This document shows, one piece after another, positions 1 through 64,000 of a stretch of DNA of 64,000 nucleotides. Source of the DNA: Acidihalobacter ferrooxydans (GTDB lineage: Bacteria > Pseudomonadota > Gammaproteobacteria > DSM-5130 > Acidihalobacteraceae). Both the position numbers and the translations under genes were made by a program. Location: contig NZ_CP019434.1 of the NCBI RefSeq assembly GCF_001975725.1, positions 3,126,792 through 3,190,791 on the forward strand, read 5' to 3'. Each line of letters starts with the position of its first letter. Position 1 is the stretch's first letter. The notes beneath the pieces were generated by a model. That model saw only the letters and a list, made by a program, of their open reading frames with translations. It did no database searches and was not told the DNA's origin.

Positions 1-1233
1 ATCGCTGTTTGTCTTGGTCTGCTGCAGCCGACCGAGCAGAAACTCCATCGCCTCCATGTCGTCCATGGCGTGCAGGAATTTGCGCAGGATCCACAGTTTC
101 TGCAACTCTTCGGGGTCGGTCAGCAATTCTTCGCGGCGCGTGCCCGAGCGATTGATGTTGATCGCCGGATAGACACGTTTCTCGGCGATACGCCGGTCCA
201 TATGCACCTCCATGTTGCCGGTGCCTTTGAACTCCTCGTAAATCACCTCGTCCATCTTCGAGCCGGTGTCAATCAGCGCGGTCGCGAGGATGGTCAGCGA
301 ACCGCCCTCCTCCAGATTACGCGCGGCGCCGAAAAACCGCTTCGGACGGTGCAGTGCATTGGCATCGACACCGCCGGTCAGCACCTTGCCGGACGACGGA
401 ACCACAGTGTTGTAGGCGCGCGCCAAGCGTGTGATCGAATCGAGCAGGATCACCACATCGCGCTTGTGTTCGACGAGACGTTTGGCCTTCTCAATCACCA
501 TTTCGGCGACCTGGACGTGACGCGCTGCCGGTTCGTCGAAGGTCGAGGCGATGACCTCGCCGCGCACCATGCGCGACATTTCCGTCACCTCCTCGGGGCG
601 CTCGTCGATGAGCAACACGATCAGATAACTGTCCGGATAGTTCGCTGCGATACTTTGCGCGATATTCTGCAACATCATGGTCTTACCGGCCTTCGGCGGC
701 GATACGATCAAGCCACGCTGCCCCTTGCCGAACGGCGAGACAATGTCGATGACGCGCGCGGTGATGTCCTCCGTGCTGCCGTTGCCCAGTTCCATGCGCA
801 TGCGCGACTGTGCGTGCAAGGGCGTAAGATTTTCGAACAGCACCTTGTTTCTGGCGTTTTCCGGGGGCTCGAAGTTGATGTGATCTACCTTGAGCAGGGC
901 GAAATAACGCTCACCGTCCTTGGGTGGCCGAATCTTGCCCGCAATGGTATCGCCGGTGCGCAGATTGAACCGGCGGATCTGGCTGGGCGAAACATAAATA
1001 TCATCCGGGCCGGCAAGATACGAACTGTCCTCTCCGCGCAGGAATCCGAAGCCGTCCTGAAGGATTTCCAGCACGCCGTCGCCGTAGATATCCTCGCCGT
1101 TTCTGGCGTGCGCCTTGAGCATGGCGAAGATGATGTCCTGCTTGCGCGCCCGGGACAGGCCTTCGAGCTTCATTTCACGCGCGATTTCAACCAGCTCGGC
1201 GGCCGGCTTGAGTTTCAGTTCGGTTAGATTCAT
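1..1233 (-). CDS. rho: Transcription termination factor Rho (3' end cut by window edge)
   Basis: Hexameric RNA-dependent ATPase/helicase that ends transcription at Rho-dependent sites. The minus strand reads [18 protein letters not shown] from an ATG at 1231-1233. The N-terminal domain is followed by the cold-shock-like RNA-binding domain ([13 protein letters not shown], about residues 60-75), the Walker A region ([11 protein letters not shown], about 180-190), Walker B ([16 protein letters not shown]) and the Q/R-loop region. The last visible residues, QTKTNSD, match the conserved C-terminus of Rho, so only about ten residues and the stop are missing from 411 visible codons. There is no strong Shine-Dalgarno before the ATG. 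The leader, 1234-1390, is followed by nested repeats. Confidence 0.97.
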
Positions 1234-1391
1234 AAGGAGTTGTAAGAGAAGGAAAGAATGGTTTTTTGGATGTAATGGCGTCGCAGCCCAAGACGGGCGG
1301 ACTTATGCAAGAGGGAATATTTCGAGTCAGCCCAAGACTGAACGGGCAGCTAGGGAAGTTACCACGCAAATACTGTGACGTCTAGCCTGAG

Positions 1392-1677
1392 CCCGGATGT
1401 TTCTTAAATTCGTGCTGAAATCGCACCGGATCTGGGTTTCACAAGAAACCCCCGAAAGAACGGCGTATCGGTGCTGACGGCCGACTGAGCAAATGTCCTC
1501 GTTGAACCCGGATAATCCATCAGGCGCGGTGATGATTGCGCAGGGCATCGTTGCGCTATACCCGAGCGAAGAAAATTTCTTCGGGTACAAAGGTCAATCA
1601 GGACGCTTCAGCTAACGAATCAGCCGGGTTGAATCAAAAGACCCGCGAGATCGGTGGACATTTGGGCAATGTCCGGG
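1392..1677. mobile_element. Family A MITE-like repeat (copy A1), interrupted by a family B element
   Basis: The ends are an imperfect inverted repeat (CCCGGATGTTTCTTAAAT at the left, ATTTGGGCAATGTCCGGG at the right). The interior matches the family A copies at 57547-57704 and 32226-32386. It is 286 bp long because a family B element (1507-1627) plus a 6-bp duplication sits inside. Removing these 127 bp leaves 159 bp, the normal family A length. It has no coding capacity and fills the rho-gltX intergenic region. Confidence 0.75.
1507..1627. mobile_element. Family B MITE-like element (B1) inserted in A1
   Basis: About 121 bp flanked by direct repeats GTTGAA (1501-1506 and 1628-1633), with weak terminal inverted repeats (CCCGGATAATCC at the left, GATTCAGCCGG-like at the right). 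It interrupts family A copy A1. The first 45 bases resemble 25061-25110 and the two ends resemble 13743-14040. It contains a short AT-rich palindrome (GAAGAAAATTTCTTC, about 1568-1582). Non-coding. The exact ends are uncertain by a base or two. Confidence 0.6.
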
Positions 1678-1702
1678 CCAAGCACACCGGCTGATACGCC
1701 CT

Positions 1703-3103
1703 TCAGCGTCGCTGCACATATTCCACCGCACGCTGCAAACGGGGCAGCACACGCTCACGCCCCAACAGTTCCAGGGTCACGTCGATCGGCGGCGAGACGG
1801 AACCGCCGCTGCAGGCCACGCGCAAGGGCTGGGCAACCTTGCCCAGCTTGAGTTCGCGGCGTTCGGCCACATCTGCGACGACACTGTGTATCGCCGTCGC
1901 CGACCACTCCGGCAGCGCGGCAAACGCTTCGCTCATTTCGACCAGCAACGGCTCGGCTTCGGCCGTCAGATTTTTTTTCGCGGCCTTTTCATCATAGTCA
2001 TCGAACTCGCGATAGAAGAACACGCTGTTTTCAGCCATTTCGACCAGCGTCCTGGCCCGCTCGCGCTGCACCTCGACCACCCGTTCCAACGCCGGCCCCT
2101 GCGCCGGATCGATGCCGAGTCGGCCCATGTGCCAACTCAGGTGCCGTGCGACGTGCTCAAGCGGACTGGTCTTGAAATAGTGCTGGTTGAGCCAGAGCAG
2201 CTTCTGATGGTTGAGCGCCGAGGCTCCCTTGTTCACGTCTTGGATGTCGAAATGGGCGATCATCTCATCAAGCGTGAAGATCTCCTGATCGCCATGCGAC
2301 CAGCCAAGACGAACGAGGTAGTTCAGCACCGCCTCCGGCAGCAGCCCCATGTCGCGGTATTCGAGCACGCTCGCCGCACCCTGGCGCTTGGAGAGTTTCT
2401 TGCCGTCCTCACCCAGAATCATCGCCACATGCGCATATTTCGGCACCGGCGCACCCAACGCGCGCAGGATATTCATCTGCCGCGGGGTGTTGTTGATGTG
2501 ATCGTCGCCACGGATCACGTGAGTGATGCCCATGTCCATGTCGTCGACCACCACCGTAAGATTATAGGTCGGCGTGCCATCGGAGCGAGCAATGATGAGG
2601 TCGTCCAGTTCGGCATTCTCGAACACAATCGGGCCGTGGATCAGATCGTCGACGACCACCTGGCCCTCCGTCGGATTGCGCAAGCGCACCACCGGCTCGA
2701 CGCCTTCGCGCGGCTCGGTACGGCTGCGACAGCGCCCATCGTAGCGCGGTTTCTCGCCACGAGCGCGCTGCTCCTCGCGCATGGTTTCCAACTCTTCCTT
2801 GCTGCAATAGCAATGATAGGCATGGCCGTTGTCGAGCAGTTGCCGCACGATCGCGCGATAACGGTCGAATCGCTGCGTCTGATAGAACGGCCCCTCGTCG
2901 TACTCCAGCCCCAGCCAGGCCATGCCTTCGAGAATGGCATTGACCGATTCCGGCGTGGAGCGCTCAAGATCGGTATCCTCCACGCGCAACACAAAGGCGC
3001 CGCCGTGGCGCCGGGCATATAACCAGGAGAACAACGCGGTGCGCGCACCGCCAATGTGCAGATAGCCGGTCGGACTGGGGGCAAAACGGGTACGTACGGT
3101 CAT
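1703..3103 (-). CDS. gltX: Glutamyl-tRNA synthetase
   Basis: Class I aminoacyl-tRNA synthetase charging tRNA(Glu). Visible are the HIGH-type motif in [16 protein letters not shown] (residues 9-24), the zinc-binding region with CYCSKEELE and a later GRCR (about residues 97-125), and the KMSKS equivalent KLSKRQGA (about residue 240). The 466 aa match the usual size of bacterial GluRS. The frame opens at a TTG at 3127, but the ATG at 3101-3103 places [13 protein letters not shown] at the usual N-terminus and is preferred. The last residues, VEYVQRR, lie just before the family A/B repeats. It is a single gene, separated from rho by repeats. Confidence 0.95.
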
Positions 3104-3147
3104 AGCGTGTCGTTCAGATATAGGCAAAGGAAAGAGGCGATCTTAAC

Positions 3148-3210
3148 CCGAATGTTTCATAACTACCGCTGATATCGCGCCGGATTGGTGGTCGTTGTGA
3201 AAAATTCGGG
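3148..3210. repeat. Family A repeat, internally deleted copy (A2, 63 bp)
   Basis: Both family A termini are present (CCCGAATGTTTCATAACTA at the left, GTTGTGAAAAATTCGGG at the right), but about 100 bp of the middle are missing, leaving a 63-bp near-palindrome. It sits between the end of pgpA and the start of gltX (both minus strand) and could form a hairpin in a transcript reading through. Confidence 0.7.
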
Positions 3211-3218
3211 CTAAGGAT

Positions 3219-3707
3219 TCAGGTCAGCGCGTGCATGACCACCTGCATGATAATCAGCGCGTAAATACCGGCGAACACATCGTCCATCATGATGCCGACA
3301 CCGCCACGCAGCCTGCGGTCGGCCCAGCTTGCCGGCCAGGGTTTGAACACGTCGAGCACGCGAAACAGCACGAAACCGAGCAGCACCCACGGCCAGGCCA
3401 GCGGGGCGCCGATCATGGTGATCAGATAGCCGACGATCTCGTCCCACACGATGCCGCCGTGATCGTGCACGCCGAGCAGTTCCGACGAACGCCCGCAAAT
3501 CCAGAAACCCGCGACCATGGCCAACACCGTCAACGCCAGATAGGCCGCCAGCGGCAAATAACTCATCGCCACGAACAGGGGAATGGCCACCACCGTGCCT
3601 GCCGTGCCCGGCGCCACGGGCGCCAGACCGGCGCCGAAGCCAAAAGCCAGCAAATGCACCGGATGGCCAAACACGACCCTGGCCGACGGCTGCCTGGAGG
3701 CGCGCAT
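3219..3707 (-). CDS. pgpA: Phosphatidylglycerophosphatase A
   Basis: Membrane phosphatase that converts phosphatidylglycerol phosphate to phosphatidylglycerol. The 162 aa carry the family motifs APGTAGTVVAIPLF (about 25-38), GGIVWDEIVGYLI (about 84-96), FRVLDVFKPWPASWAD (about 113-128) and GGVGIMMDDVFAGIYA (about 133-148), with three to four hydrophobic segments. The frame is open upstream to 3818, but the ATG at 3705-3707 overlaps the thiL stop as TGATG. Translational coupling supports this start (MRASRQPSARV). It is the last gene of the ribH-nusB-thiL-pgpA operon. Confidence 0.92.
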   Translation of the reverse strand: MRASRQPSARVVFGHPVHLLAFGFGAGLAPVAPGTAGTVVAIPLFVAMSYLPLAAYLALTVLAMVAGFWICGRSSELLGVHDHGGIVWDEIVGYLITMIGAPLAWPWVLLGFVLFRVLDVFKPWPASWADRRLRGGVGIMMDDVFAGIYALIIMQVVMHALT

Positions 3708-4672
3708 CAATCGTTCTCCCGAAAATGGTCGTAACCTGCCGTGACCGGCGTCACGAAAGGCTGCCCGGCGGCATCCGTCAGCTGCAACCCCGGCTCGGAC
3801 ACGATACGGCCGATGCACGTGCAGCGCAAAGCCAGCTCATCCATGCCGGCGAGGATCGCCCCGGCACGATCCGGCGCGACGGTAAACAGCAGCTCGTAAT
3901 CGTCGCCTGCACTCAAGGCCAGCTCGCGCGCATCGGCCTGCCCCGCCACAACCGCCGACACCGGCAGCGCATCGACATCGAGCACCGCGCCGACGCCACT
4001 GGCACGCAGCACATGTCGCAGATCGCCCGCGAGGCCATCGGATACGTCGATCGCGGCGCTCGCCCGTCCGCGCAGCACGAGCCCCGCTTCCACGCGCGGC
4101 GTCGGACAGTCGAGCCGCGCCCGCATGGCCGCGCCGTCGGACGCCTCCAGCGTACGGCGGCCCTGCTGCCAGGCCAGGCCCAGCCCGGCATCGCCCAGCG
4201 TGCCCGTGACGTAGATCGCATCGCCAACGTGCGCGCCACTGCGCCGCACGTCCATTCCGGGCGGGACGAAACCGCTCGCCTGCACAGTGATCGACAATGG
4301 GCCGCGGGTCGTGTCGCCGCCGACCAGACTCACGCCATACTGCTCTGCCAGCGCGAAGAAGCCCTCGGCAAACGCCTCCAGCCAGCGCGGCTCGGGCTGC
4401 GGCAGCGTCAATGACAGGGCAACCCAGGCCGGCTCGGCGCCCATCGCAGCCAGATCGCTCAGATTCACCGCCAGCGCCTTGTGGCCGATAGCAGCCGGAT
4501 CCGTTGCGGCCGGGAAATGCACCCCGGCGACCAGCGTATCGACAGTGACAGCGAGTTGCCGGGCAGCCGGGACGGTCAACACGGCCGCATCATCGCCGAT
4601 CCCCAGGATGACGTCGCCACGCGCCGAACGGCGCCTGAAATACAGATCGATCAGATCGAATTCGCCCGGCAC
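3707..4672 (-). CDS. thiL: Thiamine-monophosphate kinase
   Basis: Phosphorylates thiamine monophosphate to thiamine diphosphate with ATP. The AIR-synthase/ThiL fold motifs are clear: GIGDDAAVL (about 24-32), VDTLVAGVHF (about 45-54), NLSDLAAMGA (about 71-80), GGDTTRGPL (about 118-126) and DVSDGLAGDL (about 208-217). The start is set at a GTG (4670-4672), with CAGGAG six bases upstream giving MPGEFDLIDLYF, the normal ThiL N-terminus. The open frame extends further upstream into nusB and should not be used. The resulting 321 aa are close to the E. coli length. It is coupled to pgpA by TGATG. Confidence 0.93.
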   Translation of the reverse strand: MPGEFDLIDLYFRRRSARGDVILGIGDDAAVLTVPAARQLAVTVDTLVAGVHFPAATDPAAIGHKALAVNLSDLAAMGAEPAWVALSLTLPQPEPRWLEAFAEGFFALAEQYGVSLVGGDTTRGPLSITVQASGFVPPGMDVRRSGAHVGDAIYVTGTLGDAGLGLAWQQGRRTLEASDGAAMRARLDCPTPRVEAGLVLRGRASAAIDVSDGLAGDLRHVLRASGVGAVLDVDALPVSAVVAGQADARELALSAGDDYELLFTVAPDRAGAILAGMDELALRCTCIGRIVSEPGLQLTDAAGQPFVTPVTAGYDHFREND

Positions 4673-4709
4673 GAGAGGCTCCTGGATACTGCGGACGCGC
4701 TGTCCTGCC

Positions 4710-5165
4710 TCAGCGCGCGGCCGCTGCGATTTCCGCTTCGCGCAGACGGCGTACGGCCTTGTCCAGCACGCCATTGACAAAGCGATGGCCTTGCTCGGCA
4801 CCGAACACCTTGGCCAGATCGACCGCCTCGTTGAGGACCACGCGGTAAGGCACATCCAGACGCTCGATCAGCTCATAGGTCGCCAGGCGCAACACGGCAC
4901 GCTCGACGGGATCAACCAGCGCCAGTGCGCGATCGAGAAACGGCTCGACTGCCGCGTCCAGCTCGGCGACGCGTTCGGGAACGCCCAGCGTCAGCTCGCG
5001 GAAATAATCGAGATCGGCGCCTTTGAGCGGACGCTCCTCCCGGAACTGCGTCAGGATGTCCTTGGGGCTGTCGCCGGTCATCTGCCACTGGTAGAGCGCC
5101 TGTAGCGCAACACGGCGCGCCGCATGGCGCCCCTGCACGAGCCGACGGAGTTCATCCTGGTTCAT
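4710..5165 (-). CDS. nusB: Transcription antitermination factor NusB
   Basis: Small all-helical RNA-binding protein that forms the boxA-binding heterodimer with NusE (S10) for rRNA antitermination. The 151 aa contain ARRVALQALYQWQMTG near the N-terminus and the conserved C-terminal stretch VVLNEAVDLAKVFG followed by HRFVNGVLDKAVR. It starts 4 bases after the ribH stop. The neighbours ribH, thiL and pgpA are its standard operon partners in proteobacteria. Confidence 0.95.
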   Translation of the reverse strand: MNQDELRRLVQGRHAARRVALQALYQWQMTGDSPKDILTQFREERPLKGADLDYFRELTLGVPERVAELDAAVEPFLDRALALVDPVERAVLRLATYELIERLDVPYRVVLNEAVDLAKVFGAEQGHRFVNGVLDKAVRRLREAEIAAAAR

Positions 5166-5169
5166 TGTG

Positions 5170-5646
5170 TCAGCCGTTTAACTGCTTGAACAAACTCACC
5201 ATTTCCAGCGCCGTCATAGCGGCGTCCCAACCCTTGTTGCCGACCTTGGTACCGGCCCGCTCGATGGCCTGTTCGATGGTATTCGTGGTCAACACGCCAT
5301 TGATCACGGGCAGGCCACTGGCCAGCGCAACGCCCGCCAGACCCTTGGCACTTTCGCCCGCCACGTAATCGAAGTGCGGCGTGGCGCCGCGGATCACCGC
5401 GCCGAGCGCGATGAGCGCCGTGTAGCGTCCACCCTGCGCCATGACCTGCGCGGTCAGCGGCAGTTCGAACGCGCCCGGCACCCGCACCACTTCGATGGCG
5501 GATTCGGCCACGCCATGACGCTTCAGCGCATCCAGTGCGCCTTCCAGCAAACGCTCCACGATAAAGCCGTTGAACCGTGCCAGCACAATGCCGAACCGGG
5601 CCTCGCCGACGGCATAATCGCCTTCGTAAATCTTTAACTGTGACAT
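5170..5646 (-). CDS. ribH: 6,7-dimethyl-8-ribityllumazine synthase
   Basis: Penultimate step of riboflavin synthesis: condenses 5-amino-6-ribitylamino-uracil with dihydroxybutanone phosphate. The 158 aa show [19 protein letters not shown] (about 19-37), [11 protein letters not shown] (about 54-64), [16 protein letters not shown] (about 79-94) with the catalytic-region His, and [16 protein letters not shown] (about 117-132). The ATG at 5644-5646 (MSQLKIYEG) is preferred to the ATG five codons upstream because GGGAA lies a suitable distance before it. It heads the nusB operon. The ribD, ribE and ribBA genes that often precede it are absent; mobA is divergent instead. Confidence 0.94.
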
Positions 5647-5790
5647 GAGAAGTTCCCGCATGTGGATCGCGCGTTTTATGAATCGCGCGCATGAATCGTG
5701 CTGGTAAAGCGGCGAACCGCAAAGGCGCGCATGATACCATGCGTATGCCCTCGGTCGGCACCCGACTCACCGCCACACACGTGCACCGCC

Positions 5791-6426
5791 ATGCCTCTCA
5801 CCACGCCCGAACGCGCCCGAATCACGGCCGTCATCCTCGCCGGCGGCGCCGGTCGGCGCATGGGCGGCGAGGACAAGGGGCTGCTCGACCTGGCCGGACG
5901 CAGCCTCACCGCACACGTCCTCGAATGCATCCGCCCGCAAGTCGGCCAGGTCGTGATCAGCGCCAACCGCAATGCCGCGCGCTATGCCCGGTTCGGCGTC
6001 GATGTGATCGCGGATGAGACACCCGGCTTCCAGGGGCCGCTGGCCGGCATCGCCGCCGCACTCGCGCACATCGACACCCCGCTGCTGCTCAGCCTGCCCT
6101 GCGACACCCCCTTCCCGCCGGCCAATCTGGCCGAACGCCTGCAACGCCAGCTTGCCGCGACCGGCGCCGACCTTGCCGTAGTCCATGACGGCCAGCGTCT
6201 GCATCCGGTCTTCGCCCTGCTGCGGCGCAGCGTCCTGCCCGCATTGCAGGCTTACCTCGCCTCGGGTGGCCGCAAGATGCACACCTGGATCGCCACGCAA
6301 CGCCACACGACGGTCGATTTCGCGGATGCGGCGACGAACTTCGACAACATCAACACCCCCGAGCAACGCGATCGACTCGCCGCGCGCCTGACCGGCATCG
6401 TCTCGAACACTACAAGCGCACCATAA
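5791..6426 (+). CDS. mobA: Molybdenum cofactor guanylyltransferase
   Basis: Transfers GMP to molybdopterin to make the Mo-bis(MGD) precursor. The 211 aa contain the nucleotide-binding loop ITAVILAGGAGRRMGGEDKG (about 11-30) and LSLPCDTPFPPANLA (about 99-113), with the metal-binding Asp, plus FDNINTPEQ near the C-terminus, all typical of MobA. The start is taken at ATG 5791, since the longer open frame overlaps the likely promoter region shared with the divergent ribH. The stop lies in a 19-bp palindrome (GCGCACCATAATGGTGCGC, 6416-6434) that could help end the transcript but has no T-run. Confidence 0.93.
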   Translation: MPLTTPERARITAVILAGGAGRRMGGEDKGLLDLAGRSLTAHVLECIRPQVGQVVISANRNAARYARFGVDVIADETPGFQGPLAGIAAALAHIDTPLLLSLPCDTPFPPANLAERLQRQLAATGADLAVVHDGQRLHPVFALLRRSVLPALQAYLASGGRKMHTWIATQRHTTVDFADAATNFDNINTPEQRDRLAARLTGIVSNTTSAP

Positions 6427-6525
6427 TGGTGCGCAAGCAGAACGAAATTCAGCAACTCTCGCTTGCCTGGACGCTCCAGCCCTCATGATCCCTGACTCGG
6501 CACCGATGTTGCAAGCGACTGTCTC

Positions 6526-7296
6526 ATGACCGCCTCCAGCACCCATAACACGGTGATTTTCACCGATCTCGACCACACACTGCTCGACGCCCGTGGCGCC
6601 GGCCCGGCCGGCGCTGCAGTGCGGCGGGTCAGTGCCCGCGGCATCCCGGTGGTGCCGGCCACGAGCAAGACCGCCGCCGAAACCCTTGCCTTGCTACGCG
6701 GCTGGGGCATCCACGGCCCCGCCGTGGTCGAAAACGGGTCTGCACTCTGTCTGCCGACCCGCCCCGGACACTGGCGCGTGCGCCGGCTCACACGCCAGAG
6801 CTACGCCGATGTGCGCTACAGCGTCCGGCGCCTACGCCGAGCGCTCGACCTGGACATGCCCGGCTTCGGCGACTGGTCGCTGCCTGAGCTCATGCACCAC
6901 GTAGGCCTCACCCCGCCACAGGCGCTTGCCGCACGCACACGGCTGGCGAGCGAGCCGCTGCGCTGGCGCGGCGCGGCGCCGCCGGCCTTTCTCGCCGGAC
7001 TCGACGCTGCCGGTCTTACCGCCATCGGCGGTGGCCGCTTCCTGACCGTGCTCCCGCGCAGCGCCGACAAGGCTGACGGCGCGCGCGAACTGCTGCGCCA
7101 CTGGCACCCCTTCCGCCGCCGACCGCGCATCGTCGCGCTGGGCGACGCACCGAACGACCGCAACCTGCTCGCCTTCGCCGACCTCGCAGCCTGCCTGCCC
7201 GGCCCGAATCCACTGACCGGCATCGATTGCCTGCATCCCGCCCACGCCGGGCCGGAAGGCTGGCTCGACGCCCTCAAGCAACTAGGAGTCATCTGA
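6526..7296 (+). CDS. gpgP: Glucosyl/mannosyl-3-phosphoglycerate phosphatase (HAD family)
   Basis: Mannosyl-3-phosphoglycerate phosphatase-type HAD hydrolase, 256 aa. Motif I is VIFTDLDHTLLD (residues 10-21), with the nucleophile and acid Asp as DLD. Motif II is VPATSKTAAET. The metal-binding motif IV is ALGDAPNDRNLLAFAD (about 204-219). The gene overlaps the next one (TGATG at 7294-7298), which encodes a GT81 glucosyl-3-phosphoglycerate synthase. It therefore very likely dephosphorylates glucosyl-3-phosphoglycerate to glucosylglycerate, a compatible solute. Mannosyl substrate use cannot be excluded from sequence. Confidence 0.85.
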   Translation: MTASSTHNTVIFTDLDHTLLDARGAGPAGAAVRRVSARGIPVVPATSKTAAETLALLRGWGIHGPAVVENGSALCLPTRPGHWRVRRLTRQSYADVRYSVRRLRRALDLDMPGFGDWSLPELMHHVGLTPPQALAARTRLASEPLRWRGAAPPAFLAGLDAAGLTAIGGGRFLTVLPRSADKADGARELLRHWHPFRRRPRIVALGDAPNDRNLLAFADLAACLPGPNPLTGIDCLHPAHAGPEGWLDALKQLGVI

Positions 7297-8504
7297 TGAG
7301 CGATTTCCACCAGAACGGCCCCATCGCCACCCTGCACGACCTCGGCACCCGCTCGCTCGCATCGCTGGAGGCCGAACTGACCCACATCGCGCGCCGCCGC
7401 CCGCTGGCGCTGATCATCCCCTCGCTGTATTCCGAGCTGGAAGGTCCGGCGCTCGGGCCGATGCTCGATACCATCGCCGAGATCCCCTACCTGTCCACCA
7501 TCATCATCGGACTCGACCAGGCCGACCGCGAACAGTATCTACACGCCCAAAAATTTTTCGCGCGGCTGCCGCAAACCGTCCACATCCTGTGGCACGACGG
7601 TCCGCGCCTGCGCGACGTCGACGCCCAACTCGCCGCCGCCGGCCTCTCGCCCGGCCAGCCCGGCAAAGGACGCAACGTCTGGTACTGTCTCGGCTTCGCC
7701 GCCACCTGCGGCATGGCCGAAGTCGTTGCCGTGCATGATGCCGACATTCTCACCTACGACCGCGCCCTGCCGGCCAAGCTGTTCTACCCGGTCGCCTCCG
7801 ATGCCGGCTTCGGGTTCTGCAAGGGCTACTACGCGCGCAGCAACGGCACGCACCTCGGCGGACGGGTCAGCCGGCTGTTCCTCACCCCGCTGCTTCGCGC
7901 CCTGAAACTAGCGCTCGGCCCCCTGAGCTTTCTCGAATTTCTCGACGCCTTCCGCTATCCGTTGTCCGGCGAGTTCGCCGTCGCTGCCGGCGACATATCG
8001 AAACTGCGCATCCCGGCGAACTGGGGGCTGGAAATCGGCCTGCTCTCGGAGGTCTACCGCAGCCTGAATCCCAAACAGGTCTGTCAGGTCGACATCGCCG
8101 CGCGCTACGACCACAAGCATCAGACCCTCTCGCCCGATGACGCCACGCGGGGTCTGTCGCGCATGAGCCGTGAAATCGCCCTGTCGATCTACCGCAAACT
8201 GGCCACCGAAGGCGTCACGCTGACGCCGGAACTGTTCCGCGCCCTGAAAGCCTCCTATCTGCGCGGCGCGCTGGACCTAATCCAGCACTACCATTCCGAT
8301 GCCAGACTCAATGGTCTGGAATACAGTTTCCACGATGAGGAAGTCGCCGTGGACGCGTTCTCCCGCGCGGTCATCGAAGCCGGCGAGGACTACCTGGCCA
8401 CGCCGTTCGAACCTGCCTACATCTCCAACTGGAGCCGCGTCATCAGTGCCCTGCCGGATATTCCGGAAGCCCTGTGCGATGCTGTCGCACGCGATGCAGC
8501 GTAA
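7296..8504 (+). CDS. gpgS: Glucosyl-3-phosphoglycerate synthase (GT81-like)
   Basis: GT-A glycosyltransferase that joins NDP-glucose to 3-phosphoglycerate. The 402 aa begin MSDFHQNGPIATLHDLG, followed by ALIIPSLYSELEGPAL (about 32-47) and the metal-binding VHDADILTYDR (about 146-156; DxD-type), which are features of the GpgS family. The start ATG overlaps the gpgP stop and has AGGAG nine bases upstream. The pair forms a two-step glucosylglycerate pathway, a known osmolyte route in salt- or nitrogen-stressed bacteria. It ends 26 bp from the convergent sseA, separated by a short GC-rich hairpin (CCCGCCGGCTTGTCGGG). Confidence 0.87.
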   Translation: MSDFHQNGPIATLHDLGTRSLASLEAELTHIARRRPLALIIPSLYSELEGPALGPMLDTIAEIPYLSTIIIGLDQADREQYLHAQKFFARLPQTVHILWHDGPRLRDVDAQLAAAGLSPGQPGKGRNVWYCLGFAATCGMAEVVAVHDADILTYDRALPAKLFYPVASDAGFGFCKGYYARSNGTHLGGRVSRLFLTPLLRALKLALGPLSFLEFLDAFRYPLSGEFAVAAGDISKLRIPANWGLEIGLLSEVYRSLNPKQVCQVDIAARYDHKHQTLSPDDATRGLSRMSREIALSIYRKLATEGVTLTPELFRALKASYLRGALDLIQHYHSDARLNGLEYSFHDEEVAVDAFSRAVIEAGEDYLATPFEPAYISNWSRVISALPDIPEALCDAVARDAA

Positions 8505-8530
8505 ACCCGCCGGCTTGTCGGGTATGCAAT

Positions 8531-9397
8531 CTAATCTGCAATCTCCACCGGCCGCTGCGGATCGCGGATCCATTCACTCCAGGAACCGGGATATAAACGC
8601 CCGACCGGCCAACCCGCGTGCGCCATGGCCAGCAACAAATGGCAGGCCGTCACTCCGGAACCACACATTGCCACCACGCGATCCGGCGGAAATTCGCTGC
8701 ACAATTCACGCAGAGACTCCGCCAGTTGCTCCGGCGACAGAAAGCGCCCCGTCGGATCGAGATTTTCGGCGAACGGTCGATTGACGGCACCGGGCACATG
8801 CCCCGCCACCGGATCGATCGGCTCATGTTCGCCGCGAAACCGCGCCGCCGCACGCACGTCAACCAACAGACAGGCCCCACGCTGCAATTCATCGCGCAGC
8901 GTATCGACATCGACCACGGCCGCAGCGTCGGGGCGTGGCGTGAAGGTTTGCGGCATCGGCGGCGACACCTCTGCGGTCAGCGCATGCCCCGCCGCGACCC
9001 AGGCAGGCAGACCGCCATTGAGTACCGCCACCCGTGCATGGCCCAACCAGCGCAGCAGCCACCATAAACGCCCCGCGCTGGCGCCGCCCACGTCATCGTA
9101 GACCACCACCTGCGTCGCATCGCCGATGCCCCAGGCGCCAAATCGTTCGGCCAACTCGGATGGCTCAGGCAATGGATGACGCCCATCGGCCGGTTGCGGC
9201 GCGCGGGACAGATCCGCATCCAGATCGGCATAGCGCGCGCCGGGCAGATGTGCTTGCCGGTAGGCGCGTCGGCCGGCCTGCACGTCGGCGAGATCGAAGC
9301 GACAATCGACCACCACGCAATCAGACGCATCGCGCCGGGCCATCAGTGCAGCCGCCAGTTCATCGGGTTCGATCAGCGCGGTGTAGTCCATCGCCAT
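8531..9397 (-). CDS. sseA: 3-mercaptopyruvate sulfurtransferase (tandem rhodanese)
   Basis: Two-domain sulfurtransferase, 288 aa. The N-terminal rhodanese domain (about 1-135) is non-catalytic. The C-terminal domain carries the active-site loop MCGSGVTACH (about 240-249). CGSGVT(A) is the loop of mercaptopyruvate sulfurtransferases, whereas thiosulfate rhodaneses have CRKGVT. It transfers sulfur from mercaptopyruvate to thiol acceptors or cyanide. The ATG at 9395-9397 overlaps the msrA stop as TGATG, so the two are translationally coupled. An alternative start two codons later is possible. Confidence 0.9.
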   Translation of the reverse strand: MAMDYTALIEPDELAAALMARRDASDCVVVDCRFDLADVQAGRRAYRQAHLPGARYADLDADLSRAPQPADGRHPLPEPSELAERFGAWGIGDATQVVVYDDVGGASAGRLWWLLRWLGHARVAVLNGGLPAWVAAGHALTAEVSPPMPQTFTPRPDAAAVVDVDTLRDELQRGACLLVDVRAAARFRGEHEPIDPVAGHVPGAVNRPFAENLDPTGRFLSPEQLAESLRELCSEFPPDRVVAMCGSGVTACHLLLAMAHAGWPVGRLYPGSWSEWIRDPQRPVEIAD

Positions 9398-10047
9398 CAG
9401 TCCGGGTCATTCCCGCCGGGACATTTCACGCCGGTGCCGCCCAGGCCGCAGTATCCGCCGGGGTTTTTGTGCAGATACTGCTGGTGATAAGGCTCGGCAT
9501 AATAGAACGCGTCGACCGGGGCGATTTCGGTGGTCACTGCGCCGCGACCTGCCGCGGTGAGCGCCTGCTGATAAAGCGCCCGGGAGGCCTCGGCCTGCGT
9601 CTGTTGTTGCGCATCGAGCGTGTAGATCGCGGAGCGGTACTGCGTGCCGCGGTCATTGCCCTGGCGCATGCCCTGCGTCGGGTCGTGCGCTTCCCAGAAC
9701 ACCTTGAGCAGTTCGGGGTAACTCAGCGTCTGCGGATCGAAGATCACCCGCACGACCTCCGCATGGCCGGTCAGGCCCGAGCAGACTTCCTCATAGGTCG
9801 GATTGCGCGTGTGACCACCGGCATAACCGACAGCTGTCACATACACCCCGGGCGTCTGCCAGAAGCAGCGCTCCGCACCCCAGAAGCAACCCAGTCCGAA
9901 CACCGCCTCCGCCAGCCCCGCCGGCCATGGCGGGGTCATCGAGCAGCCATTGACCGCATGCGCAGGGGGCACCGGCATGGCTTCGGCCCGCCCCGGCAAG
10001 GCCTGCCCGCGACTTGGTATTGCGGGCGATTTGCGTGAAAACAACAT
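9397..10047 (-). CDS. msrA: Peptide methionine-(S)-sulfoxide reductase MsrA
   Basis: Repairs oxidised methionine. The active-site [11 protein letters not shown] (about 53-63) holds the nucleophilic Cys. [26 protein letters not shown] and the run ending in [20 protein letters not shown] follow, and the C-terminal [12 protein letters not shown] provides resolving cysteines. The long N-terminal extension ending [11 protein letters not shown] is as in E. coli MsrA. The ATG at 10047 has GGGAG nine bases upstream, while the ATG three codons earlier lies directly on the GGGAG. It gives 216 aa and is coupled to sseA downstream. MsrB is encoded separately at 44583-44972. Confidence 0.94.
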
Positions 10048-10077
10048 GAATGACATCTCCCGGCGTGCTTGTCCGCC

Positions 10078-12132
10078 TCAGAACGCCCGGCTGTAGGCCA
10101 GGCTCACCGTGGTCTGCTGGTAACCCGGTCGGCCGACCTGGCTGGAAAGCGCCAGATCGACGCGGCCGGCCGCACCCAGGTTGTCGCCCAGACCGACTGC
10201 GACCGTACCCCACCGGTTGCCCGGCGCATAGACCGGCAGCGCAAACGATCCCGGCATGCTGGTCAGGCTGGCGCTGACATCACGGCTCTGGGACAACCAT
10301 TCCTTATGCAGCCCCAGCCCCAGGCGCGGTTCAAGCAGGCCGTAACGCGTCTCGAAACTCCGCGTCACGGACCAGCCGGCACTCGCCGTCAGTTGCTTGA
10401 CCTTCTGCGTGCCGAATTGCATCGCAGACGCGCTGGAGCCGTTCTCGGCGTAGCTGTCGACGAATACGTTGCGATAACGCAGACCGAGCGTAGGCTGCAT
10501 CCGCCAGGAACCCAACGCAAAGGCATAGCCGCCTGTCAGGCCCACCGCATCACTATACCCGCTGGTGCGCCCGGATTCGACATCGACCGTCGGCCCCAAC
10601 CGAACGTTGCGATGCACGTCGGTATAGCTCTGCAGGCCAGCGCTCGCGCCGCCGGTCAGGCTCCACGGACCCTGCTCCCAACGCGCGTAGACGCCCAACT
10701 GCGTGGACTGCAGATCGAAGCCGCCCATGCCCGCACCGAAATCGGACGTTCCGCTATACGCCCCCAACTGCAGCAGCAGCCGCAACTGTGCGCCGGCCGT
10801 CAGCCGCAGCCCCAGCGTCACGCCGCTCGGGGTACTTTCGTAGCCGGGATTGTTGACACCGCTGGCGACATGCGTCGGCGCGGCCGAGGCGGACACATAC
10901 ACACCCAGCGGACCATTCTGCACGGCGAGCGGCCCGGCGAGCCCCTGCATCGACTGCTGCGCGGCGCTCTGCTGAACACTCAACATGGTGAGCGGCAGCA
11001 TGCCGATCAACTGCGGTGCATTGAGCACCGAATAGGCGTAGTCGGCCAGAATTCTGTGCGCCGCCGGCGTGGGATGCACGCTGTCGGCAAAAAAGTATTT
11101 CTGCGTCGTGCTCACGTCGCCCGAAACCTGCGCGTTACAGGTGAACGAACTGCTGGTCGTACACGCGTAGCCGGTGACATTGGTGAAGCCAAAGCGCGAC
11201 GGATCGGCCAGTACTTCGGCAAAAAGTCCCTGGATATTGAGCGCGACCACCTGAAATCCGGACTGGCTCAGGCTGCTCGCCAGCGTCAGATTGAAGGCCT
11301 GCGAGAAGCCGGAAAACGCTTGCTTGACCTGCCCGACAGAGGCGCTCACCTGTGCGGGCGTCAACCCCATATCGCTCGCCGCCCGGGCGATCGCTGCCGC
11401 CTGAACCTGCGTCGCCTGAGCGCTCGTCGCGCTGGTGTCGCGCAGCGTGCTGGCCGCGTCCGCCACTGCCTGTCCAATCTTCGCCGAACCGATTGAATAG
11501 GCCGCACCCGCGGCCTTGATTCCTGAAATGATTGTCTCCGGCGTCGAACCGATGTCAGGCAGATTCAGTACCATCAGGTAGCGCGCGCCGGCGGCGTGCA
11601 ACTGTGCCATCAGGCCGACTTCGCTCTGCGCGGCGGCACCGATGGTGGCCAGCGCGGTGCTGGAAGTAACGTGGTTCTGCGACACCGCCGTAGTCTGGTA
11701 GAACACGTCGTTCGCCCCACCCCAGAAGGCATACAGCGCATTCGGATCGGCCTGTGGATGCGCAAGGAGAAAGGTTTGTAACTGTCCGCTCAAGGGCTCC
11801 GCCGCCGGGATGCCGACTCCCGGCGTGCCTGTCACCCGTGCGCCGCCTTGTGCGTAGTCGGTGCCGCCCAGCGGCTTGATCAGGGTCGGCGTCGAAGCGG
11901 CCGGATTATACAAACCATAGGGGCCGGCCTGCGTACCCAGCATGTGCGCCAGATCCTGAGACCAGACGGCGCTATCGGGCAGGCCATTGATGGTGAACTG
12001 CGAGCCGAAGCTGCCTGCGTCGGTCAAGCTGTCGCCGAAAAAATAAGTCTTTGAAAAGTCAGCCGCATGCGCCACAAAGGGGGCGAGCAGCGTGGAAAGG
12101 GCCAAAAGCCCGGTACGCATGAGTCTGAGCAC
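10078..12132 (-). CDS. GDSL-type esterase autotransporter (EstA-like)
   Basis: Type Va secreted lipase/esterase. A signal peptide (LLALSTLLAPFVAHA) precedes an SGNH/GDSL domain with block I FFGDSLTDAGSF (about residues 31-42), a GGANDVFYQ block III near 135, and the catalytic Asp/His block DSVHPTPAAHRILA near 325. A passenger-to-barrel linker follows, then a C-terminal autotransporter beta-barrel (about 395-684) ending in the terminal-Phe signature SLAYSRAF. It probably hydrolyses lipids or detergents at the cell surface. Start choice is uncertain: a GTG at 12132 has GGGAG eight bases upstream; ATGs at 12120, 12147 and 12168 are alternatives. Confidence 0.88.
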   Translation of the reverse strand: MLRLMRTGLLALSTLLAPFVAHAADFSKTYFFGDSLTDAGSFGSQFTINGLPDSAVWSQDLAHMLGTQAGPYGLYNPAASTPTLIKPLGGTDYAQGGARVTGTPGVGIPAAEPLSGQLQTFLLAHPQADPNALYAFWGGANDVFYQTTAVSQNHVTSSTALATIGAAAQSEVGLMAQLHAAGARYLMVLNLPDIGSTPETIISGIKAAGAAYSIGSAKIGQAVADAASTLRDTSATSAQATQVQAAAIARAASDMGLTPAQVSASVGQVKQAFSGFSQAFNLTLASSLSQSGFQVVALNIQGLFAEVLADPSRFGFTNVTGYACTTSSSFTCNAQVSGDVSTTQKYFFADSVHPTPAAHRILADYAYSVLNAPQLIGMLPLTMLSVQQSAAQQSMQGLAGPLAVQNGPLGVYVSASAAPTHVASGVNNPGYESTPSGVTLGLRLTAGAQLRLLLQLGAYSGTSDFGAGMGGFDLQSTQLGVYARWEQGPWSLTGGASAGLQSYTDVHRNVRLGPTVDVESGRTSGYSDAVGLTGGYAFALGSWRMQPTLGLRYRNVFVDSYAENGSSASAMQFGTQKVKQLTASAGWSVTRSFETRYGLLEPRLGLGLHKEWLSQSRDVSASLTSMPGSFALPVYAPGNRWGTVAVGLGDNLGAAGRVDLALSSQVGRPGYQQTTVSLAYSRAF

Positions 12133-12512
12133 AGGTCGTTCTCCCATCGAGGTTATTGTTGCTGTCATGCTGCAGCGGATCGATTGTGCAACCCCGTCAA
12201 ACCGCGTCGCACATGCCTGTCAGCCTGATCCCGAATAATTCACGAATTTCCACCGATCTCGCGGGTCTCTTGATTACACAAGAGATATTTCCTCAGTCAG
12301 CCGTAATGACCGATACGCCACTCTCTCGGAAATTCTCTTGTGAAACCAATATCCGACGCGATCTCAGCACAAATTCATGAAACATTCAGGATATAAACCT
12401 AGTCGACGCGCCTTACCCCGTCCAGCGCATGTGCCAAATGCCGCCGCCCCCGCTACACTACGCACCACGACACATCCTTAACCTAAGCCCGCTGCCAGGA
12501 TTTGCCTGCCCT
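12133..12512. other. Intergenic region between divergent esterase and CBS genes
   Basis: It holds one full family A repeat (12230-12390) and presumably promoters in both directions. No ORF with coding character, RNA gene or terminator was recognised outside the repeat. Confidence 0.6.
12230..12390. repeat. Family A repeat (A3)
   Basis: A 161-bp element with inverted ends (CCCGAATAATTCACGAATTT at the left, TTCATGAAACATTCAGG at the right). The interior carries the shared blocks CCGATCTCGCGGGTCTCTTG, CCGATACGCC and GCGATCTCAGCAC. It has the same orientation as the copies at 13580, 26739 and 52219. Confidence 0.75.
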
Positions 12513-13094
12513 ATGTCCGTTGCTCAATTCTGTAACCGTGACGCCGTCACGATCGCCGCCGACGCCTGCGCGCTGGAGGCCGCGAAACTGATGCACGAGC
12601 ACACAACCTCCGTGCTGGTCGTGATCGAGGAAACGGAAGGCGTGCGCCGCCCGCGCGGGCTGCTGTCCGCCCAGGCTCTGGCCACCCGCGTGATAGCGGC
12701 ACAAGCCGATCCGGGCGAGGTGCGGGCGGCTGATATCATGCGCGCCGTTGACACCTGCGTAACGGAAGACGAACCCGTGTGGAAAGTCGTCGAACACATG
12801 CGCAGCAACCATCAGCGCACGCTACCGGTCGTCGATGCCGACGGAGGGCTGATCGGCGTACTCGCCGCTGACGACATCTTCGCCCTGCTGAGTGCCGGAC
12901 TGGTCGACATCGCCGCGCTGTTGCACGAGCAGCCGCCCGCTCCGACACGCGCCACCCCCGCCAAGCGTGGGGCCCGCCGGAAACCAGCCCGCAAGGCGCC
13001 TCGCAAACCGACACGGAAGAAAACCTCCGAAGGCGAATCCACCCCGGCGACGGAACCGGACTCGAAGCAAGAAACGCCCACCGTCGTGGAATGA
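12513..13094 (+). CDS. CBS-domain protein with lysine/arginine-rich tail
   Basis: 193 aa. Residues 1-135 form a CBS pair (Bateman module): AVTIAADACALEAAKLMHEH starts CBS1, and ADIMRAVDTCVTEDEPVWKV with RTLPVVDADGGLIGVLAADD forms CBS2. CBS pairs bind adenosyl ligands. Residues about 150-182 are a strongly basic Ala/Pro/Lys/Arg tail (TPAKRGARRKPARKAPRK and on), like histone H1 tails, followed by an acidic end. The tail suggests nucleic-acid contact, which is inference. The start at ATG 12513 (MSVAQFCNRD) is preferred because the upstream part of the frame is proline-rich and untypical. No operon partner is visible. Confidence 0.75.
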   Translation: MSVAQFCNRDAVTIAADACALEAAKLMHEHTTSVLVVIEETEGVRRPRGLLSAQALATRVIAAQADPGEVRAADIMRAVDTCVTEDEPVWKVVEHMRSNHQRTLPVVDADGGLIGVLAADDIFALLSAGLVDIAALLHEQPPAPTRATPAKRGARRKPARKAPRKPTRKKTSEGESTPATEPDSKQETPTVVE

Positions 13095-13579
13095 TCCGCC
13101 TGCGCACGCCTCCGACAAGGGTAGCGAACCACCCAAGATCGATTATCGCTAGTGCCTCGTCACAAATGCGACCTTCCCAGCGGCTCTATCGGCTACGCGG
13201 GGCACCGCGCACAACCGCCTTACCCCGCAGGATGAATAAGCGATACACACCACCTCAGAGAGTGGCACAGCATTGAGTTTGGGCAGGTGGATGCGCTGCG
13301 CTTATCCACCCTACACAAATCCCCAACTACCCATACCCAATTCCACCTCGTCCGATGAACAGGTTGTTGTTTCACTGACCATATGTGACTCCGCGTACAA
13401 CCCTATGCCCTGCGGTCGCGCCAGCCACCTTTCCATCCGATGACGCAAGGCCCGCGATGCACAAAGCACTCAGCTCACTCGTTGACGCTGGTCGGGCATT
13501 GCGGGACTGACACACATCGACCGCGCTCCTTGCGCCTTGCAACCGACGGCACTCCAGCATTTAATCGGCATGTACTTGA
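13095..13579. other. Non-coding region after the CBS gene
   Basis: No convincing gene. Short open frames here lack coding character. It contains one small palindromic repeat (13285-13311) and leads into the A4/B3/D repeat cluster. Confidence 0.55.
13285..13311. repeat. Short palindromic repeat (REP-like)
   Basis: AGGTGGAT, a short loop with GCGCTGCGCTT, then ATCCACCCT form a stem-loop. Very similar GGTGGAT...ATCCACC units are common between genes in many proteobacteria (general knowledge). Only one copy was noticed in this window. Confidence 0.45.
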
Positions 13580-13736
13580 CCCGAATGTTTCACAAATTTA
13601 CACAAATCTCGATAGTCTATTGATTCAACAAGGAATATTTCCTCAGTTGACCGTAATCGCCGATGCGCTGCTCCTTCGGTGTTCCTTGTAAAAACAATAT
13701 CCAGCGCGATATCAGCACTTGTTATGAAACATTCGT
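13580..13736. repeat. Family A repeat (A4)
   Basis: A 157-bp copy with ends CCCGAATGTTTCACAAATTT and GTTATGAAACATTCG. It keeps the internal GCGATATCAGCACTTGTTAT block. Its right end abuts the GTTGAA flank of the B3 element. Confidence 0.75.
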
Positions 13737-13742
13737 GTTGAA

Positions 13743-14040
13743 TCCGTATATTCCATTAACAGGCTGTTGAAATTCGCTCAGGCGAGTGCGAGAGAAGGAA
13801 AAATCGGGCAAAAAAGCGCAGTTTACAGAGCGTAAATGAGCATTTTGAGCCCGATTTTGACGCTCTGGCGTGCCGCATGAGTAGAATTTCAACAGCCTGT
13901 TAACGAGGTGATATTTGCGCAGCGATTTGGATTCACAGGAAGGCCGAGCAAGAGACATCGTTGCGCCATGCCTGTGATGAAGGAACAATCTGTGGATTCT
14001 AAAGACCAGGCAAGGGTGCCTCGCCTAATCGATTATCCGA
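13743..14040. mobile_element. Family B MITE-like element (B3), interrupted by family D
   Basis: Flanked by direct repeats GTTGAA (13737-13742 and 14041-14046), the same hexamer that flanks B1. The ends TCCGTATATTCC and GATTATCCGA are roughly inverted. After removing the 140-bp D insert and one TTAA, 154 bp remain. The block TTGCGCAGCGATTTGG is shared with B2 (TTGCGCAGTGATTTGG). Confidence 0.55.
13760..13899. mobile_element. Family D MITE (140 bp) with TTAA target duplication
   Basis: Perfect terminal inverted repeats CAGGCTGTTGAAATTC (13760-13775) and GAATTTCAACAGCCTG (13884-13899), flanked on both sides by TTAA (13756-13759, 13900-13903). The interior is non-coding and partly self-complementary (ATCGGGC and GCCCGAT arms). 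It lies within B3. Similar CAGGCTGTTGAA ends occur on insertion sequences in many gammaproteobacteria; the mobilising transposase is not in this window. Confidence 0.75.
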
Positions 14041-14100
14041 GTTGAAAATAAAACAGCCACTGTACAGGCCAGACTGACCGCCCACCCGGACTTCCGACAC

Positions 14101-15915
14101 ATGCGCATAGACCAACACATCCACAGCCTTGACCTCGGGGCCTGTCCATCGCCGACTCAGGTCATGCTGAAATTCGCCGAAACAATCAGACAGCCGGGAA
14201 CCGGCATTGGCGAGGCAGCCGGAATCGTGGGACAGGACCCGGTGCTCGCCGCAAAAGTGATAAAACTCGCCAATTCCATGTTCTATCGAGGACTGCGCCC
14301 CAGCGTCGCGATCGAGGATGCGGTCGCGCGCATCGGTCTGCAAACTCTGGCCCGCCTCTCGCTCAGTCTGTCACCGCCCGACCAGCACCCTGTTATCGAC
14401 AGCTTCGATCTGGAACGCTATTGGCACGCAGCGCATGCGCGCGCGACGGCTATGCACAGCCTCGCCAAACACATCCGCTGTTGCCCGGCAGCAGAACTCT
14501 ATTCGCTCGGCCTGCTCGCCGACATCGGCCAACTGGTTCTGGCGAGCACGGCACGTGAAGCCGGCGCATCCGAGCCGCCTCCCCAACAACTGACCGCGGC
14601 ACTGTTTGCACACTGGTCGATGCCGACAATCATGATTGCCGCAGTCGCACCACACCACACCAGCGTCTCCGCCGCAGACGGCGAGCGACTCGAAAAACTG
14701 CGTTTCATGCTCGACATCGCCAACGCACTCTGCACGTCCGCGCCGCGCCCCGACGCCTTACCCGCCGAGCTGCGCCGCACGGCCGCGCAGATGGGGCTCG
14801 ACGATCAGAGGCTGCACACCATTCAGGCCGAAATCGACACCGCCCGTCAGGCTGTAACCGATCGGTTCAGCGCCGCACCACAACACGAAGCCTACACACG
14901 ACTCATGCGCCTGCACTCGACATCAGCGCACGGCGCGGCGCACGCCGGACAGCATGCGCCAGCCAACGCGGTGCTGATAACCGATGACGACGCCAGCAAC
15001 ATCGCCCTGCTCACACGCTATCTGGAACCCGCCGGCTACACGGTGTACGCCGCCAGCAATGCGCAGGACGCGATCGCCATCATGCAGCAAAGCATGCCGC
15101 GCATTCTGATCATCGACTGGATGATGCCTGGCATGAACGGTCTGAATGCGTGCCAGAGTCTGCGCCAGCAGTTCGGCGGGCGGCTCTACATCGTGCTGCT
15201 TTCGGCGTTCGTCGGCAGTGATCGGGCCATCGAAGCGCTTGAAGCCGGGGCCAACGACTTTCTGGAAAAACCCATCGAGCGCAAGCTTCTGCTCGCCAAA
15301 CTTCGGGTCGCGCAACGCACGGTCGAACTCACGCTTGATCTCGAAGAAGCACAGCACCAAAGCGACGCGACGCACCGCGAACTCACCGAACTGAACGCCC
15401 GCCTGCGCCAGGATGCCACGCAGGACGCGCTGACCGGACTACCCAATCGGCGTGCCTTCGACGCCTACCTGAGCGAAACCTGGGCCGCGGCCCGGCGGCA
15501 CACGCTGCCGATTGCCTGCATCATGCTCGACATCGACCATTTCAAACGCGTCAACGACGAACATGGCCATGACGCCGGCGATCGCGCTCTGACCGCACTG
15601 GCCGGGGTCCTGCAGACCCATTCCCGCGCGGGCGACAAGGCCGCGCGCTACGGCGGCGAGGAATTCGTGATGCTGTGCACCCACAGCGATCTGGCAGCCG
15701 CTTTTCGACTGGCCGAACGACTGCGCCGGCAAATCGAGCAACTACGAGGCGACTACCCGCCGATCACCATCAGCGGCGGCGTCGCCGCAATGACCCCGGA
15801 CATGCACGAACCCGCCCAACTGCTGCGTGCGGCCGACCAATGCCTGCTGGAAGCCAAACGCAATGGTCGCAACCGGATCGTGATGCACGCGACAGAGACT
15901 CAGCCCCCCCTATGA
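14101..15915 (+). CDS. HDOD - receiver - GGDEF diguanylate cyclase
   Basis: 604 aa. An N-terminal HDOD signalling domain (about 10-240; VMLKFAETIR, DPVLAAKVIKLANSMFY) is followed by a REC domain (about 295-410) with acceptor Asp in IIDWMMPGMNG and a conserved Lys in FLEKPI. After a short coiled coil comes a GGDEF domain (about 445-595) with RYGGEEF. RAGD, five residues before GGEEF, is an intact product-inhibition I-site. It is predicted to make c-di-GMP when its REC domain is phosphorylated. First gene of a six-gene run; its stop overlaps the H-NOX start (ATGA, 15912-15915). ATG 14101 is the first start after the repeat cluster. Confidence 0.9.
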   Translation: MRIDQHIHSLDLGACPSPTQVMLKFAETIRQPGTGIGEAAGIVGQDPVLAAKVIKLANSMFYRGLRPSVAIEDAVARIGLQTLARLSLSLSPPDQHPVIDSFDLERYWHAAHARATAMHSLAKHIRCCPAAELYSLGLLADIGQLVLASTAREAGASEPPPQQLTAALFAHWSMPTIMIAAVAPHHTSVSAADGERLEKLRFMLDIANALCTSAPRPDALPAELRRTAAQMGLDDQRLHTIQAEIDTARQAVTDRFSAAPQHEAYTRLMRLHSTSAHGAAHAGQHAPANAVLITDDDASNIALLTRYLEPAGYTVYAASNAQDAIAIMQQSMPRILIIDWMMPGMNGLNACQSLRQQFGGRLYIVLLSAFVGSDRAIEALEAGANDFLEKPIERKLLLAKLRVAQRTVELTLDLEEAQHQSDATHRELTELNARLRQDATQDALTGLPNRRAFDAYLSETWAAARRHTLPIACIMLDIDHFKRVNDEHGHDAGDRALTALAGVLQTHSRAGDKAARYGGEEFVMLCTHSDLAAAFRLAERLRRQIEQLRGDYPPITISGGVAAMTPDMHEPAQLLRAADQCLLEAKRNGRNRIVMHATETQPPL

Positions 15916-16484
15916 TCGGACTCATACAGAAACTGCTGCTCGACATGGCCCGCGAACGCGCCGGCGATGATGCCGTGATGGAGATCAAGCGGCGCACCGG
16001 CCTGCCGCCCGACTTCAACTATCGCATCGACACCGATTACGACAACACCGAGGCCCAGCGGCTGCTGGACAACGCCTGTGCCGTGCTCGGCATCAGCCAG
16101 GACCAGGCCTTCGAGCACTACGCCCGCCATTTTCTCAACGCTGCGCGGCACAGCTTCCCGACCTTCTTCAATCTCTCGCCCACCGCCCGCGGACTGCTCG
16201 CCCGCCAACCCGCGATTCACAACATGCTGGCCTCCGGCCTGCGCGACACCGCCAAGCGCGATGCGGTCAACGATAAATTCGCCATCAGCGACCTGCCCGG
16301 CGAACCACTCGAAGTCCGCTATCGCTCCCCGAACGCCTGGTGCGGACTCTACTTCGCGCTGACCCGGGAAGTCGGTGAACACTATGGCGAAAACATCGAT
16401 ATCGATATAACCCAATGCCGTGCACGTGGCGATAACGAATGCGTGTTCCGCCTGCACTTCACGCCCAAGGCACCGCCCGCATGA
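15912..16484 (+). CDS. H-NOX (heme NO/O2-binding) domain protein
   Basis: 190 aa, the full length of a stand-alone H-NOX. It begins MIGLIQKLLLDMARERAGDD, as the family does. His103 in QPAIHNML lies where the proximal heme ligand (about His102) is expected. The heme-propionate motif YxSxR is RYRSPNAW here: Tyr137 and Ser139 are kept but the Arg is Asn141. The C-terminus CRARGDNECVFRLHF matches H-NOX ends. It probably senses NO or redox state through heme and acts on the kinase encoded next, as in other H-NOX/kinase pairs (established for the family). ATGA overlaps both neighbours. Confidence 0.88.
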   Translation: MIGLIQKLLLDMARERAGDDAVMEIKRRTGLPPDFNYRIDTDYDNTEAQRLLDNACAVLGISQDQAFEHYARHFLNAARHSFPTFFNLSPTARGLLARQPAIHNMLASGLRDTAKRDAVNDKFAISDLPGEPLEVRYRSPNAWCGLYFALTREVGEHYGENIDIDITQCRARGDNECVFRLHFTPKAPPA

Positions 16485-18619
16485 GCGAGGCCCACCCGGA
16501 AGCACTGCGCCAGGCCGTGCGCGAGATCGCCGACCAACTCTGCCTCGCGGTCGACGGCCGGGCCGATTTCACCGTGCGCACGCAGGTGGCCGACCCCGAT
16601 GCCGAAAAGCTCGTCCTGCTGATCAACTTCCTGCTCGACTCAGTCTCCCGCCTGCTCGAACGCGAACAAACGAACGCACGCGAACTCGATGCCCGCGTCG
16701 CCGAACGCTCGGCGTTGCTGAAAGCCACCTGGGATACCCTCACCGACGGCCTGATCGTGGTCGATCAAACCGGCACAGTGACCGACTGCAACCCGGCCAC
16801 CCGGCGCCTGCTCAGCGGCAGCGGCGAAATCATCGGCAAGGCCTTCGGCGATTTCATGCCGGAACCGGAACGCGGCGAATACCAGGCGTACCTGCGCCGC
16901 TATCTGGAAACCGGCGATGCACGCATCCTTGGCACCACCCGCGAAACGGCTGCGCAGACGGCGGCCGGAGAACGCATCCCCGTTCGCCTGTCGGTAAGCG
17001 AAGTCAACGTCAATGGCCAGCGTCAGTTCGTCGGCTTGCTGCGCGACATCCGCGCGGAAAAAGCGCAGCTTGATGCGCTGGAGCAGCAGCGACAACAGGT
17101 GGCGCAAAGCAACGCGCGGCTCAAGGCCACCTGGAACACCCTGATCGACAGCCTGATCGTCATCGACGACCACGGCATCGTCAAGGACTGTAACCCGGCC
17201 GCCTGCGCGCTGCTCGGCCTGCCGCAACAGGCCATCACCGAGCGCAACATCAGTGACTTCATGCCCGCCCCGTATCGCCACGCGCACGACGGTTACTTAC
17301 GGCACTACCTGGAAACCGGTGAGGCGCGCATTATCGGCAGCGGCCGCGAGGTCGAGGTGCTGCGCGCAGACGGCACGCAGATACCCGTGCAACTTTCAGT
17401 CTCTGAAATGAACCTCGCCGGTCAGCGCCAGTTCGTCGGCCTGCTGCGCGACATCCGCGCGGAAAAAGCGCAACTCAATGCGCTGCATCACGAGCGCCAG
17501 TTCATCGAACGCCTGTTCGATGCCGTGCCCGACATCATCTACGCATTCGATCCGCAAATGCGCTTCCTGCGCTGGAACAAGCAAGTGCTGGAAGCTGTCG
17601 GCATGACCGACGCGGAGCTCGCCGGCACCCGTGTGCCGCAACACGTCGCGGTCAGAGACTGGCCGCGCGTTCTCAAGACCATCCAGGAAGTATTTACCCG
17701 CGGGCAGGCCCGCACCACGGCTCACCTCAAAACCCCTGCCGGCCTGGTGCCCTACGAATTTGTCGCCGCCCGGCTCACCGGCAGCGACGGCACCTTGCTC
17801 GGCCTCGTCGGCAGCGGCCGCAACATCGCCGAACGCGAGGCCTATCAACTCGGCCTGATCGAAGCGCGCGAGCGCGCCGAACAGGCCCGCCAGGCGGCAG
17901 AAGACGCCTCGCTCTCCAAAAGTCGCTTCCTCGCCAGCATGAGCCACGAACTGCGCACTCCGCTCAATGCCGTGATCGGCTACAGCGAACTGATCCTCGA
18001 AGACCTCGAGGATGGCGCGCCATCGGAGAATATCGTCAACGACCTGCACACCATCCGCGACGCCGGACGCCACCTGCTGCAGCTGATCAACGATGTACTC
18101 GATGTCAGCCGAATCGAAGCCGGGCAGATGCGCCTACACCCCGAGCCGGTCGACCCCGGCGCACTCACGCGCAGCCTCGCCAGGACCGTACTGCCGCTCA
18201 TCGAGAACAACCACAACCGACTGGTGCTGGACATCCCCGAGCCTGCGCCTGCGATGCTGCTCAGCGACGGCGGCAAACTCCGGCAATGCCTGCTCAATCT
18301 GCTGGGCAATGCGGCCAAATTCACCCACCACGGCGAAATCAGCCTCAGCCTGCGCCGCGTCGGCGAGCAGCTCGTCTGGCGTGTCGCCGACACCGGCATT
18401 GGCATGACCCGGGAAGAACAGCAACGGATTTTCGAGGCCTTCGTTCAGGCCGATGGCGACACCGACCGCCAGTATGGCGGCTCCGGCCTTGGCCTGACCC
18501 TGACAAAACAACTGATCGAACTGCTCGGCGGCAGCATCGAGGTGGACAGCGAGCCCGGCGCGGGCTCGACGTTCCGCCTGACCCTGCCTATCACCCCCGT
18601 AGAGGAAAACGCGACATGA
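16481..18619 (+). CDS. Hybrid-type sensor kinase with three PAS domains
   Basis: 712 aa, no membrane segment, so cytoplasmic. Two closely similar PAS domains (about 80-200 and 215-340; both contain the block ATW-T-L-D-LIV and end FVGLLRDIRAEKAQL), evidently a tandem duplication, are followed by a third PAS (about 345-465). A short coiled coil leads to HisKA with SHELRTPLNAVIGYSE (about 500) and HATPase_c with NLLGNAAKF, DTGIGM and GGSGLGLTLTKQL (about 600-700). It likely receives the signal of the adjacent H-NOX and phosphorylates the REC proteins of the same operon. ATGA overlaps at both ends. Confidence 0.9.
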   Translation: MSEAHPEALRQAVREIADQLCLAVDGRADFTVRTQVADPDAEKLVLLINFLLDSVSRLLEREQTNARELDARVAERSALLKATWDTLTDGLIVVDQTGTVTDCNPATRRLLSGSGEIIGKAFGDFMPEPERGEYQAYLRRYLETGDARILGTTRETAAQTAAGERIPVRLSVSEVNVNGQRQFVGLLRDIRAEKAQLDALEQQRQQVAQSNARLKATWNTLIDSLIVIDDHGIVKDCNPAACALLGLPQQAITERNISDFMPAPYRHAHDGYLRHYLETGEARIIGSGREVEVLRADGTQIPVQLSVSEMNLAGQRQFVGLLRDIRAEKAQLNALHHERQFIERLFDAVPDIIYAFDPQMRFLRWNKQVLEAVGMTDAELAGTRVPQHVAVRDWPRVLKTIQEVFTRGQARTTAHLKTPAGLVPYEFVAARLTGSDGTLLGLVGSGRNIAEREAYQLGLIEARERAEQARQAAEDASLSKSRFLASMSHELRTPLNAVIGYSELILEDLEDGAPSENIVNDLHTIRDAGRHLLQLINDVLDVSRIEAGQMRLHPEPVDPGALTRSLARTVLPLIENNHNRLVLDIPEPAPAMLLSDGGKLRQCLLNLLGNAAKFTHHGEISLSLRRVGEQLVWRVADTGIGMTREEQQRIFEAFVQADGDTDRQYGGSGLGLTLTKQLIELLGGSIEVDSEPGAGSTFRLTLPITPVEENAT

Positions 18620-18972
18620 AACTGCTGCTCGCCGAAGACGATCTGCGCAATCGCGACATGCTCAGCCGGCGCCTGCGCCGACGCGGCCTCGACGTCATCG
18701 AAGCCGTGGACGGCCTGGAAGCGGTCAGCGCCGCGCAGCAGTCAAGCCCTGATATCATTCTCATGGACCTGGCCATGCCCAACATGAACGGATGGGACGC
18801 CATCGAACGCATCCGATCCCACGACGTCAGCACACCGATCATCGTCCTCACCGCGCACTCGTTGAATGGCGAGCGAGCGCGCGCCCTCAGCCTTGGCGCG
18901 CAGGCCTATCTGACCAAACCGGTCGATTTCGACGCATTGCTCGACACCCTCGAAAAACTGGCTAACCCATGA
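18616..18972 (+). CDS. Single-domain response regulator (CheY-like)
   Basis: 118 aa consisting only of a REC domain: AEDDLRNRDM (acidic pocket), acceptor Asp in IILMDLAMPNMNGWD (about residue 54), Thr/Ser in IIVLTAHS and Lys in YLTKPVDFD. There is no output domain, so it may act as a phosphate shuttle or sink between the upstream kinase and the REC-GGDEF and REC-EAL proteins (inference). Its start ATG overlaps the kinase stop, and its stop overlaps the next start. Confidence 0.9.
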   Translation: MKLLLAEDDLRNRDMLSRRLRRRGLDVIEAVDGLEAVSAAQQSSPDIILMDLAMPNMNGWDAIERIRSHDVSTPIIVLTAHSLNGERARALSLGAQAYLTKPVDFDALLDTLEKLANP

Positions 18973-21056
18973 CCGTACCGACACTCAAATGCAGCAACTC
19001 CGGCATCCTCCTGGTCGAGGACGACGGCCCCAGCCGCGCCCTGCTCGCGCGCCGCCTGCGTCGCGCAGGCTTCGAAGTCCGGGAAGCTGTCGATGGCCCG
19101 AGCGCACTGGACAGACTCGCCGCGCATCCGGTTGCCGCGGTCCTGCTCGACATCGGCCTGCCCGGCATGAATGGCGTTGAAGTGCTCAAGCGCATCCGCA
19201 CAATGCACTCCGCCAGCGTGTTGCCGGTCATCATGGTGACCGCCTTCGATCAGCAGGACTGGCTGACCGAGGCGCTGGAAGCCGGCGCCAACGACTACGT
19301 CACCAAACCGATCGACTTCAACATCCTGCATGCCCGGCTCTGCGCGCAACTGGCCCACGGCGACCTGCACAATGAACTGCTGCGCTTCAAGGAGCGCCTC
19401 GAACTGATTCTGCACGGCTCCAATGACGGCATCTGGGAGTGGGATCTGCGCACCGACCAGATCACTCACTCGCCGCGCTGGAATGAACTGCTCGGGCGCG
19501 CCCCAGCCGAATCGGTGGACTCCAGCGTCGCATGGATGCAGCGCATCCACCCGGCAGAACTCGCGCAGGTGCGTGCGCAGATCGAACATTTCACGCAGTC
19601 ACGCACACAGCAGACCTTCCGCAGCGAATACCGCATCGCCCGCCACGACGGCCGCTATCTCTGGGTGCTCACCCGTGGTGCGGCACAACGCGACGAACAG
19701 GGAAACTGCGTGCGCTGCGCCGGCACGCATACCGAAATCAGCGCCCTGCGCTACAACAACCGCTACACCGGACTGCCCAACCAGCAGCGCCTGGCCGACG
19801 AGTTGACCTACCAGCTCGGCATTGCCCGCCTGTCCGAGGACAGCAACCGCGTGGGCGCGATTCTGCTGCGTCTGCGCGGCAACGAATACGCCATCGACTC
19901 CAGCACCGGGGAACATCGCGCGATATACGCCCTGGGTGAAAGACTGCGCGCGACCCTTCCCGGATGCACTCTGGTCGGCAGCGGCGAACGCCCCGGACAC
20001 CTCATTCTGATCGTCCGGGCCAGGCACGACGCTGACTTCATAGAGCTGGCGCAACAGGCCCTGGACATCATCCGCGCCACCGACTCGACGCCTTCCGGTC
20101 AGCCCCCTTTCCAGGCCAACGCCGGTCTCGCTGTCTATTGCTGGCAAGACGCCCCCGCAGCAGATGTGATCCTGACCACCGCCCGCCTTGCCGCACGCGA
20201 GGCATACACCCGCGAGCAGGACAGCTACATGTTCGACACGCAACTCGAACAACTCACCCGCCGCCGCCAGCAACTGAGCGGTGAACTCGCGCAAGCCATC
20301 GCCGCGGACGCCATCGCGGCCTGGTTCCAGCCGATCGTGACCGCCACGGGCGATCTTGCCGGCTTCGAAACGCTGGCGCGCTGGTGGCGCCCGGACGGCA
20401 CCCCCGTCTCTCCCGGCGAATTCATCCCGCTGGTCGAAAGTAACGGCCTCATGCCGCGCATGACCGCGCACCTGCTCGAACAAGCGCTCACCCGGCTCGC
20501 CACCTGGATCGCGTCCGGCACGGTCGGCGCACAGACCTATATAGCCATCAACTTCCCGCCTTCGCTGGTCAATTCGCTGCAACTTCACGTACAGTTGCGC
20601 GACGCCGTGCGCCGCCGCGGACTCAATCCCGAAAACCTCTGCGTGGAAGTGACCGAATCCAATGCCGTGACCAATTTCGCGGACACGCAAACCTGTTTGC
20701 AAGAACTGGGCAACGCCGGCTTCCACCTGGCGCTCGACGATTTCGGCACCGGTTACGCGTCGCTGAACACCCTGCATCGGCTGCCGTTCGACACACTCAA
20801 AATCGATCAAAGCTTCGTCGGCACAATGGAACAGCAAGCCGATGTACGCAAACTGATACACTCGATCATCGCCATCGGTCGCGCGCTCGGTCTGAAACTC
20901 GTTGCCGAAGGCGTGGAAACCGAAGCGCAGGCCGCGATGCTCCGTGCCGCCGGCGTCGACCGACTGCAAGGCTATTTCATCGCCCGCCCCATGTCCGGCG
21001 CAACCATGACTGACTGGCTCAACACCCGCACATCCACCCGCAGACACTTCGCATGA
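18969..21056 (+). CDS. REC - PAS - degenerate GGDEF - EAL c-di-GMP phosphodiesterase
   Basis: 695 aa. REC (about 10-125; LLDIGLPGMNG, Lys in YVTKPIDF), PAS/PAC (about 145-265; GIWEWDLRTD, EYRIARHDGRYLWV), a GGDEF-like domain without the GGDEF signature (about 270-430), and EAL (about 440-685). EAL catalytic positions are kept: FETLARWW (E-x-L), INFPPSLV, VEVTESNAV, LDDFGTGYASLN, LKIDQSFV and AEGVETEAQ. It should therefore be an active phosphodiesterase that opposes the cyclase at the start of the operon. ATGA overlaps both neighbours. Confidence 0.9.
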   Translation: MTVPTLKCSNSGILLVEDDGPSRALLARRLRRAGFEVREAVDGPSALDRLAAHPVAAVLLDIGLPGMNGVEVLKRIRTMHSASVLPVIMVTAFDQQDWLTEALEAGANDYVTKPIDFNILHARLCAQLAHGDLHNELLRFKERLELILHGSNDGIWEWDLRTDQITHSPRWNELLGRAPAESVDSSVAWMQRIHPAELAQVRAQIEHFTQSRTQQTFRSEYRIARHDGRYLWVLTRGAAQRDEQGNCVRCAGTHTEISALRYNNRYTGLPNQQRLADELTYQLGIARLSEDSNRVGAILLRLRGNEYAIDSSTGEHRAIYALGERLRATLPGCTLVGSGERPGHLILIVRARHDADFIELAQQALDIIRATDSTPSGQPPFQANAGLAVYCWQDAPAADVILTTARLAAREAYTREQDSYMFDTQLEQLTRRRQQLSGELAQAIAADAIAAWFQPIVTATGDLAGFETLARWWRPDGTPVSPGEFIPLVESNGLMPRMTAHLLEQALTRLATWIASGTVGAQTYIAINFPPSLVNSLQLHVQLRDAVRRRGLNPENLCVEVTESNAVTNFADTQTCLQELGNAGFHLALDDFGTGYASLNTLHRLPFDTLKIDQSFVGTMEQQADVRKLIHSIIAIGRALGLKLVAEGVETEAQAAMLRAAGVDRLQGYFIARPMSGATMTDWLNTRTSTRRHFA

Positions 21057-21712
21057 CACCCGACTTCTGGCTGCAACGCTGGCAGGAAAACCGCATCGGC
21101 TTTCACCAAAGCCAGATCAACACTCACCTGGAAACCCACTGGCCGACGCTCGGCGCCGCCCCCGGCGGCACGGTCTTCGTGCCCTTGTGCGGCAAGAGTC
21201 TGGACATGCTCTGGCTGGCCGGGCAAGGCTATCGGGTGCGCGGCGTCGAACTGAGCGAAATCGCCGTCCAGAGCTTTTTCACGGAAAACGGCCTGACGCC
21301 CGACATTGAGCCAAGCGGTGCGTTCATGCGCTACCGCCACGGCGAGATTGAAATCCTCTGCGGTGATTTATTCGATCTGCGGCCGGCCGATCTGGCTGAC
21401 GTCACTGCGGTCTACGACCGCGCCTCGCTGATTGCCCTGCCACCCGAGATGCGCGGCCGCTACGCGCAACACAAGCGCGCCCTGCTGCCTGACCGACCGC
21501 CCGTGCTGCTGGTCACGCTCGACTACCCTCAGACCGAACGCCAGGGACCGCCGTTCGCGGTCAGCGACGCCGAAGTACGCAACCTGTACGCTGATGCCTG
21601 GACGGTCGAACGCGTCGCCAGCGTCGACCTGCGCACGGCGGGACAACACACCGATCTCAGCCGTTTCGAAGAACACGTTTTCATTCTGCGCTCACAGCAG
21701 CCCCGAACATGA
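21053..21712 (+). CDS. tpm: Thiopurine S-methyltransferase family protein
   Basis: 219 aa SAM-dependent methyltransferase starting TPDFWLQRWQENRIGFHQ, the TPMT N-terminus. The SAM-binding region reads VFVPLCGKSLDMLWLAGQG and VRGVELSEIAVQSFF (about 42-80), and the later YDRASLIALPPEMR is typical. Bacterial TPMTs methylate thiopurines and can methylate selenium or tellurium oxyanions to volatile forms (family knowledge). It shares an ATGA with the EAL gene, so it belongs to the signalling operon, an unexpected position for this enzyme. Confidence 0.92.
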   Translation: MTPDFWLQRWQENRIGFHQSQINTHLETHWPTLGAAPGGTVFVPLCGKSLDMLWLAGQGYRVRGVELSEIAVQSFFTENGLTPDIEPSGAFMRYRHGEIEILCGDLFDLRPADLADVTAVYDRASLIALPPEMRGRYAQHKRALLPDRPPVLLVTLDYPQTERQGPPFAVSDAEVRNLYADAWTVERVASVDLRTAGQHTDLSRFEEHVFILRSQQPRT

Positions 21713-22024
21713 TGCTGCGCAGGCGAACCCGATAAACCGTCACGAACCTGGGCGAATACGAAGAGCCGCGCGCCATGGACATCGAACCCTACCCCGAACA
21801 GTTCACCCGGTCGCTGTAAAATACTGATAAATTACTGATCAAAATAAACATTATTCGTATATCAGCAGGTGACGAACTGTGCCCTGGCGAACGCTGGACG
21901 CGCCCGCGACACCACACTCGGGCAACACAGCCGGGTCATTCGGGAGGCCCTTTCGAGGCACCCTCCCGCGCCGCAAGCCCGCCGTCCCGGCCGGCCATTC
22001 AGCTCACGGGTGCGGGGCAGCGCA
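21713..22024. other. Intergenic region with AT-rich patch
   Basis: This region lies between convergent genes (tpm and the ACT gene), so no promoter is needed for either. It nevertheless contains an AT-rich segment at about 21820-21875 (ACTGATAAATTACTGATCA, then ATTATTCGTATATCAG) that differs from its surroundings. A 14-codon in-frame remnant, MDIEPYPEQFTRSL (21775-21819), looks like the tail of a lost gene. No terminator with a T-run was seen. Confidence 0.45.
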
Positions 22025-22474
22025 TCAGGGCACGATCAACGCCCGGCTCAACGACTGCAACAGCCCGCTGCGCCGCAATTCCCCGAGACAGTCCTCCACC
22101 GCCTGCATCGGGCCGATCAGCAAATGTCCGCCGGCGGCGTCCAGCGCCGTGACCTGCACCTTCGGCGCGCAGCGCGGATGCGCGCCCGTGGTCAAGCGCA
22201 CCGAGGCGACTTCGCGCAGACGCGGGTCGTCGTGGCGCAGCAATTCGGCTGCGCGCACCATCCCGAGCCGGCGCAGATGCCGGCGCAGCAACACCGCGCG
22301 CGACTCGGGCACGGCGAAACCGAGCAGCACTGTGCTGATACCCTCGACCGCCGCATCGCTGTTCTGGATCAGGCGCAGCGATACCGCCCAATAAGCACAC
22401 ACCGCGCTGATCCGGGCCAGCACGCCGCTGCGGTCGACCACCTCCAGGCGCATCACCCACTGAATCGGATTCAT
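22025..22474 (-). CDS. ACT-domain protein
   Basis: 149 aa, starting MNPIQWVMRLEVVDRSGVLARISAVCAYWAVSL, the beta-alpha-beta start of an ACT domain with the ligand-site DRSGVLA. The second half (about 75-149) may be a second, weaker ACT-like repeat (SVRLTTGAHP, VTALDAAGGHLLIG). ACT domains bind amino acids or other small ligands. The ATG at 22472-22474 overlaps the stop of the dehydrogenase gene (ATGA), so the two are translated together and may form one regulated enzyme. The ligand is unknown. Confidence 0.65.
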   Translation of the reverse strand: MNPIQWVMRLEVVDRSGVLARISAVCAYWAVSLRLIQNSDAAVEGISTVLLGFAVPESRAVLLRRHLRRLGMVRAAELLRHDDPRLREVASVRLTTGAHPRCAPKVQVTALDAAGGHLLIGPMQAVEDCLGELRRSGLLQSLSRALIVP

Positions 22475-23529
22475 CGCGCACCCTCCCATTGGCGCAGCTT
22501 GCCGCTCACCTCATGCCCGACCGCAAGCAGATGCGCCTCCTCGTCCGCGGCCAGTTCGAGCGGATCGACGTGCAGCCAGCCCTGATGTCCCACCAGCACC
22601 GGCACGCCAAGCACGCCGTGCAGCCCCGGCCAGTCGCCTGCCAGCGCCACCTGCGCGGCCATCACCGTCTGATGACCCGACAGCACCACGCGCAACATGT
22701 CCACGGTTGCGTTGGCCGTCGCGACCGCCGTTTTCGCGCCCGAATAATGCGCCGCATAAGGCCGCAGCGCCACGCGCAGCTCCGGCGGCAGCGTCCGCAC
22801 ATACGCGAACGCCGCGCGCAGATCGCCCGCTGTGATCATCCCGCGCACCGCCGCCAACTCCCGCGCCAAGACCTCGGGAAACGTCGCGGCGCTCAGCCCC
22901 TCGCGCAGCCGCGCCTTGAGCTGTCCGGTCTCGGCGGCATCGAAACCGTGCAGGCGCAGCACGGACCACGTCGGCACCAGCCCCGCGCCGTGTTCGCCGA
23001 GCATATACGTCTGCACGCGCTGGCGCGTGATCCCTAGATCGCCCGCGATCTCGCGGCGCAAGCGCAGCGTATCCTGATACGCGCCCATGCCGAACACACG
23101 GTGCCGGCCAAGATGGCGGGCGAACACGGCCACGCCGAGTTCCACCGGATTGCTGACCACAATCACCAGCTCATGCCCATGCCCATGCCGCGCCAGCGCA
23201 CCGGCGTAGGCCTCGAACAGCGGCAGGTTGGCCTGAGCCAGCGCATCGCGCGTCATCGGTTCGGCGGGATTGGTGGACAGCGTGCCGCCGGCGGCGAACA
23301 CGACAATATCGGCGGTGACGTCCTCTGGCGCCAGCGTCACGTCCAGATCGGGCGCCGCCTCGAAAAAGGCATCGCGCAAGTCCACGACCATGCCGCGCAA
23401 GCGCGCCTCGGCACTCGGCCGCCCGACCAGCTGCAAGCGGTCGAACGAACCCAGCAGCCCTTTGAGAATAAGTTGTACGACGATCTGCTGCCCGGTTGTG
23501 CCGGTCGCACCGATCACTGCGATATCCAT
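22471..23529 (-). CDS. Malate/lactate dehydrogenase-like oxidoreductase
   Basis: 352 aa. NAD-binding IAVIGATGTTGQQIV (3-17), VVSNPVELGVAVFARHLG (about 123-140) and catalytic GEHGAGLVPTWS (about 173-184) place it in the LDH/MDH family. The usual substrate loop (RRKPGM with two Arg) reads GGTLSTNPAEPMTRDALAQ, so only the second Arg is present. The GxTGxxG-type loop and the length (usual 310-330) are also atypical. It probably reduces or oxidises a 2-keto/2-hydroxy acid that may not be malate. It is coupled to the ACT gene downstream. AAGGAG lies 12 bases before the ATG. Confidence 0.75.
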   Translation of the reverse strand: MDIAVIGATGTTGQQIVVQLILKGLLGSFDRLQLVGRPSAEARLRGMVVDLRDAFFEAAPDLDVTLAPEDVTADIVVFAAGGTLSTNPAEPMTRDALAQANLPLFEAYAGALARHGHGHELVIVVSNPVELGVAVFARHLGRHRVFGMGAYQDTLRLRREIAGDLGITRQRVQTYMLGEHGAGLVPTWSVLRLHGFDAAETGQLKARLREGLSAATFPEVLARELAAVRGMITAGDLRAAFAYVRTLPPELRVALRPYAAHYSGAKTAVATANATVDMLRVVLSGHQTVMAAQVALAGDWPGLHGVLGVPVLVGHQGWLHVDPLELAADEEAHLLAVGHEVSGKLRQWEGAR

Positions 23530-23674
23530 ACTGAATTCATGCTCCTTAAGCCAATGGCGTCAGGCAGCGTGCACACACGATGCCAACCGCGTGCGGCGCA
23601 TCAGACCGTATGCTTTATGATAGATGCCGCACCATGATGGGGCGCCGCAACGGCGCTCGCACCAGGAGAGCCCG

Positions 23675-24205
23675 ATGCGTCTCACCCGCCTTATCGTCCC
23701 TGCTCTGGCTACCGCCGGCATCCTGACCGGCTGCGCCACCTCGCCCACCACCCGTCAGACACCGCGCTGCAAGGCGACGCAGCTCGCTCTGCATGCCGGA
23801 CAGGCCGAAGCCGGCATGGGGCACGTCACGCTCCCGCTGGTGATCGAAAACCGCAGCAACGCACGCTGCGTGCTCTCCGGCACGCCGCGCCTGCAACTGC
23901 TCGCGGTCGGCCACCGCAAGCTGCCCACGCATCAGCGCGCCGATCCCTACGCGGCGCCAGCCGGCACGTTCACCCTTGCGCCGGGTGCCGCCGCGCGCTT
24001 CACGCTACATTACGCGACCGCCACCGGCTACAGTGGCGCCTCGTGTCCTTCCGCTGCGGCGCTGAACGTCACGCTGGCGCACCTGCGCCGCCCGCTGCAC
24101 CTGCGACTGCGCATCGATGCCTACGGCGGCCTGCTGCCGCATCCGGCCTGCGGCACGCTGTGGGTCTCCCCGCTGCAACCCGGCGCGCCTCAACCCAACA
24201 ACTGA
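23675..24205 (+). CDS. DUF4232-type lipoprotein
   Basis: 176 aa. Signal peptide with lipobox LTGC (MRLTRLIVPALATAGILTGC, Cys20), followed by a beta-rich domain resembling DUF4232: first Cys in RCKATQLAL, VIENRSNARCVLSGTPRLQL, and a Pro/Ala stretch before FTLAPGAAARFTLHY. DUF4232 proteins are extracytoplasmic and of unknown role. GGAG lies 8 bases before the ATG. The 3' end overlaps the convergent LysE-type gene by 16 bp. Confidence 0.75.
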   Translation: MRLTRLIVPALATAGILTGCATSPTTRQTPRCKATQLALHAGQAEAGMGHVTLPLVIENRSNARCVLSGTPRLQLLAVGHRKLPTHQRADPYAAPAGTFTLAPGAAARFTLHYATATGYSGASCPSAAALNVTLAHLRRPLHLRLRIDAYGGLLPHPACGTLWVSPLQPGAPQPNN

Positions 24206-24849
24206 CGCAGGCCAGCCACGCCGGCCATGAGAAAGCGCAGACCGACGTATGCCATGACCAGGCCGATGACGGCATTGATCACGCGCCAGACAGCCGGGCG
24301 CGTCAGCCACGGCGAGAGCCGCGCCGCCAGCAAGGAAAGACCGAAAAACCAGATCCATGAGGCGCTCATCGCTCCGGCGGTGAAAGCCCAGTGGCTCGCG
24401 CCGGCGTACTGCGCCGAGAACGCGCCGACCAGTACGGTGGTGTCCAGCCAGGCATGCGGATTGAGCCAGGTGAAACCGAGGGTGGCCAGCACCACCTTGC
24501 CGGCGGTCTGCCGCGGGCCGTCAGTGGCCAGCCCGATGGACTGATCGCCATGCCAGGCATCGCGCAAGGCGCGGTAGGTGTAAACGGCCAGGAACGCCGC
24601 GCCAAACAGATAAAAGCCCGCTTCCAGCCAGGCGACACGCGCGATGAACGCGCCCAGGCCGGTCGTGCCCAGCAGGATCAGCGCGAAATCGGACAGCGTA
24701 CACACGCCCGCGACCAACCAATGATACTCGCGCTTGAGTCCCTGGCGCAGCACATAGCTGTTTTGCACGCCGATGGCCGCAATGAGGCCGAGGCACAACA
24801 ACAGGCCGTTGGCGAAAGGGGCGAAGAGTTGCGGATCAGTAGGCGGCAT
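24190..24849 (-). CDS. LysE/ArgO family amino-acid exporter
   Basis: 219 aa with six predicted membrane segments. FANGLLLCLGLIAAIGVQNSYVLRQGLKRE near the N-terminus and FTWLNPHAWLDTTVLVGA (about 126-143) are the LysE/ArgO signatures. It probably exports arginine or lysine. No LysG/ArgP-type regulator gene is adjacent. Convergent with the lipoprotein gene. Confidence 0.88.
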   Translation of the reverse strand: MPPTDPQLFAPFANGLLLCLGLIAAIGVQNSYVLRQGLKREYHWLVAGVCTLSDFALILLGTTGLGAFIARVAWLEAGFYLFGAAFLAVYTYRALRDAWHGDQSIGLATDGPRQTAGKVVLATLGFTWLNPHAWLDTTVLVGAFSAQYAGASHWAFTAGAMSASWIWFFGLSLLAARLSPWLTRPAVWRVINAVIGLVMAYVGLRFLMAGVAGLRQLLG

Positions 24850-25191
24850 GGCCGGGCCTTGCGTGAAAGTCTAAAGAATCGAGGCGTGAAACGGCTCGAT
24901 CGGGTCGGTGTCGCCCGCATCGGGACCGGACCGCGACGGACGGACGTGCAGTCACCCGACTACGGCGATCCACTCGGCTACGGCGATCCGATCCGGGGTC
25001 AGATCGCCGATGCGGTGAGCGTACTGCGCGTATCGGGCCGGTCGGCCATGTTCGCATAATCCCGAATGATCCATCAGGTACAACGATGGTTGCGCAGTGA
25101 TTTGGGGGTTAACAGCAACTGTTCACTGGAATTTTCTTCTGCGATCATCATCGACGCCCCCCCGATCGAACACGCATCTGCGCTGTCCCCT
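24850..25191. other. Intergenic region with truncated family B repeat
   Basis: 24850-25057 is GC-rich and includes a short direct duplication (GACTACGGCGATCC and GGCTACGGCGATCC, about 24958-24990); no gene was recognised. A family B-like sequence (B2) starts at 25061 with CCCGAATGATCCATCAGG, and its similarity fades after about 25110. The remainder to 25191 has no recognised feature. Confidence 0.45.
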
Positions 25192-26595
25192 TCAAAGTGT
25201 CGCCAGCTCCAGCGGCGCCTCGCCGTAGATATCCTTGGCCAGAGCGCGTAATGCGGAGCGCAGCCCCTCCTCCAGCGTCGGGTGATAAAACGGCAAGGTC
25301 AGCAGTTCGGCCACGCTCATCTCGCGCTGGATCGCCAATGCCAGCAGATGCGCGAAATGCTCGGCAGCCGGCGCCAGCATCTCGGCGCCAAGCAACAGGC
25401 CGGTACCGCGCGCGGCATAAATACGCGCCATACCACTGCCCTTGAGCATGGCCAGCGCACGCGCCTGCCGGGAAAAATCGAACTCGCCGACGACGAGATC
25501 CTCGCGCCCGGCCAGTTCCGCATAGGATTGGCCGACCACCGCGATCTGCGGATCGGTGAACGCGATGGCGAGCGGGACGCGGCGGCGGAACCGCGTCGGG
25601 CCATGCAATGCGTTCCAGGCCGCGATAAAGCCTTCGTCGGAAGCCTCGTGCAACAGCTGCAGCTCGCCATTGACGTCGCCGGTGATGAACACCGGCAGCT
25701 CGCCGACGCGCAATGTATGTCGATCAAATTCCGGCAGTCCGCGCCGGTCCAGCGGCACGCCAAGGGTTTCCAGGCCCAGTCCATCGATGTTCGGGCGGCG
25801 CCCCATCGCCGCGAGCACCTGATCGAACTCGTGCGCCTCGCGGCCGTCGTCGACCACGATCCCGCCCGCGCCTTCACGCAACTCCACCGCGCGCCCCAGG
25901 TGCAGCGGAAATTCTTCGCCCATCGACTGCCGGGCCGCTTCCTGCACCACAGGGTCGCTCAGCGAACCGAGTGATTCGCGCATCTCGTAGCCGACCACGT
26001 CCAGACCGAAACGCGCCAACGCCTGCCCCAGTTCGACGCCGATCACGCCGAGGCCGATCACCGCGATGCGCCGCGGCAGGGTTGCACATTCAAACACGTC
26101 GTCGGTGGTTATCACGCGCTCCGCGAAAGCGCGCCAGGGCGCCGGCACGACCGGCCGCGTGCCGGTGGCGATAATCACCTGTTCGGCCTCGATGACCTCG
26201 TCGTCGCCACCGTCGGCCCGCTCCACCACAATGCGCTGCGGCCCGTCCAGGCGCGCCCGACCGGCGATACTGCGCTCACCCAGTTGGTCGGTGGCGCCGA
26301 GCACGCCGTTGACGCGGGCGTCGCGATAGTCGCGTACGCGCTGCAACACGGCGGCGATGTCGACCGACAGGCCTTCGCCGCCGAGAATGCCGAGCGTATC
26401 GAAATCATGGCGCCGATGGTAATCATCGGCAGCCTGAATCAGCGCCTTGGACGGCATGCATCCGACCCGGGCGCAAGTCGTCCCGTACGGACCATGATTG
26501 ACGATCACGAACTCATCGGTGTGCTTGCGCACCTGAGCCAGAGCGGTCAGGCCGGCGCTGCCAGCGCCGAGAATGGCGATGCGGACTTTGCGCAT
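25192..26595 (-). CDS. Dihydrolipoamide dehydrogenase-like pyridine nucleotide-disulfide oxidoreductase
   Basis: 467 aa. FAD-binding IAILGAGSAGLTALAQV (6-22), redox-active disulfide TTCARVGCMPSKALIQA (about 39-55), NAD-binding AVIGLGVIGVELGQALARFG (about 177-196), FAD-site FITGDVNG (about 308-315) and the C-terminal catalytic His-Glu in YHPTLEEGLRSAL (about 440-452). It is therefore a catalytically complete member of the Lpd/mercuric reductase family. It stands alone, with no 2-oxoacid dehydrogenase genes nearby, so the exact substrate (lipoyl protein, a thiol or a quinone) is open. Start at ATG 26595 (MRKVRIAI); the longer frame is unlikely. Confidence 0.85.
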   Translation of the reverse strand: MRKVRIAILGAGSAGLTALAQVRKHTDEFVIVNHGPYGTTCARVGCMPSKALIQAADDYHRRHDFDTLGILGGEGLSVDIAAVLQRVRDYRDARVNGVLGATDQLGERSIAGRARLDGPQRIVVERADGGDDEVIEAEQVIIATGTRPVVPAPWRAFAERVITTDDVFECATLPRRIAVIGLGVIGVELGQALARFGLDVVGYEMRESLGSLSDPVVQEAARQSMGEEFPLHLGRAVELREGAGGIVVDDGREAHEFDQVLAAMGRRPNIDGLGLETLGVPLDRRGLPEFDRHTLRVGELPVFITGDVNGELQLLHEASDEGFIAAWNALHGPTRFRRRVPLAIAFTDPQIAVVGQSYAELAGREDLVVGEFDFSRQARALAMLKGSGMARIYAARGTGLLLGAEMLAPAAEHFAHLLALAIQREMSVAELLTLPFYHPTLEEGLRSALRALAKDIYGEAPLELATL

Positions 26596-26738
26596 GGGCG
26601 GCGTTCTCCGAGTGTGGGGCGAAACATAAACCAGCAGTTTACCCGCTCGGGCTCGTGACGCCCAACGACGCGGCACGCCGCATGTGGTGAATCCTGGCGC
26701 GACGGTAAGGCAGCCGTGCAGCTGCAGCCGGCACCTAA

Positions 26739-26900
26739 CCCGGATGGTTCACAAATGCCCGCCGATCTCACGAGCCTCTTGAGTCCACAAGAAATAATTG
26801 ACTCAGACGGCCGGACTCACAGATACGCCGCTCCTTCGACAACATTTCTAGTGCAACCCCTATCCGGCGCGATCTCAGCACTCGTTGTGAAACATCCGGG
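26739..26900. repeat. Family A repeat (A5)
   Basis: A 162-bp copy with ends CCCGGATGGTTCACAAAT and GTTGTGAAACATCCGGG. It lies directly upstream of the promoter of the sugar transporter operon. The rest of the 26596-27075 interval holds only that promoter and the leader. Confidence 0.75.
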
Positions 26901-26924
26901 CTGACGCTCGACTGTAAAGTTTTG

Positions 26925-26952
26925 TTGACGAGAAGAAAATGTCTACTAGAAT
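26925..26952 (+). promoter_or_regulatory. Putative sigma-70 promoter of the sugar ABC operon
   Basis: TTGACG (26925-26930), a 16-base spacer and TAGAAT (26947-26952) are a close match to the consensus. They lie about 120 bases upstream of the binding-protein ATG, just outside the family A repeat. Confidence 0.6.
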
Positions 26953-27075
26953 CCATTCCACAGACTCGGACGTCCCCGCGCGGGTGTAGTTTCCTGACCC
27001 GCGCGAATGCGTACCTGCCTGTGCCGGCAGACACCCGGCAACGAAACCACAACGGTCATTCTTACGGAGGAGAAC

Positions 27076-28350
27076 ATGCGTCACTTTCGCATCAAGCACC
27101 TGGCAGGTGCGGTCGCCCTGTCCTGCGCGTTCGTCGCGGGCAATGTCATGGCCGAACCGACGGTCAGCGTACTCAACTGGTGGACATCCGGTTCCGAATC
27201 CAAGGCCATGGGCGTGCTGCAGGAAATGCTCGGCAAGGAAGGCATCAAGATGGTCAACGATGCAGTCGCCGGTGGCGGCGGCGCCAATGCCCGCACCATT
27301 CTGAAATCCCGCATCGTATCCGGCAACGTGCCGGGTGCCGCCCAGATCAAAGGCGTCAGCATCCAGCAGTGGGGCCGCACCGGCCTGCTCGGCAACGTCA
27401 ACGCAGTGGCCGAATCGCAGCACTGGAACAAATTGCTCGATCCGGTCTTTCTGAAACTGCTCAAATACAACGGCAACTATGTCGCGGTGCCGTTCGATAA
27501 TCACCGCGTCAACTGGATGTGGATGAACCCCGAACTGATGAAAAAGGCCGGCGTCGCACACATGCCGACCACTTGGGACGAACTCGTCAGCGCGCTGAAG
27601 AAATTCAAGGCAGCGGGCATCACCCCGATCGCCGGCGGCGGCAACACCTGGCAGGTCGCGACCGAGTTCGGCCCCGTCGTTCTGGCTACGGGCGGTCCGA
27701 AGTTCTATGACGATGCCTTCGTCAAACTCGACACCAAGGCGCTCAACAGCCCGACCATGATCAAGGCCTTCAAACGGCTGCGCGTGCTCCAGAAGTACAC
27801 CGACCCGAACGGCGTCGGTCGCTCCTGGAACCACGACACGGCGATGGTCGCCAACGGTCAGGCCGCGATGCAGTTCATGGGCGACTGGGCCGAAGGTACG
27901 CTGATGGTCATGCACAAGACCCCGGGCAAAGACGTGCTCTGCGCACCCTTCCCCGGCACCAACGGCAGCTTCATCTACAACGTGGACACCATGGTGTTCT
28001 TCAAGCAGGGCAACGCGGAGGCGCGCAAGGCGCAGGACGCGATGGCCAAGACCGTCATGTCGGAAAAGTTCCAGATCCTGTTCAACAAGGTCAAGGGTTC
28101 GATCCCGGCCCGCCTGCACACGCCGATGAGCAGTTTCAACAGCTGCGCACAGACCTCGGCGAAAGACTTCGCGCAGGCCTCGAAGAACCACGCGCTGGTG
28201 CCCAGCATGTCGCAGAACATGTCGACCTACAACGCCACCACCGGCGCCATCTTCGACGTGCTCGGCCAGTTCTACAACTCCAACATGAGCGCGCAGACCG
28301 CCGCCGATCAGCTTGCGAAGCAGGTTGCCGTGGCCAAGTCGCAACTCTGA
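27076..28350 (+). CDS. gtsA: Sugar ABC transporter, periplasmic binding protein (GtsA-like)
   Basis: 424 aa. Signal peptide ending AGNVMA-EP (about residue 26), then VSVLNWWTSGSESKAMGVLQ and VAGGGGANARTILKSR, which closely follow the glucose-binding GtsA proteins of Pseudomonas. DNHRVNWMWMNPELMKKAG and MQFMGDWAEGT are further family matches. It delivers a sugar, probably glucose or mannose, to the permeases encoded downstream. GGAGG lies 6 bases before the ATG. The gene is separated from gtsB by 263 bp that contain a MITE (28369-28529). Confidence 0.88.
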   Translation: MRHFRIKHLAGAVALSCAFVAGNVMAEPTVSVLNWWTSGSESKAMGVLQEMLGKEGIKMVNDAVAGGGGANARTILKSRIVSGNVPGAAQIKGVSIQQWGRTGLLGNVNAVAESQHWNKLLDPVFLKLLKYNGNYVAVPFDNHRVNWMWMNPELMKKAGVAHMPTTWDELVSALKKFKAAGITPIAGGGNTWQVATEFGPVVLATGGPKFYDDAFVKLDTKALNSPTMIKAFKRLRVLQKYTDPNGVGRSWNHDTAMVANGQAAMQFMGDWAEGTLMVMHKTPGKDVLCAPFPGTNGSFIYNVDTMVFFKQGNAEARKAQDAMAKTVMSEKFQILFNKVKGSIPARLHTPMSSFNSCAQTSAKDFAQASKNHALVPSMSQNMSTYNATTGAIFDVLGQFYNSNMSAQTAADQLAKQVAVAKSQL

Positions 28351-28368
28351 CCGAAGCCCTCATCCTAG

Positions 28369-28529
28369 GAGCCTGTCGGACTTGGAGGATCGTAGCGAGG
28401 CGAGTGGGGAATGGAGGCCAGTTTCACGGTCTTTTGAGGACAATAGTGGTTCTATTCGACGAAAAAGAGCGTGGAAATGGGCCCATTATCCCATCGCCGC
28501 AGCCGATTCTTTCCAAGTCTAACAGGCTC
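28369..28529. mobile_element. Family C MITE (C1, 161 bp) with CTAG target duplication
   Basis: Terminal inverted repeats GAGCCTGTCGGACTTGGA (left) and TCCAAGTCTAACAGGCTC (right; two mismatches), flanked by CTAG at 28365-28368 and 28530-28533. No coding capacity. It has the same length as the copy at 52362-52522. It lies inside the gtsA-gtsB gap, so it would be transcribed with the operon. Confidence 0.85.
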
Positions 28530-28613
28530 CTAGGCCCGTTCTGGCCCGGCAACTTGTAGGAATGTGACCTCGCTCCGGCGCTGTCGCGTCCCCGTCCTGT
28601 AGGAGATATTTTC

Positions 28614-29525
28614 ATGAGCGCGGCGTATGAAGACGCGTCCCGGTCCGGTATCGGGAATCGACTGCAACGGCTGCTGCCGAAACTGGTGCTCAGCCCGACT
28701 TTCCTGGCGGCCGTATTTTTCCTTTATGGTTTCATCGTGTGGACGATCTGGCTGTCGTTGACGCGCTCCACGCTGCTGCCCTCGAACACCTGGGCCGGGC
28801 TCGCGCAATACCGCTACCTGTTCGACAACGGCATCTGGTGGACCTCGTTGATCAATCTGGGCATTTTCGGCGTGCTGTATATCGGTCTGTCGATGGCGAT
28901 CGGGCTGTTTCTGGCGATCCTGCTCGACCAGCGTATCCGCGGCGAGGCGATCTTCCGCGTGGTTTATCTCTACCCGATGGCGCTCTCGCTGATCGTCACT
29001 GGCGTGGCCTGGAAATGGATGCTCAACCCGGGCCTCGGCGTGCAGCAACTGGTCCGCGACCTCGGCTTCACGCACTTCAGCTTCAACTGGCTGATCAACC
29101 CGCAAATGGCGATCTACACCCTGGTCATCGCCGCCGTGTGGCAATCTTCCGGTTTCGTCATGGCGCTGTTTCTCGCCGGGTTGCGCGGCGTGGACGATGC
29201 CGTCATCAAGGCGGCGATGATCGACGGCGCCAGCCTGCCACGCATTTACTGGAGCGTCGTCATTCCCAGTCTGCGACCCACCTTCTTCAGCGCGCTGATC
29301 CTGCTCACCGGACTGGCCATCAAGAGCTTCGATCTGATCATGGCCATGACCGGCGGCGGCCCCGGCTTCGCCACCTATCTGCCGGCCAATTTCATGTACG
29401 ACTTCGCCTTCCAGCGAGGCCAGATTGCCATGGGTGCGGCCAGCGCCGTGATGATGCTGATTGCCGTCGGCCTGCTCGTCGGTCCGTTCATCCTGCTCGA
29501 ATCACGGAGAAAGAGCGATGTCTGA
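28614..29525 (+). CDS. gtsB: Sugar ABC transporter permease (GtsB/MalF type)
   Basis: 303 aa with six membrane segments. The EAA loop that contacts the ATPase is AAMIDGASLPRIYWSVVIPS (about 203-222). It forms the membrane channel with the next gene product. GGAG lies 8-9 bases upstream of the ATG. Its 3' end overlaps the start of gtsC by 8 bases. Confidence 0.88.
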   Translation: MSAAYEDASRSGIGNRLQRLLPKLVLSPTFLAAVFFLYGFIVWTIWLSLTRSTLLPSNTWAGLAQYRYLFDNGIWWTSLINLGIFGVLYIGLSMAIGLFLAILLDQRIRGEAIFRVVYLYPMALSLIVTGVAWKWMLNPGLGVQQLVRDLGFTHFSFNWLINPQMAIYTLVIAAVWQSSGFVMALFLAGLRGVDDAVIKAAMIDGASLPRIYWSVVIPSLRPTFFSALILLTGLAIKSFDLIMAMTGGGPGFATYLPANFMYDFAFQRGQIAMGAASAVMMLIAVGLLVGPFILLESRRKSDV

Positions 29526-30399
29526 ACGCGACATGAGCCTGCACCGGCATACGCCCCGGCTCGGGCGCCTGGTCATCTACACGATTCTGATCCTCGCCGC
29601 GGTGTTCTACCTGACGCCGCTGTACGTGATCGTCATCACGTCGATCAAATCCCTGCAGGCGATCCATCTCGGCAACCTCCTCTCGATACCACTGCACCCG
29701 ACGCTGCAACCCTGGCGCGAAGCCTGGTCCAGCGCCTGCTCGGGCGCCACCTGTCAGGGCGTGCAGGTGTACTTCTGGAACTCCGTGCACCTGGTGATCC
29801 CGGCCGTGCTCATCTCCACGGCCTTCGGTGCGGTCAACGGCTACGTGCTGACTCAGTGGCGTTTCCGCGGCAGCGACCTGTTCTTCACCCTGCTGCTGAT
29901 CGGCACCTTCATCCCGTTCCAGATGGTATTGCTGCCGATGGCCTGGGTGCTTGGCAAAATTCACCTGCAAAACTCCATCGCCGGCCTGGTGATGGTCCAT
30001 GTGATCTACGGTCTGGCCTTCACCACTCTGTTCTTCCGGAATTTCTATATCACCATCCCACGAGAACTGGTCAAGGCGGCGATGATCGACGGTGCGGGCT
30101 TCTTCACCATCTTCTGGCGCATCATGCTGCCGGTGTCCACGCCGATCTTCATGGTCACGATCATCTGGCAGTTCACCCAGATATGGAACGACTTCCTGTT
30201 CGGTGTCGTCTTCACCTCCGGCGCGATCCATCCGATTACCGTGGCGCTGAACAACCTCGTGAACACCTCGACCGGCGTGCGCCGTTACAACGTCGACATG
30301 GCTGCCGCGCTGATCGCCGCGCTGCCGACCCTGCTCGTCTACCTCATCGCCGGAAAATACTTCGTGCGCGGCCTGACCGCCGGTTCGGTCAAAGGCTGA
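29518..30399 (+). CDS. gtsC: Sugar ABC transporter permease (GtsC/MalG type)
   Basis: 293 aa, six membrane segments, EAA loop AAMIDGAGFFTIFWRIMLPV (about 187-206). The MalG-type partner of the preceding permease. The start ATG 29518 overlaps the gtsB stop (29523-29525). AGAAAGAG lies just before it. The terminal TAGSVKG is typical of this subfamily. Confidence 0.88.
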   Translation: MSERDMSLHRHTPRLGRLVIYTILILAAVFYLTPLYVIVITSIKSLQAIHLGNLLSIPLHPTLQPWREAWSSACSGATCQGVQVYFWNSVHLVIPAVLISTAFGAVNGYVLTQWRFRGSDLFFTLLLIGTFIPFQMVLLPMAWVLGKIHLQNSIAGLVMVHVIYGLAFTTLFFRNFYITIPRELVKAAMIDGAGFFTIFWRIMLPVSTPIFMVTIIWQFTQIWNDFLFGVVFTSGAIHPITVALNNLVNTSTGVRRYNVDMAAALIAALPTLLVYLIAGKYFVRGLTAGSVKG

Positions 30400-30449
30400 C
30401 CGGGCGGCCCAAACATCATTCCACTACCTGACAGCAGAGACATAGCCGC

Positions 30450-31568
30450 ATGGGCAAGCTCAGTATTCGCAACGTGCATAAAACCTTCGGCGACAACGTC
30501 GAGGTCCTCAAGGGCATCAACATCGAGACCAGTAACGACCAGTTTCTGATCCTGGTAGGCCCTTCCGGCTGCGGCAAATCCACCCTGCTCAACATCATCG
30601 CGGGCCTCGAAGAACCCACCGGTGGCGACATATTCATCAACGAACGTCGGGTCAATGAACGCAGCCCGCGCGACCGCGACATTGCCATGGTGTTCCAGTC
30701 TTACGCACTCTATCCGAGCATGACCGTGCGCAAGAATATCCTGTTCGGCCTGCGTATTCGCAAAGTGCCCAAAGATGAACAGGATCACATCCTCAAGGAA
30801 GTCGCCACCATGCTTCAGATCGAGCACCTGCTCGATCGCAAGCCGCGCGAACTATCCGGCGGACAACGCCAGCGCGTCGCCATTGGCCGCGCCATCGCAC
30901 GCAAGCCGGCACTGTTCCTGTTCGACGAGCCGTTATCCAATCTCGATGCCAAACTGCGCGTGGAAATGCGCGACGAACTCAAGCGACTGCATCAACGCAT
31001 GGCGACTACCATCGTCTATGTCACCCATGACCAGATCGAGGCCATGACCCTGGGCGATCTGATCGCCGTAATGAACGACGGTCAGATTCAGCAGCTCGGC
31101 ACACCGCAGGAAATCTACGACAACCCGGCCAACCTGTTCGTCGCCGGCTTCATCGGCTCGCCGTCGATGAACTTCATTCCCTGCACCGTCACGGTCGATG
31201 CACAGGGTGCCGCGCTTGAGATGCAGGAAAGCGGACAACGTTTCACGCTGCTGGCGCCGGCACACGCACAGGCGCCGCTGCGAGAACGCCAGGGTCAGCA
31301 GGTGATTCTCGGCGTGCGCCCCGAACAGATCACACACAAAAGCGTTTCGCAGCTTGATGAGGCTGATACCCGACAAGTCACTGCTACCGTGGACATTATC
31401 GAACCGACCGGGCCGGACACGCTTGTCTTCATCCACCTGAACGACACCAAGATCGTCTGCCGCGTGCACCCTCCGGAAGCCAAGCAGCCGGGCGAGCGCA
31501 TGGAGCTGTTGTTCGATCTGGCCAAGGCCGTGTTCTTCGACCCGACCACGGAGCACCGCATCGCCTGA
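30450..31568 (+). CDS. Sugar ABC transporter ATP-binding protein (MalK/UgpC type)
   Basis: 372 aa. Walker A GPSGCGKST (about 37-45), Q-loop MVFQSYALYP, signature LSGGQRQR (about 134-141), Walker B ALFLFDEPLSNLD, H-loop YVTHDQ, then a C-terminal OB-type (TOBE) regulatory domain (about 240-372). It energises the GtsB/GtsC permease. MalK-type ATPases are often shared between sugar transporters. It lies 50 bp after gtsC and is the last gene of the operon that can be recognised by function. Confidence 0.92.
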   Translation: MGKLSIRNVHKTFGDNVEVLKGINIETSNDQFLILVGPSGCGKSTLLNIIAGLEEPTGGDIFINERRVNERSPRDRDIAMVFQSYALYPSMTVRKNILFGLRIRKVPKDEQDHILKEVATMLQIEHLLDRKPRELSGGQRQRVAIGRAIARKPALFLFDEPLSNLDAKLRVEMRDELKRLHQRMATTIVYVTHDQIEAMTLGDLIAVMNDGQIQQLGTPQEIYDNPANLFVAGFIGSPSMNFIPCTVTVDAQGAALEMQESGQRFTLLAPAHAQAPLRERQGQQVILGVRPEQITHKSVSQLDEADTRQVTATVDIIEPTGPDTLVFIHLNDTKIVCRVHPPEAKQPGERMELLFDLAKAVFFDPTTEHRIA

Positions 31569-31613
31569 TGTTATGCTGTCGGTATGTCCGCCGCGCGCCT
31601 TACCCACTGAACC

Positions 31614-32123
31614 ATGCCGGATACCGGCTCAACGCACCTCGTCACGCTGCTGCGCGGTACCTCCGCCCTATGGCCGTCCCGCGAATACGACCGTCAGCTC
31701 GCGAAGCTGCGCTCTGCCATCGGCACGCACATCTATCTCGTTGAGATGCGCGTCGACGATCTGCACGTGTCGGCGCGCTTCCCGGGCAAATCCCATGAAT
31801 TGCTGGCGATAGTGGATTTCCCCAAGCCCGACCCGGCACGACGCCTGTATCCGCATCTTGTGCTGCTCGACGATGGCCGCGGCATCAACCTTGGCCGTAT
31901 TTTGCGGATCAGCCGGCAACGCCCCTATGCGCCCTCTGCCGGTGATCTTCTATACGACGACAACACGCTGAGCGATGCGCTGCTCCATGGCGAGCGGGCT
32001 CTGAGCAAGGCACGCATCCGCCTGATCGCACGACGCCAACTTGCGGAACATGTGAATACGGGGCATATGCCGAGGCTGGATGCGACAGATGAGGACGACG
32101 ACCCAACCCAGAGCGCTCGTTAG
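31614..32123 (+). CDS. Conserved-looking hypothetical protein
   Basis: 169 aa, cytoplasmic, no signal or membrane segment. Mixed alpha/beta composition in the first 115 residues (THLVTLLRGTSALWP, HIYLVEMRVDDLHVS, YPHLVLLDDGRGINLGRIL), then a basic helix and an acidic tail (TDEDDDPTQSAR). GC content and codon use fit the neighbours, and it follows the MalK gene by 45 bp, so it may be the last gene of that operon. The family was not recognised. Confidence 0.6.
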   Translation: MPDTGSTHLVTLLRGTSALWPSREYDRQLAKLRSAIGTHIYLVEMRVDDLHVSARFPGKSHELLAIVDFPKPDPARRLYPHLVLLDDGRGINLGRILRISRQRPYAPSAGDLLYDDNTLSDALLHGERALSKARIRLIARRQLAEHVNTGHMPRLDATDEDDDPTQSAR

Positions 32124-32225
32124 GCGGAACACAAGCCTCATAACATATTGTAATTTAATAATAATCATGCCTTCACAGCATTCGTTGCATGACATCTGCA
32201 TGAAGGAAACCCGCCGTTTATTCGG

Positions 32226-32386
32226 CCAGGATGATTCATGGTTTTTGCTGATATCGCGCCGGATAGCGGTTTCAAAAGGGTATTTAAGAAAGAACGACGT
32301 ATCGGTGATGACGGTCGACTAAGGAGATATCTCTTGTAGAATCACAATCCCCCACGAGATCGGTGGTGATTTATGAAACATCCGGG
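32226..32386. repeat. Family A repeat (A6), reverse orientation
   Basis: A 161-bp, rather diverged copy; the right end TTATGAAACATCCGGG is clear and the left CCAGGATGATTCATGG is degenerate. The interior matches A8 (CCGGATAG, GTATCGGTGATGACGG, GAGATCGGTGGT). The 32124-32447 intergenic region holds nothing else recognisable. Confidence 0.65.
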
Positions 32387-32447
32387 CAAGACGAAGCCAA
32401 GCGCGCCCCGAATGGGTAATCCGGGTTAAATCTCTGCCACATGCGGC

Positions 32448-32918
32448 TTACAAATGAGCCAGGCGCTTTTCGAGCAGATGCTCGATAAAAGGAAAATCCG
32501 GGATCACTGCCGGCTGATCCTCGATGCTGACGGCGGCGGCAACCGCGGGACAGGTGTCCGTCTCGCTGCGCGTGTCCGGCAACACATCGTCTGGACCGAC
32601 GCGCGCCGGGTGCGGCACGCCATCCAGCGCGAAGGCGTAGTAGTCCAATCCGACGATATGCTCCAGACCGTAAAGGACACCGAAACGATGAATAGCGTCT
32701 CCAGTCGGAACGGGATGTCCACAGATCACACCGGGATCGACCACCGGAACCTGTTCGCCGCGCCACTCGAGGAACCCCAACAGCCAGGGTTCATCATCGC
32801 CCTCGGCAGGCGTCATCGTCTGCTGCAAGACCACCTCAGCCAGCCCGGCCTGCGGCATCGCCACGCGCAGCCCGCTGGCCAGGTTGAAAATCAGCGTATT
32901 CAACTTGCTGATAGCCAT
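32448..32918 (-). CDS. CheW-like adaptor at the end of the Pil-Chp cluster (ChpC-like)
   Basis: 156 aa with a divergent CheW fold: VAMPQAGLAEVVLQQ, WLLGFLEWRGEQVPVVDP, and GLDYYAFALDGVPHPARVG. CheW proteins couple receptors to CheA-type kinases. It is 37 bp downstream of chpA on the same strand, the place where chpB/chpC lie in Pseudomonas. No chpB-like methylesterase gene is present between them. Confidence 0.75.
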   Translation of the reverse strand: MAISKLNTLIFNLASGLRVAMPQAGLAEVVLQQTMTPAEGDDEPWLLGFLEWRGEQVPVVDPGVICGHPVPTGDAIHRFGVLYGLEHIVGLDYYAFALDGVPHPARVGPDDVLPDTRSETDTCPAVAAAVSIEDQPAVIPDFPFIEHLLEKRLAHL

Positions 32919-32955
32919 TCAAGCCGTCTCCTGTCGCCGTTGTGTCGGAAGCGTC

Positions 32956-35900
32956 TCACGCATTACGGGCAGCACGCAGTAGTTCGCGAATGTTGTCGAG
33001 CAGATCCGCTTCCTGATAGGGCTTACCGAGATAGCGGTCGACGCCGATTTCCTGCGCGCGCAGGCGATGCTTCTCGCCGCTGCGCGAAGTGATCATGATG
33101 ATCGGTATCTCAGCGAATCGGGTGTCGTTGCGCACACGCGATGACAACTCGTACCCGTCCATGCGCGGCATTTCGATATCGGTCAGCAACAGATCCGGCT
33201 TGCACTCCTCAAGCTGGGCGATCGCATCCATGCCGTCGCGCGCGGTCACCACGTCGAAACCGCTGCGCTCCAGAACACGAGAGGTGACCTTACGAATCGT
33301 GATCGAATCGTCGACGACCATAATCAGCGGCTGGTGCGGCGCGGCCTCTTCACTTGCCTCCACCTGCGTCGGAAGCGCCGGTGTCATATCCAGGGTGGCG
33401 GACATGCGCGCCAGATCTGCCGTGTCGAGTATCAGCACAACGCGCCCATCACCGAGAATGGTCGCGCCAGCGACCCCACGCAGACGGGCGAACTGCGTGC
33501 CCAGCGTCTTCACCACGACCTCACGGCTGCCGATCAGGCTGTCCACCTGCACGGCAAGGCGAGACTCCCCCGAACGAACCAGCAGCAGGGGGAAATAACC
33601 CCCTTCGGTATCCAGCCGCGAGGAGGGCTTGCCGCCGAGCACGGCCTCCAGGGGTTTGACTGCGTATGCGGCCCCGAAATAGTCGTAACGCGCCGATTCC
33701 TCACCGTAGATCAAGCGCAATTCTTCGGCCTGCATCCGCACGACGCCTTCCACGCCCGACAGCGGCAAGGCATAGAGATGTTCCCCTACTTGCGCCAATA
33801 GCGCCTGGGTGATGGTCAGCGTGAACGGCAAGCGCACCACGAAGCGCGTCCCGCGGCCCCTTTCGGAATCAATCGACAGTACGCCGCCGAGTTGTTTGAC
33901 TTCGCGCAAGACCACATCCATGCCCACGCCACGGCCGGATATCTGACTGACTTCGTCGGCGGTGGAGAATCCACTTTCCAGAATCAGTTGTACGACATGG
34001 CGGTCGTCGAGTTGCGTATCCGGAGCGATCAACCCCGCCCGAATCGCTTTCTCGCGCACTGCTGCCACATTCACGCCACGGCCGTCATCTTTGACTTCGA
34101 CCACGACCTCAGAGCCTTCGCGAGAGACGCTGACGCTGATCTTTCCGACTTCCGACTTGCCTGCAGCAATGCGTTCGTCAGCGTTTTCCAAACCATGCGC
34201 GACTGCGTTGCGAAGCATGTGCTCGAGCGGCGCGATCAATCGGTCGAGAACAGAGCGATCAACCTCACTGTGCTCACCCGACAATTGAAGTTCGGCCTGC
34301 TTGTCCAACTCCGCCGCGGTCTGCCGAACGATGCGACGCAGGCGCGGTGCGAGGCCGCCGAACTGCACCATACGACTGCGCATCAAACCATCTTGCAGAT
34401 CAGTGCTGACACGCTGCTGTTGCTGAAGCAGTGTTTCAGCGTCGCGCACCTCCTCTGCCAGCAACTCCTCAATACTCGACAGATCGCTCAAGCTTTCGGC
34501 CAGCGCGCGCGAGAGCTGCTGAATATTCGAGTAGCGATCCAGTTCGAGCGGATCGAATTCAGCCCGGGCCTGGGTCTCGACCTGCTCGGCGCCGTCCGCG
34601 CCTGTTTCCAGTTGAAAGCGAAAAAGAACCTGCGCCTCGGTTTCGAGCTCCAGCTTGCGCAGCTGTTCGCGAACGCGCCCGACCGTCTGCCGAAGCTCCC
34701 GCAGGTTATAGCCGAACCCTCCGATTTGCTGCTGCAAACGGGCATGGTAAATGTTCACTTCACCGGCGTAATTGACCAGACTATCGAGCAACTCGGCGCG
34801 CACACGCACCTGCTCGCCACCATGCACGGAGTTCGACTGTACGGTTGTCGCGGCCCGTTGCGGATTGAACGCAGGCGCATCTTCGCTGACGGAGGCCACG
34901 TCCTCTGTCGACGCATCGATTCCATTGCCCGATGCATCCGGGCCATCATCCTGAGGGACTCCGTTGCCCGCCAAGTCAACGTCGGCCTGGGCCGAAGAAT
35001 CCGTGGTTTGCGTAACAGTGCCGGACGCCTCGACGGCCACCGAATCCGCCCCGGCAACTCCATCGGCCGGCTCCACATCCGCTGCGGCCTCGGTGACATG
35101 GAGCGCGGATGTGTTCGCCGCATAATCCACCATGCGGGCGATCAGCTGCGCTTGCGGGTATACCGGACGCTGCTGCCGCGCAAGCTGCAACATATCGCTC
35201 AGTTGGTCGACCGCTTCGTGCAGCAATGCAAATCCATCGGGTCGTGGCTCTGTACCCTGCTCCACCAGGCGGGCAATCAGAGATTCCAGGCCATGCGTCA
35301 AATCGCCGATGGTGGCGAAACCCGCCATTCGCGCACCACCCTTCAGGGTATGCAGGTCGCGTTGCAGTGTTTCAATTGCATCGAGAGCGTCACCCGGCCC
35401 GTTTTGCCAGGCCTGGATCGCAGCATCCGCGCTTGCCATCAACTCGTCGCCCTCATCGAGGAAAATCGATACGAGTTCGGCATCCAAGTCATCCGGCAGG
35501 TCAGGCTTGCCCGCATCGCCAGCGCCCTCTTCTAACACCGCCCCCGACACCGAGTCAGATGACTCAGAACGGATTTCAGGAACATGAGTGGACTCTGGCA
35601 ACTCGTTCAGCGGAGGCGCTGCTTCGTCCTCCGGCGCAAACTCGGCGGGCTCGGCGGGCTCGGCTACAAGCCCAGACAGATCATTGGTCCAGAGCGCGTC
35701 GTCTACCGCCATGCCCTCCTCTTGTTCGTCGGTATCCGTCTGCGCTGCAACCATCAGATCCAAGGTCGACAGTACATCTTGCGCCCTGCGTGCCAGATCC
35801 TGTGTGTCCGGCAGTTCGGCCTCCGCGTCCGGAAGCCTGGCGAGCGTAGCCTCCGTCACCGACACCGCATCCTGGAAGATGTCTAGCTGCGTGTGTGGCA

Positions 35901-38748
35901 GTGGGCGGCCCGCCTGTCGCAAACGAACGGCGATTGTCTCGAGCGGACCGAACACTGCGGACAAAGAAGGAATGTCCGCAGTCCGCGAACTTCCGTTCAA
36001 GGTATGCAGTGCAATGACAAAGGCTTCGCTGATCGGTGTGGGTGCTGAATTCCCACTCATCGCCATGATTGCGTCATCGACAACGGCCAGATGCTCGCGC
36101 GTCTCCTGCGTGAAAATTTCCAGCAAACCCAGATCGATATGACTTGCGGGTGGCGGTTCGGCTACGACGTCGTCGTATGCTGGAGCCGACACATCCAGAG
36201 ACTCCAAATCGGGTATTGGCGTGTCGGCTACTGTTTCCTGCGTGTCGAAACTCGCATCCGATTCGGCATCGCCTTCCGCTTCCTGTCCCGCACTCGCTGG
36301 CTGTGTACCTGACTCCTCTTCGGCGGCACCCTCGGGAATATCCTTCGATGCACGTTCAGCCGCTTGCGCCAAGGCGACCCAATCGCTCATCGGTCGCGTG
36401 GGGTCATGCAACTGAGCGAGCAACTCACTCAGCGCATCGCGCGCCTCGGCGAGCAGGACAAAATGCTCATCGCGCACTTCAATCGCATGCTCGATAATGC
36501 GGTTGAGCATACTTTCAAACGCCCAGGCAAACTCGCCAACCGCCTCGGCCCCTGCCAGCCGGCCACTGCCTTTGAGGGTATGGAAGCTGCGCCGCAAGGC
36601 GGCCAGTGCCTCGTCGTCACTGTGGTCTGCCTGCCACCTGGGCAGCAGTTCGCCAATGCGGTCGAATTCCTCGTGCGCCTCTTCCAAAAAGATTTCGAGA
36701 ATTTCCGGATCGGCGTCCTCACGAAGCGCGGCCAGCCGATAGCGTGGGTCGGTTTCCTCGGGCGCGCTTGCCCGCTCGGCAGCTAAGCCCGCCTGCAGCG
36801 AGTCTGCGTCTGCGGCACGGGCAAGCAACGTATCGTCGCTGTCATCAACATCCTCATCCTGGAGGTCGATGCGCGGGACATCGATGCCACCACTTTCGTC
36901 CACCCATGTGCGTAACACCGTATCGTCGGTTTCCAGCACCGGATAGTCAGCGCCCGCCCCATCCGGCGCCGAAACCGACTCGTTGGGCAGCACGGACGTC
37001 ATGCTTTCGCTTTCGCTGTCCTTTTCGTTTTCGGCGCGCACCTCGGCAGCGCCGTCTGCACCGTGGTCCGGCACGTCAACCGCTCCATCGACGCGGGTGT
37101 CCATGGCGTCGCCCTGACCCAGTCGCGCCAACGCTTCGTCTGCATGAATCAGGAATGCCTGCTGTTCATGTCGCTGCCCCGTTCGCGATTCCAGGTACAT
37201 TTCAACCGCAGTGATCGCCTCGGCCAGGCCATCCTTCCACGCCTGCGTCTGCGGCTGATCCGTACCGAGCGCCGCCTGAATATGCTCTGCAATCGCCCGC
37301 ATTCGCGAAACAGGCGGATCCACGCCGATCAGCGCCAGCGCCGCCACAATATCGGTCAATATTTTCGGTGTAGCAGCAAAATCAGGTTGCGCACCCGGGT
37401 TGTCGAAGTACGCAAGAAGCGCGTCCTTGACGCGGTTCAACTCGCGCAAAGCCTCGCTGACACCGGCTGCCGTCATCTCACCGGTGATCGAGGTCGCCCC
37501 CTTGCCGTCGCGCCGCCGCTGCAGTAATTCCTGCAGGGCGCTTTCGGTTTGCAGCATAGCCTCCGCCAGACCCAGCAGCGCGTCGTCGTCGAGCCGCGTA
37601 CCCCCATCCTGCAGCGTTGCTATGTGCTCAGCCTGTGCCGCCACCTGCTCCCGGGCTTCGCTCAACCCAAGAATGCTCAACGTATCGGCAACCTTGGTCA
37701 GACGCGCCGCAATCAGTTCGAAATCCGCCGCTTCGGCATCGTGTGAATGGGTATAGATTTCCAGGCGGTCACGAATTTCAGCCAAATCCTCGCGAATCGC
37801 ACCACCGACGGTATCCAGCAACTTGACGTTTGGCGCAGACAGCTCGCGACGGGCCGCTTCGACCCCCGTCTCGTCAGGTAGCAATGCCTCCAGGTGAAAG
37901 GTCTCACGTACCGCTCGAGCCAGCGGACCAACAGTCTCCGCGCGCGCCACGTAATACAGGAGATTCTTCAGCAAATCGGGCTGCAACTCCTGTGCGGCAA
38001 CAGCTTCGCCCCGCTGGAGTATCTCGCGCATGACACGGTCCAGACGCCCCAGCAACAGCTTGATTGCCGTCGGGATCGAAGCCTCACCGAGCGTTTCAAG
38101 CAGCGCCGAGCCCACCCACCAGAGCCGTCTGAGTACGCTCTGCCTGGATGCCGCTTCCAGTTCACCAAGCACGGCCATCATCCGTTCAAGCGTCGCGGTC
38201 TGCTGACGATCACGAAATACGGCAAGAAGTCCTAACTGATAACTGTGGCGTCGCGCCTTGACCACTTTAAGCGGATCGGCCTCACCCGCACCGATCGGCG
38301 CCTCGTCTTCCACATCGAGGTCGGGAACAAAAACGAGTTTTTCGGACAGGAGTTCGGCATCGCGCGCCGCACGCAGATCATTGAGCAGCGGGAGAATGAC
38401 GATGGGTGTGTCGGGGTGGCCGGATTGGATGTATTCCAGATAATCCGGCAATTGCAGCACCGCCGTCGACAACACTCCCAGGGCGTCGTCGCGGCTCTTG
38501 ATCCGCTCGGCGACCAGCTCGTCAGCCAGCAACTCCATTTCTTCGGCGAGCATCACCGCGCCGGCGAGATCAACCACCTGCAGTGTACCGCGCACCTGGC
38601 GCAACACCTGGGCGACCGCCGCCAGCAGATCGTGCCTGGATTGCTCCTCGACATAAGCCTCAAGGGACTGACGTGCACGATCGAGCAATGCATCCAGCTC
38701 GGGTTTGACCCAAGCCAGCGCATCGTACTCGGCATTTGCATCATGCAT
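32956..38748 (-). CDS. chpA: Pil-Chp hybrid chemotaxis histidine kinase (ChpA/PilL)
   Basis: 1930 aa CheA-type kinase controlling type IV pili. The N-terminal part (EWVKPELDALLDRARQSLEA-like, about 8-27) corresponds to the FimL/Hpt-like region. At least three Hpt domains keep their His: HTLKGSGR (about 724), HTLNGSSR (about 913) and HTLKGGAR (about 1133). The dimerisation region follows (about 1310), then HATPase_c with HMLRNAVAHGLENADE and GRGVGMDVVL (about 1510-1640), CheW (about 1650-1780) and a C-terminal REC with LLLTDIEMPRMDGYE (about 1815-1925). Acidic linkers separate the Hpt domains. ATG 38748 (MHDANAEYDALAWV) matches relatives better than the ATG at 38790, which lies next to a repeat. 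Confidence 0.93.
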   Translation of the reverse strand: MHDANAEYDALAWVKPELDALLDRARQSLEAYVEEQSRHDLLAAVAQVLRQVRGTLQVVDLAGAVMLAEEMELLADELVAERIKSRDDALGVLSTAVLQLPDYLEYIQSGHPDTPIVILPLLNDLRAARDAELLSEKLVFVPDLDVEDEAPIGAGEADPLKVVKARRHSYQLGLLAVFRDRQQTATLERMMAVLGELEAASRQSVLRRLWWVGSALLETLGEASIPTAIKLLLGRLDRVMREILQRGEAVAAQELQPDLLKNLLYYVARAETVGPLARAVRETFHLEALLPDETGVEAARRELSAPNVKLLDTVGGAIREDLAEIRDRLEIYTHSHDAEAADFELIAARLTKVADTLSILGLSEAREQVAAQAEHIATLQDGGTRLDDDALLGLAEAMLQTESALQELLQRRRDGKGATSITGEMTAAGVSEALRELNRVKDALLAYFDNPGAQPDFAATPKILTDIVAALALIGVDPPVSRMRAIAEHIQAALGTDQPQTQAWKDGLAEAITAVEMYLESRTGQRHEQQAFLIHADEALARLGQGDAMDTRVDGAVDVPDHGADGAAEVRAENEKDSESESMTSVLPNESVSAPDGAGADYPVLETDDTVLRTWVDESGGIDVPRIDLQDEDVDDSDDTLLARAADADSLQAGLAAERASAPEETDPRYRLAALREDADPEILEIFLEEAHEEFDRIGELLPRWQADHSDDEALAALRRSFHTLKGSGRLAGAEAVGEFAWAFESMLNRIIEHAIEVRDEHFVLLAEARDALSELLAQLHDPTRPMSDWVALAQAAERASKDIPEGAAEEESGTQPASAGQEAEGDAESDASFDTQETVADTPIPDLESLDVSAPAYDDVVAEPPPASHIDLGLLEIFTQETREHLAVVDDAIMAMSGNSAPTPISEAFVIALHTLNGSSRTADIPSLSAVFGPLETIAVRLRQAGRPLPHTQLDIFQDAVSVTEATLARLPDAEAELPDTQDLARRAQDVLSTLDLMVAAQTDTDEQEEGMAVDDALWTNDLSGLVAEPAEPAEFAPEDEAAPPLNELPESTHVPEIRSESSDSVSGAVLEEGAGDAGKPDLPDDLDAELVSIFLDEGDELMASADAAIQAWQNGPGDALDAIETLQRDLHTLKGGARMAGFATIGDLTHGLESLIARLVEQGTEPRPDGFALLHEAVDQLSDMLQLARQQRPVYPQAQLIARMVDYAANTSALHVTEAAADVEPADGVAGADSVAVEASGTVTQTTDSSAQADVDLAGNGVPQDDGPDASGNGIDASTEDVASVSEDAPAFNPQRAATTVQSNSVHGGEQVRVRAELLDSLVNYAGEVNIYHARLQQQIGGFGYNLRELRQTVGRVREQLRKLELETEAQVLFRFQLETGADGAEQVETQARAEFDPLELDRYSNIQQLSRALAESLSDLSSIEELLAEEVRDAETLLQQQQRVSTDLQDGLMRSRMVQFGGLAPRLRRIVRQTAAELDKQAELQLSGEHSEVDRSVLDRLIAPLEHMLRNAVAHGLENADERIAAGKSEVGKISVSVSREGSEVVVEVKDDGRGVNVAAVREKAIRAGLIAPDTQLDDRHVVQLILESGFSTADEVSQISGRGVGMDVVLREVKQLGGVLSIDSERGRGTRFVVRLPFTLTITQALLAQVGEHLYALPLSGVEGVVRMQAEELRLIYGEESARYDYFGAAYAVKPLEAVLGGKPSSRLDTEGGYFPLLLVRSGESRLAVQVDSLIGSREVVVKTLGTQFARLRGVAGATILGDGRVVLILDTADLARMSATLDMTPALPTQVEASEEAAPHQPLIMVVDDSITIRKVTSRVLERSGFDVVTARDGMDAIAQLEECKPDLLLTDIEMPRMDGYELSSRVRNDTRFAEIPIIMITSRSGEKHRLRAQEIGVDRYLGKPYQEADLLDNIRELLRAARNA

Positions 38749-38792
38749 GATTATCGCCCTTTCCTCACTGGTCCCGTAGGATGCCGCCATCC

Positions 38793-38957
38793 AGAAGCCC
38801 GTCGAACTTGGTAAAAAGAGGCTGCAGCGCTGGGATAATGGGCCAATTTCTCTGTCCTTTTTCGTCGAATAGAACCACTATTGTCCTCAAAAGCACGGAA
38901 AACTGCCCTCCATTCCCCAGTCGTCTCGCCACAATCCACCAAACCCGGCAGGTTCAT
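38793..38957. repeat. Family C repeat, diverged copy (C3) inside the pil operon
   Basis: Reverse-oriented and clearly diverged relative of C1: AGAAGCCCGTCGAACTTGG at the left, a middle TTTTTCGTCGAATAGAACCA with ATTGTCCTCAAAAG, and GGCAGGTTCATGG at the right. No clean CTAG flanks remain. It lies between pilJ and chpA, so the operon transcript must pass through this 165-nt imperfect inverted repeat. Confidence 0.7.
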
Positions 38958-39036
38958 GGACGAAAACGTTCGGGTCTGAGACGCATTCGCCTCCTCACCC
39001 GAAGAATACCGGCCCCAACTCCTTGCACCCGATGCA

Positions 39037-41190
39037 TCAACCCGCGATTTCATTATCCTCCAGTACGAACGTCGCTTCGTCCTCGCTATCGGGGAGCTTG
39101 AACCCGGCCACCGACGTACGCAAATCGGCCGCCAGCGCAGCCAATTGCCCGATGGACTGCGCCGTCTCATTGGATCCTTCCGAGGTCTGCAGCGTAATTT
39201 CCTGAATCACGTTCATGGTGTTGGTCACATTCGATGCGACGGCGGCCTGCTGACGCGCGGAATTGGCAATACCCATGATCTGCTGCGCAAGCTGATTGGA
39301 AACACTTTCGATTTCGGCGAGCGCCTCACCGGCATCCGCCGCCAACTGACCGCCCGACACCACATTGGACGTGCTGCGCTCCATCGAGTTGACGGCCTCG
39401 TTAGTATCGGCCTGAATGGTTTTCACCAGCACTTCGATCTGGCGCGTTGCGTTGGCCGAGCGTTCGGCCAGGCGCTGAACTTCGTCGGCAACCACCGCAA
39501 ATCCGCGACCGGCCTCACCGGCCGCCGAGGCCTGGATCGCGGCATTCAGTGCCAGAATGTTGGTCTGATCGGCAATGTCGTTGATCAGACCGACGATGTC
39601 GCCGATTTCCTGCGAACTTTCGCCCAGGCGCTTGATGCGCTTGGAAGTGTCCTGGATCTGCTCGCGGATCGTATCCATCCCATCGATCGAGCGACGCACT
39701 GTCGTCGCGCCTCTGGCGGCGATTTCAACCGATTTCTTGGCAACGTCGGCTGAATCCATCGCATTCGCCGCCATATGCTCGATCGAATCGGCCATATCGG
39801 TGACCGCTGCGGAAGCGGATGCGATTTCGCGCGCCTGATGATTGCTGGCGTCCGCGAGATGCAGCGCGGTACTTTGCGTTTTCTCGGACGCTGCGGCGAC
39901 CTGCACCGCAGTCTGGTTGATCGTGGCGACCAGGCTGCGTAAAGCATCGATGGCGTAGTTGACGGAGTCTGCAATAGCGCCGGTAATATCCTCGGTCACG
40001 GTCGCATGCACGGTCAGATCACCATCAGCCAGATTGGTCATTTCATCAAGCAGACGCAGAATCGCACGCTGATTGCGTCGATTTTGCTCTGTTGTGAGAG
40101 CCAACTCGCGCTTGTTGTCCAAGGTTAAGACCGCGCCCAGTATGATGAGCGTGAGCAGCGCCAGCGCTCCGAAGACATAGCCTGCAATATTGAACAGCGA
40201 CAAGCGCTGGTTATGGGTCACAAGCGCTTGTTCCAGATTTTTCGATGTTGCCAGCAGATTGCGCGCATCGGCCTGCAACGAAACCACGGCCGCCTTCGCC
40301 GCAAACAACTTCGGAGCCGCCTCGCCGATAGCCTTGACATAATTGTCCAGCGTCGCGAGCACCACGGCGACCTGGCGTAATTTCGCGCGCGCTTCCGGAT
40401 CCTTGACCTGAGGAATATTGGCCTTATCTTTACCATTTAAAATGACACTGTAAGCGCTTTTCACACCACCCAGCACGGCCTGCGAAAGTGTCAACTGCGT
40501 GCCGCCTGACAACATGCCCTGCATGATCTGCCCGTAGAGATTCACATTGTTGCTGAAGCTCGACAGCGCGGTAGCAGAGCCCTCACCCGAGGTGAACAGC
40601 AGGCGATTGATACTGTTCTGGATACGTTGCACGAGAAAGGACTGACGTTGCGCCATGTATACCAATTTTGTCGAGGCACCGGTTGCGATCAGACGGGACG
40701 TCACTTGATCTGACAACCCGAAGAACTTCGGCATCAGCTTGTTGACTTCATTGACGTAACTGGCAATGTCGGCCACCGGTTTTTGTGCCGCAACAATTTG
40801 TCCAATTGCTTGATTGCTGGCTGACCACTGCTTGTTCAGAGCATTAAGATCAGGACGCAGCGCTTGGGGTAGCGGGGGGAGATTACGAGCTGGATCACCG
40901 TGCTGCAAAGCCTGCATCAAGCTCGAAAAATGGGCGCGCTCCTGCTCCAGTCGACGGAAACCGGCCGCCTGTCCGCTGGTCGCCTCGAGACTTGCCGCCG
41001 CAAGTTGCTGCGACAGCAGCTGCTGTTCCGAAACGATGCGCAGAAAGCGCTGAGCGTTACGTTGTTCCATGGCCGTATAGGTAAATGCGGCCCCCGTCAA
41101 CGCGAGCAGAACCGCCAGTAATATGAGTAGAAAGATCAGCTTTTTATTCGCCGCGATTCCTGACCGATCTGCTTTGGCTGGCGCCTTCAT
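39037..41190 (-). CDS. pilJ: Type IV pilus methyl-accepting chemoreceptor PilJ
   Basis: 717 aa. TM1 (about 17-38; KLIFLLILLAVLLALTGAAF), a periplasmic helical sensor with PilJ-type repeats (about 40-335), TM2 (about 338-360; IAGYVFGALALLTLIILGAV), HAMP, then the MCP signalling hairpin with INDIADQTNILALNAAIQAS and AGEAGRGFAVVADEVQRLAE (about 545-585). It senses surface or ligand signals for ChpA. It lacks an obvious C-terminal CheR-docking pentapeptide. Confidence 0.93.
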   Translation of the reverse strand: MKAPAKADRSGIAANKKLIFLLILLAVLLALTGAAFTYTAMEQRNAQRFLRIVSEQQLLSQQLAAASLEATSGQAAGFRRLEQERAHFSSLMQALQHGDPARNLPPLPQALRPDLNALNKQWSASNQAIGQIVAAQKPVADIASYVNEVNKLMPKFFGLSDQVTSRLIATGASTKLVYMAQRQSFLVQRIQNSINRLLFTSGEGSATALSSFSNNVNLYGQIMQGMLSGGTQLTLSQAVLGGVKSAYSVILNGKDKANIPQVKDPEARAKLRQVAVVLATLDNYVKAIGEAAPKLFAAKAAVVSLQADARNLLATSKNLEQALVTHNQRLSLFNIAGYVFGALALLTLIILGAVLTLDNKRELALTTEQNRRNQRAILRLLDEMTNLADGDLTVHATVTEDITGAIADSVNYAIDALRSLVATINQTAVQVAAASEKTQSTALHLADASNHQAREIASASAAVTDMADSIEHMAANAMDSADVAKKSVEIAARGATTVRRSIDGMDTIREQIQDTSKRIKRLGESSQEIGDIVGLINDIADQTNILALNAAIQASAAGEAGRGFAVVADEVQRLAERSANATRQIEVLVKTIQADTNEAVNSMERSTSNVVSGGQLAADAGEALAEIESVSNQLAQQIMGIANSARQQAAVASNVTNTMNVIQEITLQTSEGSNETAQSIGQLAALAADLRTSVAGFKLPDSEDEATFVLEDNEIAG

Positions 41191-41305
41191 CTGCTACTCT
41201 CCCAAACTAATGTGAAGCGGGGTTCATACCCTGCACTCTCTAAATATGTTAACGACCACTACCGAGTAAACTTTGCAACATTTCGATCAATCCCGCACAC
41301 GTCCA

Positions 41306-41842
41306 TCAGGCCGCCGCGTCGCGAAATGCCTCATTCGACAGCAAGGCATGAACATCGAATACCGACCATACCTTGTCCTGATCGTGGTAGGCGCTTGTGA
41401 CATAACGCTGCAGCAACACGGGCAGATCCGGCAAGGACTCAGCCTGCTGATCGACCCAGAAATGGCGCATGCCGTAAACCGCATCGACACGCAGCCCCAC
41501 GGGAAAGCCGGCCAATCGCACCACCAGGAGACGGCCCTGCGCCGCCACATCATCCTCGAACACAAAACGCCCGAGATCACATATCGGCAGCAAACTGCCA
41601 CGCATATTGGCTAAACCAATGACCCACGGCTTGACGCCAGGCATGGTTGCGATTGCGGGCATATCGACGATTTCAACAATTTGCTCCAGCGGCACGACCA
41701 GGTCGAACCCCCGCAAGCGAAAGAAAACGCCATTCCATTGTTTCCGCTCTTCTTCCTGCGCGGGCAAACCCGGCGCGGCCACGCGGCATTTGCGCTCAAT
41801 CTGAACCAACAGGTCGAAGGGCGATTGCGACAATTCAGGCAT
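41306..41842 (-). CDS. pilI: Twitching motility adaptor PilI (CheW-like)
   Basis: 178 aa CheW-domain protein (GVFFRLRGFDLVVPLEQIVE, VKPWVIGLANMRGSLLPICD, VDAVYGMRHF). It links PilJ to the ChpA kinase. Start at ATG 41842 (MPELSQSPFDLLVQ), giving a 26-bp gap after pilH; the longer open frame overlaps pilH and is not used. Standard order pilG-pilH-pilI-pilJ. Confidence 0.9.
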   Translation of the reverse strand: MPELSQSPFDLLVQIERKCRVAAPGLPAQEEERKQWNGVFFRLRGFDLVVPLEQIVEIVDMPAIATMPGVKPWVIGLANMRGSLLPICDLGRFVFEDDVAAQGRLLVVRLAGFPVGLRVDAVYGMRHFWVDQQAESLPDLPVLLQRYVTSAYHDQDKVWSVFDVHALLSNEAFRDAAA

Positions 41843-41868
41843 GAGTCGAGCGTCCTGTATCGTTCCGT

Positions 41869-42234
41869 TCAGGCTCGCAACAGGCCATTGACCCGCTCGA
41901 TCAGATCCTTCTCCCTGGGCGGCTTGACGATATAATCTTTCGCGCCCTGACGCATCGCCCATACCTTGTCGGTTTCCTGATCCTTCGTGGTCACCATAAT
42001 GACCGGTATCGACGCGGTTTCCGGCATTTTGGCCAGCTGGCGCGTCGCCTGAAATCCATTCAGGCCCGGCATCACCACATCCATCAGAATCAGATCAGGC
42101 TTCACGTTCCTGGCAATCTTCACCCCTTCCTCGCCATTCTGGGCCGAAAAGACCTGAAAACCATGCTTCTCCAGCATGCCCTTGATCACGTGCAATTCGG
42201 TGGGTGAATCATCGACTACCAAAATATCTGTCAT
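41869..42234 (-). CDS. pilH: Twitching motility response regulator PilH
   Basis: 121 aa single REC domain: ILVVDDSPTELHVIKG, acceptor Asp in LILMDVVMPGLNGFQ (about 52), Thr in VIMVTTKDQETDKVW, Lys in YIVKPPREKDL. One of two CheY-like outputs of the Pil-Chp kinase; in Pseudomonas PilH relates to retraction and phosphate-sink function (family knowledge). Confidence 0.93.
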   Translation of the reverse strand: MTDILVVDDSPTELHVIKGMLEKHGFQVFSAQNGEEGVKIARNVKPDLILMDVVMPGLNGFQATRQLAKMPETASIPVIMVTTKDQETDKVWAMRQGAKDYIVKPPREKDLIERVNGLLRA

Positions 42235-42353
42235 TCGTTATCTCTCCGATGGCTCGCGCCAACGACCAACCTCGCAGGCATATTGAATTTTTGCTCTTTT
42301 CAACCGACTCGACACCCGCATACGCGAGGTAAAAAGTCCCTCTCGCGTATCAT

Positions 42354-42827
42354 TCAAGTAAATCGCTTGATCGCCTCAATGAGATCATCGCGGGTAAACG
42401 GCTTGGTCAGGTACTCCTCCGAACCCACGATGCGCCCCCGCGCCTTGTCGAAAATGCTGTCCTTGCTCGACAACATAATGACGGGAGTTTTTCTGAATGC
42501 GCTGTTTTGCTTGATCAACGCGCAGGTCTGGTAGCCATCGAGACGCGGCATCATGATATCGACGAAAATAATGTCCGGCTTGAATTCAGCCACTTTGGAA
42601 AGCGCCTCGAAACCGTCGTCCGCGGTTTCGACTTCGCATCCATGCTTTCGAAGCAACGTTTCCGCGGTGCGGCGAATGGTCTTGCTGTCATCGATGACCA
42701 TCACCTTGAGCGAGGCCTGCCCGTTGGCTTCGCTGACAGTATCGGCTGGGCTTACGTCGTCAGTCACGCTCTGAATCTCATTGTTCTGGGTATGTGTCGC
42801 TCGATTCTGCGACCGAATGTACTCCAT
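42354..42827 (-). CDS. pilG: Twitching motility response regulator PilG
   Basis: 157 aa. A polar 35-residue N-terminal extension precedes a REC domain nearly identical to PilG of other gammaproteobacteria: LKVMVIDDSKTIRRTAETLL, acceptor Asp in IIFVDIMMPRLDGYQTCALI, Ser in VIMLSSKDSIFDKARGRIVG, Lys in YLTKPFTRDDL. In Pseudomonas PilG promotes pilus extension and cAMP signalling. The start is uncertain: ATG 42827 (MEYIRSQNRA) is chosen, and the frame stays open towards the divergent gshB, whose start lies 100 bp away. Confidence 0.88.
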   Translation of the reverse strand: MEYIRSQNRATHTQNNEIQSVTDDVSPADTVSEANGQASLKVMVIDDSKTIRRTAETLLRKHGCEVETADDGFEALSKVAEFKPDIIFVDIMMPRLDGYQTCALIKQNSAFRKTPVIMLSSKDSIFDKARGRIVGSEEYLTKPFTRDDLIEAIKRFT

Positions 42828-42927
42828 GTACACCACATTCGCAATCGTCCGGAACGTTGCCGGGAATACTCTCGAGCCCTGATATACTGGCCTTTCACGC
42901 AGCACACGCGACTTCGACACAAACACC

Positions 42928-43878
42928 ATGAATGCCCGCCGCCTAGCCGTGCTGATGGACCCCATCAGCCGTATCAATATCAAGAAAGACAGCACCTTTG
43001 CCATGCTGCTGGCCGCACAGCGGCGCGGATGGCCGCTGCACTATCTCGAACAAGCCGACCTATATCTGCGCGACGGCCAGGCCTGGGCACGGCTGCGCCC
43101 GCTGCGCGTCGCCGACGACCCGACCGGCTGGTTCGAACTCGGCGCCGCGCAGGAAATGCCACTGTCACAGATGGATGCTGTGCTGATGCGCAAGGACCCA
43201 CCCTTCGATCTCGAGTTCATGTACACCACGCTCTTGCTCGAACTCGCCGAACGCGACGACACGCTGGTGATCAACCGGCCGGCCAGCCTGCGAGACGCCA
43301 ACGAAAAACTCTTCACCGCCTGGTTTCCGCAGTGCACCGTCCCCACCCTTGTTTCGCGCGACATGCAGCGCCTGCACGCCTTTGCCACCGAACTCGGCGA
43401 CGTGATCCTGAAACCGCTGAACGGCATGGGCGGGGAGTCGATCTTTCGCGTACGGGCCGATGATCCGAATACCAATGTGATTCTGGAAACGATGACCGCG
43501 CGCGGCACGCGCACGGTAATGGCGCAGCGCTTTATTCCCGAATACGTAGACGGCGACCGGCGCATCCTGCTCATCAATGGCGAACCGGTCCCTTACGCAT
43601 TGCTGCGCATCCCGGCTGCAGGTGAATCACGCGCGAACCTGGCCGCCGGTGGCCACGGTGTGGGCATCGAATTGAGCGAACGTGATCGCTGGATTTGCGC
43701 ACAAGTCGGGCCGGAACTGGTCCGGCGCGGCCTGATGTTTGTCGGCCTCGACGTCATCGGTGGCCAGCTCACCGAAATCAACGTCACCAGCCCGACCTGC
43801 ATCCGCGAACTCGACGCGCAGTACGGCATCGATATCGCAAGTCAGTTGATGGACGCGATCGACGCGCGCCTGGCCTAA
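42928..43878 (+). CDS. gshB: Glutathione synthetase
   Basis: 316 aa ATP-grasp enzyme joining gamma-glutamylcysteine and glycine. RLAVLMDPISRINIKKDSTF at the N-terminus, MRKDPPFDLEFMYTTLLLE (about 89-107), VILKPLNGMGGESIFRV (about 157-173) and the C-terminal FVGLDVIGGQLTEINVTSPT are diagnostic. Divergent from pilG, the usual context in gammaproteobacteria. Its 3' end is followed within 12 bases by a truncated family C repeat. Confidence 0.95.
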   Translation: MNARRLAVLMDPISRINIKKDSTFAMLLAAQRRGWPLHYLEQADLYLRDGQAWARLRPLRVADDPTGWFELGAAQEMPLSQMDAVLMRKDPPFDLEFMYTTLLLELAERDDTLVINRPASLRDANEKLFTAWFPQCTVPTLVSRDMQRLHAFATELGDVILKPLNGMGGESIFRVRADDPNTNVILETMTARGTRTVMAQRFIPEYVDGDRRILLINGEPVPYALLRIPAAGESRANLAAGGHGVGIELSERDRWICAQVGPELVRRGLMFVGLDVIGGQLTEINVTSPTCIRELDAQYGIDIASQLMDAIDARLA

Positions 43879-43888
43879 ACCGGGTTGC

Positions 43889-43940
43889 GGGCCCTTTCTC
43901 CCATAGCCGCAGCCGATTCTTTCCGAGTCCGACAGGCTCC
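43889..43940. repeat. Family C repeat, right-end fragment (C4)
   Basis: Only the right third is left: CCCATAGCCGCAGCCGATTC, then TTTCCGAGTCCGACAGGCTC. It lies between the convergent genes gshB and the MscS-like gene. Confidence 0.7.
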
Positions 43941-43958
43941 CGGGCGCATCCAGCGACG

Positions 43959-44573
43959 TCAGCTCTTGGGGTGGCGACGCTCTTCGGCCGAAGGGCGTCG
44001 CCACTCGCCACGCTCCAAACGCTCCAGTTCGGTCAGCCCGACATCATCCGGCGCGCGCCGCGTCACCTTCTGGAAAAAGAAATTGTTGGGCACCATGAGA
44101 ACACTGCCATCTTCCTCGCGGATCGCCGTAAACATCAGGTTGCGATCAACAACCCGGCCCTTGAATCCGTCGGGAATCAGTTCGACCTTGTCGCCCAACT
44201 CATAGGGCCGCCAAATCCAGATAAAGAAACTCGCGGTGAAGTTGCTGATCATCGTCCAGACTGCGAGCAGACCGACACCAATGACCGCAAGGGTACTCAG
44301 CAACAAGGTCCAGAGACCGTCGACATTAACGCCGACATGACGCAACGTGGACAGAATCAGCAACAGCCACAATCCGAGCCCGATGGATCGGCGCAAAATC
44401 AGCGCCGTCTCGGTAGGCAGATGCTTCTGCCGGACCGCGCGTGCCAGTGCTCGCGCCAGCGCGCGCTGCACCAGCACGATCAGGAACCCGACAGCAATGA
44501 ACAGCAAAACGGCCGGTAACAGCCTCTGCCATGACGGCAACCACGCCGGTAAATACACCCCAAAAGCATCCAT
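43959..44573 (-). CDS. Small MscS-family mechanosensitive channel protein
   Basis: 204 aa. Membrane segments at about 17-37, 65-80 and 85-115, then the MscS beta-domain with IWRPYELGDKVELIPDGFKG and MVPNNFFFQKVTRR. MscS channels release solutes on hypo-osmotic shock, consistent with the osmolyte synthesis genes at 6.5-8.5 kb. It is shorter than E. coli MscS (286 aa), lacking most of the C-terminal alpha/beta domain. Ends in a very basic tail. Confidence 0.82.
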   Translation of the reverse strand: MDAFGVYLPAWLPSWQRLLPAVLLFIAVGFLIVLVQRALARALARAVRQKHLPTETALILRRSIGLGLWLLLILSTLRHVGVNVDGLWTLLLSTLAVIGVGLLAVWTMISNFTASFFIWIWRPYELGDKVELIPDGFKGRVVDRNLMFTAIREEDGSVLMVPNNFFFQKVTRRAPDDVGLTELERLERGEWRRPSAEERRHPKS

Positions 44574-44582
44574 ACGGCGACC

Positions 44583-44972
44583 CTATCCGGTTTGCGGCGT
44601 GAACTTCAAGGCGGCCGAGTTGATGCAGTAGCGTTGCCCGGTCGGCGGAGGGCCGTCGGGAAATTTGTGTCCCAGATGCGCGTCGCAGCCGGCGCATCGC
44701 ACCTCGGTGCGCACCATGCCATGCGTATGATCGGTCAACTCGCGCACCGCATCCGGCGCCACCGGCTGCCAATAACTCGGCCAGCCGCTGCCCGAATCGT
44801 ATTTTTCCGTAGAACGGAACAGCGGCGCGCCGCAGCACACACAGGCATACGTGCCTGCCTCGTGATGATCCCAAAAACAACCGCTGAAGGCGCGTTCGGT
44901 ACCGCCCTCGCGTGTGACATGATATTGCTCGGCGTCCAACTGCTCACGCCAGCGCGTTTTGTCCTCGCTCAT
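44583..44972 (-). CDS. msrB: Peptide methionine-(R)-sulfoxide reductase MsrB
   Basis: 129 aa. Zn-binding CVCCGAPLF and [14 protein letters not shown] (two CxxC pairs), SGSGWPSYW, and the catalytic Cys in [11 protein letters not shown] near the C-terminus. Reduces Met-R-sulfoxide, complementing MsrA at 9.4 kb. It starts 1 base after the stop of the inositol-phosphatase-like gene and is probably co-transcribed with it and with the MscS-like gene. Confidence 0.95.
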
Positions 44973-44973
44973 T

Positions 44974-45777
44974 TCAACTCCTCATCCTCTGTGTCAGTTC
45001 GCGCTGCCATTCGACAAACAGCGCAGGATCAGCCGCGGCGACCGCTGAACGCGGCCCAGGATCGAGGCGGAACACCATCTCACCGTCGAGCGTGGCACTG
45101 CGCCCGCCGACCTCGGCAAGCAGCAGGCTCCCAGCCGCATAGTCCCACAAACGCATGCCGCCGTGCAGATACACGTGCCCGCGCCCTGCGGCCAGCCAGG
45201 CCCATTCCAATGCACAGGTGCCAAGATAGCGCTGCGAGGCATACGGTGGCCGCGTGCTCAACTGTGCAGCGAGCGCCTCTGGCAGGCGTTTGAAATCCAC
45301 CAGAGCGAGACTATCCGCCAGCCCGGGCCCCTGCACGCGTTGCGGCAACGGACGGCCATTCAAGGTCGCGCCGCCGCCAAGCCGCGCCGCGAAAGACTCG
45401 TCGCGGATCGGATCGTAGACCATGCCAAACGTCACCCGCCCACCTTCGATCAGCGCCAACGACACGCTGAACAGCGGAAAATGGCCGACAAAATTGCGGG
45501 TACCGTCCAGCGGGTCGAGACACCACACGGGCCCGCCCTCGGCCAGCATGGCCTGCTGCTCGGCGAGCGGCATCTCCTCGCTGAGCATTCGCACCTGGGG
45601 CCAATGCGCCGCAAGTTCGGCGCGCACTCGCATGTCGGCGGCCAGGTCAGCCTCGGTCAACAAGCTGCCGTCGGGCTTGAATCGGGACGCCACGCGCTCC
45701 AGTCGTGGCACAAGCTCTTCCCGGCCAACTTGCCTGATCAGCGCCTCCACGACGCCGGTATCAATACTGTTTATCAC
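44974..45777 (-). CDS. Inositol monophosphatase family phosphatase
   Basis: 267 aa Mg-dependent phosphatase of the IMPase/FBPase fold. Metal-site motifs [11 protein letters not shown] (about 67-77), [21 protein letters not shown] (split here as [12 protein letters not shown] and on; about 85-105) and the C-terminal [17 protein letters not shown] (about 208-224) are present. The substrate cannot be told from sequence (inositol phosphate, PAP or histidinol phosphate). Start: a GTG at 45777 with GGGG seven bases upstream fits the family N-terminus; the ATG at 45810 is the alternative. Confidence 0.85.
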
Positions 45778-46087
45778 GCAAATACCCCGTCGCTGATGAG
45801 CATTTCCCATCCATCGAATACTGCACCATCAAAGCGCTTCAATGTCGAATCACAAATCGACGCGAGCAGGCTGAAACAGGTCGCGCGCGGGTACCCGAAC
45901 AGAATTTCAGTACCCTCGCCCCGTCGTCCGATATCGAGTGCCGCAGTACGTTAAGATAATAGAGCGTAACGTTGGCGAGTGTCGTCCGTCATATTCACTA
46001 CATTGGCCGAGCGGGCGCGGCACTGATCGTGGTCGATTGTTTTCCCGGCGGTCGTGAACCGTCACGCACGCTTGCTACACTGCCGTC
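45778..46087. other. Divergent intergenic region
   Basis: It lies between the IMPase-like and DUF3301 genes, so it should contain two promoters. CGTTAAGATAATAGAGCGTA at about 45949-45968 is the most AT-rich part and includes a small palindrome (CGTTA/TAACG). No -35/-10 pair convincing enough to annotate was found. Confidence 0.4.
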
Positions 46088-46510
46088 ATGACCGAACTGC
46101 TGATTGCCGTGATCGCTGTCATTGTGCTCGTCTGGGTCGACGCACTGCGTGCTCGCGAAGCCGCTCTGCGCGCCTGCCGACGCGCCACGCAACGCTTCGA
46201 ACTGCAATTGCTGGACGAAACCGTCGCGCTGCGTCGGCTGCGCCCGGCGCGCACCCGCAGCGGCCGTGTCGGGCTGCGCCGGCATTACAGCTTCGAGTAC
46301 AGTGTTCAGGGCAATGAACGGCGTCAGGGCGAGATCGTGATGCTCGGCCGACACGTCCAATCCGTACGCGGCGACTGGATCGACGTCACCCCGACGCCAT
46401 CCACAACCGAGCCGTCACCGCTGCCAGAATCCTCCACACCCACCCCAGCGAAAACTCCCGGCAACCTCGTCAAGCTCAGCGACTATCGCTCGCGCAGGGC
46501 GCCGCCTTGA
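46088..46510 (+). CDS. DUF3301 membrane-anchored protein
   Basis: 140 aa. One N-terminal membrane helix (ELLIAVIAVIVLVWVDALRA), then RACRRATQRFELQLLDETVA and RRHYSFEYSVQGNERRQGEIVMLG, the DUF3301 pattern, and a Pro/Ser/Thr-rich C-terminal tail. Function unknown. It overlaps the antiporter gene by four bases (TTGA) and is probably co-translated with it. Confidence 0.8.
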   Translation: MTELLIAVIAVIVLVWVDALRAREAALRACRRATQRFELQLLDETVALRRLRPARTRSGRVGLRRHYSFEYSVQGNERRQGEIVMLGRHVQSVRGDWIDVTPTPSTTEPSPLPESSTPTPAKTPGNLVKLSDYRSRRAPP

Positions 46511-48477
46511 GCGGCCAAATCATCCAGAGCGTACTGATCCTGCTGGCCTGCTCGGTGCTCGCAGTCGGCGTGGTCCGTCGCCTCCAGCTCTCATCCATCA
46601 TCGGTTACCTGCTGGTCGGTGCAGTAATCGGCCCGCATGCGTTCGGCCTGATCGATGACAGCGAGCTGATTCACCTGCTGGCCGAAATCGGCGTGGTGTT
46701 CCTGCTCTTCACCATCGGCCTGGAGTTTTCGATCAATCAGTTCTGGTCGATGCGCCGGGTCGTAGTCGGCCTCGGCGGCGCACAGGTCGTACTGTCCAGC
46801 CTCATCGGCGCACTCGCCGCCTGGCTTTCCGGGGTGGGCTGGGCCGGCGCAGTCGTGGCCGGCGGTGCGCTGGCGCTGTCGTCGACCGCCATCGTCGTCA
46901 AACAGCTCGACGAACAGCTCGAACTGCATTCGCGCCACGGCCGGCTCGCACTCGGCGTACTGCTGTTCCAGGACCTCGCCGTAGTGCCGTTTCTGGTCGC
47001 CATTCCGATTCTGGCCAGCGGCAAACTCGACGGCATGGGGTGGCAATTCGCCATCGCCCTGGGCAAGGGCATCGTCGCGCTGGGCATCATGCTCGCGGCC
47101 GGGCGCTGGGTGCTGCGCCCGCTGTTCCACAGCGTCGCCGCGGCGCGCTCGACCGAGCTGTTCACGCTCAGCGTGCTGCTGGTCACGCTCGCCGCCGCCT
47201 CGGTCACCTACTGGCTCGGCCTGTCGCTCGCCCTCGGCGCCTTCCTCGCCGGCATGATGCTCAGCGAGACCGAGTACCGCCACCAGATCGAAACCGAAAT
47301 CCGCGCCTTCCGAGACGTGCTGATGGGCGTGTTCTTCGTCAGCATCGGTCTGCAACTGGACATGCGCGCATTGCTCGACGTCTGGCCCTGGGTGCTGCTC
47401 ATGCTCACCGGCCTGGTACTCGGCAAGGGTCTTCTCATCATGGCGCTGACCCGCTGGGCCGGCTACGAACCGGGCGTCGCCCTGCGCACCGGCATGGTGC
47501 TCGCACAGGGCGGCGAGTTCGGCTTCGCCCTGCTCGCCCTGGCGCTCAACCGCGGCCTGCTGAGCGCCGCCGACAGTCAGGCGATACTCGCCACGGTCAT
47601 TCTCAGCATGGCGCTGGCGCCACTGCTGCTACGCTACAACGGCCGCGTCGCCAAAGCGTTATTCGCGAAATCCTACGTCAAGCGCCGCATCACCCAGACC
47701 CGTCAACTCGGCTGGGCGGCGCGCGAGGTCAGCGATCACGTCATCCTCTGCGGCTTCGGCCGCATCGGCCAGAATCTCGCCCGCTTCCTGCGCGCGGAAG
47801 GCCTCGAATACGTCGCCCTCGACCTCGATCCGTACATCATCCGCGATGCCTGGGAGGCCGGCGAGCATGTCTTCTACGGCGACAGCACACATGGCGAAAT
47901 CCTGCGCGCAGCGGGTCTGACGCGTGCCCGCGTGCTGGTCATCACCTTCAACGATGCGCACACCGCCGAGCGCATCATTCTGGAGGCGCGCAAGCGCCGC
48001 GCAGACCTGCCCATCCTGGTGCGCACGCTGGAGGAAAGCGATCTGGAGCGCCTCGAACAGGCCGGCGCTACCGCGGTCATTCCGGAAATTCTCGAATCGA
48101 GCCTGCTCATCGCACGCGCGCTGCTGGAGCGCCTCGACATCGCCGCAGAGGAGATCGACGCACTCATCGAGCGCGAGCGCGCGGATCGTTACCGCAGTCT
48201 GCGCGGCCGCTTCCGCGGGGAGACCGAGCAACTCACCGAAGCACTGCACAGCGTGACCATCCACACCGGCAGCGCGGCTATCGGCAAGCCGCTGCGCGAC
48301 TTCGATATCGCTGGCCATGGCGCCCACATCGAGGCCCTGCGCCGTGCCGGCATTCGCGGCGAGGAACCCGATCCGGACTTGCGACTGGAAGAAGGCGATG
48401 TCCTCGTCCTGCGCGGCGCAGCAGACGTGCTGACACGCATCGAAGCCGAACTCACGCGTGTCGAGGCCACCGAGTAA
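46507..48477 (+). CDS. Kef-type monovalent cation:proton antiporter (CPA2) with TrkA domains
   Basis: 656 aa. About 12 membrane segments (1-385), with FTIGLEFSINQFWSMRR, LALSSTAIVVKQL and FQDLAVVPF typical of CPA2 antiporters. A TrkA-N/RCK domain follows, with NAD-binding HVILCGFGRIGQNLARFL (about 413-430), and a TrkA-C domain (about 565-650). It exports K+ or Na+ in exchange for H+. Start codon is TTG at 46507, overlapping the previous stop. It differs from glutathione-gated KefB/C mainly by the extra TrkA-C domain. Confidence 0.9.
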   Translation: MSGQIIQSVLILLACSVLAVGVVRRLQLSSIIGYLLVGAVIGPHAFGLIDDSELIHLLAEIGVVFLLFTIGLEFSINQFWSMRRVVVGLGGAQVVLSSLIGALAAWLSGVGWAGAVVAGGALALSSTAIVVKQLDEQLELHSRHGRLALGVLLFQDLAVVPFLVAIPILASGKLDGMGWQFAIALGKGIVALGIMLAAGRWVLRPLFHSVAAARSTELFTLSVLLVTLAAASVTYWLGLSLALGAFLAGMMLSETEYRHQIETEIRAFRDVLMGVFFVSIGLQLDMRALLDVWPWVLLMLTGLVLGKGLLIMALTRWAGYEPGVALRTGMVLAQGGEFGFALLALALNRGLLSAADSQAILATVILSMALAPLLLRYNGRVAKALFAKSYVKRRITQTRQLGWAAREVSDHVILCGFGRIGQNLARFLRAEGLEYVALDLDPYIIRDAWEAGEHVFYGDSTHGEILRAAGLTRARVLVITFNDAHTAERIILEARKRRADLPILVRTLEESDLERLEQAGATAVIPEILESSLLIARALLERLDIAAEEIDALIERERADRYRSLRGRFRGETEQLTEALHSVTIHTGSAAIGKPLRDFDIAGHGAHIEALRRAGIRGEEPDPDLRLEEGDVLVLRGAADVLTRIEAELTRVEATE

Positions 48478-48480
48478 GCA

Positions 48481-49098
48481 CTACCGCCATCGCGTCTTGC
48501 GCCAGCACACCAGCCGGTTGTTCGCCGGCATCGTGTGGTCGCGCTGCAACTGCAAACCAGCCGTTTGCGCCAACGCATCGACCGCCTCGAAATCGCGCAC
48601 GCCGCTATCCGGGTCGCGTGCTTTCAGCCACGCGTCGAAGCGCGCATTGCTCTCGCTGGTGTAGCGCCCTGCGTAATTGAACGGCCCGTAATAGCCGAAC
48701 AAGCCGCCGGCCCGCAACACCCGTCCAATGCCGGCAAAACAGGCTTCGACCGCAGACCAGGGCATGATATGCAGCGTATTCGCCGAATAAACGTAGTCCA
48801 CCTGCGGCATGCCCCAATCGTTCTGACCCACGTCCAGCGCCCGCGGCTCCAGCAGATTGGGCACGGCGGCCTCGTCGCACCACGCGCGAATGCTCGGCAG
48901 GTTCTGGGCCAGATCGGTCGGCTGCCAGCGCAGATGCTTGAACACCGGTGCGAAATAGGCCGCATGCTGACCGGTGCCGCTGCCGATTTCGAGTAGCGCG
49001 CCGGGCGCAGCAAAGCACTCGCGCAACACCGCCTCGATCGGCGCGCGGTTCTCCTCGCAGGCTTGCGAGTAGTGTTTACGATCAGTGGATTGCTTCAC
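48481..49098 (-). CDS. DUF938 family SAM-dependent methyltransferase-like protein
   Basis: 205 aa. KHYSQACEENRAPIEAVLRE then LEIGSGTGQHAAYFAP (SAM motif I) and YVYSANTLHIMPWSAVEACF are the DUF938 signature. Substrate unknown. Start at a GTG (49096-49098) preceded by AAGGG six bases upstream; the GTG ten codons earlier lacks such a site. Convergent with the Kef gene (3 bp gap). Confidence 0.82.
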   Translation of the reverse strand: MKQSTDRKHYSQACEENRAPIEAVLRECFAAPGALLEIGSGTGQHAAYFAPVFKHLRWQPTDLAQNLPSIRAWCDEAAVPNLLEPRALDVGQNDWGMPQVDYVYSANTLHIMPWSAVEACFAGIGRVLRAGGLFGYYGPFNYAGRYTSESNARFDAWLKARDPDSGVRDFEAVDALAQTAGLQLQRDHTMPANNRLVCWRKTRWR

Positions 49099-49314
49099 AT
49101 CAAACCCTTCGGCCCGAACACGAGCCACAGTAAAAAGCCAACCAAGGCACCATCAAAATCAGCACGATCCAATGCACCCGAACGATCCACTGACCGGCGC
49201 ACGCATGCAATCTACCGCATGAAAATACGCCGGCCCCATGACCGCGCCTTGCAGATCATACCTGCCCCACGGCTTGAGCGAGGGGCTTCTTCAAAACTAA
49301 AACAGAACCCACGC

Positions 49315-49344
49315 AAAAAAGCCCCCTCGCGCGCGAGGGGGCTT
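49315..49344 (-). terminator. Rho-independent terminator of the DegP gene
   Basis: A perfect 26-bp palindrome (AAGCCCCCTCGCG and its complement) followed on the minus strand by TTTTTT, starting 24 bases after the protease stop codon. Confidence 0.9.
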
Positions 49345-49367
49345 GTTACAAACGACTCAGAGCTTGA

Positions 49368-50867
49368 TCAGGAACCGGCCGGTGGCAGGATCACGACCGT
49401 GTACAGGCTCTGCTTCCCATTGCGCACGCGCACCGGGATCGGCTCGCCTGCCGGCAGACCGGCGACGATTTTCTCCAGCTGCGCGGGCGAGTCGACCGGC
49501 TTCTGACCGATATCCTGGATCACCATGCCGGGCGCGATGCCAGCCTGCGCCGCCGGCCCGGAACCCACGCCGATGACCAGCACGCCGTGCTTGATTCCCA
49601 GATTCTTCGCGGCCTTCGCGGTCAGCGGCTGAATCTGGATCTGCAGGCGCGCCACATTGCCGCTCTGATTGCTCGACGAACCACCAGGACCCGCCTCGTT
49701 GGCGTTCTTCGGCAAGGTGCCGATGGTCACGTTCAGCGTCATGGGCTTGCCGTTACGCAGAATGCCGATCTTCACCCGTGTGCCTGGCTGGGTGTTGCCA
49801 ACCATTGGCGGCAACTGGCCGACTTCGTAGACCGGCTTGTCGTTATAGGTCACCACCACGTCACCCGGCTCCAGCCCCGCCTTGGCGGCCGGACTGTTCG
49901 GCTCGACCGAGGCAACCAGCGCGCCAACCGGCTCCTTCAGATGCAGCGCCTGCCCCATTTTGGCCGTGACATCCTGCACCTCGACACCCAACCAGCCGAA
50001 CTGGATCTGCTTATGCTCGGCCAGCGCATGCACCACGCGCATCACGGTATTGATCGGAATCGAGAACGACAGCCCCATATAACCGCCGCTGCTGGTGTAA
50101 ATCTGGTCGTTGATGCCGACCACCTGTCCGGACATATTGAGCAGCGGCCCGCCCGAATTACCCGGATTGATCGGTACGTCGGTCTGGATGAACGGGATGT
50201 ACTGATCGTCATTCGGCAGCGTGCGATTGACCGCGCTGACCACGCCCTGGGTCACCGTATTGAAAAACCCGAACGGCGCGCCGACCGCCAGCAACCACTG
50301 CCCGACCTGCAGTTTGTCAGAATTGCCGATCGGGGCGGTGGGCAGGTTTTTGGCGTTGATCTTCAACAGCGCCGTGTCGTAGCGCACCGAAAGGCCGACC
50401 AGCTTGGCGGGATAGGCCTGATGGTTGGTAAGCGTCACCATAATGTGATCGGCGCCACGCACCACATGCGCTGCTGTAACGATGTAGCCGTTCGGGCTAA
50501 TGATAAAGCCGGAGCCCAAGTCCTCGACCTTCTGCTGCTTCGGACCACCCGGCGCCATGAATTGCTGGAAAAACTGATGGAACGGGGAACTGGGGGGGAA
50601 CGGATTACTCGCCCCCTGACTGATGGTTTTGGTGCTGGTGCTACTGATATTCACCACAGTATCGCCGACTTTCTTAATGATCGGCGTAAAATCGGGAAGA
50701 TTCACCAACGGCTTTTGCGGCGACGTATCGACCTTCAAGTCCAGCGGCGCAGGCGCTGCCATGCTGAGCGTCGGGGCGCTGACTCCAAAACCGAACACGC
50801 CCGCCATCAACAGCGCGAGCAAAGGTCGGATGACGCGATTGGATCGGCGTTTTGAAAATACATTCAT
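49368..50867 (-). CDS. degP: Periplasmic serine protease of the DegP/MucD family
   Basis: 499 aa. Signal peptide about 1-37 (RPLLALLMAGVFGFGVSA, then APTLSMA), protease domain with the triad His in VTAAHVVRG, Asp in RYDTALLKI and Ser in NPGNSGGPLL, then two PDZ domains (about 300-385, GWLGVEVQDV; and 415-495). It degrades misfolded envelope proteins. The ATG at 50867 with AAGGAGG nine bases upstream fixes the start; the longer frame is not used. Strong terminator downstream, so monocistronic. Confidence 0.94.
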   Translation of the reverse strand: MNVFSKRRSNRVIRPLLALLMAGVFGFGVSAPTLSMAAPAPLDLKVDTSPQKPLVNLPDFTPIIKKVGDTVVNISSTSTKTISQGASNPFPPSSPFHQFFQQFMAPGGPKQQKVEDLGSGFIISPNGYIVTAAHVVRGADHIMVTLTNHQAYPAKLVGLSVRYDTALLKINAKNLPTAPIGNSDKLQVGQWLLAVGAPFGFFNTVTQGVVSAVNRTLPNDDQYIPFIQTDVPINPGNSGGPLLNMSGQVVGINDQIYTSSGGYMGLSFSIPINTVMRVVHALAEHKQIQFGWLGVEVQDVTAKMGQALHLKEPVGALVASVEPNSPAAKAGLEPGDVVVTYNDKPVYEVGQLPPMVGNTQPGTRVKIGILRNGKPMTLNVTIGTLPKNANEAGPGGSSSNQSGNVARLQIQIQPLTAKAAKNLGIKHGVLVIGVGSGPAAQAGIAPGMVIQDIGQKPVDSPAQLEKIVAGLPAGEPIPVRVRNGKQSLYTVVILPPAGS

Positions 50868-50895
50868 GCTTGCTAGCCTCCTTGTCAGGATGTTT

Positions 50896-50923
50896 GTTAT
50901 ACCCTCTGAATGGACAGCCGCAA
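50896..50923 (-). promoter_or_regulatory. Possible promoter of the DegP gene
   Basis: On the minus strand, TTGCGG (50918-50923), a 16-base spacer and TATAAC (50896-50901), about 30 bases before the ATG. A sigma-E-type pair was looked for and not found with good spacing. Confidence 0.35.
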
Positions 50924-51090
50924 ACGGGCCTTGTTCCCAGGCCAAGGTGACGCCAAACCGACTGTAAAGCATCCATTTCCTCGCAGATACGCGGTTTTGC
51001 AGCGCATTTGCGTATTTTCGCTCATAAAAGTTTTACCTGTTTTTACGCCGCCAGCTTGCGTTATACGAACCGATAACGAAGATTCGATGC

Positions 51091-52059
51091 ATGCCGAACC
51101 CAACCGAAATCGTACTCTGCGGACTCGACGGCGTGCTGGCGCTCATCGACCATCGCCTGCATTTTCTGCGCAACGACGAAGGCATCCGCGACTGGGACGC
51201 GTTCTACGCCGCCTGCGACGACGACATGCCCAATCTGCCGCTGATCCAGCGCCTCAACCTCGCCCGCGAAGAAGGCTATCCCGTGCTGCTCATCACCGGC
51301 CGCAACGCCGCGGTACGCGGGCCGACCGAGGCCTGGCTGGCACGCTGGAACATTGGTCACGACGGCCTGTGGATGCGCCCCGCCGACAGCCGCATATCCA
51401 CCGCCCGGTTCAAGATCGAGATCGTCGAGCGCCACCTCGCCGGACGCAAAATCCGCCGTGTCTACGAATCCGCGCACCAGCTCGATTTCGCCCGATGGAT
51501 TACGCAGCAGAGCATTGCCTGCACGCTGTTCGGCCCGAACCAGGGCAACGGCGCCGCGCGCGAGATACTCGATCTGCGCAACATTCGCCATGCGTGCGGC
51601 CACATCACCCTCTACCCGTTTTACGGCGACGACGACCATGCCTGGGACGACCGCTGTGCCCAGCTCGCCCAGAACTCATGCCTGCTCTGCCAGGCCGATG
51701 CGCTCGATGCCGAACGCCGCCAGCGTCACGCACAAGCCCGCGCCGCCGCGCACGAACGCGGCCTGCCGCCGCTGGCAGGCTCGGACCGCCAGATCGCCTG
51801 GGCCGAAGGCATCCGTCTCAGCGCCTTTGGCGCGATCGACAAAGTGCAGCAATGGGTCGATCGCCACGCTGAGGCGGCACAAGCCGAAGACCCCGATCAC
51901 TGGCAAACCGTCACGCAAGGCATCGCGCGCGCCACCGCATGGCTGGAAGAGCAGACCGACGCCAGGTGGTGGATCGACCACCGCCAGGGCATCGCGAACC
52001 ACCTCGACGCCGGCCGCACACTGCTCTCGGCAGTCGCCGAACAGGAAGGTTATTTCTGA
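51091..52059 (+). CDS. HAD/polynucleotide-kinase-phosphatase-like protein lacking the nucleophile Asp
   Basis: 322 aa. The N-terminal half resembles the HAD phosphatase domain of polynucleotide kinases: IVLCGLDGVLALID (motif I), VLLITGRNAAVRGPTEAWLA (motif II with Thr), and a Lys in RFKIEIVERHLAG. Motif I, normally DxDGT, reads G-L-D-G-V, so the nucleophilic Asp is Gly. The middle has two cysteines (SCLLC, about 198-202), and the C-terminal part holds LPPLAGSDRQIAWAEGIR, a motif seen in other uncharacterised proteins. It may be a pseudo-enzyme or binding protein. It stands alone, divergent from DegP. Confidence 0.6.
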   Translation: MPNPTEIVLCGLDGVLALIDHRLHFLRNDEGIRDWDAFYAACDDDMPNLPLIQRLNLAREEGYPVLLITGRNAAVRGPTEAWLARWNIGHDGLWMRPADSRISTARFKIEIVERHLAGRKIRRVYESAHQLDFARWITQQSIACTLFGPNQGNGAAREILDLRNIRHACGHITLYPFYGDDDHAWDDRCAQLAQNSCLLCQADALDAERRQRHAQARAAAHERGLPPLAGSDRQIAWAEGIRLSAFGAIDKVQQWVDRHAEAAQAEDPDHWQTVTQGIARATAWLEEQTDARWWIDHRQGIANHLDAGRTLLSAVAEQEGYF

Positions 52060-52218
52060 CCCGACCGGCACGGCACCGGCCGCCTCGTCCATAATCGCGG
52101 ACATAGTCGCGGACACCGCCTCAAGAACCCTCAAGCGAGGCGAGGATCGCGTGATTCGCATCGCACAACGCCAACCGCATCGACCGCGCTTGTGCCGGAC
52201 ATGGCAGCGCGTATATAA

Positions 52219-52542
52219 CCCGAATGTTGCACAACGACCGCCGATCTCGCGGGTCTCTTGATTCCACAAGGGATACTTCCTCAGTCGACCGTCATCACCG
52301 ATACGCCGCTCCTTCTGAAATCCCCTTGTGAAAACGCTATCCGGCGCGATACCAGCACTAGGAGCCTGTCGGACTTGGAGGATCGAAGCGAGGCGAGTGG
52401 GGAATGGAGACCAGTTTCTCGCTCTTTTGAGGACAATAGTGGTTCTATTCTTCGAAAAAGAGCGGGGAAATGGACCCATTATCCCATCGCCGCAGCCGAT
52501 TCTTTCCAAGTCCGACAGGCTCCTAGTCATGAAACATTCGGG
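52219..52542. mobile_element. Family A element (A7) carrying a nested family C MITE
   Basis: Ends CCCGAATGTTGCACAACG and CATGAAACATTCGGG. Removing the C2 insert and one CTAG leaves 159 bp that align without a gap to A4 and A5 across the site (AGCA-CTAG-TCATGAAAC against AGCA-CTTG-TTATGAAAC). The rest of the 52060-52741 gap shows only a small direct repeat (GATCCAATGAC/CTATCCAATGAC) before the permease gene. Confidence 0.85.
52362..52522. mobile_element. Family C MITE (C2, 161 bp) with CTAG duplication, inside A7
   Basis: Terminal inverted repeats GAGCCTGTCGGACTTGGA and TCCAAGTCCGACAGGCTC are perfect, flanked by CTAG (52358-52361 and 52523-52526). It differs from C1 at only a few positions over 161 bp, which suggests recent movement. 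Confidence 0.9.
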
Positions 52543-52741
52543 ATAAGATGCGCTATTGCCCCGATGCGGGCCTGCTCCGGGGCATGATGCATGCTTTGTC
52601 CCGGCCTGGGCGGCCAGCCAGATGCGAGCGAAACAGCTTGCCGTTCCATGCGGCGCAAGGCACGGAGACGATTCCGGAACCACATGATCCAATGACCTAT
52701 CCAATGACACGAACCGCCCGCTAACCATCGAGCATTACCGT

Positions 52742-54466
52742 ATGGCGCAACTGCCTGTTTTCCCCACCCGTCTGCCCCTGCCCAACCGGCGCGACCTGAT
52801 CGCGTTACCGCTGGTGCTTGGCCTGGTGTTCATTGTCGCCTGGGCGAGCGGGCAGATGAGCGGCCCTTACCACCCCGGCGAAACGCTGCCGCTCACGCTC
52901 GACCCCGTCGCGCTGCCGGAGTACGCGCTCTACACCGTGCTGCGCATGGCCGCCGCACTCGCACTGTCGATCCTGTTCACGCTGGGCTACGCCACCCTCG
53001 CGGCCAAGAACCGCTACGCCGAACGCATTCTGATTCCGGTGCTCGACGTGCTGCAATCCGTGCCCATCCTCGGTTATTTGTCGATCACCGTAGCCGGTTT
53101 CATGGCGCTGTTTCCCGGCAGCCTGTGGGGCGTACAGATGGCGGTCATTTTCGCCGTGTTCACCTCGCAGGCCTGGAATATGACCTTCAGTCTGTACCAG
53201 TCACTGAAGACCGTACCGCGCGACCTGAGCGATGCCGCCGCCACCTACCAGCTCCCCGCCTGGCAACGCTTCTGGCGCCTGGAACTGCCCTTCGCCATGC
53301 CCGGCCTGGTGTGGAACACGATGATGTCAGTCTCCGGCGGCTGGTTCTTCGTGGTGGCCGCCGAAGCCATTACGGTTGGCGGACATCAGGTCATGGTCCC
53401 GGGCGTCGGTTCGTACATTGCGCTGGCAATCGAGCACCGCGACCTCGCCGCCATCGGCTGGGCGATCCTCACCATGCTGCTGGTGATCCTGCTCTACGAT
53501 GCGCTACTGTTCCGACCGGTCATCGCCTGGGCAGACAAATTCAGATTCGACACAGCCACATCCGGCCCGGCGCCGACCTCCCGTGTGCTCGACTTCCTCC
53601 AACGCACCCGCCTGCTGCGGCTCGCCGCTGTGGTGCCCGGTCTCCTGTGGCAGCTCAGCCTGCGCCTGTTCGCCACGCCGCCGGTGCGCCGCCCTGCCAA
53701 ACCGGCAGCCGGCGGCTGGGCGCGCGGCGCGGATCTGGCCTTCAACATCATGCTCGGTGCGCTGCTCGTGGCGGTACTGATCGCCGTGTGGCGCATCGTG
53801 CCGGCCGACTTCGGCTGGGCCGAGGTCGGCCACGTGTTCTTGCTCGGACTGGTCACCGCCGTGCGCGTGTTCGCCCTGGTTCTCCTCGCCAGCCTGATCT
53901 GGGTGCCGGTCGGCCTCTGGATCGGCCAACGCCCGACGCTCGCGCGGCGCGTACAGCCGCTGGCGCAATTTCTCGCTGCCTTTCCCGCCAACCTGCTCTT
54001 TCCGCTGGTCGTCGTCGCCATCGTCCATTACAACCTCAACGTCAACATCTGGACCAGTCCACTGATGATTCTTGGCAGCCAGTGGTACATTCTGTTCAAC
54101 GTCATCGGCGGCGCGGCGGCACTGCCCGGCGAACTCCGGGAAGCCTCGCGCAACCTCGGCCTGCGCGGCTGGCTGCGCTTCAAACGGCTGCTGCTGCCCG
54201 GCGTATTTCAGGCCTACGTCACTGGCGCGCTGACCGCCTCAGGCGGGGCCTGGAATGCGGCCATCGTCGCCGAAGTGGTGAGCTGGGGGCATCACACCCT
54301 CGTCGCCACCGGACTCGGCGCCTACATCGCGCAGGCGACGGCCGCCGGCAACGTACACGAAGTCGCGCTCGGCATCGGCGTCATGGCGCTGTACGTCATC
54401 GGCATCAACCGCTTCGTCTGGCATCGGCTGTACCGCCTGGCGGAAACGCGCTGGCGCCTGGATTGA
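52742..54466 (+). CDS. NitT/TauT-type ABC transporter permease, two fused permease domains
   Basis: 574 aa made of two BPD_transp_1 domains in tandem, each with an EAA loop: LSDAAATYQLPAWQRFWRLE (about 162-181) and LREASRNLGLRGWLRFKRLL (about 464-483). This places it with nitrate/sulfonate/taurine-type permeases. Each half is normally a separate subunit. The next gene encodes the ATPase; no substrate-binding protein gene is adjacent. The substrate is unknown. Start at ATG 52742. Confidence 0.85.
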   Translation: MAQLPVFPTRLPLPNRRDLIALPLVLGLVFIVAWASGQMSGPYHPGETLPLTLDPVALPEYALYTVLRMAAALALSILFTLGYATLAAKNRYAERILIPVLDVLQSVPILGYLSITVAGFMALFPGSLWGVQMAVIFAVFTSQAWNMTFSLYQSLKTVPRDLSDAAATYQLPAWQRFWRLELPFAMPGLVWNTMMSVSGGWFFVVAAEAITVGGHQVMVPGVGSYIALAIEHRDLAAIGWAILTMLLVILLYDALLFRPVIAWADKFRFDTATSGPAPTSRVLDFLQRTRLLRLAAVVPGLLWQLSLRLFATPPVRRPAKPAAGGWARGADLAFNIMLGALLVAVLIAVWRIVPADFGWAEVGHVFLLGLVTAVRVFALVLLASLIWVPVGLWIGQRPTLARRVQPLAQFLAAFPANLLFPLVVVAIVHYNLNVNIWTSPLMILGSQWYILFNVIGGAAALPGELREASRNLGLRGWLRFKRLLLPGVFQAYVTGALTASGGAWNAAIVAEVVSWGHHTLVATGLGAYIAQATAAGNVHEVALGIGVMALYVIGINRFVWHRLYRLAETRWRLD

Positions 54467-54644
54467 GGGTGGGGTCGTTGCTCGCCATGGGTTTTGCTCC
54501 ATCATCCGTGTGGATTGGATGGGGCGCGCTCATCAGCGGCCGGGTGGGATGTGTTTCGGGCGCGCCCCGAGGCTTATCGAAACTCATCTCGCAAAATCGC
54601 GCCCGAAACTCAGCGCAAAAAGCGAACGACCGAGACAATACTTA

Positions 54645-55973
54645 ATGAACGCTCCAATCCAACCTACCGAAATCCTCCGTCTGCGCAACGTGCAGAAAAA
54701 TTTCCGCACGCCCGACGGCGAAGAACTGAAGATCATCGACGGCGTCGACCTCACCCTGCACGAAGGCGAAATCCTCGTCATGCTCGGACGCTCCGGCTCG
54801 GGCAAATCCACCCTGCTGCGCATCATGTCCGGGCTGATCGAACAGACCGCGGGCGAAGTCGCCTACCGCGGCACGCCGGTCACCGGCCCGGTGCCGGGCC
54901 TGTCGATGGTGTTCCAGAGCTTCGCGCTGTTTCCCTGGCTCACCGTGCTGGAGAACGTCGAACTCGGCCTGGAAGCACGCGGCGTACCCAAGGCCGAGCG
55001 CCGCCGCCGCGCGCTCGCCGCCATCGACCTGATCGGACTCGACGGCTTCGAATCGGCCTACCCGCGCGAGCTTTCAGGCGGCATGCGCCAACGCGTCGGG
55101 TTCGCCCGCGCGCTGGTGGTCGACCCTGACGTGCTGTTCATGGACGAAGCCTTCTCCGCGCTCGACGTGCTCACCGCCGAGAATCTGCGCACCGACCTGC
55201 TCGACCTGTGGGCCGAACGCTCGACCTCGCTGCGCGGCATTCTGCTGGTCTCGCACAACATCGAGGAAGCAGTGCTCATGGCCGACCGGATCGTCATCTT
55301 CGCCTCCAATCCGGGTCGCGTCGCGGCCGAAATTCCGGTGCGTCTGCCGCAGCCGCGCAACCGCCAGGCGCCCGAATTCCGGCGCCTGGTCGAACAGATC
55401 TACGCAATCATGACGCGTCGGCAGGAAACCGACACCGCCCGCCGCGCCGAAGGCGTCGCCTACCGCATGCCCAGCGCCGCGATCAACCGCCTCGCTGGCC
55501 TCATCGAAGCCATTGATCAGGAGACCCAGACCGAGGGCGCGCGCTACGTCAGCCTGCCCGAGCTGGCCGACGACATGCAGCTCTCGGTGGATGACCTGTT
55601 TCCGCTGGTCGAGGCGCTGGAAATTCTCGATCTGGCCGCGGTGCACGAAGGCCAGATCGCACTCACCCAGACCGGCCTGCGCTACCTCGATGGCGACACC
55701 CAGGCACGCAAGCAAATCTTCGCTCGCCAACTGCTCAAGCAGGTTCCGCTGGCCGCACACATCCGCAGCGTGCTCGATGAGCGGCCCAACCATCGCGCGC
55801 CGGCCGGACGCTTCCTGACCGAGCTGGAAGACAGCCTCAGCGAAAGCGAAGCCGAACGCGTGCTGGACTGCGTCATCAACTGGGCGCGCTATGCCGAAAT
55901 CTTCGCCTACGACGACGTCGACGAAGTTCTCAGCCTCGAAGATCCTGGCGCCGGCAGCCCGGAGTTGGCCTGA
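54645..55973 (+). CDS. NitT/TauT-type ABC ATPase with AAA-associated C-terminal domain
   Basis: 442 aa. ABC domain (1-250): Walker A GRSGSGKST, Q-loop VFQSFALFPW, signature LSGGMRQRVGFARAL, Walker B VLFMDEAFSALD and H-loop LVSHNIEEA. The C-terminal 150 residues (about 280-442; RYVSLPELADDMQLSVDDLF and on) form an extra winged-helix-like AAA-associated domain, known from a subgroup of these ATPases and perhaps regulatory. Start at ATG 54645, 178 bp after the permease stop; the upstream part of the frame is not coding. Confidence 0.86.
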   Translation: MNAPIQPTEILRLRNVQKNFRTPDGEELKIIDGVDLTLHEGEILVMLGRSGSGKSTLLRIMSGLIEQTAGEVAYRGTPVTGPVPGLSMVFQSFALFPWLTVLENVELGLEARGVPKAERRRRALAAIDLIGLDGFESAYPRELSGGMRQRVGFARALVVDPDVLFMDEAFSALDVLTAENLRTDLLDLWAERSTSLRGILLVSHNIEEAVLMADRIVIFASNPGRVAAEIPVRLPQPRNRQAPEFRRLVEQIYAIMTRRQETDTARRAEGVAYRMPSAAINRLAGLIEAIDQETQTEGARYVSLPELADDMQLSVDDLFPLVEALEILDLAAVHEGQIALTQTGLRYLDGDTQARKQIFARQLLKQVPLAAHIRSVLDERPNHRAPAGRFLTELEDSLSESEAERVLDCVINWARYAEIFAYDDVDEVLSLEDPGAGSPELA

Positions 55974-56004
55974 ACGCCCCGTGCGGGGCACAATTCAGGC
56001 CTAT

Positions 56005-56100
56005 GAGCCTATCGGACCTGGAAAGAATCGGCTGCGGCGATGGGTTAATGGAGGCCAGTTCCCACTCGCCTCGCTTCGATCCTCCAGGTCCGGCAGGCTC
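56005..56100. repeat. Family C short subtype (C5, 96 bp)
   Basis: Reverse-oriented copy with both inverted ends (GAGCCTATCGGACCTGG and CCAGGTCCGGCAGGCTC) and a 65-bp internal deletion. The same 96-bp form occurs at 62665-62760, so the short form has spread by itself. Confidence 0.8.
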
Positions 56101-56142
56101 CTGGCGACTGACCCGCACCATTCACCTGGAGTTCTATCACGC

Positions 56143-57417
56143 ATGGAAAAATCCCTGATCGTCATTGGTGCCGGCCCGGCCGGTATCGAAGCCGCACTGA
56201 CCGCCGCGCGCGCCGCCGCCCGTGTCACCCTGATTCACGAAGGCCCACTCGGCGGTCGCTCGACATACGGCAGCCTGCTCCCCAGCAAAGTGTGGCTGAA
56301 CGCGGCGCGGCCCGACATCGCGCCCGCTGCCGTGCAACAACGCCTCCAACACGTAACCGCCGCCTGGGTGGACGTGCAGACGCGGCTGCTTGACGACGCC
56401 GGCGTCACCCGCGTGCAGGGACGCGCCCGCATCGCCGGCCCCGGCATGGTCGAGGTCGACGGTCAGTCCAAACCGCTCGGCGCCGATGCGGTCATCCTTG
56501 CCAGCGGCTCCGAACCGACCTTCAAGGCCGAACTCAAGCCGGACGGCAAACACGTGATCGCCCCGCGCCTGCTCGGCAAGCTGGGTTCACTGCCCAAGCG
56601 CGTGGTCGTCATCGGCGGCGGCGCCACCGGCTGCGAAACCGCCTATCTGTTCAACACACTGGGCAGCGCCGTCACCTGGCTGCCGGGCCGTTCCGGTGTG
56701 CTCGCCGAATTCCCCCGCGGCGCGGCCGACACCTTGAGCGCGGCGCTGGCCGCGCGGGGTGTCAACATCGTCGGCGGCGTCTACGCCACGAACATCGAAC
56801 GCAGCGAACCGAGCGCCACCGTCGTCAGCGACGCAGGCGAACAGTACGAGGCCGATCTCGTGTTCGTCGCCACCGGTCGGCGCGCCGACCTCGCCGCCCA
56901 GGGCCTCGACGCACTCGGCCTCGACCTGCCCCCGACGCTCGACCCCTACGGTCAGGCTGCTCCCGGTCTGTACCTGATCGGCGACGCGACCGGCGAACCG
57001 TTTCTCGCGAACCGCGCACTGGCTCAGGCCTACATCGCCGCGCGGCACGCGCTCGGCCTGCCGGTCGCGCCCTACAACCCCGACACCCTCGTGCATGCCG
57101 TCTACTCGCAGCCCGAAGTTGCGCAAGTCGGCCGCGTGGACGGCGCGGGAATCCGCTGTCAGGAAGTGCCGCTTGACCTTGCGCTCAAGGCCCACTTGCA
57201 GGACCCGGCCGGGCGCTTCGCCCTGTGCTGGGACACCGCCGGCCACATCACCGGCGGCTGGGTCGCCGGCGCGCATGCCGCCGACACACTGGCGCCCGTC
57301 GTCACCGCCATCGCCACCGGCGGCACGCTGGAACAACTCGGCGCTACCTGGCCAGCCAACCCGACGCTCGGCGAACTCGCCTCCATCGCCGCACGCACGG
57401 CCCTCAGCGCGGGCTAG
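56143..57417 (+). CDS. Flavin disulfide-reductase homologue without redox cysteines
   Basis: 424 aa. FAD-binding LIVIGAGPAGIEAALTAARA (5-24), NAD-binding VVVIGGGATGCETAYLFNTL (about 151-170), FAD-site YLIGDATGEPFLANRALAQA (about 277-296). The active-site disulfide region, GGTCLNVGCIPSK in Lpd, reads GGRSTYGSLLPSK here, with both Cys lost. The C-terminal catalytic HPTLxE reads NPTLGE, with the His lost. It should bind FAD and NAD(P) but cannot do disulfide chemistry; transhydrogenase or other NAD(P)H oxidase activity is possible. The TAG stop codon lies in the CTAG flank of a family C element. Confidence 0.82.
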   Translation: MEKSLIVIGAGPAGIEAALTAARAAARVTLIHEGPLGGRSTYGSLLPSKVWLNAARPDIAPAAVQQRLQHVTAAWVDVQTRLLDDAGVTRVQGRARIAGPGMVEVDGQSKPLGADAVILASGSEPTFKAELKPDGKHVIAPRLLGKLGSLPKRVVVIGGGATGCETAYLFNTLGSAVTWLPGRSGVLAEFPRGAADTLSAALAARGVNIVGGVYATNIERSEPSATVVSDAGEQYEADLVFVATGRRADLAAQGLDALGLDLPPTLDPYGQAAPGLYLIGDATGEPFLANRALAQAYIAARHALGLPVAPYNPDTLVHAVYSQPEVAQVGRVDGAGIRCQEVPLDLALKAHLQDPAGRFALCWDTAGHITGGWVAGAHAADTLAPVVTAIATGGTLEQLGATWPANPTLGELASIAARTALSAG

Positions 57418-57530
57418 TCTGTCGGATCCGGAGGATCGTAGCGAGGCGTGCGGGGAATTGAGGCCAGTTGCCCGGTCCTGTGCGCAAGAGCGGTTGTACG
57501 CGACGAAAACCACAGAAAAGTTGCATTAGC
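57418..57530. repeat. Family C repeat, degenerate (C6)
   Basis: Starts directly after CTAG (57414-57417) with TCTGTCGGATCCGGAGGATC and continues TAGCGAGGCGTGCGGGGAAT. The right half (GCGACGAAAACCACAG...) decays and no clear right inverted end is left. The stop codon of the preceding gene is the TAG of this flank. Confidence 0.65.
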
Positions 57531-57546
57531 GCACCGTATCGTCTAT

Positions 57547-57704
57547 CTCAAATGCTTCATAAATTTCTGCGGGGATCGCGCCGGATAGTGTTTTCACAAG
57601 GGACGACAGCAGGAACGGTGTATCGGTGATGACAGCCGACTGAGGAAATATCTCGGTGGAATCAAGAGACCCGAGAGATCGGTGGTCGTTGTGAAACAGT
57701 CGGG
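57547..57704. repeat. Family A repeat (A8), reverse orientation
   Basis: A 158-bp copy. Right end GTTGTGAAACAGTCGGG; left end AATGCTTCATAAATTTC is degenerate. The interior contains GATCGCGCCGGATAGTG, GTGTATCGGTGATGACAG and GACCCGAGAGATCGGTGG. Together with C6 it fills the gap before the rhodanese gene. Confidence 0.72.
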
Positions 57705-57770
57705 CCATGTCCACAGACTGGCATAAATCTGGCGTAAACAGGCCTAAACCTGAACCGAGGAGTTCACTGA

Positions 57771-58196
57771 ATGTCCGCCACCGCACCACAGGCACTCGCC
57801 CCCGAAGCGGCCCACACGCTCATCCACGACGAACCACGCAGCGTGTTCATTGACGTACGCTCGTCGATGGAATATCTGATGGTCGGCCACCCCGTCGGCG
57901 CTGTACACATCGCCTGGCTGGACGAACCCGACTGGGTACCCAACCCACGATTCATCGCCCAAGTCCGCGAACTCATGCTTGGCGGCGCTGCCTGTGCCGA
58001 CGGCGATTGCCCGGCAATCATACTCATCTGCCGCAGTGGCCGGCGTTCGCTGGACGCCGGCCAGGCACTCACCCGCGCCGGTTTCAAGCGCGTGTTTTAC
58101 GTCAGCGGCGGCTTTGAAGGCCCCCTCGACAACGATCATCACCGCAGCACACTCGCCGGATGGCGTTTCGAAAATCTGCCGTGGGAGCAGTGCTGA
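57771..58196 (+). CDS. Single-domain rhodanese-like sulfurtransferase
   Basis: 141 aa. SVFIDVRSSMEYLMVGHPVGAVHI (about 24-47, given as VFIDVRSSMEY and VGHPVGAVHI) and the active-site loop LICRSGRRSLDAG (about 85-97), with the sulfur-carrying Cys. The loop length (CxxxxR) fits small rhodaneses such as PspE/GlpE types. No signal peptide, so cytoplasmic. A weak GAGG lies about ten bases before the ATG. Partner and sulfur donor unknown. Confidence 0.86.
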   Translation: MSATAPQALAPEAAHTLIHDEPRSVFIDVRSSMEYLMVGHPVGAVHIAWLDEPDWVPNPRFIAQVRELMLGGAACADGDCPAIILICRSGRRSLDAGQALTRAGFKRVFYVSGGFEGPLDNDHHRSTLAGWRFENLPWEQC

Positions 58197-58224
58197 ACGC
58201 CCCACACGCTGAAACACGCGCCCG

Positions 58225-58342
58225 GAAGCCTGTCGGATCTGGAGAATCGTGGCGAGGCGAGTAAGGAATGGATGTCACGACCGGAAAGTGGCCCGATCAT
58301 CCCATTAGCGCAGTCAATTCTTGCCCAGGGAGACAGGCTTCC
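58225..58342. repeat. Family C repeat, internally deleted (C7)
   Basis: Ends GAAGCCTGTCGGATCTGGA and GGGAGACAGGCTTCC remain as an inverted pair, and the middle is shortened to about 118 bp. Lies between the rhodanese and the SDR-like gene. Confidence 0.7.
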
Positions 58343-58406
58343 AGTTAAACCGGGCGACCCGACCACCTCTAATCCTTCAATTCCTTTATGAGCAGGCAGA
58401 GGGCCA

Positions 58407-58952
58407 ATGTACTCACACGTGTTGATCGTTGGCGGAACGGGAATGCTCCGCGAAGCCTCACAAACACTGTCCGCACAGGCTCGGCGAATCACCTCTGTGG
58501 CGCTTACGCCTCAGTCGCTCGCAGCCTTGGATGCAAGCCTTCCAGAAGGCCATGGTGCGCATCATATGCTTGCGCTGGATTGGTCAAAGCCAGATCTTTT
58601 TCTTCAAAAAATTGCCGAGCACATAAACCGTACCGAACAACCAAACCTCGTCCTGGCATGGATGCATGACGAAAGTCTGGCTATCCGCCTTGCGAGCGCA
58701 GTTGGCAACGGTCGGGTTGCGTTCTTTCACATCGTTGGCAGCTCGCGTACAAACCCGGCGCAAATCGCAGAACGCGCAAAGTCAGCCGTCGGTTCGTTTG
58801 CGGGACTCACCTACTATCAAGTGATCCTGGGCGCCAAGCGCCATGGCAGCACATTTCGCTGGCTTACCAACCAGGAAATTTCAGCGGGCATTCTGACAGC
58901 AATCGAGCAAAGGAAAAGCAGGTTTGTCGTGGGCACACTTGAGCAATGGTAA
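58407..58952 (+). CDS. Short-chain-dehydrogenase-like Rossmann protein
   Basis: 181 aa with the dinucleotide-binding start HVLIVGGTGMLREASQTL (4-21), then ITSVALTPQSLAALDA and NLVLAWMHDESLAIRLASAV. It is shorter than classical SDRs (about 250 aa) and has no YxxxK catalytic pair in the usual place, like a group of small SDR-like proteins known from Bacillus and others. GC content is lower than that of the genes to the left, marking the start of a probable acquired islet. Confidence 0.65.
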   Translation: MYSHVLIVGGTGMLREASQTLSAQARRITSVALTPQSLAALDASLPEGHGAHHMLALDWSKPDLFLQKIAEHINRTEQPNLVLAWMHDESLAIRLASAVGNGRVAFFHIVGSSRTNPAQIAERAKSAVGSFAGLTYYQVILGAKRHGSTFRWLTNQEISAGILTAIEQRKSRFVVGTLEQW

Positions 58953-58990
58953 TTGCTGAACGACGCTACGATGATCATCAATCTTCCAGA

Positions 58991-59668
58991 TCAATCGCTG
59001 TGCAACCGACGCCCGGCAGCCTCCATAGCTCCCTCGCTCATTTTCCCACTACTCGACCCCAGGAGGTCAGCCAACATTTGCTTGGTTTCTTCCCGGCTGT
59101 TGATTCTTGGAAATTCAATATTGGGCACCGATAGCCCCAGGAACTTGCATAATGGCTGCCACCCTTCACTGACCCGATAGACAAGCAGCCTTTCTGGAGC
59201 AATCGTATTTTTGATCTCTAGTGTGCGATTTTGGAAGAAATCGATCATGTAGCCTTTATCCTGCATTCGATTGTCCATCACATCCCAAATCGTTTTTTGG
59301 ACCATTGTCCCAAAAGGACTATTTTTAATGAATTTCGCGAACTCGACTGAGTGAATAGTCTCATTGGTTGAGTTAAACCATTCTTCAGGATCACGAACCG
59401 TTAGAATGATTTTTGCACTCGGGTAAAAATCTGCGAGTTCCTTCCAGAAGTTGCACCCGGGGTTGTCGACTGTTGCAGTATAGCCCGCGAATATCTTGTC
59501 CCAGTCGGGTTTGCCTTCTGCTGCGTCAATCCAGTCAGCGGTACGCTCAGGGTGTTTCAATACTTCACTCATGTGATAGCAAGTGCCCAGCCCGAGCGAT
59601 TCCAAAGCAACTTTTAGTGATGCTGTACCTGTGCGGCCCATACCAACGCCAATGATTTTTAGCGTCAT
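58991..59668 (-). CDS. Sulfotransferase family protein
   Basis: 225 aa. PAPS-binding 5' loop GVGMGRTGTASLKVALESLG (7-26) and 3'-phosphate site AKIILTVRDPEEWFNST (about 83-99), with a long helix after it, as in the single-domain Sulfotransfer_4 type. It should transfer sulfate from PAPS to a hydroxyl or amine; acceptor unknown. GC is clearly lower than in the window as a whole (many AT-ending codons), and the gene lies beside an IS30 element, so it was probably gained by transfer. Confidence 0.82.
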   Translation of the reverse strand: MTLKIIGVGMGRTGTASLKVALESLGLGTCYHMSEVLKHPERTADWIDAAEGKPDWDKIFAGYTATVDNPGCNFWKELADFYPSAKIILTVRDPEEWFNSTNETIHSVEFAKFIKNSPFGTMVQKTIWDVMDNRMQDKGYMIDFFQNRTLEIKNTIAPERLLVYRVSEGWQPLCKFLGLSVPNIEFPRINSREETKQMLADLLGSSSGKMSEGAMEAAGRRLHSD

Positions 59669-59887
59669 GACTTAACCCCCGCCCATCTGGATGATTGCTC
59701 AATGCAGAAAACCGCGAACAACCCTTCTTGTTATCAAGACCGCTAAAACCAGCGACCTTTCAGTCAATAAAGCATTTGTAGAGCATAAATCAAGGCGATT
59801 ATGGAAATCATTCTCCAACTATGGTGGCTCTTCCTGCCGGATCAGGTTTTCCTCGCCGAGCGCAATCTTTAAAAAGGCCCGCTCAAG
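59669..59887. other. Low-GC intergenic region left of the IS30 element
   Basis: AT-rich compared with the rest of the window. It should hold the promoter of the sulfotransferase gene on the minus strand. No gene recognised; the IS left end begins near 59888. Confidence 0.5.
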
Positions 59888-60941
59888 AATGAAGTGCAAC
59901 ACCTTTGGTCCAAAGGGATTGGAGGTGGAAGATGGGCAGCAGGTACAAACAGTTGAGCATGGATGAGAGGAACCGGTTGCAGAGGGGCTTGAACCAAGGG
60001 ATGAGTCTGCGCGCTTTGGCGCGAGCGTTAGGCCGTCACGTCAGCACCCTGAGCCGGGAGTGCCGCCGAGGGTGGATCGGCAGTAGCTATGATGCGGTCC
60101 AGGGACGGGAGGCGGCGCGGATCAGGAGACGGCGGGGCACACGCAAGCTGCTTGCAGGGAGCCCTCTGGCCGACCTTGTAGCGTGGCAGATAATCCAGCA
60201 CGCTTGGTCACCCGAGCAGATTGCCGGAAGGTTGCGTATGGAGCACCCGGAAGAGGCCCGCCAGCGGGTTTCCCACGAGACGATCTATCAGTTCATCTAC
60301 GCGCACCCGGCGGGTGCGCTCAAGAAGCTCCTGGTGGAGTCCTTGCGCCAAGGCCACCAGAAGCGCCGTCCCCGTCGCCGGGGCCAGGACCGCCGCGGTA
60401 GCCTGCGCAACATGCGCTCTATCCGTGAGCGGCCAGAAGAAGCGCAGGCTCGGGAGATTCCCGGTCACTGGGAGGCAGACCTCATCAAAGGGGCCTACAA
60501 TGGGAGTGCCATTGGCACCCTGGTGGACCGCAGCACCCGGTTCACCCTCCTGGCCAGAGTGGACGACTCCTCGGCAGAGGCGGTGCTGGACGGTTTCACA
60601 AGACGCCTACGCACGCTGCCCAAGGCGCTGCGAAAGACCCTGACCTACGACCAGGGCAAGGAGATGGCGCGGCACGAAGAACTGGAGAAGCGAACTCACC
60701 TGCGGGTGTATTTTGCCGACCCGCATAGCCCCTGGCAGCGACCGACCAATGAAAATACCCATGGCCTGCTGCGCCAGTACTTCCCGAAGGGTACGGACTT
60801 GTCGCTCTACTCTCAGCAGTACTTGACCAAGGTGGCAGAGGAACTCAATAATCGACCCAGAAAAACCCTGGGATTTCGCACGCCTGCCGAAGTGATGGCA
60901 GAGAAAATCAGCGCGTTAAACCGCAGTGTTGCGCTTCAAAA
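59888..60941 (+). mobile_element. IS30-family insertion sequence
   Basis: About 1.05 kb with one transposase gene. Imperfect terminal inverted repeats: TGAAGTGCAACAC at the left (59890-59902) and GTGTTGCGCTTCA at the right (60926-60938), which match at 12 of 13 positions. The outer ends are uncertain by a few bases, and no target duplication could be assigned with confidence. It closes the low-GC islet on the right. Confidence 0.8.
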
Positions 60942-60945
60942 TTGA
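59932..60945 (+). CDS. IS30-family transposase
   Basis: 337 aa. N-terminal helix-turn-helix (YKQLSMDERNRLQRGLNQG; SLRALARALGRHVSTLSREC), then the DDE domain: first Asp in GHWEADLIKGAYNGSAI, second in KTLTYDQGKEMARHEEL, Glu in PHSPWQRPTNENTHGLLRQY (given as RPTNENTHG), and the C-terminal LNNRPRKTLGFRTPAEVM. Intact, so potentially active. GGAGG lies 8 bases before ATG 59932. The stop lies just beyond the right inverted repeat. Confidence 0.95.
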   Translation: MGSRYKQLSMDERNRLQRGLNQGMSLRALARALGRHVSTLSRECRRGWIGSSYDAVQGREAARIRRRRGTRKLLAGSPLADLVAWQIIQHAWSPEQIAGRLRMEHPEEARQRVSHETIYQFIYAHPAGALKKLLVESLRQGHQKRRPRRRGQDRRGSLRNMRSIRERPEEAQAREIPGHWEADLIKGAYNGSAIGTLVDRSTRFTLLARVDDSSAEAVLDGFTRRLRTLPKALRKTLTYDQGKEMARHEELEKRTHLRVYFADPHSPWQRPTNENTHGLLRQYFPKGTDLSLYSQQYLTKVAEELNNRPRKTLGFRTPAEVMAEKISALNRSVALQN

Positions 60946-61100
60946 AACCGCCAAACCATGCCAAATTAACCGTCGAACCCGATCAGATTCGATGATCACA
61001 CCTCGAACGCGAGGCCAATGGCACTGCCTGATGAGTTCCTGCCGCCCGCATGAGTAGGCGACCACGGCTTTGTTGATGACAGCGCTCCAGCTCTACGGCC

Positions 61101-61706
61101 TCACTCGCGCAAATGCCGCAGATGACGCCTGACGTACCAGACGAAACCCAGCAGCAATAACACGCCGATCAACACGTCGAAGCGGTGAAACCAGCCTCCC
61201 AGCGTGTCCCAGTGCTCGCCCAGTTTGAATCCGATCCACGCCAATACCCAGCACCAGATAAACGAGCCGATGAAGGTGTACAGGTTGAAGCGCCACAATG
61301 GCATCCGCGCAACCCCGGCCGGAAAAGCGATGAACGTGCGCACCACCGGTAGCAGCCGGCCGATCAGGATGGTGATATCGCCGTGCCGCGCGAACCAGCG
61401 GTCGGCCATGTCCAGATCACGGCGCGAGATCAGCAGGTACCGGCCGTAACGTTCGACGAAAGGTCGCCCGCCCCAGGCGCCTGCCGCGTAGGCGACCAGC
61501 GAGCCGGCCACGCAGCCGAGCGCGCCGGCCAATGCGACCCACCAGAGGTTGAGGGTGCCGGTCGCGGCCAGGTAACCCGCAAACGGCATGATGACTTCCG
61601 ACGGCAGTGGAATGCAGGCGCTTTCGATGGCCATGAGCAGCGCCACGCCGGCGTAGCCGAGGTGCGCGATCACTCCGGTGATCAATCCGGCCAGGTGTTC
61701 AATCAT
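61101..61706 (-). CDS. DedA-family membrane protein
   Basis: 201 aa with about five membrane segments. ESACIPLPSEVIMPFAGYLA (about 28-47), a GSLVAYAAGAWGGRP segment, and GRLLPVVRTFIAFPAGVARM (about 116-135) are DedA/SNARE-associated family hallmarks. DedA proteins are linked to undecaprenyl-phosphate or lipid flipping and membrane homeostasis. It lies 33 bp after the FAH-family gene on the same strand. Confidence 0.9.
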   Translation of the reverse strand: MIEHLAGLITGVIAHLGYAGVALLMAIESACIPLPSEVIMPFAGYLAATGTLNLWWVALAGALGCVAGSLVAYAAGAWGGRPFVERYGRYLLISRRDLDMADRWFARHGDITILIGRLLPVVRTFIAFPAGVARMPLWRFNLYTFIGSFIWCWVLAWIGFKLGEHWDTLGGWFHRFDVLIGVLLLLGFVWYVRRHLRHLRE

Positions 61707-61739
61707 CTACGGTCACTCCGGGCAAGGTGGACGGCGCGC

Positions 61740-62618
61740 TCATCCTACCGGATTCTCCAGCGTACCGATCGGCTCGATGGACACGGCGACGCGATCGCCC
61801 GGCACGAGGAACTTCGGCGGCGTGAATCCGGCGCCGACGCCGGCCGGCGTGCCGGTCGCAATAAGATCACCTGGCTCCAGCGTGATGCCCGCAGAGAGCG
61901 TTTCGATCAGCGTCGGGATATCGAATATCAATTCCGCGACGCGGCCATCCTGACGCAGTTCGCCATTGACCCGGGTCTGCACGCGCAGTTCGCGCACGTC
62001 CGGCACCGCGTCGGCAGTGAGGATGGCCGGCCCCATCGGGCAGAATCCGTCGATGCTCTTGCCGAGGAACCACTGCACATGGCGCTTTTGCAGGCCGCGG
62101 GCGGTTACGTCATTGAGCACTGTGTAGCCATAGACATGCGCCATGGCATCAGCCCGGGCGATGCCCCGCCCACCGAGGCCGATGATCACGCCCAGCTCGC
62201 CTTCGTAATCGGTCGTACCGCTCGTGTCGAGATACGAGGGTATCGGCGCACCGGGGCCGATCACCGTGGAGGGTGCCTTGGTGAACACGATCGGATGCGC
62301 CGGCACGTCGCCGCTCCCGGTCGGCAACGATTTGACCTCGTTGACGTGGTCGCGGTAATTCTTGCCGATGCACAGAATATTGCGCGCCGGCCGAGGAATC
62401 GGCGCGAGCAGACGAACCTCGCCCAGCGGTATGCGGGCAGCCCCGCCCGCCAGCGCGGCGCGCGCCGCGGTCAAACCCTCGTCGCCCAGTGCGATGAAAC
62501 CGAGCATGTCGCGCGCTAACGCAGGCGCGGCCTGGGAAAGGTCAACCACGATGCCGGCGTTGCGGTCGAGCACGCCAAGTCGTGGATGATCGTCAGTGGT
62601 GAAATTCACGAGTAGCAT
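61740..62618 (-). CDS. Fumarylacetoacetate hydrolase family protein
   Basis: 292 aa. ILCIGKNYRDHVNEV (about 81-95), the metal-binding TTDYEGELGVIIG (about 135-147), YTVLNDVTARGLQKRHVQW and LEPGDLIATGTPAGVG (about 246-261) define the FAH fold. These enzymes split C-C bonds or isomerise or decarboxylate dicarbonyl compounds (for example acylpyruvate hydrolase). The substrate is not clear. Shares strand with dedA; a short family C repeat lies upstream. Confidence 0.87.
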   Translation of the reverse strand: MLLVNFTTDDHPRLGVLDRNAGIVVDLSQAAPALARDMLGFIALGDEGLTAARAALAGGAARIPLGEVRLLAPIPRPARNILCIGKNYRDHVNEVKSLPTGSGDVPAHPIVFTKAPSTVIGPGAPIPSYLDTSGTTDYEGELGVIIGLGGRGIARADAMAHVYGYTVLNDVTARGLQKRHVQWFLGKSIDGFCPMGPAILTADAVPDVRELRVQTRVNGELRQDGRVAELIFDIPTLIETLSAGITLEPGDLIATGTPAGVGAGFTPPKFLVPGDRVAVSIEPIGTLENPVG

Positions 62619-62664
62619 GGATACCTCCTGTTCGGCGCCGGCCTTATGTCGCCGCGCGCATTGT

Positions 62665-62760
62665 GAGCCTGCCGGATATGGAAAGAATCGGTGGCGACGA
62701 TGGGATCATGGCCCCATCCCCCACTCGCTTCGCCACGATCCTCCACGTACGTCAGGTTTA
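62665..62760. repeat. Family C short subtype (C8, 96 bp)
   Basis: The same 96-bp form as C5: GAGCCTGCCGGATATGGAAA at the left, CCACTCGCTTCGCCACGATC in the right half and a worn right end (GTCAGGTTTA). Lies between the divergent FAH and PsiE genes. Confidence 0.75.
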
Positions 62761-62892
62761 TGGGCAGGTCAAAAACATCATGCCTAATTACTTCGGCCCT
62801 GAATGAGCCACTTCCGCTGTTCCCTGCCGGCTCGATACCAGACCGTTACAACGATAGAGTAAGCTCCCAAAAACACGAATGGAGAGCCCCCC

Positions 62893-63336
62893 ATGCAAGA
62901 ACACTGGTTCGAATCGACCATGGAAACGGCCAATCGGCTGCTGCATGTATTCATCGCCCTGGCCTTGCTGGTCGCGAGCCTGCTGCTGATCTGGCAATTC
63001 ATTGCCGACGTGATTCACACCCTGGCGTCCGGCAACGTGGCCCGGGGGTTCCTCAAGGCGCTAGGCAACCTGTTCATTTTATGGGTATTGTCCTCGCTGA
63101 TTTCAGCCGAAGTGCGTTATATGCGCACGGGGCGTTTCACCGTGATCGTATTCATCGAAGCGGCGCTGATCACCTTGTTGCGCCAGCTCATCATCATCCC
63201 GGTGGAAAGCAACGGACATCTCGAACAAGCCGCGTGGACCTACGGCCTGATCGTCGCGGCGGTCATCGCAGTCGGCCTGACCTACTACCTCGTGCAGCGC
63301 ACTCAGGAAGAGAAGCCACCGCTTGAGCCCAAATAA
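62893..63336 (+). CDS. PsiE-family membrane protein
   Basis: 147 aa with four membrane segments. The N-terminal helix follows ESTMETANRLLHVFIALALL, and VEAALITLLRQLIII-type text (FIEAALITLLRQLIIIPVES) is typical of the phosphate-starvation-inducible PsiE family. Function unknown in general. GGAGAG lies a few bases before the ATG. Separate from the downstream exonuclease by 40 bp. Confidence 0.82.
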   Translation: MQEHWFESTMETANRLLHVFIALALLVASLLLIWQFIADVIHTLASGNVARGFLKALGNLFILWVLSSLISAEVRYMRTGRFTVIVFIEAALITLLRQLIIIPVESNGHLEQAAWTYGLIVAAVIAVGLTYYLVQRTQEEKPPLEPK

Positions 63337-63376
63337 TATCCGGGACAATGGCAACAATACATTTGTAGACCGCCTC

Positions 63377-64000
63377 ATGCAGCCTCCGATTCTGCTGGTC
63401 GACTCCAGCATCTACGTCTTCCGCGCCTGGTTCACGCTGCCGGACAGCCTGTGCGATGCCCAGGGGCGCCCCGCGAACGCCGCGCTCGGCTTCGTCGAGT
63501 TCGCACATCGCCTGCTCGCCGAGCGCGCGCCCTCACGCATCGCCTTCGCCTTCGACCAGTCGCTGAGCAGCAATTTCCGTCACGACATCTACCCGGACTA
63601 CAAAGCCAACCGCTCGCCCGCACCCGTGGCACTGCGCCAGCAATTCGACCAGGCCCGCGCCTTCCTGCGCGCCGCCGGGCTGTGCGAACTGAGCAGCCCG
63701 CACCACGAAGCCGACGACCTGATCGGCACCCTGGCCGCGCGCGAACGCGCCCGCGGCGGGCGTTTGCTGATTCTCACCGCCGACAAAGACCTCGCCCAGC
63801 TGATCGGCCCGCGCGATCAGTGGTGGGACTTCCCGCGCGGCGAACCGCTGGACCCGCGCGCACTGACACGCAAGTTCGGCGTGCGCCCCGAACAGATCGC
63901 CGACCAACTCGCCATCGCCGGCGACAAGGCCGACAACATCCCCGGCGTGCCCGGCGTCGGCATGGCCACTGCCGCCAAACTGCTGCGCCGCTTCGGCACG
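63377..64000 (+). CDS. 5'-3' exonuclease (Xni-like), 3' end cut by window edge
   Basis: 208 codons visible. ILLVDSSIYVFRAWFTLPD (5-23) carries the first metal-binding Asp, FAFDQSLSSNFRHDIYPDYKANRS the arginine/lysine-rich arch, HEADDLIGTLAARE and LTADKDLAQL the acidic sites, and AGDKADNIPGVPGVGMATAA the H3TH DNA-binding motif. N-terminal wording fits the small stand-alone 5'-3' exonucleases (about 250-300 aa) better than the start of DNA polymerase I, but PolA cannot be excluded until the 3' end is seen. Confidence 0.85.
   Translation, partial: MQPPILLVDSSIYVFRAWFTLPDSLCDAQGRPANAALGFVEFAHRLLAERAPSRIAFAFDQSLSSNFRHDIYPDYKANRSPAPVALRQQFDQARAFLRAAGLCELSSPHHEADDLIGTLAARERARGGRLLILTADKDLAQLIGPRDQWWDFPRGEPLDPRALTRKFGVRPEQIADQLAIAGDKADNIPGVPGVGMATAAKLLRRFGT

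Follow-up and report, generated by a model that had tools for sequence, protein, structure and literature searches.

The window, a 64,000-nucleotide stretch of the 3.45 Mb single-contig genome of Acidihalobacter ferrooxydans, contained several copies of a short non-coding element, here termed family C. The copy designated C2 was a 161-bp MITE with perfect 18-bp terminal inverted repeats, both of which read GAGCCTGTCGGACTTGGA going inward, and it lay inside a copy of a second repeat, family A. In C2 the motif CGAAGCGAG/CGTAGCGAG of the 5' arm defined the forward strand, and the element folded into an end-to-end hairpin. Coordinates and ends, as given in the initial annotation, agreed with a direct reading of the sequence; the features of the site were as follows, with bit scores from the covariance model R1 described below.

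52219-52542, + strand: family A element interrupted by C2; 159 bp once C2 and one CTAG are removed, with ATAA flanks
52358-52361, no strand: left-hand CTAG of the 4-bp target duplication (sequence; conserved flank stops there in 99 copies)
52362-52522, + strand: C2, 161-bp non-coding MITE (sequence; R1 154.9 bits; RNA fold -97.4 kcal/mol, z -12.1)
52362-52379, + strand: left terminal inverted repeat of C2, GAGCCTGTCGGACTTGGA (sequence)
52505-52522, - strand: right terminal inverted repeat of C2, a perfect match to the left (sequence)
52523-52526, no strand: right-hand CTAG of the 4-bp target duplication (sequence; conserved flank stops there in 99 copies)

Deleting C2 together with one CTAG restored the family A host to 159 bp with ATAA on both flanks, as had been proposed; the accompanying claim of a gap-free alignment to other A copies held only approximately, since these range from 158 to 161 bp. 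Uninterrupted A copies at two loci (L243 and L244) carried a single CTAG at the equivalent place and represent empty sites. Three further C elements (L128, L231 and L030) occupied the identical position in A, with decayed, CTAG-like flanks; at L030 one A arm was matched at the set threshold and the other merely resembled A. The nested C insertions at one A site and the empty A copies with a single CTAG support an order in which A inserted first and C later at all four places, as read from the sequence. Empty sites came from these nested A insertions alone. Among relatives from the genus and family, one genome (G001) had C copies and no flank orthologous to that of the window copy C1, and three others (G002-G004) gave no match, so the comparison with relatives that had been suggested yielded no empty site. 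A copies that seemed to be interrupted at base 141 were mostly alignment ends.

Family A had 40 matches in the genome, flanked elsewhere by TTAG, TTAA and similar tetramers, and its ends were IS1380-like. Two IS1380-family elements occurred in the genome, at 1619900-1620586 and 3194777-3195463 (L065 and L066), with ends CCCGGATATTTCACAA, CTAG on both sides and a transposase matching NF033539 (402.8 bits). Family A, whose ends are similar, is probably the MITE of these IS1380 elements.

The other C copies in the window were as follows.

28369-28529, + strand: C1, 161-bp copy (sequence; R1 144.7 bits), with CTAG at 28365-28368 and 28530-28533
38795-38955, - strand: third full-length copy, 161 bp, diverged (R1 94.9 bits)
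56005-56100, - strand: shortened copy, 96 bp (R1 70.8 bits)
58226-58340, + strand: degraded copy (R1 23.8 bits, E 0.003)
62665-62759, - strand: shortened copy, 95 bp, weak (R1 30.8 bits, E 1e-4)

C1 had the length of C2 and CTAG on both sides, as first described, and two mismatches in its right end. It was situated between genes for an ABC-transporter binding protein (27007-28350, +) and a permease (28614-29525, +).

A search of the whole genome returned 41 strong BLAST matches to C, while the 18-bp end, allowing up to two mismatches, was present at about 200 places; a reversed control had zero occurrences. At least 99 distinct copies had both ends and unique outer flanks, and the lengths of these 99 clustered around two values, 157-161 bp and 95-97 bp. 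The shorter class, some 20 of the 99 copies (e.g., L053 and L059), is a recurrent form that lacks the middle and perhaps constitutes a second mobile subfamily. Outside the ends of the 99 copies, positions 1-4 on either side showed conserved C, T/C, A/G and G. Conservation stopped exactly 4 nt beyond each end; conserved outer sequence without CTAG, which the initial annotation had named as the sign of a misplaced boundary, did not appear.

CTAG stood on both flanks in 21 of the 99 copies and was the most frequent flank on both sides, the remaining copies having mostly CCAG on the left or CTGG on the right. Within the window CTAG occurred 19 times, compared with about 218 expected from base composition, and chance is excluded by 99 copies with unique flanks of which 21 have CTAG on both sides despite this scarcity. 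Retention of CTAG rose with closeness to the C consensus (Spearman 0.38, p 0.002), and flanks other than CTAG would be products of decay after insertion. The asymmetry between CCAG on the left and CTGG on the right is compatible with T having changed to C within CTAGG, the outcome expected of very-short-patch repair. The nested sites and the flanks of the 99 copies bore out that family C is mobile, with the boundaries proposed and a 4-bp duplication of CTAG, and that C2 had inserted into A. Short and non-coding, with 18-bp terminal inverted repeats and 99 dispersed copies, C has the properties of a MITE, and its target-site duplication is seen in the nested insertions, the single-CTAG A sites and the 4-nt limit of conservation.

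The hairpin was analyzed in an alignment of C2 with elements from 20 other genomes (n = 21), placed in a single orientation set by sequence motif. RNAalifold returned one end-to-end irregular hairpin, in which 36 of 60 pairs had changed on both sides. On this hairpin 95.7% of cells were paired, compared with 35.8-50.2% when the structure was slid by 1-3 columns, and none of 500 shuffles reached any of the pairing measures; the structure was derived from the same 21-element alignment, so that one of these controls leans toward it. The bases of the internal loops (GUA, GA/GCA, GA/GA) were conserved at 95-100%, compared with 79% in the stems outside the terminal repeats and 60% in the apical loop. 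In 20 of the 21 elements the motif-defined forward strand gave the more stable RNA fold of the two strands; the mean difference was 13.3 kcal/mol. Searches of Rfam with C2 and six relatives gave no match at gathering level.

A second set was obtained by running R1 on 398 genomes of the phylum (E <= 1e-4). Matches were found in 48 genomes, 41 of them outside the class of the window and mostly in one family. All 29 R1 loci that were read measured 158-161 bp; CTAG flanked 15 of them at both ends, and across the 29 pairwise identity averaged 62% with a minimum of 44%. In all 29 the forward strand was the more stable and the motif-based orientation agreed, and their paired columns contained 138 G-U against 23 A-C combinations; R1 carries the structure, so these loci are not structure-independent, the strand comparison lying outside the search criteria. 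The copies are related by descent, and their counts are of non-independent events. Altogether, C relatives of 157-161 bp, with CTAG flanks among them, were present in gammaproteobacteria and in another class, and all folded as the one end-to-end irregular hairpin.

In our view selection acts, or has acted, on a folded single strand, RNA or ssDNA, because symmetry of the double strand or homogenization of the arms would neither favor one strand nor keep mismatched loops. RNA and ssDNA are inseparable on these data since G-T is tolerated in DNA too. Tentatively, C may belong to a phylum-wide superfamily of mobile elements of about 160 nt whose folded single strand works in the life cycle of the element, one defined strand (RNA or ssDNA) carrying conserved tandem G-A internal loops; we put this joint reading at somewhat below even.

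Arm homogenization in palindromic mobile DNA is a known general process and can proceed without selection. Quasi-palindrome correction, by template switching or cruciform repair, could in this way have kept the arms complementary and generated the covariation with no selection on a folded strand. Such correction should erase mismatched internal loops, yet among inner positions conservation is highest there; it should also treat both strands alike, whereas one particular strand gave the more stable fold in 20/21 and 29/29 elements, and the excess of G-U over A-C mismatches in the newly found set likewise speaks against it. We regard it as rather unlikely. A hairpin kept for the host instead of for transposition, e.g., to let RNase III process transcripts or to attenuate them, would suit the strong RNA folding (z -12) and the position of C1 within a transporter operon in forward orientation. 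The copies in this genome are nevertheless scattered and decaying, and orientation relative to neighboring ORFs was not clearly biased (19 ++, 14 +-, 13 --, 7 -+, by a crude method). With no clear orientation bias, a role for the element itself is mildly favored, and the host role is unlikely.

The ends of C led to a transposase family. A scan for TAGGAGCCTGTCGGACTTA with at most one mismatch gave matches in 57 of 369 gammaproteobacterial genomes and zero control matches in the genomes listed. The C-type end pairs found were mostly about 160 bp apart. In one genome (G345) they stood 1559 bp apart, as CTAG-GAGCCTGTCGGACTT and AAGTCCGACAGGCTC-CTAG, and enclosed an intact gene whose 452-aa product is an IS1182-family transposase (374.8 bits to NF033551, cut-off 270). 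The ends of C matched those of the G345 element at 15 of 15 nt, with near matches in four further genomes (G309, G095, G154 and G140) and in plasmids. The IS1182 elements of G309, G095, G154 and G140 (three loci) had similar ends and CTAG flanks. C-type ends with CTAG also occurred on plasmid copies annotated as IS1182 family or ISAzo2 (Aromatoleum, Pseudomonas) and on unannotated copies from Mesorhizobium and Polaromonas plasmids. Complete IS1182 elements with CTAG on both sides were L188-L192, L197, L200, L277-L280 and L283.

By eye, C and the G345 element shared their ends and were little alike in the interior, and derivation of the C body by internal deletion from any IS1182 element read was not obvious. 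The plasmid collection gave no match to the C sequence and one partial match when a C relative was used as query. A plasmid of Pseudomonas sp. MPC6 (NZ_CP034782.1, L282) carried, between CTAG flanks, a relative whose body was C-like but whose ends differed (GAGGCTGTCCGAG), adjoining a C-type end; this suggests that element bodies may pair with different ends.

An intact insertion sequence combining C ends with CTAG, for which a search had been proposed, was thus found in other proteobacteria and not in the present genome: no intact IS1182 transposase with C ends was found here, and IS1182 was represented by decayed fragments alone. One decayed IS1182 gene began 70 bp after CTAG-CAGCTTGTCGGACTTGGT, a C-type end, and may be the fossil of a former mobilizer. 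Since decayed fragments are all that is left, the C family in the present genome is probably stranded. Pairs of C ends with long spacing in this genome (e.g., 2503160-2504353) were considered as an autonomous element and proved to be two short C copies with no transposase.

The ends and the CTAG target shared with IS1182 elements point to mobilization in trans: C is very probably a MITE moved by an ISAzo2-like IS1182 transposase. C itself encodes no transposase. An IS1182-family DDE transposase of the ISAzo2-like subgroup, supplied by elements that share the terminal repeats (G/C)AGCCTGTCGGACTT, would recognize the C ends, cut the element out at these ends and join them to palindromic CTAG, with duplication of its 4 bp. 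The body has been held at about 160 bp, one strand folding into the irregular hairpin that covaries across genera, and that folded strand, as RNA or ssDNA, would matter to the element.

The initial annotation had favored an IS5/IS427-type transposase. The IS5 group prefers YTAR targets, with which a 4-bp CTAG duplication is compatible, and an IS5-family remnant adjoins a C element at L062, the sole IS5-type remnant recognized among the DDE_Tnp_1 matches. That remnant is frame-shifted and apparently has other ends (GGACGCGCTGATTTATT), and the searches turned up no IS5 element bearing C ends, against at least seven such IS1182 elements. The proposal therefore gave way to IS1182, and an IS5/IS427-type mobilizer is now highly improbable. 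Profile searches of this genome with DDE_Tnp_1 (IS4/IS5/IS1380-type) and DDE_3 (IS630) returned no element with C ends. Other transposase genes matching DDE_Tnp_1 (L061, L063, L067 and L068) were present in this genome, none with C ends. Equally improbable is movement by an IS630 (Tc1/mariner-type) transposase at the TA within CTAG, duplicating TA alone: the IS630 element ISPsy32 uses CTAG (PMC8027508) and IS630-type genes exist in this genome, but none of the IS630 loci read here carried its own C ends (those matched close to L079 were part of a neighboring C copy), and matched CCAG/CCAG (four copies) and CTAA/CTAA flanks are hard to explain by duplication of TA. Because the IS1380 copies here and ISPsy32 also use CTAG, the tetramer is not diagnostic of a transposase family, and the partner transposase is identified by the ends instead of by the target. 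The likely mobilizer is accordingly corrected from IS5 to IS1182, with CTAG alone a poor guide.

MITEs are usually viewed as passive double-stranded DNA with ends. Across many families, C relatives have stayed constant in length and retained an irregular hairpin, its internal loops near-invariant, at identities down to 44%. If the superfamily reading is true, a MITE mobilized by a DDE transposase would also be a structured-RNA or ssDNA element. The dependence of such a MITE on a folded single strand becomes testable, and the covariance model finds such elements across Pseudomonadota.

A search of the open-licence literature for the C end sequences returned an unrelated match only; several described systems share other properties with C. 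IS1272 of Staphylococcus belongs to the same transposase family, IS1182, and uses palindromic targets; it is reported to replace an inverted-repeat target without duplication (PMC5678879), whereas C duplicates CTAG. ISPsy36, also of the IS1182 family, has a 4-bp palindromic target repeat as C does, but the tetramer is GGCC and the element is autonomous (PMC8027508, PMC6053426). ISAzo2 and its relatives, again IS1182, share with C the ends CAGCCTGTCGG(A/G)CTT and CTAG on both sides; unlike C they are autonomous, with their own transposase and a different interior. MITEPye1 of Paracoccus yeei is 159 bp long and has no ORF, 18-bp IS1182-like terminal repeats and 4-bp direct repeats (PMC11578231). 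It resembles C in approximate length, 18-bp ends, 4-bp repeats and a long stem-loop, a likeness drawn from its published description, and differs in being alphaproteobacterial with 1-3 copies per chromosome; the available portions of that report mention no phylum-wide spread, covariation or strand asymmetry, which C displays (PMC11578231). Within the open-licence literature, and as far as those portions describe it, MITEPye1 appears to be the closest published case and, by analogy, a precedent for C.
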